From: Xiphias gladius
Taxonomy: Eukaryota; Chordata; Actinopteri; Istiophoriformes; Xiphiidae
DNA length: 64,000 nucleotides
NCBI RefSeq assembly: GCF_016859285.1
Contig: NC_053404.1
Span: forward strand, 13,294,105 to 13,358,104
Reading direction: 5' to 3'
Every line of letters begins with the position of its first letter. The first letter of the stretch is position 1. Positions 1 through 64,000 of this stretch are shown piece by piece. The notes beneath the pieces are model-generated. The model ran no database searches. It saw nothing but the letters and a program-made list of their open reading frames with translations, and had not been told where the DNA came from. Made by a program: the position numbers and the translations under genes.

Positions 1-956
1 ACATTAACGGTTATTAGTGAATTTGACTTCTGGTTTCTGTTTTCTTTCTTGCATTTTTGTTGTCTTACAATAAAGGGAAAAAAATTGAAGTCATCCTGTG
101 TTCCTCTGGGTCTTCCTCTGGCATTGGGGGATGGGCATGCACAACAAAAATACCTGAGACATGAATTGTCTTGCCATGTCACAGTGGCATGAAACGAGAA
201 AGATGCGCAACACCAACTGGAAGGTCCAGTCTTTTTTTGTCTTCAAAGAGCCGCGGGAAATGAGGAACAGTATTGTCTTGTCTTTTTTGTTTTTTGCTTC
301 AATGAAGCGCGTTCCACAGTGGGCGTGCTTTTTGCGGTCACAGACTAATATACTGAATTATGATTTGCTCTCAGTGGAACGGTCACGCTACGGTCAACCA
401 GTAAACCTCGATCGTAACCTCTCGAAGCACCGCCCCTTACAAACACTGCAACAAGTGCACTAATGATGCTCGGCACCTCAATCCTCCAAGAAAGACGTCT
501 TTTAACTGGAATCCGCAGCGAGATTATGGGCTTTTCTTGAGAAACTTCAGGAGATATAGCATGACTCAGTATTTATTTTCTGAACTTACTTGACTACCAA
601 CAGGTTATGCCGGTTGGCAAAAGCGAAATTGAAAACCGTAGAGCTTGCGCAATTTAGAAGAAGTTTATCAGTGAGCCCGTGAGCTAGCTCAAATTGCTAG
701 CCCAGTGTTTTTAAGAAATCAGCCAGCCAGCCAACCAGCCAACCAGCCAACCAGCCAGCTAGCCAGCTAGCCATTTGTCTGAATATGTTGCGGGGTAACT
801 AGTTGGCAGAAGCAACGCAATGCGAGAGGACAACGAATGCGAGGCAGCAAACCGTAGGACCTCATAGAAACTCAGGCGACTTCACTATGGCTAAGCAACA
901 AAAACAGCTGCTCAGTTGATGTGAGGAAAAAAGTAAGGAGGACAACATCAGCGACT
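1..956. other. Left flank and probable 5' region of spata13
   Basis: No protein-coding gene is recognised here. An AATAAA at 69-74 followed by a T/G-rich stretch could be the 3' end of a gene lying to the left; this is weak. From about 300 to 950 CpG dinucleotides are more frequent than in the following AT-rich sequence, which would suit a promoter or first exon for the gene that starts with the candidate exon at 957. A short CCAG/CCAA tandem repeat lies at 720-772. There is no clear TATA box. Confidence 0.35.
720..772. repeat. CCAG/CCAA-type tetranucleotide tandem repeat
   Basis: About 13 tandem units of four bases, mostly AGCC and AACC, with GCTA variants at the right end. Simple-sequence repeat seen directly. 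It lies upstream of the candidate spata13 start exon. Confidence 0.85.
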
Positions 957-3900
957 ATGAGCAGGGTGAGCAACATTTTTTTTTTCTTTTCTTTTAACTG
1001 CGAAGTGGCTGTTAATTTAATTTTTAGGTAATATAAATGATTAAAAAAAACTCATTTAAATTATTTGTTATTCCTTGATCACATTATAGTTGCAGTGATG
1101 TTCCCTCTTATGTTAACGGTTAAAACGGGACCAGAGGGGGTTATTGTAGTGCATTACAGCCCTGGTTGTTATAGTGATGTGGGAGATGCCAGGCTGTGCA
1201 GGGAGTGGGTGAAGGAGGGGCTGGGGGCAAGCAACTACAAAGAGCTTTATGGCCAAAGAAAGTTAATTAATGCAGAAATAAATAAGCAGTTTGGCCCCGA
1301 GTTCTTTATGCGCTTAGAAAACTACTCAGTATAATCGCTTTTCAGAGCTCCTTGTTTTCAGAGACTATTTCATTCTTAGCAGGTACTAACTTAGCTATAT
1401 TTCTTGTAAGAGTCTGCAGTCAGCAGTACAACTTAATCCTAGTTAATGAACCTGTTTTCATTTCTCCCCAGACAGACTTTTATGCTAGAGGTAAAATCTT
1501 GTGTCTAGATCATTCAATGCTAAACAGTTAGTTCTCTTTAAAAAGTCCTCTGCTTTATAAAGCCCCAAAACTAATTTTGACAACAGGACTAAGCAACTAC
1601 AATACAATTTTACAGTACGCTACTTTCTCTTTCACACACAGTTGTAATTCTGTCTCATGAGACACAAAATATAACACCTAGAGCTTTGTTTCTGTAATTT
1701 ATGAATTTAATCTGATTTAATTTCATTCCTTTTGCTCTTAATTCCACAGGACAAGCAAAGAAATGTTCTTTGTAACTTCAACAAAGCCATTTTCAGTGCT
1801 GTGACTTAGTTAAGTAAAAATCCACCATTTGTGCCAGGTGCTCATTATCAAAACTGATTTTAGATCTGGAGTATAAAATCTCTCCAGGTTCACACACCGA
1901 TGGGGAAACTGTTACAGATTGTCACAGATTCCTATATCATGGTTTTTGAATGTTGATAGAGCAGCCTTTTGCTTATTGTTGTACCGCAGTCAGGTTAAAC
2001 TCTTGACTGTTGACAGCGAGACTCTGTGGTGTTTTGTCCGCACTAAGCCTTGTACAGTGTGTGGTGTTAGATTTCTGGTTGCCTCTATGACACTCCAGAG
2101 CAGATCAGGTGAGTGAGTGGCTGCCTGTGTGAGACTAGTGACACTCCCTGGTTTGGCCTGTGCCGTTACTTCCCACGCTCAATAGAAAGGGGCGTGGCAT
2201 AACCTGTGCTCCTTCTTCTACCAGATCAAAAAATGAGGAACTAGGTCATGGCCAAGTATGAGACTTGAAACAGGAAACTAAACCAGAGCCTATGAGTAGG
2301 CTCGTATGTGCTCACCTGTTCAAGACAGGACATACTACTGCATGACAGGACATTCTGTGCAAACCAGTGCCATAAAGAATAATAAAGATATCAGATTGCA
2401 AGTACTTTTTTATTTTTATTTCACCCCAGAAGAGGTGGTGCACTCCTTGTGGACACTGCTGGTGCATTTTTAACTTTTACCTCTTAATTTTCATCCTGAA
2501 ACCACATAATACACTCAGGCCAAATTGCCCCCTACAGTCAAGTCTTGGTGGGCTGTTAACAAGCTTTTTGTGTCACTCTTAGTCGATGCTGAATAGCCTA
2601 GTTGTCTCCCTGATTAGGCTATCATGTGTAGATGAAACCAGTCCTGAACACAGACTGGTAAAGCTCCACTAATCAGATTATTACTGGGAAGGAAGAGGGA
2701 TAGGGTAAACACACACAGACATACATACACACTCCCACATACTGTTCCCTCACATGGAAGATTTCCTTCAGATTCTACTTGCTGACACTTTTCATCTTTG
2801 CTTTGAAAAAGGCTATGAGGTTGGCTGACAAGCATCAAGGCTAAAAAGATTTGAATATAGATTCAAATATTTAATACTGAATATTGTGAGGTGTTGCTTA
2901 ATCTTGCTATACAGTCACATTCACTCATTCACTTCAAAGACAAAATACAGTGAACTTTTTCTCTAGTACTCAACATATATTCATCTTAAGTTTCACAGAG
3001 CCCTAGTTACGCACCCTGATTAGAGATACATTAATCAGCCAAACTGTACTTCAAAACACAATGTGATGTTGTTTTAGGACATCCTAGAGATATGTTTTCC
3101 TCACAGCTCTTATTCATTGAGACAAATAGGGGACCGGCTAAGTGAAAGCTTACAAAGGAATGGCGGTGTTGCTCCAGGGTGATTGTGTGTGTCTCAGAGT
3201 TAATCCAGAGAATGGAAAATCACAGAAAATTTTACTTGCCCTTGATACTTTCTGTCTGGTGGTCTTTCAATTTAATGCTCAGTTCATTTTGGCCTGATGA
3301 CTTTTATCCTAGCCTCAGGCAAGACATGCTTCTGCAGAGGTGAACATTGGGCAGGAGTTCACTTATCACTTTGCATTTATGACTCCTTATATAACCACCT
3401 GAGATTTCTAACCAAACAGGAAGGGAGTCAATGATTTAAATGCCTTACTCCCTGCTCAGATCTGTGGATGCATGCGTGCGAGTGCGCGTGTACACACACA
3501 CACACGTGGACATGGGCCATACACTATGTGAAAGGATGCTCTAACTATTTGCGCATGTGTTTTTAGAGCGCATGTTTTTAGCTCTTGTATACATGTTTAT
3601 GTATCCTGGTGTGTGTTCATCCTTGTCTCTGGGAGTCTAATCTGACACTGGCTCCAGCTGGCTGCCATGTGTGGGGGGGGGGCTCCTCCCTGAGCTCTTA
3701 ATTAACTCTGAACCTGGGTCCCAGTGTGCCGCACCCATTCACTGCTTAGCAGGAGGAAGCCGGCAGAGCAAAGATGATACAGGAAAATTCAACATACTAA
3801 AAGTGATCTGCAGAGGGTGTGATATTAATACATACGTAAGTAATATTTGTCTGGATGTTACAATATGCATAGCTGTAGATTAAGCTTATGGACTTAATAT

Positions 3901-6504
3901 GGTTTTTTACAATAGCATATTTTATTTGCATAGTTTATTTTTGTAATTTCAGAAACTTCAGTGAAAAGAAGATGCCAAAGTTTCAAATTTAAACTTTTGA
4001 AATAGATTAATAATAATAATATAAAATTAATAATATTTTTAGATATGCATCTTACATTGCATAATATGTGTTGTGTACACTATAAAAATACAGTGCCTTA
4101 AATATAAAGCAGTAGAAAATAACTTAACTTTTTATCTCTATGGGGAACAATGCTTTTTGTAATTAAGAAAACTGCAGTTGTCAGTATTAAACTTGTTTTG
4201 TAAAACTGGTACTTATGGAGTGCTAACAGACAGGTCAATTCAACAGTGAAACAAGTTTGTATACCATGCACATCAAAGCTAACATTGCCACTGAGATTCA
4301 TACGTTCAGTCTAGATTAAAAATACAATAAGGTTCATAAAACCATCACCAGTTTTAAAGGACGTTGTTAAAAGTCACATAAACTAACAAGCTGTACAGTT
4401 ATTGAAGTATAAAGCATATTGCACATAAGTTGTTGATGTTTAAAGTCTGTGTTGTCTTCTTGTTAAACGGTGACCATCAGTGTCAGCTTGGTTCTGATGC
4501 AAAGCACTGCCAAGTATTAGTAGACACCAACTCGCCTATGACAGTTGGCGCCAAGTAGGGGGAGAAAGCATAAAGGTGTTTTGTAGGATAGCACAGTTGA
4601 TAGAACGGCTGATAGCATGATATGAGTGTTCCAAACAAAAACAAGCTACCTAAGCTGTAGAAATTCTTTCCATATCTCCTATCTTTCTGCTTGGAAAATA
4701 GCTGGAATTATTGATCCTTTCTATTTTTCCAGTTGCTACTCAACGCGATTCCTCTGTGACTGAGGAGGACAAAGCACAAGAAGACAATTCAGCATTGCTT
4801 TGAAAGCATCACATTGTTCACGAGGGATGTTTACTGTCTGTCAGCAGTGGTGCTTGTCAGCAGTGGCTCTGTGTTTACATAAGTGTTCGGTGTGATGGAG
4901 CAAGCTGGTTGAAGTGACAGCAGATTCCACAGAGAGTTTGACTGAGAGAGCCCATCTGCTACTGAACATGCATAGGGACGGGAGGCATGGGAGCAGTCAA
5001 GGATCCCTGCAACTCCCTGTATGTGCATGTAGTAAAGATTGAAGGCAATGCTGCCCTCAAACCTTTAAAAAGGTCTGTGTTAACAAATCAATGCTGATCA
5101 CAATATTTGTAATTGAATACTTGAATAATATTGACAATATTTGTGGGGGTTACTATTTCTGTTGTTAAAAGTTTTACTACCAGAAATGTAAAACAATCAG
5201 CAATATTGTGAAATCCCTAACACTTTATTTTTAGCACTATAAGTAGCATCTAAAAGGTAATTAATTATTTATCACATACTGTAATACCATTGTAAGCAGG
5301 TCTTTTTATTTATTGACGATGCAGTTGTTAACAACTCCTGTGAAGCATCCATTACTGGATGCTGGTTTAAAAACAGATAATGAATGGTAATATTGTATAA
5401 CACAGTTGTAATTACATTAAATATACCTTCATAGGAGAAGTTATGATTTTGGAAAATACTGTACATTACTAAACACTTGACCTCCATTGTTGTGTGTTAT
5501 AAACCTCTTATTATGTTCATCTTATCATCCAAAGCCCTAGATCATGTCTGGTCTCACTCCATGATTTTAATAATATAACCATATATTATTGTAGTTTGCA
5601 TGACAGTCAGAAGGATTCAGTGAACTTTTCTGGAAAAAGCCTCTGGAACATGGCTGACTAGGTAAGACATTATTTCTTAGGTGTGGAAAGTTTTGAAAAT
5701 GTTTGGGTACATTAAAGAAAGGACAATGAACTTTAAATTATTTGAAAAATGTCAATATTGGATGATACATTTCATAGTTATTCAATATACTATATAGTCA
5801 TTATCATCACCATAATGTAGTTTCTGTAGCCTAGTCATTTAATAGTTAAAATTTTGTTATCTTTTTGACATTATATAATATTTGTAAGTCAGTTGCCAGC
5901 TATAGAGGGACTTTGGTGAGCCATTATGTGGCCTTTTGAACACCATCCAAAACGGTTGAATCTAGTCATATAAGAGCCCTGGACAAAGTCTGACTTTATG
6001 AAATTGACAATAGGCCTTTTTCACAGAATACTTTTTGAAATGTCACAGAAGTACAAGTGTAAATAATAAGATTAATGATGGCTGAATTCATTCAATTTAG
6101 ATGCTTCAGTTACAGGGTCCTGGAACTGTGCTTGCAGGATCACTGTTACCCTGTCATTGCTTACTGGGAAACTTGAGTAATTTTATTAGTAACACCTGTG
6201 CTTTTCCTGCTATGATAAGTCAAAATATTGGCTGTGAAAACCTATTGGTAGCAAACCTATACAGACAGACAATTAGAGCTCTCTGTGTATTAGTATAAAA
6301 GGGTTGAACTGTCTCACTGATTTGATGACCATACAACCCTCCCCCTCCACATCACCTCATCACTGACGTAATCTGGAGAAAACTGGGCAATTTATTGCAT
6401 TAATCACAATGGATTAGCAAATTTCATTGCTTAGTCACGCTCACAAGGCCCCACTTCAAAGGCTCAGCTGCATTAGCCACTGCCCCGAATCACTCACACA
6501 CACA

Positions 6505-6546
<42 letters not shown>

Positions 6547-9500
6547 AAGCTGAATTTAGCACACCACCACCCCAACCTGGGCCTCAGCTCTCCTTGGACA
6601 TTGAAATATGGCACCAAGGACTAATGCACGTAGTTTTGTCAGTGAAAGATGTTTTACTCCTCTGGACTCTGTGCACACTGAGGGATACGCATCTGTCTGT
6701 TTATCTGTGTCTCTCCCTTTCTTCCCTCCATCATCCTCTCTTACATACCATCACAGAGGACACTGTACTGTAAACACACAATAGTTAATTCTCATAATAA
6801 AATAAATACATCTCTATGTAGTTATCAGCACATTTAATTTCTGCACTGCAAACTTTGAAAAGGACCATTAATTCTTCTATTATGCAACATGCAGAGGTCA
6901 CTAAATTAATTTCTGTTTGGTTTTGCAGGCAGAACAAAAGGACAGAGGCTTGTCCACAAGTGAAGACTCGCGCCCATGCTTCCACAACTCAAAAGCTGGC
7001 CCGTTGATCCGAAGCCGACCCCTCAGTGATATATACCCATTTCAGAGTCAATGTGACAGAAGTGCAGTCCCATATCTGCTGTCTGGATGTGGCGCCCAGA
7101 TACAGCCGATAACTGCAGGTCCTCACATTGACGAGAACAACTTGAACAGCATCAACTCCTCCGCTTGGTCCAACCCTGTTATAGGTCAACCTGAAGGAAA
7201 GCCTTACTCCTCAAGAATTATGAGGCTATTTTCTAACTCAAGGAAGGGCCCTGTCCCTACTCACAGTCCAACCACTGACAGTCCCATCTCAGTCCACAGC
7301 GACAACAGCAACAGTGGACCCCAGTCCTGGTCAGGACTTTCAGGACTGGGGGTTGTGGACTCCTTCAAAAAGCTCCGCTCCTCTGTGCTTCAAGGTATCC
7401 AGAGTAGAGGGGCAGCAAACTACGATGGAGAGCATGTCCTTTCATCAAATCAGGAAATGGCGACCGGCACAATTATGGCCAAAACTGACCCTGATCTAGA
7501 TGATGGAACAAATCATTTAGAGACAGCAGAAGGATACAGTGTGCCTAACGGAAATTTTACAGGACAAAAGTTGGCAGTGATGAGTCAGTGTGGCTCAGAT
7601 ATTGAGGACTATGGTGATGAGGAAAATGATGAAGGAGATGGTCCCACACGCAACTCGCGATTCTCAAGGAGTATCAGGAGAGCATATGGAGCTGGGCGCA
7701 TTTCTTTCCTTGACTTGGGTAACGGGAGAGTTGCAGGAAGCAGCACAAATGAAGCTGCAGACAGTCAGAAACCAGATCAGACATCCAAGGTCAGTGTACA
7801 AACAGAGAACATGAACAACACGAATGTGAAGGTGCTGAGTAGGATGAGCAAAAGCGCAGAAAATCTTCATATATTTAAGGCACCTTTCAGACGTAAAGCC
7901 CCATCTCCTGGTCCTCCTTCACCTCAGGAAGAACTCCAGTGGACTACCATGTCAAATGGGACACCAAACATCCAGAGAACAGCCAGCGCCTCCTCAGTGG
8001 ACCTTCGAGGCCACGCTATTAACTGCAGGAAGAACCCTGTGAAGACCAAGGGGCCGATGCTGAAGCTAGTAGGCAGCATGACTGACCTAACTGTCCGACG
8101 CAAGCAAAGTCCCTCCCCCAGCCCTACATCTCCATCTCCCATGTCACCCCTTAGCCGTCTCCATGACGACTACACCCGCCGTGTGCCTTGCCTACAAACC
8201 AGTGAACGACAGCGCCGGCCTTCACCTGTCAGAGCCCGGGTCATGTCTGTCAAACACACACTACTGGTTCCTCACCAGCTTGAACACGATATCAGCCCAC
8301 AGCAGCACCAGGTCCTTATCAACCCGGTTTCCGTGGATCCACCAGATAGAACAGAGACTTCTCCTGGCATCCCTGCTCCTTATGAGTTCCTGGCTGTAGC
8401 CGCAAAAAGTGGTCATAAACAGATGGCAGATTGCGATTCATCTCCACTCAGCCAAAAAGAGGCTTCACAACATCCAGAACAGACTGAGGGCAAGTTGCTA
8501 CCAAACGAGGTAAGGGAGCAAGTTGGCATATCATGTGCGTAAAGATTACAGAAGGGTGAAATTATTCCATTTTCTTGTAACATACAATATATAGGTTTTG
8601 GGGTTTTTTTGTATTGTTTTGTGTTTTTTAGCAGTTAGTATTGCTCCACCTGTTCCTCCCTGTTCATTGGCTCATGGGATAGTATAATACACTACAAAAC
8701 AATACTGATGACATCAAGCTAGGTTTTTATCTTTATGCAACTGGCCTGTTTGATTCCAGAGCTTTTCACTGCTTACAGATGCATAAAACGTACTGCAGCT
8801 AAAATACCACAAAGCTGCAAAATGTTTCACACCATCACAACCAGTAGCACCCTTTGTCAATGCAAATAGAAGCATGGGATTAGAAATCATTAGGATGAAG
8901 AGCTCTTTTAAGTTTCAGTGAGGAAGGAAGCACTGAAAGACGGAGGAAAGATTTATTATCTTCCTTATCATGCAGAATAGCGCAACCAATCTTCCAGTTG
9001 AATGGCATTGACCCTTGTCTTAGGAAATTAAATGATTTTACGAAGTGATCTTTGAATCTGTCACAATTCTAACCCAATGAGACGTTCTCATGTCATTGTG
9101 ATACTTGTCAGTACGGTGCTTGTATACTAAAAACTAAGCTTGTGCTTCACAGTCCCCTTTAGTGTCAAATAAATAATGACGTATGCATAATGGTGTTTCT
9201 CCTTCCTTTTCCTGTCCGTTGGGTTTGATATACTGATTTTTGCTGCAGCAGGGTCACATGCTGAAGCCAGCTGTTCTGTGCTACCAGGCACACTGATGGA
9301 GCAGACAGAGTTAATGATTAGTCTTCGTTCATGATTAGTGGCCCTTACGCAAAACAGCTCCATAGTCCTTTTGCTGTGGGAGGGTAGATGGCTATGAGTG
9401 AGTACATCCCCCGCCTCGCCTCTCCCCCTTCCCGCTAGCTGCAGCCAATGGAACAAAGTCCAGCACCATGGACACTGGGCCTGTGACAGTGAGCAGCACC

Positions 9501-12500
9501 ATCAGGTAGACAGGACTATGTTCAGACTGTTGTAGTGAAATGTGTTTTGGTCAAAGAGAAGGATTTTGACTTTGAAGATGAATTAGAAAATTCAGATTTG
9601 TTTACTTTAGAAATCAGGTGGCTTTTAGTGGCCTCCAAAATATTGAGGGACTTGGCCAGTCTGTGTTTGTGTGTGTTTCGCAATGGTGCTAGTCCACTGT
9701 GTGCCTTTCCAGTGTATATGCCGGGGCCCAAGCCCAGGCCCAGGCCCAGGCCCAGATCGAGAAAACCAAGAGGTAAGGTTGGATATCACCGGCTCACTAT
9801 CAAACTTATACCAACGATTTCCAAATGAGTAACCATTAGCCAATATTTGACCATTGAGCATACAATACTTGCTGACATTCATAGAGTATGATAACATTTG
9901 ATTGTGGAATATTTTTGCAATTTCTGTTGCAGATCTTTGTTTGAACTTGATAAGCATATGGGTTGATTGTGTTCGATATGTGGAGCTAATCACTGTGTGA
10001 ACTTGAATACTTTCAAATGCAAATCAAGTTTCTCACAAGGTTCCCCCCTTGAGATTCAACCGAGACAATTGTCTACTTGGGAATTTTATAACTTGCAGTA
10101 CCATTTCGCTCTGTTTCTGATTAACAGATGTTCTTCCCAGCAGATATTATGTTCTGCATCTTTGTACATCTCAGGTCATTGAACAGGGGAAAGTCAACAT
10201 CATCACCCGTATTGAGTTTTGAACTTTTTCCTCTGATCCCTAGGTGACATCAGAACAGCTAGGGCGAGAAGCACTTCTCCAAACAGACCATGTCTCACCA
10301 ACAACCAGTAACAGCACACCACCTATCTCCCCAACATGCCTCTCGGAGTCACCCACATCGCCCACATCAACCACAGATGCAGCCATGACTTCCACAGAAA
10401 CATCATCTGTCAAGCCCAGGCGAAGGACCGGGCGTCCGAGACCTCGGCCCATTTCTGACTACGGGCAGCTCATTTCCAGGACGCACTCTATTCCTGAGGA
10501 AGTGACAGAACTGCATGCTGAGGAAAGTACAGAAAACACATCACTGCATAAACACTTCAGTCATAATGACACCTCTGTGAATGGAGAGAGCCCCGCGCAC
10601 TGCAGCATGAATGGGGACATTCAGTGCAGGAGGCAACGGCCCATCTCAGTGATAGGAGTTGTGGATGTGTTCCCTCCTGATGCTGAGGAGAAGGATGACC
10701 GCCTTCCTTCTGTAAGCTGCTACAGTTAGTTTAGACCTACTGTACAGTATTTGAAAAACCTGAATTGATTAGTTGTTTGTTCCCATTTGCATTTGCACAT
10801 ACACGTTACACTAGTCATGATTGGAATTAAGCTTAGGCACAGGCTGACCTAGTTACCAATGAAGGAATCCAAATAATTAAATTCCTGGTTATAAGTATAT
10901 TCGAACTTAAACCTGTGTTTTTCAATATATTGAAAAAACCAGTTTATCACTCACATTATTACTCATATTACGAAGAGATGAGGTTTGTTTCAATAGTTTT
11001 TCACCCAAAGAAATACCTGGATATTTTAAAGGGAGATCAGATCAGTCTAAACTGATTTTATGTCTCCTCTCACTTTGTGTCAAAAGCATGCTGATCATTC
11101 TCTGTAACATTTACAGATGTAGAAAGTAAGTGGGAAAGTGTGGGGTAATGCAAAGCATCTCCTGAATATTCGCTTAAGTACCTCTAAGTAAGTAAAACGC
11201 AAAATCTAAACAAAAAATGTTTAAGGTAAAGAGCATTTGCTTTGCAGGAGGTAATTTTAAAAAACATTTCCCCTCTTTTTAATATTTAAGCACAATTGTA
11301 CCCAACCAAATACATACTAAATTATAAATAAATTCAGAATTGTTAAAAAAATAAAAGCCAAAAATAATGAGCACTACTATACAGTGCAAGACAAGAAGTC
11401 AGGGCACTTCTATAGCTCAGAGATTAAAGACGTCAACCATTAATCACAACATCAGGACCCTTCAGTTGCATTTCTCCCTCATTTTCTGTCATCTCTCTCT
11501 ACACTATAAGGGTTTAAAATACCCAAGAAAGTACTTAAAAAAAACAAACAAGAAGTACCAAATAATTGTAAAGGTCTTGATCAAGGTCTTGGTTATGTAC
11601 GTTATTTGTCAAGAGGTCGAAGGCTGTTTTTATGGGACATTGAGTCATCAGGTAAGTGGTGAAAGTCAGAGAAAGTGAGCTCTTTCTCAATCCCAGGATG
11701 TTTCCTCTTGTCCTCTCTGCAGCCCCTGTCACGGCCGCCCATCCCCTCCCACCAGGTCCCCCCCTACAGAGCAGTGTCTGCCAGATTCCGCCCCTCAGCC
11801 CTCTCCCAGAGCACCCCCATTGGACTGGATCGCATTGGACGGAGAAGGTTCCACAGAGTGCTCAGTGGTGAGAACTGGGGGGTGCTGTTATGTGACAAGG
11901 GATCACATAATTTAATCCAAGGGAAAATTGAGGAAAATGTTGGTATAGAGCCAGGTGTAGGCGTGCTTGCCTCTCTGGCTTGTTCTGTGGATTATTTAAT
12001 CTTGTCAGAAAGTTTTCATCTCCACACGGTTCTTTAACCTCTTTATGTATGTTGCAGATGGTGTGTCTGAGTGTTCGGCGACACTTGATGACACCGTGAG
12101 TGAGGAGGAGGAGGGCAGCTTTGATGAGCTCACTGACGTCACGCCCTACCTCCAGCCAGGGGTGGAAATCTCTGTGCTCAACGAGGTGAGGCTCAGGAGG
12201 GTAGCTCACTTGTCACGTTGCAACACTCATAAACATCTCCTCCAAGAATACGTAGTGAATTTATGATGCAACATTTATCTTGTGGTATGTGTGCCTCATG
12301 AACAGCCATGTGAAAACGTTTTTGTGTGTGTTGTGTTTTCAAGATGTTTGGCCACAGTTCAGCGCAACAGACAACCTCTGCAGTGTCAACAAGTCTAGAC
12401 ATAATCTTACATGTTAGACATGGTCTTAGCCTGCATGTAATTGTATCTTTATCTTATCTGTGTATGTGCTATTCAGTGGATAAACTCAGGCCACACAGTG

Positions 12501-15500
12501 TATGCTGAGGCTCTCTGGGACCATGTAACTATGGAGGAGCAGGAGCTGGCCTTCAAGGCTGGAGATGTTATCCGTGTCCTGGATGCCTCACATAAGGATT
12601 GGTGGTGGGGCAGGGGGGCTGACAGGGAGGCCTGGTTCCCTTCCAGCTTTGTAAGGGTAAGTGGACTACCTGACCTGTGTGTCTGACACATGTTTGCTCT
12701 CCACCAGCACAGAAAAGCACTTGCAAACTGGCTTAGTCCCAAACAAACCTCACCAGCCCTTTTAACAGTGTGAGTGGAAGGGTTCAAATCTCAGATGTTC
12801 AACTGGTTTCTGTGGTGACCAGAACTCATTGACAGCTGAGTCTCAATTAGGCAGGCTGCGGTAACCATGATTAGGTTATTTGATTGGCAGATGGGCATCT
12901 GCTGTGTAATTGCTTGTAGCTGAACCAATTTTGCCAAACAGGCAAACCGCTGGTTAAACTTGCTCATGCTGTTACCATAGTGATGTGAAGTAGATCTGAG
13001 CATTTTGTAGTTTAAGTAGTTATTGTTCTCCCTTTTGTATTAATGTTCATTTTGACTTAATTTTATTGAATCACAAAAACTGTCAATGGCCATATTTTTT
13101 AAATTTGTATGATAGTGTGGAGACTGGAAAAAAAAAAACAACTGGGCTAAATATGTTTGGAAAACTAATCCTGACTTGAAGTCTGCTTTTGGCAGACATA
13201 CTTATTTGTGTTTTCTTGATTTGAACGCTGCTCAGGAGGTCCCATTGTGTTTGGGGTGAATGTGTTTCAGGTGCGAGTGAACCAGGAAGATTCGAGTACA
13301 GAAAGCATAGAGAGTGTGGCAGACCAGGAGGATCCAACTCCCAGGGACATACACAGCTCTCAGCACAGGGAGCAGATGAGAACCAATGTGGTTCAGGAAA
13401 TCATGAACACTGAACGCATTTACATCAAGCACCTCAAAGACATCTGTGAGGTATGAGCCTCAACATTTAACTCTTGGCCTGCTGCTTCTGTCATATTTGT
13501 CCTTTGGACATGATTCACAAATCTTAAGCGGGCCTACATTTTCTTCTCAACTACTTGTACTAAAATATTTACAGTAAGCTACATTTGTATTTCAGAAATT
13601 ACTTTAAAAAAGTAAAGGCATCTTATCCTAAAATGTTTAACTGTCTCATCCAGCACCTCCTGTTGGCCAGTATTTGAACTTTTTTCATACCTTCTGTTGG
13701 TGTAAATATAAAGATTTTGTCTATCTTTTCAGGGTTACATCCGACAATGCCGTAAACTCCCGGAAATGTTCACTGAGCAGCAGTTGAAAACCATCTTCAG
13801 CAATATAGAGGACCTCTACAGATTTCAGAGGCAGTTTCTGAGAGACCTGGACAAGAAGTACAACAAAGTCCAACCACATCTCAGTGAAATAGGCTCTTGT
13901 TTTCTCTTGCAGGTAGCGGCCCCACACAAAATCTTCCAAAATTCACTTCATCACTATGTAACTCATGTATTTCTGATTCTTGAGCTCTAATTTTTCTTGG
14001 AATGTTTCTTTTTTTTTCCCTTAGGGTGAGGGCTTCTCTATCTACTCGGAGTACTGTAACACCCATCCAGCGGCCTGTGCTGAGCTGCAGCGCCTCATGA
14101 AGTTGGGCCGATATAAACATTTTTTTGAGGCCTGCCGGCTCCTCCAGCAGATGATCGACATCTCCATTGCCGGTTTCTTGCTCACGCCCGTCCAGAAGAT
14201 CTGTAAATACCCCCTGCAGCTGGGAGAACTGCTCAAGTACACCCCTAAGGACCACAGGTACTCCTCAGGAAATTCATCACTTCACTGCTTACAGTATATT
14301 GCTCTTTTACTTATAGCAATAGTTGTAAATTTGAACATCTTATATCACTATTTACACTCTTTGGTGCAAGCTGTAGTGAAGTGAAGGTTGTCTTTGCATG
14401 TCTGCACCAGAGAGTGTAAAAAAAGTATTTTCAATAACTCAACACTAACATTTATAAAATAGTATACAGTATATAGGTCATAAGCCATCTACTTCAATGT
14501 ACTAGTATTGCTGTGGGATCCAAAGATGCCTGTTGCTATGGATACATTCAACTCACTGCGTTATGTTTAGAACCATTTCACCTTAAATAAAGAACTCACT
14601 GTGGTTTTATTATTATCTTTCTATGATTAAGATGGAAGCAGTGTGTTACTGTAAATGGAAATGTCATCTTTATCAATTTTATGTCTATGCTGGGTGCTGT
14701 GCTCACTGTTCGTTTGCTGATTTGTTGCAGTGACTACAGCGGAGTGAGCAAAGCATATGAGGCTATGAAGAATGTGGCCAGTCTGATAAATGAGAGGAAA
14801 AGACGGCTAGAGAGTGTTGACACCATCGCTCACTGGCAGGTCGCCATTCTGCACTGGGAGGTGATGATGACTAGTGTTTCGCCAACCTGCCAAAGAATGT
14901 TGCTTTATATTGTACAGATCATTTGACTCTGTGTTTATGCATCTGTAAATATGTTGTTGTAGGGACCTGACGTTCTGGTGCGCAGTTCAGAGCTGATCCA
15001 CTCTGGTGAACTGACTCGAATCATCCGACAAGGCAAAATGCAGCAGCGCAGCTTCTTCCTATTTGACCACCAGCTGGTCTTCTGCAAAAAAGACGTCCTG
15101 CGCAGAGACTTGCTCCATTACCGTGAACGGCTGGATATGGACCATACCGAGGTGGTGGACGTGCCCGATGGGCGGGACCCAGTCCTGGGCCTGACCCTGA
15201 GGAACGCTCTGCGTTTGCGCCAAGCCTCCACTCTTGAGTTTGTGTGTGTGCTGTGCTGCAGGAAGGCCCAGGACAAGCAGAGGTGGTTAGAGGCTTTTGC
15301 CAAGGAGAGACAGAGAGTCAAGGAAGACCAAGAGTTGGGTGAGTTGAGCTGGATTCCTTTCACTCATGATACAGAGCAGCAACTGTGGGTAGATGTCAAG
15401 TAAAGGGTGAAGAGGTTTTAAAGATTGTTGAAGAAGGGGGTGGTCGGAAATATTTTGACCTGAAGGTGTATTTGTGTGTGTTTCTTGGCAGGAATGGAGA

Positions 15501-15847
15501 TCAGTGAAGAACAAAGAAAACAGGCTATAGTTAATGCCAGAAGAGCCAAACAAGGAAAGATCAAATGTAAGGAAAATATTTTTCACTCTTTATTCACTTT
15601 ATTTTCAATTTAATTTACTCCTTATTCATAATTTTGACTTTCTGTTTTGCCTATTCACCTTTTAGCCATTGGTTACTCTGGTTCTGTCCCACCCCACCAC
15701 CAAAACCTTCACCCACTTCACCAGCGTCACATCACCATTCCAACCAGTGTGCCTCAGCAACAGGTCTTTTCACTGGCCGAGCCCCCAAAACGAAAGCCTT
15801 ATCACCTGTTGTACAGCATCACTCGCAGCGCCTTTTTCAGGAAATGA
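957..15847 (+). CDS. spata13: Spata13 (ASEF2), Rho-family guanine nucleotide exchange factor
   Basis: Cytoplasmic RhoGEF; mammalian SPATA13/ASEF2 activates Rac1 and Cdc42, binds APC and drives cell migration. Exons, with continuous phase: 957-965 (candidate start), 6929-8509, 10244-10711, 11723-11867, 12058-12185, 12477-12656 (SH3), 13271-13450, 13733-13912, 14025-14257, 14731-14860 (DH), 14963-15338 (PH), 15492-15566, 15666-15847. The product is about 1,288 aa, close to the long human isoform as I recall it (about 1,277). Diagnostic matches to SPATA13 rather than ARHGEF4 or ARHGEF9 are the RPISVIG and [14 protein letters not shown] blocks before the SH3, and the tail [19 protein letters not shown] ending FFRK. 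The first ~680 residues are Ser/Pro-rich and look disordered. Only the first three codons are uncertain; if that exon is wrong, the first in-frame ATG in the large exon is at 7220. Confidence 0.93.
1065..1334 (+). other. Unrecognised 89-codon open frame
   Basis: An open frame whose residues from about 18 onward ([11 protein letters not shown]... to the RLENYSV end) have balanced composition and a higher GC content than the flanks. I cannot assign a family. It has no clear splice-site pair and no neighbour in phase. It may be a fragment of a transposon or retrocopy, or chance. The called start is not a convincing translation start. Confidence 0.15.
6495..6544. repeat. (CA)n microsatellite
   Basis: Nearly pure CA dinucleotides, broken once by an AAA near the left end. 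It lies in spata13 intron 1. Confidence 0.95.
6929..8509 (+). other. spata13: spata13 large N-terminal exon
   Basis: A single 1,581-bp exon of 527 codons, phase 0 at both ends, between TTTTGCAG and GTAAGG. It encodes a Ser/Pro-rich, probably disordered region with an acidic stretch ([13 protein letters not shown]) and a Pro/Ser run ([12 protein letters not shown]). Such regions in long SPATA13 isoforms precede the APC-binding and SH3 parts. No globular domain is visible. Confidence 0.9.
9723..9754. repeat. GGCCCA hexanucleotide tandem repeat
   Basis: About five units of a six-base GC-rich repeat inside AT-rich spata13 intron sequence (8510-10243). Apart from this I see no exon in that 1.7-kb intron. 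Confidence 0.7.
12477..12656 (+). other. spata13: spata13 SH3 domain exon
   Basis: Sixty codons, phase 0 at both ends. The exon carries nearly the whole SH3 fold: ALYxY-like start ([10 protein letters not shown]), the acidic RT-loop side ([10 protein letters not shown]), the WWWGR motif and AWFPSSFVR at the end. In ASEF proteins the SH3 folds back on the DH domain and is released by APC; that mechanism is family knowledge, not visible here. Confidence 0.95.
13271..14860 (+). other. spata13: spata13 DH (RhoGEF) domain exons
   Basis: Exons 13271-13450, 13733-13912, 14025-14257 and 14731-14860 encode the Dbl-homology domain, about residues 870-1075. CR1 is visible as the segment [14 protein letters not shown], and CR3 as [20 protein letters not shown], the conserved helix that contacts the GTPase switches. 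No stop codon or missing block is seen. Confidence 0.95.
14963..15338 (+). other. spata13: spata13 PH domain exon
   Basis: A 376-bp exon, phase 0 to phase 1. It carries the [12 protein letters not shown] start, the [14 protein letters not shown] strands and the C-terminal helix [13 protein letters not shown]. The PH domain follows the DH domain directly, as in all Dbl-family GEFs. Some residues in the middle ([18 protein letters not shown]) differ from the mammalian sequence I recall. Confidence 0.93.
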
Positions 15848-16773
15848 GGCTTTGCTCCCTTGTCCCCCCCCCCCCTCCGTGCATGATCTGAGCATGCCCA
15901 AACCGTCCTGAAGACTCAAAGAAAACTTTGTTTTTTTTCCTGTATTTTCCTGTCTGTGAATGTCCTATCAGGTTTTGTTTTTGTGCCTCATGTGTCTTTC
16001 TTTATGTGTCTATTTTTGTTGCATGTTGGAAGTTCAGTGCCTTCACTTCGTATGGGGCATGACAAAAGTGTTAAAATACTAACTGTCCATTTTGTGTTAA
16101 AGTTGCTGCTCACTAAAGCTGATGAAACCTCACCCCTTTTGTCTTATTAATTCCAGCTGAAAGATTTTTTTTTTTTTTTTTTTAATTTTAATTATGACAA
16201 CAATGTGTATATTCTGCTCTTATGTTGACAACCATGGTTTTAGGTTATTTCACTAAGGCTGGACCCTTTTTTTTTTTTTTTTTTGCTGCGAGTCGTTCAG
16301 CTCTGAGCACAAAACAGCCAGAGGACAAAATAACTGACACATTCATCTATGCTGTTAACATTGTAAATAAAACTCTTGTACAAACATACAAAATGAGCAT
16401 TTTCACTTTAAAATAGTTGTTTGCTTATGTAACTAGCTACTAACAAATAGTTTTTGTGGCTGTTGAATATTAGTTCAAGTGAAGTCAATAAACCTCAGTA
16501 ATAGAGGTTAATGAATGAAACATTGGCCATAGAACTGGAAGAGGTACATTGCCATTAGCGAGCTCCCTGTTTCTCTACTGCTTGCCTGTGCAGAAGGATC
16601 TGGTTTCACACACCTGACAACTGTGCATCGAAACAGTGTGCTGTGTGGCTCTACACCGTTTCTGTGTCTCCTGCTGTTTTTATGAAGCAGTTTTCATTCC
16701 GAGGAAAAAGAATGGATCTTGAAAACCAGACATCAGGAATTCGATCATAGAGGCTTAATGAGATGTCTGTGTC
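15848..16773 (+). other. spata13 3' UTR and tmprss7 5' UTR
   Basis: After the spata13 stop there are two T-rich tracts (about 16166-16183 and 16268-16284) and two AATAAA hexamers (16366-16371 and 16487-16492). Only about 280 bp separate the second signal from the tmprss7 start codon, so the two genes sit almost end to start. No TATA box is obvious in the gap. Confidence 0.6.
16366..16492 (+). promoter_or_regulatory. Candidate poly(A) signals of spata13
   Basis: Canonical AATAAA at 16366-16371 and 16487-16492, about 520 and 640 bp after the stop codon. Hexamers only; cleavage sites are inferred. Confidence 0.6.
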
Positions 16774-24822
<8,049 letters not shown>

Positions 24823-25540
24823 CATGATGAAACTCATCATCCTCTGGCAGCAGATGTTTAAATATTCAATTGCTCACAGCAAATAATAAACAATAACACA
24901 GTGCACGTGTATGTGCGATTTTTTTTTTTTTTTTTTTTATATGTTAACAACAATAACTGCCTATTGGTGATACTACAGTGTGCTGTTGATTAGTGACCCA
25001 AAACGACACCCTCAATGAAGCAAAATAAATATAAAGAGCCTTGAAAGATTTTTATGCTCTCCAGGTATTTCTGCTACACTACCTCTTCAAAAGACTCAGA
25101 CTGTAAACCCGTGTTAAATTCTTTAATTGCAGGTTCTGTCTTGCTTTGCACCCCTGTGGAGCATCAAAGAGCACAGGAGCCAAGCTCCGATTGTAGTACC
25201 TCTCACACGTTTCCCCTTAAACACAGCTCCTGCGTACACAGCGAGAAAGTTTGCCCACAATATCTGTCGCACAGACGGCTGTGTGGATTGTACCCTTTCA
25301 TAGTGGTCCCATTGTCCCTGCACTGCATTCTGGGGCTCCGTGTGACACCTGCCGCCCAATTCAGGTAAACGGGAGGCGGTGAATGGCCGCCGCATCCGAG
25401 CCGCACAGGTCGGATTTCTGCGCTTTTTTTTTTTTTTTTTTTTTCAGAAGAAGTGACAGCGGGGTTTCCCCTCTCTCCATCGTTTCTATGCCTGAGGAAT
25501 TGTTGCATATCGCCTCTCCGGACCTAAACGGGACAGTGCT
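24823..25540. other. tmprss7 3' end and st14-like promoter region
   Basis: It contains the tmprss7 poly(A) signal (24885-24890), T-rich runs at about 24919-24938 and 25424-25444, and then a CpG-richer stretch from about 25350 to 25540 (GCCGCCGCATCCGAGCCGC and others). The CpG-rich stretch leads into the first st14-like exon and probably holds its promoter and 5' UTR. No TATA box is clear. Confidence 0.55.
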
Positions 25541-34319
<8,779 letters not shown>

Positions 34320-36800
34320 CAGGTGTGACTGAACACCAGACTGACATGAGCAAAACGACAGACTTAACACGCAGGACAAAGGTTTCAGATGTGGAGCCTA
34401 TCTTCAGACAGTTGTCATGATTGCACGACAACACATTCAGTCGGTTTTTGGGAGCATGTTTGTGGCAATGCGCCAGCGGGGGCGTCATCCCTGCCAAACC
34501 AACCAACTTCCGTACAATCTTGGCTAGCTCAGACCTGATCTCAAAACACTGACAGTGGCTATGTTGACCTACACAAAAATTTCAGCACTTAACCAGATTT
34601 TTATATTAACTTGGTTCCGGGTCACTGCACATAAATGTTAGAAAATACAAGATTTATGATGCAATACTTGCTGCATAATTACACACTATAATATAACATA
34701 AAAACACTATATTAGCTTTGGGATTTTGCTGTCTGCACACACATAGACTGAACTGTGGGTCAGTATTTATTGGTATCAGCAAAAATATTTGTAAGTGCTA
34801 CTCACAAATATTAGGATCCATATTTCTTCCTCTATATTAGATTAAACATACTTGGCACTCATTACCTTATTTTACTAGTTTGCAAAAAAAAATCAGAATT
34901 TATCAGAAAAACAGTGATAAGAAAATTGGGGTGAAAATCAGGTTATTACAAACACCACTTGCTGTTCAAACTCTCCGGGACTTAACCATCTTGGAATAAC
35001 TCCATTTGCTTAATCAACAGCTTACTTTCATTTTCTCCATAGTTTCACTCTCCACTCGGTTTATGTAAGGCATCTTCTGAGCTGCACTTGCCACAAGAGG
35101 ACCTCAATTATTGTAAACTGTGTCCTCTTGCAGATAAATGTGCAACTTTTAGTTGCATAAGAATGATGGAGATGGAAATCTGGTTAAACTGCTCTACTTT
35201 CCAAAAAAAAAGACTGTTACTATTACTCTGTCAAAACCATATATCACAAGAGACGTTTGACAGAGTAATAGTATGTTTAAATCTCCTTAATTGGCACCAA
35301 AGACCAGCCTGCAGCAGATGGATAGGTCAGTACCCACTTTAATCCTTAAACATCAAGCTTCAGAACTGATTTGAGGTTGGCCAAAGTATGACCACCAGCC
35401 AGTTATTCTGTGCATGTTTCTGTAGCCAATTACCTCTTGTTTTCCTAATGTCTCTGCCCTCCCTCTGTTTCCTGTCCCAGCTGCAGTGTTCAGAACAGAC
35501 TCGGGGACCATGTCAGGTGTTGCCAAAAAAAAGTCAGATCAGTCCTTTTACTGACTGGGAAAAGAGCTCTCTCCCCACAAGTATATAACCGTGTATTTTT
35601 GCCCTCATCTCCATTCGTCCGTGTACTGTATATGTGTGTTTACGACTCACTGTGTGTCTTATTTTTGTACTGTATCTGTATGTATGTGCATTCGTATATC
35701 ATGTGTTTATCTGAGTCATAGCCTTAGTTTTAAAATATTCTGTAGTGGACTGAATAATCCCTCAATAGGAGTTGGTAATATATTTAGCATTTCAGATTCA
35801 CTGTGATGTTTGAATTCATCTTTACGGTGCCTCCTTTCTACTTCATGCTCAATGAAAAGCACGATAACAGCTCTGCTTAAAACCACAATGCAGCTGAGGC
35901 TGGCGTGCAAGGAACAAACAAGATCATCAGGTGATAACCTTCCAATCATTTTTATGCAGACACTCTTGCCTTTTCCTGGGTCTCCTGCCCTCTCTGCTCT
36001 CATTCAGCTCACATCACCACCCAGTGGCCAATACGTACCATTGCCTCTTGTCCTGCATCTCCTGAGGGAATGATGCACTTTACACCCAAATTATTGCTAA
36101 AGGATATTAGACTATTTGCCTTCATATTAAAGACACCATTTCCAACACAGCAGGTCAGGCATGTGTTTCTCATCAAAACTCTTTTACTTGCTATAATTTT
36201 ATTATGACGTTAACCTTTTGCCTAACTTTGGATTGGGAAGTCTGTGCTTCTTCAGTTGTAATTCCTGCTTTTAACTGAGGAGTATGAGGCACCTGTGCAC
36301 TACAGTAGTTTGGAGTCTGACTATCAGCATTTTTATATATTAATCATCTAATGACCTAAAGACCTTTAAACGCAGGTTACCTGTTTTTGGGTAGAAAAAT
36401 ACAGGTTTTCTCTAGTTGTGGAATGTCTGACAGGCTCTTCCGAGGTATGGAATGAGAGAAGGTGACTGCCAAGTTGCTGATCAGGACACAAACCCGTTTA
36501 CTCCGGTGCCTACGTGCTGATCATCTCGCGTACCAATCTACAAACCAGATTTAAGGTCAGAGTTGCCCAGTGCGCATCCTCTGTGATATACAGTGGTGCA
36601 GATCCTACTCTGAATATAGGATAGCTTGAAGATTATTATTTCGGGGAGGACTATTTCATGTATAAAAAGATTTTTCAAAATTGGTCAGAAAGAGCTATTT
36701 TGGATACTACGATATTCTCTTATCAACACCTCACTTTTCGATTGCTTGGTAACTGGGGAGAACTGAAAGGGTATTGCTGGTACGCGCCTTGGGTGTGTCA
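34320..36800. other. Intergenic region between st14-like and flt1
   Basis: No gene is recognised. An ATTAAA at 34841-34846 could end the st14-like transcript; there is no nearby AATAAA. A 17-bp inverted repeat is at 35219-35272. A TATAAAAAGA at about 36660 is probably unrelated to flt1 because a better TATA lies closer to the gene. Confidence 0.5.
35219..35272. repeat. 17-bp perfect inverted repeat (hairpin)
   Basis: Arms 35219-35235 and 35256-35272 are exact reverse complements, with a 20-base loop. Just left is a run of A. It is not followed by T-rich or CDS signals that would explain it. Confidence 0.85.
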
Positions 36801-36803
36801 GTG

Positions 36804-36855
36804 GACGTCACGGAAGTCCGCTATCCGGTGGCTGTGCTGTGGGAACTGTATAAAT
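36804..36855 (+). promoter_or_regulatory. flt1: flt1 core promoter: CRE, ETS sites, TATA box
   Basis: GACGTCA (36804-36810) is followed at once by an ETS core CGGAAGT (36811-36817), a second ETS-like ATCCGG (36823-36828), and TATAAAT (36849-36855). The start codon is about 275 bp further on. A cAMP response element and an ETS motif are reported as the functional elements of the human FLT1 promoter, so the arrangement supports this as the true promoter. The start site, about 36880, is inferred. Confidence 0.72.
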
Positions 36856-37016
36856 CTACGCCACTATCCAAAACGATGGGAAAAAGTTGCACTGGAGTTC
36901 AAGCGCGGTGTCCTGTTCCGTGATCTCCCGCAGCTAGCCTCAGGAAACCAGCCATCTCCACTCACTAACCGTCGGCGCTGAGCGCAACAGCCGAGTGCGC
37001 TGTGTTGTCTGTAGTC

Positions 37017-37019
<3 letters not shown>

Positions 37020-37048
<29 letters not shown>
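37020..37048. repeat. Poly-T run in the flt1 leader
   Basis: Twenty-nine T in a row, about 80 bp before the flt1 start codon and so inside the predicted 5' UTR. Confidence 0.9.
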
Positions 37049-37050
<2 letters not shown>

Positions 37051-37128
37051 GGAGGGGGAAACAGCAGGAATAAAATTCGTTTCATATTTTATATTTGAAA
37101 GCCGGTTGCTGCATCGGAGTCGCCAGAC

Positions 37129-37551
37129 ATGATGAACTGTATTCTCATCTGCCTGCTATGTGGATTGTATGGTGTTTTAGCAAAAGGTGAGTAACAGGTT
37201 TACTTTCCTTGCTGTAGTACATGCACGGTGCACAGAGCACCTGCTGTAAAGATTTGAGCTTATGTTCATATATTTCATAAGTTTTTTTTAAATACGTAAA
37301 GTTCTTATTGAGTTATTTGTAGCCAAACATTTAGGCTATTTTTTAATTGAGTTTTAAATTATTTTAAACCCGAAGAGGAAACTGTGCAAGTTGCAGCCTG
37401 TAGAAAACTCCAACTTGCGCACAACTTTTGTCATTGATATTATTTCCCATAAATTAGAGGGACGTAAGGGGTTATTAAGCATCTTGGAGCTCTCACAGTC
37501 AGCCTCTTCTGTGGAAGAAAACAAAACACTCACAAATTGCTCTTCGCTGTG

Positions 37552-37592
<41 letters not shown>

Positions 37593-40500
37593 TAATCGGT
37601 CGATCAAGTCGTAGGTGAGATCGTTTGCCTGACGCTGCTCGGCTTGTAAACCTCTGTTAGCGCCAAGTGCAGCGAGGGAGATAAGAGAGATCCAGCGGGA
37701 CTCTTGTTTGGATAATGCGGACCTCTGTGGCCGGGCTCCTTGTGCGTTTGTCCCCGGTTGAGTGGACACACTCAGGGCGTTGTTTCCTGAGACTGATGAG
37801 CCTGTCAAATGGAAGTTCTGATATAAATGAACGACTGGTCATGACTGACCGAAGGAAAATATCCACCGAGCAGGAACACCTCTGTGTTTGCTGCTAAAAC
37901 GGTGGGCAGGTTGCTTTTGTGCGCGCCACAGCTCCCTGGTGTTCTTGGTGATTTGATGCTAAAAGTAGCGTTTTTTCCTGCTAAATTAAACGAAACCTGA
38001 TATTATCAACTACCGCTAGTTTTGAACTTGTGGATACATATGGATAGCTCAAAACCATTTTCTAGCATTCAACATCTTTAAATACAGATGATCAAATCTA
38101 TTAGATTAATGTCTAACTTAACACTGACTGGCGCTGCATTAGCTCGGCCAACATTTACTGTAGGGATATTTAGCACTTTTATTTAATGAAAATCAAAGCA
38201 ACTGTTTCCTGTAGTTGTTTGAAAAAATACTGGTTTCTCTTTTTGTTTACAAAAAGTAAATAGTAGTTATATAATTAGATTTTAGAGGCCACTGATTTAG
38301 AATTTCGTTATACATTTTTTCTGAAAAATGCCATGACTAATGAAATGACACATAATTTAAAAAAAATTTAAGAAATAAATATAACAATACAGTAATCTGC
38401 CTTACAATGATGGTCCTGATAATTATTATGGTTTTAATGCACAGTATACATGCATAAATTCACATATACATAAATGAATGTTCATATATATACATCCCGG
38501 TGCCATTGGCAAAGTTCTTATAATGAACCTTATTATGATATTATCACATTTATAAGAGAAATGTGCTTATCATTTTCTCTAGAAAACAAATTTAATAGAA
38601 TTGATAAATATCTCCCTAAACATGGCATTATACATAAATAATTTCAATTCGGCAATATCTGGTAGATTACTACTGTTTTTGGTTTTTGTTTTGATAACAT
38701 CATACAGAAGAAAACTGAAAATTTGTAGACTGATTCTCTAGATATGATCTCCACAGATGGATGCAGTGAATTATCACTATAGCATGATTAACAGTGTTTT
38801 TCCTTGAACATTGATACCTACACTGTTAATTTAAGTTGCCAAGTGATTCTTCCAAACTTCCTGACAGGTCAGTAGAAGGGATTTTCCCAAGTAATGAATG
38901 TTATTGTGTCGAAATATGCTACAAGAGAAAAACTCCAGATGACTTTTTCTAGGACTATGATGTTTTGAAAAAAATAAACAACTCTAACTTTTGGTGAGGT
39001 GAAGTAGCAGGAAAACTGTTCTGAATTTTTTGGAAATTGGGCTGGTAGCCACTTCACAGCTTGTTAAAAAGGCCCCAAAAGGCCTGGAGGAGATCTCTAA
39101 CTTCTCTGTATTCCCTTACCGTATCATGCGCGTGTGTTTCTTTCCTACTCACACACAATCAATTACAAGGAAATAGTGTAGGAAGTGCTAGCAGTGTGAG
39201 TAATGCTAGATCTGCTCAATTGGGCATCCACTGGGAATAATGACGCTGACAATGAATGAGAATAATAGGCTTTAGAGAGAAACTCACTAACTGCCTTACA
39301 AGTGATTGAACTACTCACAGGGCAGTGGGATAGTTGTATTTTGAAGAGTGTTTTGAGCAGTGTGTTGTACACTCTATGAGGAGCAGTCAGAGTGAAGGAT
39401 GGACTTCCCTGAATGATGTTTCCGCTGTTGTTAAGAGGAAGGAAGGGTGGACAAACAGTCGTCTTTATCTCTCATTAATAAACCTCAGCGATGGAGTGGA
39501 GAAATGCCTTTATTTGATAAACAAGAGGAACACTGCTTACGCATTTCCACACAAGTTGTCAAGTGGCTTGAGTAAGGGGATGCAAGGAGGGTAACAGATA
39601 CTGTGGCCTGGATAGAGGATGTGGTGTGGAGTTGGGACTCACAAAGACAGGTTCTTCAATCAGTTAAGAGTTCAGTTTAGTCCGGTTTGTAATGGACATT
39701 GCTTACAGGAACTGTCCAAAGTATCTATTGGTTGTAAATAGTTTTGTCTTCCAGGATTTCCCCTAAAAGTGGTCTCATATTGAGCTGGCTTGATTCAAGG
39801 GGATTTGGATTGTGTCAGTCAAATGACTGCCACTTCTTTATTTTGAATTAAATATAAATGCAAAGATACAACATACATCATACTCTATCAACCCCCCATT
39901 TCAGCATATATATATATTCTGTCCAAAACCCTGAATTACAACCTAACCTTGACCTCTGACTTCACAGGAGAGGAGCAAATAATACAAGAGTTTCTTATGT
40001 GTATTTAAAAAGTCTTATCTTATAATTGCTATTAAACAAACCAATTCCACACATTCATAATGCACTTAGGAAGTAACTGGATGTTGCTTTAGTTCTGTGT
40101 TCTCATTCTCTCTTACATGTCTGCAGATAAAGAACGAAAGGGGAAATACAGCATCCCTATCCTGGATGTGAAAACTCAGCAGCTGGTCCTGGACACCAAC
40201 CAGACGCTACTGCTCAGTTGCAGGTGAGTTTCAGGTAGATGGATGTGGGTGACAGAAAACCTTAATTTGAGCAACAAAGTGGAGGTGAGGTAGGACAAGC
40301 AACTGGCCACCATCATGACTGATATCTGTAAATTAAAGCAAACACAACCCCAAACATACCCATTTTTAAGCCTTCGTGTCTTAATATTTAAAGAAAAATG
40401 ACTCTCAAAATCACCACCAAGAAACTCAGAATAAAATTAAATTTGTGGTCAATTGAATTCTGTACAGTTGGAGTTGTTTGTTGTGGCTGTCAGGAGAAAT

Positions 40501-43500
40501 ACAATAGAGGAACCAGTACTTATTCCACTTAAAAGATTTGTAACATTAAACAAGAACATTAACAAAAAAACGTTTTTCCATCATTTAACAGTCCTGTTGA
40601 TGGATTCATGTGCAGCTCCCATCTGATGTCACCATTTTGAGTCTTGTAAAAAGTCAGTTTTTAGCATTTTTCTCCCAGCTTCTTGTAGTCCCAAGATAAG
40701 TTTCAGTTTTTTCATTTAAAATATTTCTTCAACTTTTTACTTGCTATTAATAGTATTTTAACCAGATATTTGTTGCTTATGATTAAGGGGAGGTTCATCT
40801 GAGCGGTCCAAGTTTCAACAAAACCGGAAAAGCAGTGTTTTTTTTTTTTTTTTTTTTTTGCTCTTAAGAGTCTTATTCTCATGTTCTGTACCCAACAAAA
40901 AAAACATCACAATGTCAAAAGAAGCCAAAACATAAGGAATTTGAGTTTTTAAAGAAGACCTTGGCAGCACATTCATTAGCCCACTCAGTGAAATTTGACT
41001 ATCTGGGACACATTTTGAAGAGGTTTCCTTCTTCCACCTTTCCACCTTCATATGGTAAAATAATCATTAGATAAAGGGATGGAGTTCCTATGATGTAAGC
41101 TGAATGTGAATGCACGTAAAAGTTTGCCAAGTGTATTTTAGTTTCAGTCCCTTTTACGTGTTGACCAGGGGTCGCTGGGAGCTGACATGGGCGTTCCCAC
41201 CAGGTTTGGCCAGAGATAAGGTGCGAGTGGAGGAATCTCGCTGTGGGAGGACAAGCCAGCAGTACTGCAGCCGTGTGATGGTCAGCCGCAGCCAGGCCCA
41301 GCACACAGGAACGTTCCGCTGCAGATATCAGCACCGACCTCGAAAACAAACATCTGTTTATGTATATGTCACAGGTAAGACACTACTGCACTTTTTCCTT
41401 TTCTTTGTCTTCTTTTTTTTCTGTATTTCTTTCTCTGAAGCCGTCTTTTACTTGGTCTCGTACTCACTCTTTCACCCCATCATGCTTATTGTTTATATCC
41501 CCAGGTTAAACAGGATGTGGTGGGTGCTAAATACAGACCAATGCCAGAGAGCCAATTATATCTAAACACTGTTTGTCCCAGCAACACATCCTTCTAGATG
41601 ACTCTGGCACAGTTTCACCCCTCTGCCTCTCTTTTCTCAGCCCCAGCCTACCTCCCTGTTGTCTATATATAAATCCTTTTTTACTTTCGTTTACGTGCTA
41701 CCTCAAGGCCAGGAATAGCCCAGCTGCTGAAAGGCTCAGGCCCGGGCAGAGTTTCCCAGGGCATCAGCCTTATCTGCTCTGTTCAGCCTTGCTTGAAGCA
41801 TCCTGTGCTTGGGGGAGGAGGGGAGGGGCTCGAAGGGGGTGTACTGGGGGTTTCGCTGTGTCTCTACAAGGTGGTGGCGGGGAGGTATGTGGAAGTGTGT
41901 GGATGTGTTTGTGTGTGAGAGGAGCTGAGAAGGATAAGATGAAGGCCAGAGGCTCAGTGGTATCCAGGGGCAGAGGAGGCATGATGTCTGCCCAGCCGGC
42001 TCCTCCCTGTCCTGGAGGGTGAGGCTGTTCGGGCTGGGCTGTACCAGGCGTGGAGCCGGGCTGATGGCCCGGGTCACAGGTCATGCTACTGTTTGGCCAA
42101 CAGGACCCTTGGGGGCCATCAATCGCTCAGGTCCCCATGTCCATTAAGCATCAGACTTGGCCTGCAGCTCCACTCAGACGTTGCCTCCCTCCTCTATTAG
42201 GAATCAAAGCAAGAGAAGGAAGCCCTTAGTCTGCTAGTCCTTGGGGTACTTTTGTTCGAATGTTCAGAGATTTGCTTTCCTTGAATAACACCCTACGGTA
42301 ACAAACAATACAGTGAGCAACACCCACACCTTTGAATGGCATAGAACTATTACAGTAGTCGAGCTGGGAGGAGAAAGCACAGAGAGGTCGTTTGATTGCT
42401 TCTAAACAATCTGTGTTTATTGTTAACTACAGGCAGTCATTTGCTGAATGGGTATTCAATGAATGGGTGTGGAGAACAGTGTATGTTTAGGAGTGTGTGT
42501 CTCTTTGTTTTTGTTTGTTGTTGAGATTGATACTTGGAAGTGTGTGTGTTTGTTTGTGTGTCTGTGCCTAGAAGCAGGTGATTTTTTTCTTTCCTTTCTG
42601 TGTGTGCATGAAATTAAAGGGTCGGTTCACAGAAAAAAAAAAATTTAAAAACATATTTTCTAACTCAGTCAAGTGGGTACTTTTTTTTGTATCCTCCTCA
42701 CTTTTAGTATTTCAAGATAATTTTCTTACTAAAATCTTCCTAAACATTGTTCTCTTATTGTAGAAACACCATAGACCAGATGAGAGAAGATCTGAGTTGA
42801 AAAAAATGTTAATAACAATATGCTGTTAATATTGTCTGTAGTTTTGTGTGTGCTCAGATATATAAACTTAAAGGGCTTCAGCTAGTGGTGGTGTGGTGAG
42901 TGCTTTGATCCTTTTTTTGCCCTGGGTTTTGCCTCTGAGGGCCCATACAGACTGCCCTACCTAATTGGTGAAGGTTATTGGGACTTAATGCAGCCTGAAA
43001 GAAATACCCACAAACACTTCTCAGGGCTGAAAAAAGAAACTGCCAAATTAGTTCAGTGGTATAAAATTATGTATTTTTATTTACAGTTGATATTGAATAT
43101 AACAGAACTGAACATCAAACAAAGATAAAATAGTAGAGCACAGCATTAAAAAAATACATTGCAGCATACCTTTCCTGACACTGTGTCCTTTTGAAAAGTT
43201 TCAGTGGAATTACTACTTATTGAATATATTTCCTGAGAAAACTGTCATTAATGACAACTGCAGTTTTCGGTGCTGTGAACACCACAAACATAATTTCATT
43301 CACCCCTTGGCAGGGATCCAGAATTATCAAAAATGAATAGAGCTGGAACAGTTAGTTAATGAATTGATAAATCAATCAACAGAAACACAACAATTTTGAT
43401 AACTGATTAATCATTTCTGTCCTTTTTCAGGCAAAAATATCAAACAATCTGGTTATAGCTTTTTGGGATTTGCTGCTTATCTCTCTTTTATATCAATGCA

Positions 43501-46500
43501 AATTTAATATCTTTGGATTTTAAACTGTTGGTAGTACAAAACAAGACATTTGAAGACTGTGTGGTGGATACTTTTCAGAAAGCGGAAACTAATAACCGAT
43601 TAATCGAGAAAAATACATTGCATATTTTTTGATAATGGATATAGTTGTTAAATGTATCCCTAAAGTATAATATACTAAGAATATCTCAAACCCCAGACAA
43701 GTAAAACCACAGCTAGTGTGTGGCTAAGTCCCACTGCCGGTAAGTGAGAAAATATGTTTTTCTGTAATTTGAGTAAACTGACCATTTAAACCATACACAT
43801 GGTTGTATACTTTAATTTATGTGATATTTGTGTGTAAGAAATAGTCTTTTTTATGCATTCGTTTTACGTCCTTATTACCTGTACCATATGTGTCCCTGAC
43901 CGCAGTGTTTGGGTTTCAGACAGCCAGCAGCCATTTGTGGAACAACCCGGTATGAGCCCAGATGTGTTGTACCTGAAGGAGAAGCAGCCGCTTGTCATCC
44001 CCTGCCGGGTCACCCACCCCAATGTCACCACAACACTGGTCAGGGTCAGTGCAAAAAATATAAATCAAATGACAATTTGTATGTCTTTTAATTCAAGTTT
44101 GAGATTGATGCTCTGCATCACCTTTACTAGTAGTAAGTGTATCTATACGCGCAAGTCACACTTCATCCTTCGCTGCCCAATCATTCCACACTTACATTCT
44201 CTGCACATCATCACTTGTCCCAGTTTTTTCCATCAGGGCTCACATATGCACACAATGCACTGTATTGTTGTTTCTCTCTCTCCATATCATTTGCTACATT
44301 GTTCTTATCTTGGCAGCCATTACACTGCATGTGTGTCCATTTGAGTGTGTCCGCCTACGGATATGTTTGAAAGTGTGTGCGGATGTGTTTGTGAGTGTTG
44401 GTGCTTGAATGCTGAGTGAGGGGGGGGGGCAGACAGAGATACTAAGTGTAAAGAGGAGGGGCTTGTATAAGTGCATGCATCTGTGTGCATGTTAATATAT
44501 CAATGTAAAGTAGGTCTATAGGTCAATGTAGTCTATAAATCTATAAATTAAAAGAGATTGTGTCTGTCTGTGCATGTCTTCAAGAAAACCTACCAGTCAA
44601 AGATGCCTCTTTCCTTACGGGCTTTTTCCAAGCGGCGCCCACAGCAGGACTGCTTTTAGGGTCTGAAGTGCCCCGTTAGCCCCCAGCCAGGAGCACTTCC
44701 CACATCTCAACCTCTAACTCTTGTAGTAAGAATCTTGGCTGCCAGCTTCCCCGAACTAAATACTTTAAACAGCTGGTGTGCCTGGTGGAGGAAGCCGAGG
44801 TAGCTACTGTTGGCCCCTGGCAGATGAAAGTACAGTCCATTCTCTTCAATCATAATATAACGGCTTGTGCGTCACTTTAGGAAGCTTATTGTGGTGTAAC
44901 TACAATAGAGTAGCTGTTAAACATACAGGAGGCTCTGGGCTAGAGAATCAAATTGAGGAATAATAAGTAGGTGTTGCTTAAAATCATGTTTTTTCTTATT
45001 TATCAGATATTCCCTGACTTCTAGCCCCTAGTGTGGTTCAGTATAAAATTGCTAGGTCCTACACTTCCCATCATGCAACTCACAAGCATCTTTGTTCTAC
45101 CCTGTTTGCCTAATAACTGTCCATGTCATTCAAACTCCTCACTCCTAGTTTGTACCACATGGTGTTTTTTTTTTTTTTAATTTTTAGTCTCCAAGCCAAT
45201 ATTACACAAGTAAATGTCAATCAAGTAATTTTTTCGAAGAAAGTCCTTTAGAGCAAGAAAAGTCATAAGCTGATGGGAATGTCAGTAGTAGGAGAGGAAA
45301 ACTGCAACAAAAGGAATTTGTAATTGATTTGGGATCAAGTTATTAGAACAAATGAGACCCTGAATCCTACTAGTTCTCCAAACTCATGACATGGTTGGAA
45401 ATCAGTACACACACGTGTCTTTATCTTGCTTCGATCTCCTCACAAATGCCTGGAACCAGTAAGGTAATTATTCTAAAAATAGCTTTCCTCCTCTTCCCTC
45501 ATCTCCCACTCCTTCCTCTAACCTGTGCTGGCCGGTCTGAACCAGGAATCCAACCACTGTCACAGCCTCTGGAGTGTTTTTGTCCTAGAAGGATTTTGCA
45601 CTTTGCTTGGATCTTTAATATGACCCTTGTCAGCAGGAACAATAGCCAGGAGGCTCTGCTCTCTCGCTCGATTTGTGAAAATGACCAGCAGGTCCCAAGG
45701 TCCAGGATGATGGGGTTGACCTGGGGTTCCAGTCAAAATGTCTATATCCTTTAGTAACAGGATGCAGGGAGATGGTATGGAGTCACGTTTCTCATATCCT
45801 GACCCCCCTGACTCGTTTGCCCCCCCCCTTTCCCTGCCTCCATCATCGCCTCCACCTTTGCCGCGTCTCCATATAGGGTTAAAGGATCGGTGTAAGAGGG
45901 GCAGAGAGGGCAGAGAGGGCAGAGAGGGCACTAAGGGAGCTTGGATGGGGCTTCAGTGAGTTTGGGAGGAGGGAAGAGTTGGAAGCATCTACTTTTTTGC
46001 TCTCTTGAGAGTGGGTGGGAGGCTTCCACTATGTCATAGTAACATTTCCTTGAGGCTGCCTCCAAGAAAACAACAAGGTTACACAGTTACACAAGTGACC
46101 ATGCCAATGTAGCCAAGAAACTATTATAAAACAGACACTGTGAGGATATAGTCAACTTCATTTGGAATTTCTTTTGAACTGTCTTACTCTATTTTAGAGG
46201 TTTTTCATGTGACTAAAATAGTTCACCTGTCCCAAAAAAGACTTGTTACTATTTTACTTGAACCCTTGAACCTGAAATGGATCTGTACATTAAAACAAAA
46301 CACACAAGCCCAAATCAGGAATGAAACCAAGAGGAGCTCGAGTTGAGCTCAATACTAATCAAAACAGTTCTAGAATAACCTGCAGTTGCACAAGAAACTG
46401 GTTATACAAACCTTACACTAATTTGTTTCAAACCATTGTATATTTGCATCTGTTGCCTTGCTCAAGTGCACATTTTGTGCAATATCTAGTTAAAAATGAA

Positions 46501-49500
46501 CTTGTACATCTAAATAACATTGTCTGGTTTATCTCTGCATAAGACTCAATAAAGACTCAGTCTGAGCTGTAGACTTGAGTCTTGGATTTGAGTCAGAACT
46601 ATGAGGTCTTGAAATTTGTTCTGGTCTTGACTGACGACGTACAATTAAAAGCCAAAACAACCCATCTTAAGTTTTGACCTAGGAAAAATCCTGGAACAAA
46701 TAAGAAATAAATAAGGCAGCAACAGAAAGACCTTGCATGCCAACACACTTTTTTTTCTTTTTTTTATCAGGCCAATGTATTTAAAGGACTCAGTCTCAAG
46801 TGCAAATAAAACGATTTTGAAAGGAAAATGATCAAACATCATGTCCCTGTCAGGCTTAAAATTTAGAGACCCGAAAGACGTGATACTATTTTTTGTTTTA
46901 ATGAAAACTTATGTCCTGACTTGGACTTGTCTCTACAGGCTCGTAACTTGATTTGGACTTGGGAATTTCTATAACCAAAAGACCCAAAAGACTTAAATAG
47001 CTCTGGATTCAATACATATACTTACTCCAGGTATTTAGGATTGCGCTTCCATAATGTTTGTGGACACATAAGAAGCAGATTTGAAAAAGAATGATCAAAA
47101 ATGAAGCAATAGATGCAGAGATATGACTTTTAGTCTCTAGTATGAGTCAAACTCCAAAAACACTGGATCCTGCAATTACCATAATAAAATTAAATAGCAA
47201 ATTTAATTAGACCCTGCCTGCCTCTTAAATGCCCATTTCTTTCAAACAGCAGACCTCTTGTTTGTAATGCAGGCTTTTTGTTTAAAAAAACGTCCCAAGC
47301 CCAAGCCGAGATGACATCATAAGGGTTATTTTCTCATACTTTAGTAAGCTCCTGCAGAGCCACAGAAGGCGTCATACATGTTTAACCTGATTGGAAGCAT
47401 GCCCCTTTAACCCTTGGTTTTGAAAATGGAGACAAGACATTTTTCTGTTGCATTGCATTTGTTTTTTTGTTAGTGTGGAAAAGATGAACGTGACATCACT
47501 GCCAGTTTCCTTCTGTGTTTTAGCAGGGTTTTGCTCATTAGATGTGACAATATTCGTTCTTTATTCACATTTTTTAATGTGACTCTTTTGTTCCCTAATC
47601 TTTCAGTTTTTATACGAGATTTTATATGTACAGTGCTACTTTTCTCAGGGTTGTGGTACAGTCAAATATTTGATGGGTGTTGTTTCCTCCTTCCTCCCAC
47701 AGTTCCCCAACCAGAGTTTGAGTCCAGACCAGTGGAACATTATCTGGAACAGCAAACAGGGCTTTACCATTCAAACTCCCACTGTCCATAACATCGGCCT
47801 CTTCTTCTGCCAGACCATCACTGATGGTGTCACACACAAGTCACATAAATACTTTGTGCACAGACCAGGTCAGCATGTGCTCTGCGGCAGCACAAACTTC
47901 ACATGTAAACATGTATATGTGGCTCAGTGATTTCTGTGCAAAACCCTCAGTCCTCTCTGACTTCTCTAAATTTCCTAAATATTTTTTCTCTCTTTACCCC
48001 AGTGAGTAACATCATGGATGTGTATCTGAACAGCAGTGGACCTGTGCAGGCCCTGAAGGGAACAAAACTGACCTTGAACTGCACTGCAACTGGGGAGTTG
48101 AACACCAGAGTCAACATCACCTGGGACTACCCTGGAAAGGTCAGACCTGCATTAAAGTCTGTGGAGACCAGAGAAGCACGGCTTTAGTTGACAAATGAGC
48201 TTTGACAGAGACTGAGCAGGAGTGCATTCACGTGTTACCCTCAGAGAATAGTATATTTCTTTACACAGTATGATCTGAAATGAGATTGCAAGCTAGCAGG
48301 CTGGTAAAGGTGCCTGCCTGCTACTGCCAAAGTGGCTTTAAGCAACAACCATCCTCCTTGTAACAGTCAGTAGACACACTGGTTACTGAATTGACATTTT
48401 ATTGGGAAAAGTATTTCTTTAAAAGTATAACAAATGTATAAGATTCGCTACTTTAAAATGTACTCAGTGTGAAAGTTACTGTTAGTTTTTTAAATTGTCC
48501 CATTGTTGGATTTTACTCTCCATTCAATATCAATTCCTTCAATCTCAACTGCAGTTAAATACCAGTACTTTACCACTTTCCAATAAGGCCTATGTTATCA
48601 GGCGTTAATTTCTTGTAATTAATGACTTTATCATTATTTGATTTATTTATTTATTAAAACTCTATGCATACAATCTCCAGACCGGAGGACTTATCAGATA
48701 TACTTCTCTATTTGTGGACAGTGGGCAAGTGGATGGTTTGTTTATTATTTAGAAAAGTGCTACAGAGCATCTTGTCCATTCGTAGCCTAACAGCCTAACA
48801 TTTATAGCCCCAGTCTTGAGAGATCATTGCAAGGAAAGAACCCCTTGCTCTCTATCCAAATCCAATCCAAAAGTTGTCCTTATTAATGCCCTTTTACTTA
48901 TCTGTAAAGCAATAATGAATCACTTATTAACTACTAATAAAGTCTTTAATTACAATGTTAAACCCCCTTACAAAGTATGCCTTATAAAAACTAAGAAACA
49001 TTCCAAAAAGTACAAGTAATTTAATTATATGTAATAAGAAATATCCAAACAGATACATTGTATAAACATGCAAGCCTTAAAATACTTGTTGCTGCTGAGT
49101 TAATGCCTTGTTTCTCCAGTTATTTTCATTTTGATGTCAGAAATTCAGTCAAAGGATGCCGCACTGTGGTTTGGGAATTCCAACTCTTACATTCACAGCT
49201 TTTCAAAATAAATTTCAAGAACACACAGGTGAACTTTCAGTGTTAATTTTCTGGCTTTTTTCCTCCTTAATCTTCAGAGTAACGACGCTGGCTCCACTTC
49301 CAAGAGGCTCCTGAAACACAGAACACACATATTGTTCTACAGTATTCTGACCATTCCAGAGCTCCACCGATCAGACCGTGGCCTCTACAAATGCCGAGTC
49401 ACCAGCGGTGAAAAAACCAAACAACAGAATGTCACTGTTACAGTATATGGTGAGTGTGTTCCTCCAAAACTCCAAGACATGTAGGTGTTCAACCACAGAT

Positions 49501-52500
49501 GTGCACAGATTTATATTTTCATAGCAAAAGCAAGTTTCATTTTGAGGTTTTCTTGTGTTACAGACTCTGAATCACTGGCAAGGGTGGCAGAAAAATTTCA
49601 CAATTTTTGAACATGAATGATTGCATGTTTCCTCAATTTTAGACCGTCCATTCATCCATCTGAAGCCCAGACATGGAACTGTGATGGAGGTTCAAGCAGG
49701 ACAGAAATCTTACCGAATCTCTCCCAAACTAAAAGCATTCCCTGCCCCTGAAGTCATCTGGTAAGAGATCACATTGATCCCTGTGCCCTCAGATCAGAAG
49801 CCCATGCTTCTGAATTCACATCTCATTGCCTTGTTGGAGTTTAGAGCATCCTCTATGATGTTTCACTCCCCTTTTTTGCCTCCCTTTTTGAATGGCTAAA
49901 TAAAGCATGTCTTGTAAATCTATTTTAATCTCTGGCATACATTACCGGTCAAAAGTGTTACAAAACCTAAATTTAAATGCACATAATTCAATGTCTGAGT
50001 GTTCCTGAAATTAAAGCATAGAACAAATAAACAATTGGAGATTTTAAAAACAAGGAATTTTTGAATTTTTTTTTAACTAAATTTAATCCAAATTTCTGGC
50101 TCATTCAGCAGCCAAACACACTAGTGGCATTTTTTCTACAATGGAAATTAAATATTGCTCCAAAAGTTCATCCCAAGACTGTTGCAGAAGTTCCCACAAT
50201 GTTGCACTTGCAAGTTGCTTTGCTTTCACCTAATGTCCAGCTCACCCCAAACCAGCTCCATGGCGTTTACGTCTGGAGACTGTGCTGGTCTTCCATCATT
50301 TGAAGCCCCTGACTTGTTCTTTTCTTTTAATGTTTTGGGTCATTATCTTGCTGCAAGGTGAACCCCTGACCAACCAGTCTATCTTCCTTTGTTACTTGCC
50401 TTTTATCTCACAATTCTGATAGCAATATAAAGCACTACTTCCTGCAGGACAATACTGTATATTGTCCTAAAAATGCATCAGAGGATGTAGTAACACAGTT
50501 TGTTCCAACACTGCCTTTGTACAGACAGAGGGTTTGTAAGTAATCAACAAAAGTGAGGGCACCTGTAGGAATTGTTTGCATTAACTTTCAAAGCCTTCTT
50601 TGTTTTCCATTGTTGCAGGAAAACTGTAAATTAATCAATTTCTTCATCCCTGAAAAAGCCAGTTTTCTATAAAAATTTGCATGGTTTTTCAGTTTTTGGT
50701 GAACTAAACCTTTTTTTTACAATTGGCAGTTTACCACTTACCATTTCCTAAACTGCTGATATTTCAATAAAAACTAGAAAAATGGGGGTGTTCTAAAAAT
50801 TTTTACCGATTAGTGTACTTTCAGAACCATTCTATTGGAAAAGCCTGATAATGTTTGTTTAAGCAATCAAGAATTATATTTAGTCATCAAAATTAATTCC
50901 TCTACCAAGGAAGTTATGTTTTCACCCATGTCTGTTTGTTTGTTTGTCAGCAGGATCATACAAAAAGTACTGAACCAATTTGCACTGAACTTGGAGGAGG
51001 GATGTGCCATTCTAGTTTATCCTGTAATATTATAATTTAATATAATATTATATTAAAATTATAATTATTTTCTCCCTTAAAACTTTGGTTTACTTTGACG
51101 GTCACACAGAGGTTGGCCTTCAAACTGGGATTCCTCAATGTCCAATCCAAAACTTGTCTCAGAAGACTTTTTTCTGACAGGTTAAAGGATGGCATGGTGG
51201 CAGCAGAGCAATGCTCCCGATACCACATGAATGGGAATTCCCTGGTGATCCGGGATGTTGCAGAGGAGGATGCTGGGAAGTACACTGTCCTGGTACGAAT
51301 CCAGGAACACGGACTCTACCAGAATCTCACCCTCACACTTGTTGTCAACGGTGAGAAACAAGAAATTATCACCCAACAGCCACCTTTAGCTCCAACTGTC
51401 TACCCCCCTCAGTGGTTAAACTTTATGTTTGTGTGTGTTTGTGTGGGCTTTTTGTTTGACAGTGAGTCCTCAGATCGGGGAGAAAGCGGTGTCGTTGCAG
51501 GACCCAGGCTCTGTGCCACGGGGAAGCAAACAAGCCCTGCACTGCACATCCCATGGAGTCCCTCCTCCACACATCCAGTGGCTCTGGCATCCCTGCCCAT
51601 CCAAAGGCCTGTAAGTAGCCCAGAAGACACTGAAGATGAAATATAGTGTGCACATTAGGATTGTGCCTCGAAAATGAAGAGTAGACCATTTGAAATTCAT
51701 GATAGTTTGCACATTGCATATTACCAGCTGGAATTACACTAAATTTCACTATTAAATAATATAAAAATCATTAAATCTTCCTTTACAAAATAACTCAATT
51801 TTATAATAACTAAATCTACCACAGCCCCTAATATAAAAGATAAAATAGATGTTTTGTTTCCCAAAATGCACATGTCAAAACTCACACCAGGTGAAATATA
51901 AATAATGTAAACATGACTATACAGTAATACCGAGTTCTCTGTATTAGTTGTTATTCATTTGACACACCAAAATTTTTAATCAACTCAATACATTGTAAGA
52001 AATTAAACTGTAGTATTCAAAAACAGCAAAAAATGTGAAATTTGTTGATTCGGAGAAGCATTTTTGAGGCTATTAGTTGATATTTATTTTAACTGCAAAG
52101 TCTAAAATTAATATCAACATTATAATGTTACAGACAAATGCAGTACAATAAACTGTTGTTTGTTTTATGTTATTTGGTGGTGGTTGTGTGTGTGTTTGAG
52201 TGCGTGCATGTGTGCGTGTGTGTATGTGTGATTTTGAAAAATGAGACATGTTTTGTCTATTTCAGCATGTGTTCAGACAGAGTTTCCTCCTTGTAACAAG
52301 AACAGATGCCTCTGTGGGCCTTTCATGTGCGGGAATGTGTGAAAATGTGTGTGTGTTTATTTGTGTGTATGCGCCCACAACGTGTGTGTTTCACCATGTC
52401 TGTGTTTACATGTTTGCTTGCTTGTACAACTTTTTCCCCATATGTTTGTTCTCTTATTGTCTATGTGTCCTTCTCCATATGTTTGTGTAAGTGCATAGAA

Positions 52501-52509
52501 ATGTGCAGG

Positions 52510-52585
<76 letters not shown>

Positions 52586-55500
52586 CTGTGTGTGTGCCTG
52601 GTACATTCACAGACACAGTACAGACTTGAAAGGACAGAGAAAAAAACACACTTCAATGGAAGCCAGTTCCGTGCTCTCAGTCACGATTTGTTGGTTTCCA
52701 AATCAAACGCTATGATTTAATGAATTTCCTGTCCAGGACGCAGGGTGAGAGGCCTGTTTATTATTGTGATTGCACACTGCATCCTGTGATGCTTTTTCTT
52801 ATATCTGACACACACACTATATATAAAGTTCTCATGAGAAATGGCCCAACCCAGTGATGCAGAGAGACATTTAGTCAGCTCGCACACATATGAACACACA
52901 CACAAGTACTCAGGCAGGCACTTGGCAGAAACATTGATTGAGTTGTTCTTGGAGGTCAGACACTTATTGTGTTGCTTATGACCAAGTCAGAGAGGTTAAG
53001 TATTACCTGAGAGCACCACAGCAGCCGCCCATAGTCTATTCCTCCTCTGAGACACACTGACATCATCAGTGTACTTGACCCTTAAACCCAGTACTAACAC
53101 GTGGCGCCATGCCGAGGTGCCTCCGATGTGGTTTCATCTGTCCGTCTCTGCCAAATGCCAAGTGTAATCTACATAATGTACCTGAACATGTTTTTGACCA
53201 GCTTGCACTTTTACATTGAAACTGGACAGGATTATACACATTATTCATCCTGATATTCACCTAGAATACCTGCTACATATTCAGACGATATATTTAGATT
53301 TTAAGGTAATAACTATTTTTGAAGTTTTGCCTCTGTTGTACCTCATTATTATGTCACATGCAATCTACACATGGAAGAAAATTTGCAGAGTACCACCTAA
53401 TTTGTGATCAATTAGTTGAATCATTGCCTGAGACTTACATTTCAATTTATTCTGATTGCATTATGAATCAAATTTCAAGTTTAAGTCAACTTGAAAATTG
53501 AAATTTATTTCAGTCTATAAGTAATTACACAACACAACACAGCATAAAAAAATAAACATGCAACAAAAAGGCAGTTACTCCAAAAAAAACAGTGTAGTAA
53601 AAAACAATATCATAGCACAGATTTCTGCAGACTGGGAAGGTATACACTGAAGCTACATCTTATTGCACACTAATATCCCAGCATTACATTTCATTTGGTA
53701 TCTTTACTGACTTACGGTATCACTTTAATTTCCTCTATTTAGTATTCATAAGCAGTATATAAAGATTTAATAAATGGTTTATAACACACTATACTGTTGT
53801 TATAAGCAGATATAACTTTTTACTGTTTAGTGTTTTAAATGGATGATAGTATAGTAAAACACAATTGTAATAATGTAAAATGTGTAATTATAATTAGAAT
53901 AATAATATAATATAATTGTTGAAAAATACCGTATATGAATAAACACTTGAAAGTGTCCATATAGCTGTGTAAAACTATATTATAGTGGGTTATAAACCAT
54001 TTATTGAATCTTTATATACTCACTATAAATGCTAAATAGGGGGACTTGATGTAAAGTCTTACCCTGGTGGACTTATGTTCCTTTGTAAAGCTCTGTTCTG
54101 GTTCTTCTTTAGTGTCTTTAGTGTGTTTCTTTAGACCAGTTTTTGGCTGGATCCTCACTAGGCCCTTGTTCTTTGCAGCCCGGCTGCACCAAGAGCCTGA
54201 CGCCACGCTGGAGGAGGCCCAGGGACAGTGGACCAGGATGGGCCAGGCTGATGGGGGCCTCATGCCTGGGTCCTGGGTCCACTCCTGGGTCTGGCCCTGG
54301 GAACCACAGCGCTCTTATCTGGCCCAGGCAGGAGGCGTACTGGGCTTCCTGTGCGAAAAATCAGAGCGCTTTTCCTCTCGTTGTTTGGCTTCCTCTCCGA
54401 TGCGAGACGCTTCCCAGCAGCGTGATTGTCCCTTCGTCTTCAAACGTGGCACAGTCCGCTTCCTCAAGAGCTTGATCTATTCTTGAGAGCCCCTCCCCCC
54501 CCCAAACTCTGCTGCCCCCCACACATACCTCTCCTACCCCTTCCCTCACCAGCTCTGCCCTCCACCCCAACCCAGCATCTTCCTCCTTTACAGAAGAACA
54601 ACTCCCCATCGCCTCCCACCCTGGAGCCCACCCCGTCCACACACTCATCAGTGCTTCTGCACAACAGCCACAACCCTCAATGACATAACCAGTGATCATA
54701 AGTGATGATCCTGTGCTTGCTAAACTGGTGTTGAAAGTGAGGAAAATGACTTGGAACACTGCTGAGCAGTGAAGACCAGGAGACACAGGAAACAAGAAGG
54801 AAAATAAGCCACATCACTAACGATTTAAGGACTCTTGCTTTACTGATTATTTATTTATTTCCTTCATTTTGCCAATTTCAGTCCTCCCCCAGCCATCCTG
54901 TAGTTGTTTATGCTTTTTACTTTTCACAGACATTTTGAGCCAGAAGAAGTGCAATTCCATCCATCCACCAGCCACATTTCTGGAGCTGCTTTGCTTGTTT
55001 TTTGTGTCCTAGAGTGGTACTATAATGGGTGCATGAACCGCGCCTGTCTCAAGCCCCGATCTGATTCTGACATCCACAAAAGCTGTGAGTTTCTGTTCCG
55101 ATTTTTAGCCACCTGTAGAAGTTCGAAAGTGCTCACCATGGACGGACGAAACAAGAGAGAGGACAAGTTTTGTGTTGTTCACTATGGGATGCCTATGGTT
55201 CTCTATTAAAACACTCAGGTCAGCAGATGCCTACCATGTAGGAAGTCTCCACAGACCAGAGTATATGACTGCCCTCTGTCATATTATGTCATCCTGTGTC
55301 GTCCAGTGTCATCCCATGTCAAAATGTCTTCTGTGTGTGAAATGATGTCAGTATAACAGCCCTGTTGTTTTTGTATTGAAGGTTAATTAAAATCTAAATG
55401 CATGTGTGATATTACAAGCCATTTTAAGAGGATGAGTGCTCTAAGTGCTTTAGTAAAATCCATTTCTGTGTGTGTATGTATGTAAAGCAAGTGCCTTTAC

Positions 55501-58500
55501 AGGAACGTGCGTGCGTGTGCGTGTGTGTGTGTGTGCATGTGTGTGTGTGTGCGCTTGTGTCCCATTCTACGGGTGTCTCCCAATGTGATTCATTCCTTCT
55601 ATACAGATGTTTTATGAGTAATATATGAATCTAATATTTAATAATTTTATACAACTAACTTACATATGACGAATGACAATATTTGCCAACTTTGTATGAA
55701 TCTGTTAAGATGTACTGAAGTGTTATATCAGTTGTTTGTGTTTTTGCATTAAACTTTGCTCATATTTGTGTATTGGTTCATACAGCTCTGTGGTTATTTT
55801 GGAGTTTAGACAGGAACGGACAGGGACAGTATACAAGTTAATTTTAGGCAGTGAAAGAAGGACGGAAGAAAAGGCAGGAGATAACACCCACTGATTAACA
55901 ATTTGGAGCAGTTCATTCATATTTACAGCTTGCTGCTCATCCTGTTGGCAGGCACACACTGTGTCAAAGCGTCTGTGGTGTGAATGTGTATGTAGTCATT
56001 TTCTGTTTCTAACCACCTTTATGGCCACACATCCATTTAACTAATCATGTTTGTGCGTGTGGGTGTGATTGCGAAAGCTTTTACTGGGAAGTGTGGGAGT
56101 GTTAGCTGGTGTAACTCCAGATTGGGGTGTGTGCACGTGTCGATTTGTGCAGCCTGTGTGTATGTGTGTGTCAGACTTGAAGTGTCATGCACAGGGTGGG
56201 TTGCACATTATCTAGATGCCAAGAGGAAGGTCAATCAAGGAGCAGAGAGGAACCAACCTCAAGGAGGTGCTCAGAGCAGACATAAATGGATGATGGCAAG
56301 GATAAAGACAGAGACAGCGAGCAGAAAGGGGCAGCAACACATCCATAAACAGTCAGAGGATCAGTGAACACTGTGGAAATGATAGTTTACAATGAGGAAA
56401 ATGGTTAATGTCTAAATAATGACGCTGTTTTCTTTTAATTATGACATCATTGGATAGATGGATCAATGGATGCATATGTAACCAGATAGATAACCAAATA
56501 GATAGATAAACAAAACACCAACAGTAAACTATCTAACAGTATGTAAAGTAGTTAAAATGAGATCCTACTCCACCAGCTGTACCATTAAAATGCTTCTTAC
56601 ACTTTAAAGTAGAAATATTCCAATAACATGATATACATGTAGCTTATATAATAACGTAGGTCTTTTACATGTAAGAGTATTTTTTCAGAGCAGTATGCTA
56701 CACTGTTAGCCCTGAATTTGTTTCATAGTTAGTTCACCAGATCATTGCTTTTTATTAGCATCTTTGAGTTGAACAGACTTAAGTACATCATTTTTAGCAT
56801 GGACCACTGCCTATGCTCTCTTCACTGTTTTTCATGTGATCAATCTATACCTTGTTATAGGGGGTCTCTCATCAGCAGTTGATAAATTGTGTGGACTAAC
56901 CGAGTTATCTGCAGTCCAAATAAAAGCCTTAGTGTGAGGATTAAATTTAAAATATTAAATTTACAATGATATAAAATGGAAACAGGTTTCCATTTTAAAT
57001 CATTTTAAATTTAATATTTTAGAGTATTGGACTGTTAATGAGACAAAGCGAGATATTTGAAAGCCAAATTTATTACAATGGGCATTTTCCACTACTTTAC
57101 TGACTAAATTAGTTATGGATTCATTGATAAAATAATTGATAAAAGTGATAAAATAATTGAAAAACCAATCACTGGTTTCAGTCCTAAATTCAGCTTTGAA
57201 TAAAACAACAATGAATTAAAATCTTTATATAGATTAAATTTGCACAAAGCTGAAGTTAACGTCCAATTCATAGCTTCCGATTCAGCAGTTTAGAGGAAAG
57301 TTCAGGGAAACTTAACGTACAATACTGAGCCACCAATTCTCTGTTTTTTGCATCACTTGTTGTTATGAAATTGTGTTACATCCTTCCCGATTTCACCGCT
57401 TTTTTCAAATCTAGACCACATCAGACCTGGTCTAGATCAAAAACTACTGTATTGGGAGTTGTCAAATCTGTACTTGATTAACATGGAGACTGTAAAGATT
57501 ATTTAAAGCACAGCTTCAGATTTGTGAAACCTTTATTCTATTTGTAAATACACAAAAAAGAGCGATTCCACTGCTCTTATCACATATAGACCACATTGGA
57601 CCAGGTCTAGGTCAAAAACCACTATAGGCTACCTAGACTTGTCAAATCTAACAAGGAGAGTTTAAAGACTGTTTAAAGCACAGTTTCAGATTAATGAAAC
57701 CTTTATTAGTCTGATGTGGTTATTGGTTATTGATGTTTGTCTATCGTACTGTCACAACACTCCTTTTGTGGCTAGAAATTCATCATAGAGGGCCACATCA
57801 TTTTGTTTCAAAATCCCATGTAGCCTCCTCTCTCTCACTTAAAAACACATAAAATACAAATACAAATAAAATCCTCTAAAATACAGTTACCAACATATTT
57901 ATAGGTTGAATTTGTTCATCTTAGCCCTCTAATTCTTCTTTTGAAACAAAATTCTCTCACCTGTCCTCAACATGACTATGTTCAAACGTGTCTCACTGCT
58001 TCTTCAATAATTACATCCACTATTATTTCAGACCCTGCTCTTCTTCTCCTGCCCACCTGTTGTCTTCATTGTATTCCTGCCTTGACCGCCCACTTGCCTG
58101 CACACATCTCCCTCATTACTCCATTGTCCAAAGAGTTTATAATGTGTATCTGCACAGTAGCCTAGCCATTTGTCATACTGTCTATTGTGTCCCCTAGTCG
58201 TAGTTGTAGTCCTAGTCTGGATGTGAAAAAAGCAGTGAACCCGCCTTTTTTGCGTCTTCACAAATAGAATACAGGTTTCACATATTTGAAAGTGGGTTTC
58301 AAACAGTTTTGAGGCTGTAACATACTTTCACAACAATCTGTGGTGCAAAAAATGGAGAATCAGTCGCTTAGTATTGTAAATTAGGTTTCCCTTAACTTTT
58401 CGCTTAACTGCTAAATCAAAGCTGCAAATCGGAAGCTAACTTAAGCGTTGTGCTGAAATTAAGTAACTGGATATATTGTCATCAAAAAATCCAAAAGAAA

Positions 58501-59696
58501 TGACATTGAGTAATAAATAATAAATGCATACTGAAAATATTTTAAAATGTTTTAAAACATAGTCAAATATACTAAAAATAGAGTTGTTTTTGGAGTCTTG
58601 CAATTTCTCTATTACATTTCTCTATTACATTACATTGAGTTTATCATTCCAGAGTAGTGTAATCAAGAAGGGAAAAGGATGAGTCGAACCCAAATTAGAT
58701 AAAATATACTTGAATATTTCAGCACTACTTAATAACTGTTGCGACAGATGGAGAAGTAGATAAAGTATACAGGGCAAATTCATCTCCTCTAATGGCCCCT
58801 CCCTGGCTCCTGCACAATATCAGTTTTCAGTCTTAAAGGGATGTGTGTAAGTAACCACAAAGCAACTCGAATTAGCAGCAGTTCCCACAGCTCCACTGGT
58901 GTATAATCTATTGATTTACTGACCTCTGCATCCTCCATAGATGAACAATCCAGTATTACATAGGATCCTAAAGATCCACTATTGTCAGCATGCAGGACAG
59001 AGGAAAGAGGAAGTGATGCTATTGATAAAAATGGTTTGGTGATGATGTGGGTTATGTGAATGACAGTGAAGATAACATCAAGCAGCAAGCAGATCAAGGC
59101 GTTTCCCTGGTGTTCTGATCTTCCTCCTGCCGAGCACAGCTGAGAAAAACACACGCACACCTGGAAGCAGTGTAAAATGGCTTGTGTCAACACAGCTGAG
59201 TCCCTGTCCCTCTCCTCCTCCTCCTTCAAGGTGTCCGACGTCCTCCGAACTATGGCGCCCTGTTACAGAGAGTGTCCCCACCAATTCCACATACAACAAC
59301 ATCCTGAGTGTTACTCACAGACAGGAAGTGCTTCAGGGGAAGAAAAAGGTAGGTGAACCACTGGAATGCACACTGACTGAAAGGGGAGCCATGATTGGTT
59401 GGTAAGAGATTTTTCAGACACCAAAACAGCAGTCTGAAATGGATAAACTCAAAGAACTACAGTTTGTCATGGAAAAAGATTTTAGTTGCAGTTATTAGCT
59501 GATTCTTTAATGAAAACTGAACAAAAATGCACCATTCGGGATAGAAGTAGGGTCGTATTTACACATTTCATATTAAAAGAAATCAGGGAAAGTTCAATGT
59601 ACAGTTTCCATCGCTAAATAAGATTAGAAAATATTGCAATTTCATTCATAGGATCATCTCAATTTCTGCTCATATTCTCCTTCTTTGCTAACCTCT

Positions 59697-59731
<35 letters not shown>

Positions 59732-59898
59732 TGATGGATGCACACCAACATTAATACTTATCGACACCTTGCATGTAGAGCTGCCCACTGGGTTGGAAGT
59801 GGGCAGGAGGTCTGGCTCAGAGACCCCTATTGTCTGCTCAGTGGGCCATTGGAAAATATGATTCCTGCCATCAGTGGCAGATGTAACGAGCCTGATGA

Positions 59899-59946
<48 letters not shown>

Positions 59947-62557
59947 CATAGTGTGCTAAGTGCCGGTTTGTTCATGCGGATGTTTGCACTTTCCACAGAC
60001 AGTGGGGGTCCTGACTGTGGCAGAGGCCTTTGTGTCTGGAGTGTACCGCTGCATTGCCTCCAACTCTGCAGGCACAGACCAGCTAGACATCCACTTCTAT
60101 ATTACAGGTGATCCCACACAAAATTAATCATCTCCTCAGACATATAATTCATGGGTGTTTTTTCTTATGTTGACATCTGGGAATTTTTTTCAAAGCTTAA
60201 ATAACAAATTACAGTAAAAAAAACTATTTTAAGGTCCATGGGCAACCTTCCCTTCCTCCCTTTCTTTCATCACTATCCTCTTACTTAAAATAACTAGTTT
60301 CTGTCTTTCTCATTATAAACCCCCGCAAGTATGTGTAATATATTATTTTCTATTAGCATTTTCTTTTTTTTTAAACAATATGTCATATATTTATCCACAA
60401 TAATGATTGAATAGTGAAAAAATCATAGTTCTTCTGTTTTGTCGGGACTATCTGTTTTAAAATTTGACTCAGTGGAAAAATTATGCAATAAGCTATTTTT
60501 TCAACCTGAAACACAGTCATTGGGCGTTTCCTGCAAAGAACAGATACAAATATTTTCCCTGAATACATATCCTGGAACTGCTCCAAACATTTTTATGTCT
60601 GATTGACTGAAGCAGCACTAACATGGCATGTTATTATGACATTTCATCATGTCATTAATTCATATTTCATTTGTGATTTGCTTTCACACCCATGAATACA
60701 TACATGAGCACACACTCATGCACAGAACTATTATCTTTGACTTTGCTCAGTTAAACTGTGAACATAAAAGACTGAACTTACTGCTTTCTTTCTATATCAT
60801 AGGCAATATTACCAAAAGAAAAGGTGCTTCCACCAATGTCGACAAAAAGTGAGGAGAATGTAATAAATGTGTAGAATTTGCTATGAGGGGAAAATGGGAC
60901 ACTTATGCAGTAGAAGATTGTTTTTCTTAGAATGACCATATCTGTTAGGTAAAGAAAGGTAAAACTGTAGGAAAAAAAAAATAAAGTTAAAGAAGCAGGA
61001 GAAGAGCAGGAATGTGAAGTAAACAGAGAGTCTGGGGGAAAATGATAGAGAAAAGTGTTTTTTCAGCTTGCAGAAGAATAAATTAAGTCCTTACACCTGT
61101 GTTAAGGTCATGTCACTGTTAGGGAGACAGGAGGCGCTGTGTCAGAGACTACAACAGGACACTGCAGCAAGGTCAGTGCACTGCTGGGAGAGTGTATGAT
61201 ACTCCAGAGTAACAAACCTCAGAGGTCAAACTGGAGCAGCTGCTTCCATCAGTGCATCACAATACACTGCCTGTACATTGTTACATTGCACTGTTAGTTT
61301 TATATTGAAGAAATGTAACTTTTTACATCAGACTAAGCACTTTTTGGGGGGGTCTTTTTTGACGTTTTTAAATGGACAGTTACTGTCTTCAGTGGTTTTT
61401 GGTTACAAATTTTGATCAGTTTTTGAGGAAAGAAGTGACATATTTTACAGATCACCAGGTATAAGAACTAAGCTGGATATTTTAAATACTGTAAAATGCA
61501 AATTTTTGAACATGCAGAAAAAAGTCAACTGACACATCAGAAGAACAAAAACAGTAGAAGTATCTTGATGCATGTGGAAACTGAAGGTGTAACACACTAA
61601 ATAATGTAAGTTAAATTACTTGGCAAAACAAGATAGTGTACTGATTCTTGCATTTGTGTGTGTTTGATATGGGGTTAGATTTGTAACTAAGCCTACACGT
61701 TATGTTTTTTGTGTGTATGTGTTTTTAAACATCTGCACGAGTGTGTATGTGCCTGCGCACAAGGCTGTGCTGAGCTGTTAAGTGTGTGAGCAAGAGCGAA
61801 ACAGGAAACTAGGGCTCTTATCGTTCCACTTCCCCATGCAGCGCACTTCCTTGGACTGGCAGGTCCACTTTATTTCGGGAGGCCTTGGGGTGTTCGGGAA
61901 AGATAAACACTATCTGCCATCAGGAAACTCTCGAGCCGTTTCCACGGGAAGGTCCGAATAGCTAAAGTAAATAAAAAGCCTTTTCACTGTATTCCACTAG
62001 CTGCTTTTACCCACAATAGCCATTCAACATTGTCATCAAAGGTTACAAAAGTGGAGGTTTGGTGGAATCGGCTCTTAAAGTGTATGTTTCAGGCACCAGG
62101 GAGGATCCTGACTCACCTGTCAAGAAACTGAGATGGCCTATTCATCAAACAGAAGATCACTGAAGGTTTACATTTTGGTCATGGTCCCGCTCCGTACATC
62201 TTCTTTCCTATCAATCCATCTCTTCATTTCTTTTGTGTTTCCCCTCAGATGTCCCAGGAGGCTTCAGTGTAAGCCAGCAGGAGGAACCAAGAGAGGGCGG
62301 GGACCTCCATCTCACCTGTGTAGCCAATAAGTACCTGTACACAGCGTTGTCATGGCAACGACTGAACAACACAGAGGACATCCAATCTCACAGCCCTACC
62401 CTAAGTAGTCAGCAGCTCACGTCAGGGGTTTTCTCCAACTCTCTGGTCATGTTGCTAAGCAACCTGACAGCCAAAGACTCTGGAGCCTACAGGTGCTCTG
62501 CTCGCCACCTCGTCACCAGACAGGAAACACATCTGGACACACAGGTGGTGGTCACAA
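37129..62557 (+). CDS. flt1: Flt1 (VEGF receptor 1), 5' part: signal peptide to Ig6
   Basis: Receptor tyrosine kinase for VEGF-A, VEGF-B and PlGF on endothelium; in fish and mammals it acts largely as a VEGF trap. Exons: 37129-37186 (signal peptide), 40127-40223, 41169-41374 (Ig1), 43920-44044, 47703-47868 (Ig2), 48003-48139, 49278-49449 (Ig3), 49643-49760, 51181-51350 (Ig4), 51463-51610, 59231-59348, 59999-60107 (Ig5), 62249-62557 (Ig6). Phases are continuous: 644 codons and one base. Matches to FLT1 include LVIPCRVTHPNVT, LNCTATGELNTRVNITW, SPQIGEKAVS and FWHPC-like LWHPC; the NTRV wording favours FLT1 over KDR. The exon pattern equals human exons 1-13. The gene is cut by the window edge: Ig7, membrane helix and kinase are not here. 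Two adjacent ATGs (37129, 37132) could start it. Confidence 0.96.
37187..40126 (+). other. flt1: flt1 intron 1
   Basis: About 2.9 kb, mostly AT-rich. A (TG)n run lies at 37553-37588. I see no exon or recognised transposon. Vertebrate VEGFR first introns often hold endothelial enhancers, but no such element can be shown here. Confidence 0.7.
37553..37588. repeat. (TG)n microsatellite
   Basis: Eighteen TG units in flt1 intron 1. Confidence 0.95.
41375..43919 (+). other. flt1: flt1 intron 3
   Basis: About 2.5 kb. It contains a GC-rich stretch (about 41700-42180) with overlapping open frames on both strands but no in-phase splice sites, and a degenerate copy of a common fish repeat (43335-43640). 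No exon is supported. Confidence 0.6.
43335..43640. repeat. Degenerate interspersed fish repeat (ATTAATCG type)
   Basis: It shows the familiar teleost wording: GTTAATGAATTGATAAATCAATC..., CAGGCAAAAATATCAAACA, GGATTTGCTGC, ACAAGACATTTGAAGA and finally CGATTAATCGAGAAAA. The family is widespread in fish genomes; its class is not certain to me. Confidence 0.6.
44045..47702 (+). other. flt1: flt1 intron 4
   Basis: About 3.7 kb. It includes a 9-bp tandem repeat (GCAGAGAGG three times, 45901-45928) and, at about 46540-47000, repeated GACTTG/ACTCAGTC wording like a known dispersed fish repeat. No exon is supported. Confidence 0.55.
49940..50815 (-). mobile_element. Decayed Tc1/mariner-like transposon
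   Basis: The ends match as inverted repeats: the left starts CATTACCGGTCAAAAGTG and the right, read in reverse, CACTAATCGGTAAAAATTT. A TA flanks each side (49938-49939 and 50816-50817), the usual target. On the minus strand at about 50100-50310 the frame reads RPAQSPDVNAMELVWGELD, the end of a Tc1-type DDE catalytic domain, followed by a stop, so the copy is dead. It is 876 bp and lies in flt1 intron 8. Confidence 0.85.
50898..51016. repeat. Dispersed repeat (ACCAAGGAAGTTATGTTTTCACCC type)
   Basis: Contains the widespread animal repeat wording CCAAGGAAGTTATGTTTTCACCCATG, GTTTGTTTGTCAGCAGGATCATACAAAAAGTACTGAACC and AACTTGGAGGAGGGATG. It sits beside the Tc1 copy in flt1 intron 8. Confidence 0.55.
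52511..52584. repeat. (TG)n microsatellite
   Basis: Thirty-seven uninterrupted TG units in flt1 intron 10. Confidence 0.95.
53717..54061. mobile_element. MITE-like element with long inverted repeats
   Basis: The left arm from 53735 and the right arm ending 54039 are inverted repeats of about 59 bp. An inner block of 38 bp (TATATAAAGATTTAATAAATG...CACTATA) matches its partner with two differences. Looser pairing continues outward (GGTATCACTTTAATTT against the reverse of the right end) to about 53717 and 54061. The interior is AT-rich with no frame. It is a non-autonomous DNA element. Confidence 0.8.
54179..54720 (+). other. flt1: Candidate alternative last exon of soluble flt1
   Basis: A GC-rich island inside AT-rich intron 10, with good acceptors TTCTTTGCAG (ending 54178) and CCTCCTTTACAG (ending 54593). 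Exon 10 ends in phase 2. From the first acceptor the tail would be seven residues (LPAAPRA, then TGA). From the second it would be about 38 residues, starting LRTTPHRL. ATTAAA hexamers follow at 55386 and 55748. From memory, zebrafish soluble flt1 uses a private exon 11 after shared exon 10, which is the position of this island. Two long frames here (54067 and 54143 frames) are out of phase with exon 10. Confidence 0.4.
55505..55552. repeat. Interrupted TG/CG repeat
   Basis: GT-rich purine/pyrimidine alternation, interrupted by GC and CA units, in flt1 intron 10. Confidence 0.8.
56949..57020. repeat. Near-perfect 72-bp palindrome
   Basis: Arms 56949-56983 and 56986-57020 (35 bases each) are reverse complements with two mismatches, around a two-base centre (AG). 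AT-rich. It directly abuts a degenerate fish repeat starting about 57025. Confidence 0.9.
57025..57190. repeat. Second copy of the ATTAATCG-type fish repeat (partial)
   Basis: Shares the right-half wording of the family seen at 43335-43640: TTGGACTGTTAATGAGACAAA, then TTTGAAAG and ATGGGCATTTTCCACTA. Truncated on the left by the palindrome. Confidence 0.5.
57395..57707. repeat. Diverged tandem duplication, two ~130-175 bp copies
   Basis: Copy 1 (about 57395-57537) and copy 2 (about 57565-57707) share, in order, CGATTTCACCGCT/CGATTCCACTGCT, TAGACCACAT, GGTCTAG.TCAAAAAC, TTGTCAAATCT, TTTAAAGCACAG.TTCAGATT and GAAACCTTTATT. In copy 1 TCTAGACC and GGTCTAGA form an inverted pair 11 bases apart. 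Confidence 0.8.
59699..59728. repeat. (CA)n microsatellite
   Basis: Short CA run in flt1 intron 11. Confidence 0.9.
59900..59944. repeat. (TG)n microsatellite
   Basis: About 22 TG units, 54 bp upstream of the acceptor of flt1 exon 12 (59999). Confidence 0.95.
60108..62248 (+). other. flt1: flt1 intron 12
   Basis: 2.1 kb, AT-rich on the left, with no exon and no repeat I can name. It ends in a good acceptor (TTTCCCCTCAG). Confidence 0.7.
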
Positions 62558-64000
62558 GTGAGTAATCTCCATTTTATGATCTCCTCTTCATCTTCATCCT
62601 CAGTATCTAGAATCATATAATCAATGTTGAACACACATGGCTTTTATAAAAAGTAACACATCAGGTAATCATCTCATTTATATCAATTATTTTTGGACTG
62701 TGTTTTTAGCTTGTCTGCACACAATGAGTGTTTTTTTTTTCTGATCACTTTTTAGATAATGCTAAAAAAATATGAGTAAGTGCATAAAGATTTATTTATA
62801 TAATAAAAGTAACCAAAGTTACAAAGTGCTTAACAATTAAAGCATATAGAAAGTAACAAACACAAGAGCAACAACACAGAAAAATAACACAACAAATAAC
62901 AATAAAACAATAAATAAAAAAGTAACTATAGAAGCAAAGAGGGAACATTATTATTTGACGTTTATAAGGGAGTGAATATCTAACTATCATTTAACCACTA
63001 CTGAAAATTTAATGTTTAAATTTAAACACCACTGAACTACCACTGAAGTGTTTTACTTTTAAAACCTGAATTACAATTTGTAGTCTAAAAAAAAATTATT
63101 TACTAAAGTTCACAAATTTAGATAGAAAATTAAAGTGTCAGATCATTTGACTTGCAGAACTTAACCTTATAGGACAGAGATCTGAACAGAACAATCCTTA
63201 GAGTCCTGGATGTTCAAGATTGAATTCTTCAACATGAATTTTGGCATCTGAATTTCACAAATCCAATTTTAGTACCTTGATTTTTTGACTGGAATATTTA
63301 GATCTGACCAATTTAATTAGAGCAACTTAAATAAAGTTGTTTTGAATTTTCTGTCTAACAAAGTGAAAACTATTTTAAAAAATTGAGATAAGGTTTAGAG
63401 GGGAATTCAAACCACACATAAATTTAAATAAATGGTATAAATATTTCACTGCAATAAATTCCGTGCTATTTAAATTTCACAGTTAGGTATTTAATTGCTC
63501 ATAATTTCACATCTTTATGGCCTTTAGGGACCCTGTGCTCAACAGGAGCCCTCAAAGATGCCACAGGTTAGCATTATTTATTGTCTGGGGGCTCCAAGTG
63601 ATTTGTTGTCAAGGCCCCCGAATATGTAGCTGTGCGCATGCACATTCACACAGTTTACTTCCTGTTTTCTAGATTTCTAATATCTATTGTTAATTACTTA
63701 CAATTTTCTACATTAAACCCACCATATCCTCTTTGTACCATATCCAGCCTCTTCATGTTTCTGTGCACATACGTTGCACATACATACAAAGAAACAAACA
63801 AACACCCACACTCTCTCACAGAGGTCTTGCTGCTTGGGAATTTGGTCCCCTCAGCTTCCTGGGGCCCCACCCTGCTTTTGCTCTTGCACTCCAGCTCGGC
63901 ACCTCTTTCACGTGGGAATGAGCTCTTGTCTAGAGGAAGAGCACACAATGGCACTTCCCACAATGCCACATTTACAGGCCCCTACACAAGGCCGGAGGAA
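62558..64000 (+). other. flt1: Start of flt1 intron 13 to window edge
   Basis: The intron opens with an in-frame stop. It contains AATAAA hexamers at 62802-62807, 62901-62906 and 62909-62914, and AT-rich sequence beyond. No Ig7 exon (its WFKN-type core and Cys spacing) is found before the edge. Confidence 0.65.
62802..62914 (+). promoter_or_regulatory. flt1: Candidate intronic poly(A) signals in flt1 intron 13
   Basis: Three AATAAA hexamers 245-357 bp downstream of the exon 13 donor. With the in-frame stop at that donor they could end a soluble receptor transcript. A/T-rich context makes chance hexamers likely. Confidence 0.35.

Follow-up and report, generated by a model that had tools for sequence, protein, structure and literature searches.

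Whether the flt1 gene of Xiphias gladius carries a private last exon for a soluble receptor in its tenth intron is the question raised by this locus. The gene lies in a stretch of 64 kb (the window), and all of its features are located on the forward strand. The exon/intron frame can be read directly, as the coding exons 1 to 10 splice cleanly and the spliced frame stays open through exon 13. Specifically, the spliced protein scores 432.6 bits against VEGFR1 (5t89) and 249.8 bits against VEGFR2, and VEGFR-1-like Ig domains are detected in it by Pfam. On these sequence comparisons, the gene is assigned as flt1/VEGFR1. As to the position of the fish among teleosts, one beta-globin exon gave the fish entries 3bcq and 1spg as its top PDB hits, and another gave hits from mixed vertebrates. 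In the open spliced frame, the coding part of exon 1 (37129–37186) encodes a hydrophobic N-terminus, MMNCILICLLCGLYGVLA, which was judged by eye to be a putative signal peptide. Exon 10 (51463–51610), which ends in phase 2, is the last one that the membrane form would have in common with the proposed soluble form. At 51557, 17 of 23 bases of this exon agree with the zebrafish sflt1 forward primer. The fifth Ig domain of VEGFR-1 (Pfam PF22971) spans residues 415 to 542, while exon 10 ends after residue 463. A receptor form leaving the gene after exon 10 would therefore stop inside Ig5, in agreement with the earlier note on this DNA. Intron 10 (51611–59230, 7620 bp) is followed by exon 11 (59231–59348), the proposed counterpart of zebrafish exon 11b of the membrane form. 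Among 13 known flt1 donors, that of exon 11 at 59349 agrees best with the zebrafish mFlt1 morpholino, at 11 of 15 intronic bases, but in the window as a whole the GT at 61172 fits this oligonucleotide better (13 of 15).

The earlier note had described a GC-rich, exon-like island in an AT-rich intron of 7.6 kb, and the composition bears this out. The GC content is 0.60 in 54179–54700 compared with 0.38 over the whole of intron 10, and the best 500-bp stretch of the island ranks first of 1270 in the 64 kb. The island was also correctly placed in the intron directly downstream of exon 10, where zebrafish soluble flt1 diverges, according to the count of exons 1 to 10 and to the published zebrafish layout, in which sflt1 exon 11a is located in intron 10. 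A repeat origin was rejected: the DNA of 54179–54900 and the 143-codon frame of the island each match only themselves in the genome, and the island is therefore not a repeat copy. An Rfam search of the window gave no match at the gathering score. Four other frames within or next to the island were scanned with Pfam, and none reached the cut-off of a family, the sole row being DUF3799 (E 0.13).

Intron 3 contains a comparable GC-rich island (about 41600–42100) that includes an acceptor-like site, 41641. High GC content together with a strong acceptor hence does not suffice to recognise an exon. This likeness is in line with a role of the intron 10 island mainly as a transcriptional enhancer rather than an exon, as is the enrichment of ETS-like motifs in 54179–54900 (11 against 3.1 expected, a count reached by 0 of 500 shuffles; 5 against 1.4 for a stricter motif, reached by 8 of 500). 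However, six of the 11 hits are CTTCCT or TTTCCT on the forward strand, as expected from a pyrimidine-rich transcript. An enhancer would leave the match of a zebrafish sFlt1 oligonucleotide in exact acceptor register, described below, unexplained, and a mainly regulatory role is considered very unlikely. Enhancer and exon are not mutually exclusive.

The acceptors were scored with a simple matrix and ranked among the 450 AG sites of intron 10. The two good acceptors previously named, 54179 and 54594, score 7.0 and 8.7 and rank third and first, but a third strong acceptor at 54930 (8.2, rank 2) had been missed. A candidate branch-point A in the motif CTCAC is located at 54157. It lies 21 nt upstream of 54178, the last base of the AG, which is a normal distance for acceptor 54179. 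Joining exon 10 to 54179 in phase 2 yields (CT)C CCG GCT GCA CCA AGA GCC TGA (54179–54200), i.e., the seven-residue tail LPAAPRA with its stop codon at 54198. The total is 470 residues, ending within Ig5 and before the transmembrane segment. The alternative acceptor 54594 follows a long C/T tract and opens a tail of 37 residues with a stop at 54703 (54594–54705). Thus, the phase and the seven-residue tail given before were right, while the second tail is 37 and not about 38 residues long. From 54930, a tail of 93 residues with six cysteines extends to a stop at 55207 (54930–55209). Intron retention at exon 10 was rejected due to an immediate TAA.

The scores leave room for a real soluble exon with 54594 or 54930 as its main acceptor (37- or 93-residue tail), 54179 being minor or part of a longer isoform. 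Both sites outscore 54179, and the 93-codon frame is unusual, as phase-2 tails of at least 90 follow 206 of 8027 AG sites and 2 of the 31 sites scoring at least 7. On the other hand, the C-rich tract before 54594 can equally be 3' UTR, and the 54930 frame has no Pfam match. Neither frame stands out by its codon usage (54930: -0.05 vs 0.03 and -0.15; 54594: -0.26 vs -0.28 and -0.47), and the zebrafish match is found at 54179 only, neither at 54594 nor at 54930. A main acceptor at one of these two sites is thus unlikely.

A further rival reading is the use of 54162, which would open a tail of 108 residues. Of the three frames, this one fares best in codon statistics (-0.036 vs -0.22 and -0.33), mildly in its favour, and its GC content by codon position (0.61, 0.52, 0.68) has a shape like that of the flt1 exons (0.54, 0.43, 0.60). 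At least one fully open frame is nevertheless present in 202 of 1000 shuffles of the island, and for the 54162 frame Pfam gives nothing above its cut-off and the genome contains no second copy. The acceptor ranks 51st of 450, a branch-point motif was not found for it, and just 4 nt separate the end of its AG from the upstream A that is the candidate branch point for 54179. Furthermore, the published zebrafish primer appears to fit the downstream AG and not 54162. With acceptor, branch point and zebrafish junction against it, the 108-residue tail was rejected as extremely improbable.

The choice among the acceptors rests on zebrafish sequence, of which 25 bases around the acceptor and another 11 of the exon were compared. 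The sequence of the zebrafish sFlt1 morpholino is published (PMC4689221). It is not described there as splice-blocking; its reverse complement reads as a splice acceptor, and its target is probably the acceptor of zebrafish exon 11a. The intronic part of the morpholino matches 54158–54178 (CTAGGCCCTTGTTCTTTGCAG) at 16 of 21 bases, the best value among 8374 AG sites on both strands, with the next best at 15. Within intron 10, it is the best of the 450 AG sites (next 13), and 54179 is also the best match among the 58 AG sites with a matrix score of at least 6 (mean 9.3). When morpholino and published primer are joined, the query scores 33 at 54160, and no other place on the two strands exceeds 27. 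Of 300 shuffled versions of the joined query, 2 reach 33 somewhere on the forward strand. The acceptor identity (16/21) is similar to the coding identity under the exon 10 primer (17/23), and therefore close kinship is no explanation. Because the morpholino target matches 54179 best, this acceptor with its seven-residue tail is favoured over 54594. The earlier note had listed a lack of conservation among related fish under what would refute the exon, and the zebrafish match bears on this point.

The likeness ends shortly after the junction. Past CGGCTG, the first six matched bases, and after a 2-base gap, the little zebrafish exon sequence compared does not align with the island. The tail does not seem to be alike either, as the roughly five zebrafish codons that the primer yields do not resemble LPAAPRA; if the phase at the end of exon 10 is 2 in zebrafish too, its tail would read S-G-W-M-G. 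For the zebrafish sflt1 reverse primer, the best intron hit at 54224 in the island was rejected, as a score this high arises for 243 of 2000 dinucleotide-preserving shuffles of the primer against the first 152 island bases. The morpholino sequence suggests that this primer spans the exon 10/11a junction. Seven further zebrafish flt1 oligonucleotides served as calibration, some of them possibly directed at DNA beyond the 64 kb. Among them, the exon 10 primer alone scored highest on its own exon. A primer for exon 3 matches exon 3 at 14 of 20 bases; a second place matches equally well and a third reaches 15.

The proposed sflt1-specific last exon (11a) would extend from 54179 to approximately 55770, about 20 nt after an ATTAAA at 55748–55753. 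The ATTAAA signals reported downstream are present at 55205, 55386 and 55748, but three in 1.3 kb, with 112 AATAAA/ATTAAA in the 64-kb window, correspond to the background frequency and are no evidence alone. Only the signal at 55748 is followed by a GU-rich stretch (13 of 15 G/T), as are 13 of the 112 hexamers in the window, and it is the foremost candidate for the poly(A) signal. In the proposed 3' UTR, the AU-rich element UUAUUUAUU occurs as a pair of overlapping nonamers at 54847–54859. They are weak evidence, since six such nonamers occur on the forward strand of the window, these two included. The proposed 3' UTR measures about 1.6 kb; in zebrafish, roughly 1 kb of the sflt1 3' UTR has been amplified from cDNA. 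The background rate of the hexamers, as well as the acceptor-like site in the GC-rich island of intron 3, would fit an island of chance composition with an accidental, unused acceptor. This reading is highly improbable, as 54179 was named beforehand and turned out to be the best of 8374 AG sites for the zebrafish sequence.

The island in intron 10 is very probably an alternative last exon of flt1 (exon 11a), from which a short secreted soluble Flt1 decoy would be made. In the proposed mechanism, the exon 10 donor (51611) would be spliced to 54179 rather than to exon 11 (59231), and translation would end after seven new codons. Cleavage of the mRNA would take place at a poly(A) site within the intron, probably in the vicinity of 55770. 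The predicted product is a secreted protein of 470 residues, consisting of Ig1–4 and a broken Ig5 and lacking the transmembrane segment and the kinase. By analogy with the zebrafish papers, it may trap Vegf as a decoy.

Zebrafish sflt1 exon 11a is alike in gene and intron, in being an alternative last exon after exon 10, in truncation before the transmembrane segment and in the intronic bases of its acceptor. Its use in RNA is reported in zebrafish, and the exon of X. gladius is predicted from sequence. Human sFLT1-i13 arises by read-through of its exon and terminates after Ig6. This soluble VEGFR1 is formed by intronic polyadenylation from intron 13, as described in two papers (PMC5610261, PMC8390225). 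Intronic polyadenylation is proposed for the fish form too, whereas the fish exon lies in intron 10, would be spliced and would end in Ig5. According to the same papers, human sFLT1-e15a is an alternative last exon with its own acceptor like the fish exon, but it belongs to intron 14 and differs in position and tail. The island in intron 10 shares neither of these mammalian positions. Human sVEGFR1-ex12 is an early alternative last exon, described as poorly studied (PMC8390225). By name, it is the nearest human form in position, although a different exon.

A more far-reaching and rather doubtful proposal is that the splice acceptor is kept across teleosts while the tail drifts freely, so that selection would guard the truncation in Ig5 and not the tail. 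The three strong nested acceptors (54179, 54594 and 54930) would then give decoys with tails of 7, 37 and 93 residues, the longest with six cysteines. As mammals use other introns, the break point would have moved or arisen separately.

The proposed intron 10 exon of X. gladius flt1 is most likely a new example of a device known from zebrafish. Soluble Flt1 sets the amount of Vegf reaching the vessels, and in zebrafish its neuronal form limits the growth of vessels around the spinal cord (PMC5234075). In this second fish, the acceptor is conserved to a degree similar to that of coding sequence, which suggests selection on the intron 10 decoy. The junction 51610/54179 is a concrete target to look for in other fish, and the difference in break point between fish (intron 10) and mammals (introns 13 and 14) becomes a question that RNA-seq can answer.

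The host gene of the GC-rich island is identified from its sequence as flt1. A tblastn search of the window, with a human FLT1 sequence as query, located extracellular FLT1 exons from approximately 40 kb onward. Joined at canonical splice sites, the first ten coding exons (E1–E10) give 463 codons plus two bases in an open frame, which stays open to 642 codons when E11–E13 are added. The assignment is made because the 470-residue soluble form predicted below scores higher in a PDB search with VEGFR1 (5t89, 432.6 bits) than with VEGFR2 (249.8 bits). The PDB entries closest to a beta-globin exon are fish hemoglobins, and a zebrafish primer for flt1 exon 10 finds a match; both observations point to a fish as host. 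Upstream of flt1, at approximately 1–36500, Pfam detects pieces of trypsin-like serine protease genes and of an SH3/RhoGEF gene, the latter resembling spata13.

The GC content of intron 10 (51611–59230) is 0.38 versus 0.60 for 54179–54700, and the highest-GC window of 1270 begins at 54151. Searched against the 690.8 Mb genome with simple repeats left out, 54179–54900 matches only itself. Using a simple matrix, the 450 AG sites of intron 10 were scored as acceptors, with 54594 ranking first, 54930 second, and 54179 third. The branch-point motif CTCAC lies 21 nt upstream of 54179. Exon 10 (51463–51610) ends in phase 2, which would give tails of 7, 37, and 93 residues from 54179, 54594, and 54930, respectively. 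The GC-rich island with good acceptors, from which the earlier note had proposed a last exon of soluble Flt1, is thus confirmed. By itself, this composition argument is suggestive only, because poly(A) hexamers after the island occur at background frequency and intron 3 has a similar island with an acceptor-like site. Taken alone, the ATTAAA signals that had been counted as support are not evidence; of three poly(A) hexamers after the island, it is the ATTAAA at 55748 that is followed by the most favourable stretch. The intron 3 island (41601–42100, windows up to 0.60 GC, acceptor-like site 41641 with a score of 8.4) is perhaps an enhancer.

A soluble-Flt1 last exon in intron 10 is of a kind already known from zebrafish. 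The reverse complement of the zebrafish sFlt1 morpholino, printed in PMC4689221, which cites Zygmunt et al., is TCAGGCCCTTATTCTTTATAG followed by CGGC. We read this target as a putative splice acceptor with the first exon bases, the source passage not using the term "splice-blocking", because the zebrafish sflt1-specific primer listed in Table 1 of PMC5123865 passes through ATAGCGGC and diverges just upstream, as at a junction. When the target was compared in register with all 8374 AG sites of the window, acceptor 54179 (CTAGGCCCTTGTTCTTTGCAG followed by CCCG) ranked first, with 16 of 21 intronic bases matching; the runner-up within intron 10 (450 AG sites) has 13 matches. It also leads the 58 AG sites with an acceptor score of at least 6 (mean match 9.3, standard deviation 2.1). 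A gapped alignment of the target plus primer exon bases covers AGGCCCTT.TTCTTT..AG and CGGCTG with a score of 33, the second-best place scoring 27, and 2 of 300 shuffled queries reached 33 anywhere on the + strand. Since the earlier note had named 54179 beforehand, this match is strong sequence evidence that the two sites are orthologous. The intronic identity is similar to that of the coding sequence at the zebrafish primer for flt1 exon 10, where 17 of 23 bases match, which argues for constraint on the acceptor region.

Acceptor 54930, overlooked previously, is followed by a 93-codon phase-2 frame (54930–55209) with six cysteines, whose stop at 55207 adjoins an ATTAAA. This frame is uncommon, phase-2 tails of at least 90 residues occurring at 206 of 8027 AG sites and at 2 of the 31 scoring at least 7. 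Its codon usage does not favour it over alternative frames, and no Pfam family was found in it. Another open frame of 143 codons (54055–54486), not in frame with the 7-residue tail, shows a mild codon signal, no second genome copy, and no Pfam family above cut-off. ETS-like motifs are enriched in 54179–54900 (11 observed versus 3.1 expected; none of 500 shuffles reached 11), six being CTTCCT or TTTCCT on the + strand. In view of this enrichment, the island may also have an enhancer role besides its proposed use as an exon.

Human soluble forms arise from introns 13 and 14, as passages of PMC5610261 and PMC8390225 describe, with a little-studied form from exon 12 (PMC8390225), whereas the fish island lies in intron 10. 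Among the matches listed in openly licensed literature (titles and abstract starts), none described an exon for soluble Flt1 from any fish but zebrafish, which does not prove its absence.

Joining exon 10 to 54179 yields a predicted protein of 470 residues ending in ...HPCPSKG-LPAAPRA. It retains 49 of the 128 residues of the fifth VEGFR-1 Ig domain (Pfam, residues 415–542 of the membrane form), in agreement with the earlier expectation of an end within Ig5. Ig1–3, which bind Vegf, are whole. If the proposed exon is used, the 3' UTR after this tail would span approximately 1.6 kb; a passage of PMC10299809 describes the amplification of approximately 1 kb of sflt1 3' UTR from cDNA of zebrafish. 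Zebrafish sFlt1 is described in PMC5234075 as a scavenger of Vegfaa, and by analogy the 470-residue form would be secreted and act as a Vegf decoy in X. gladius.
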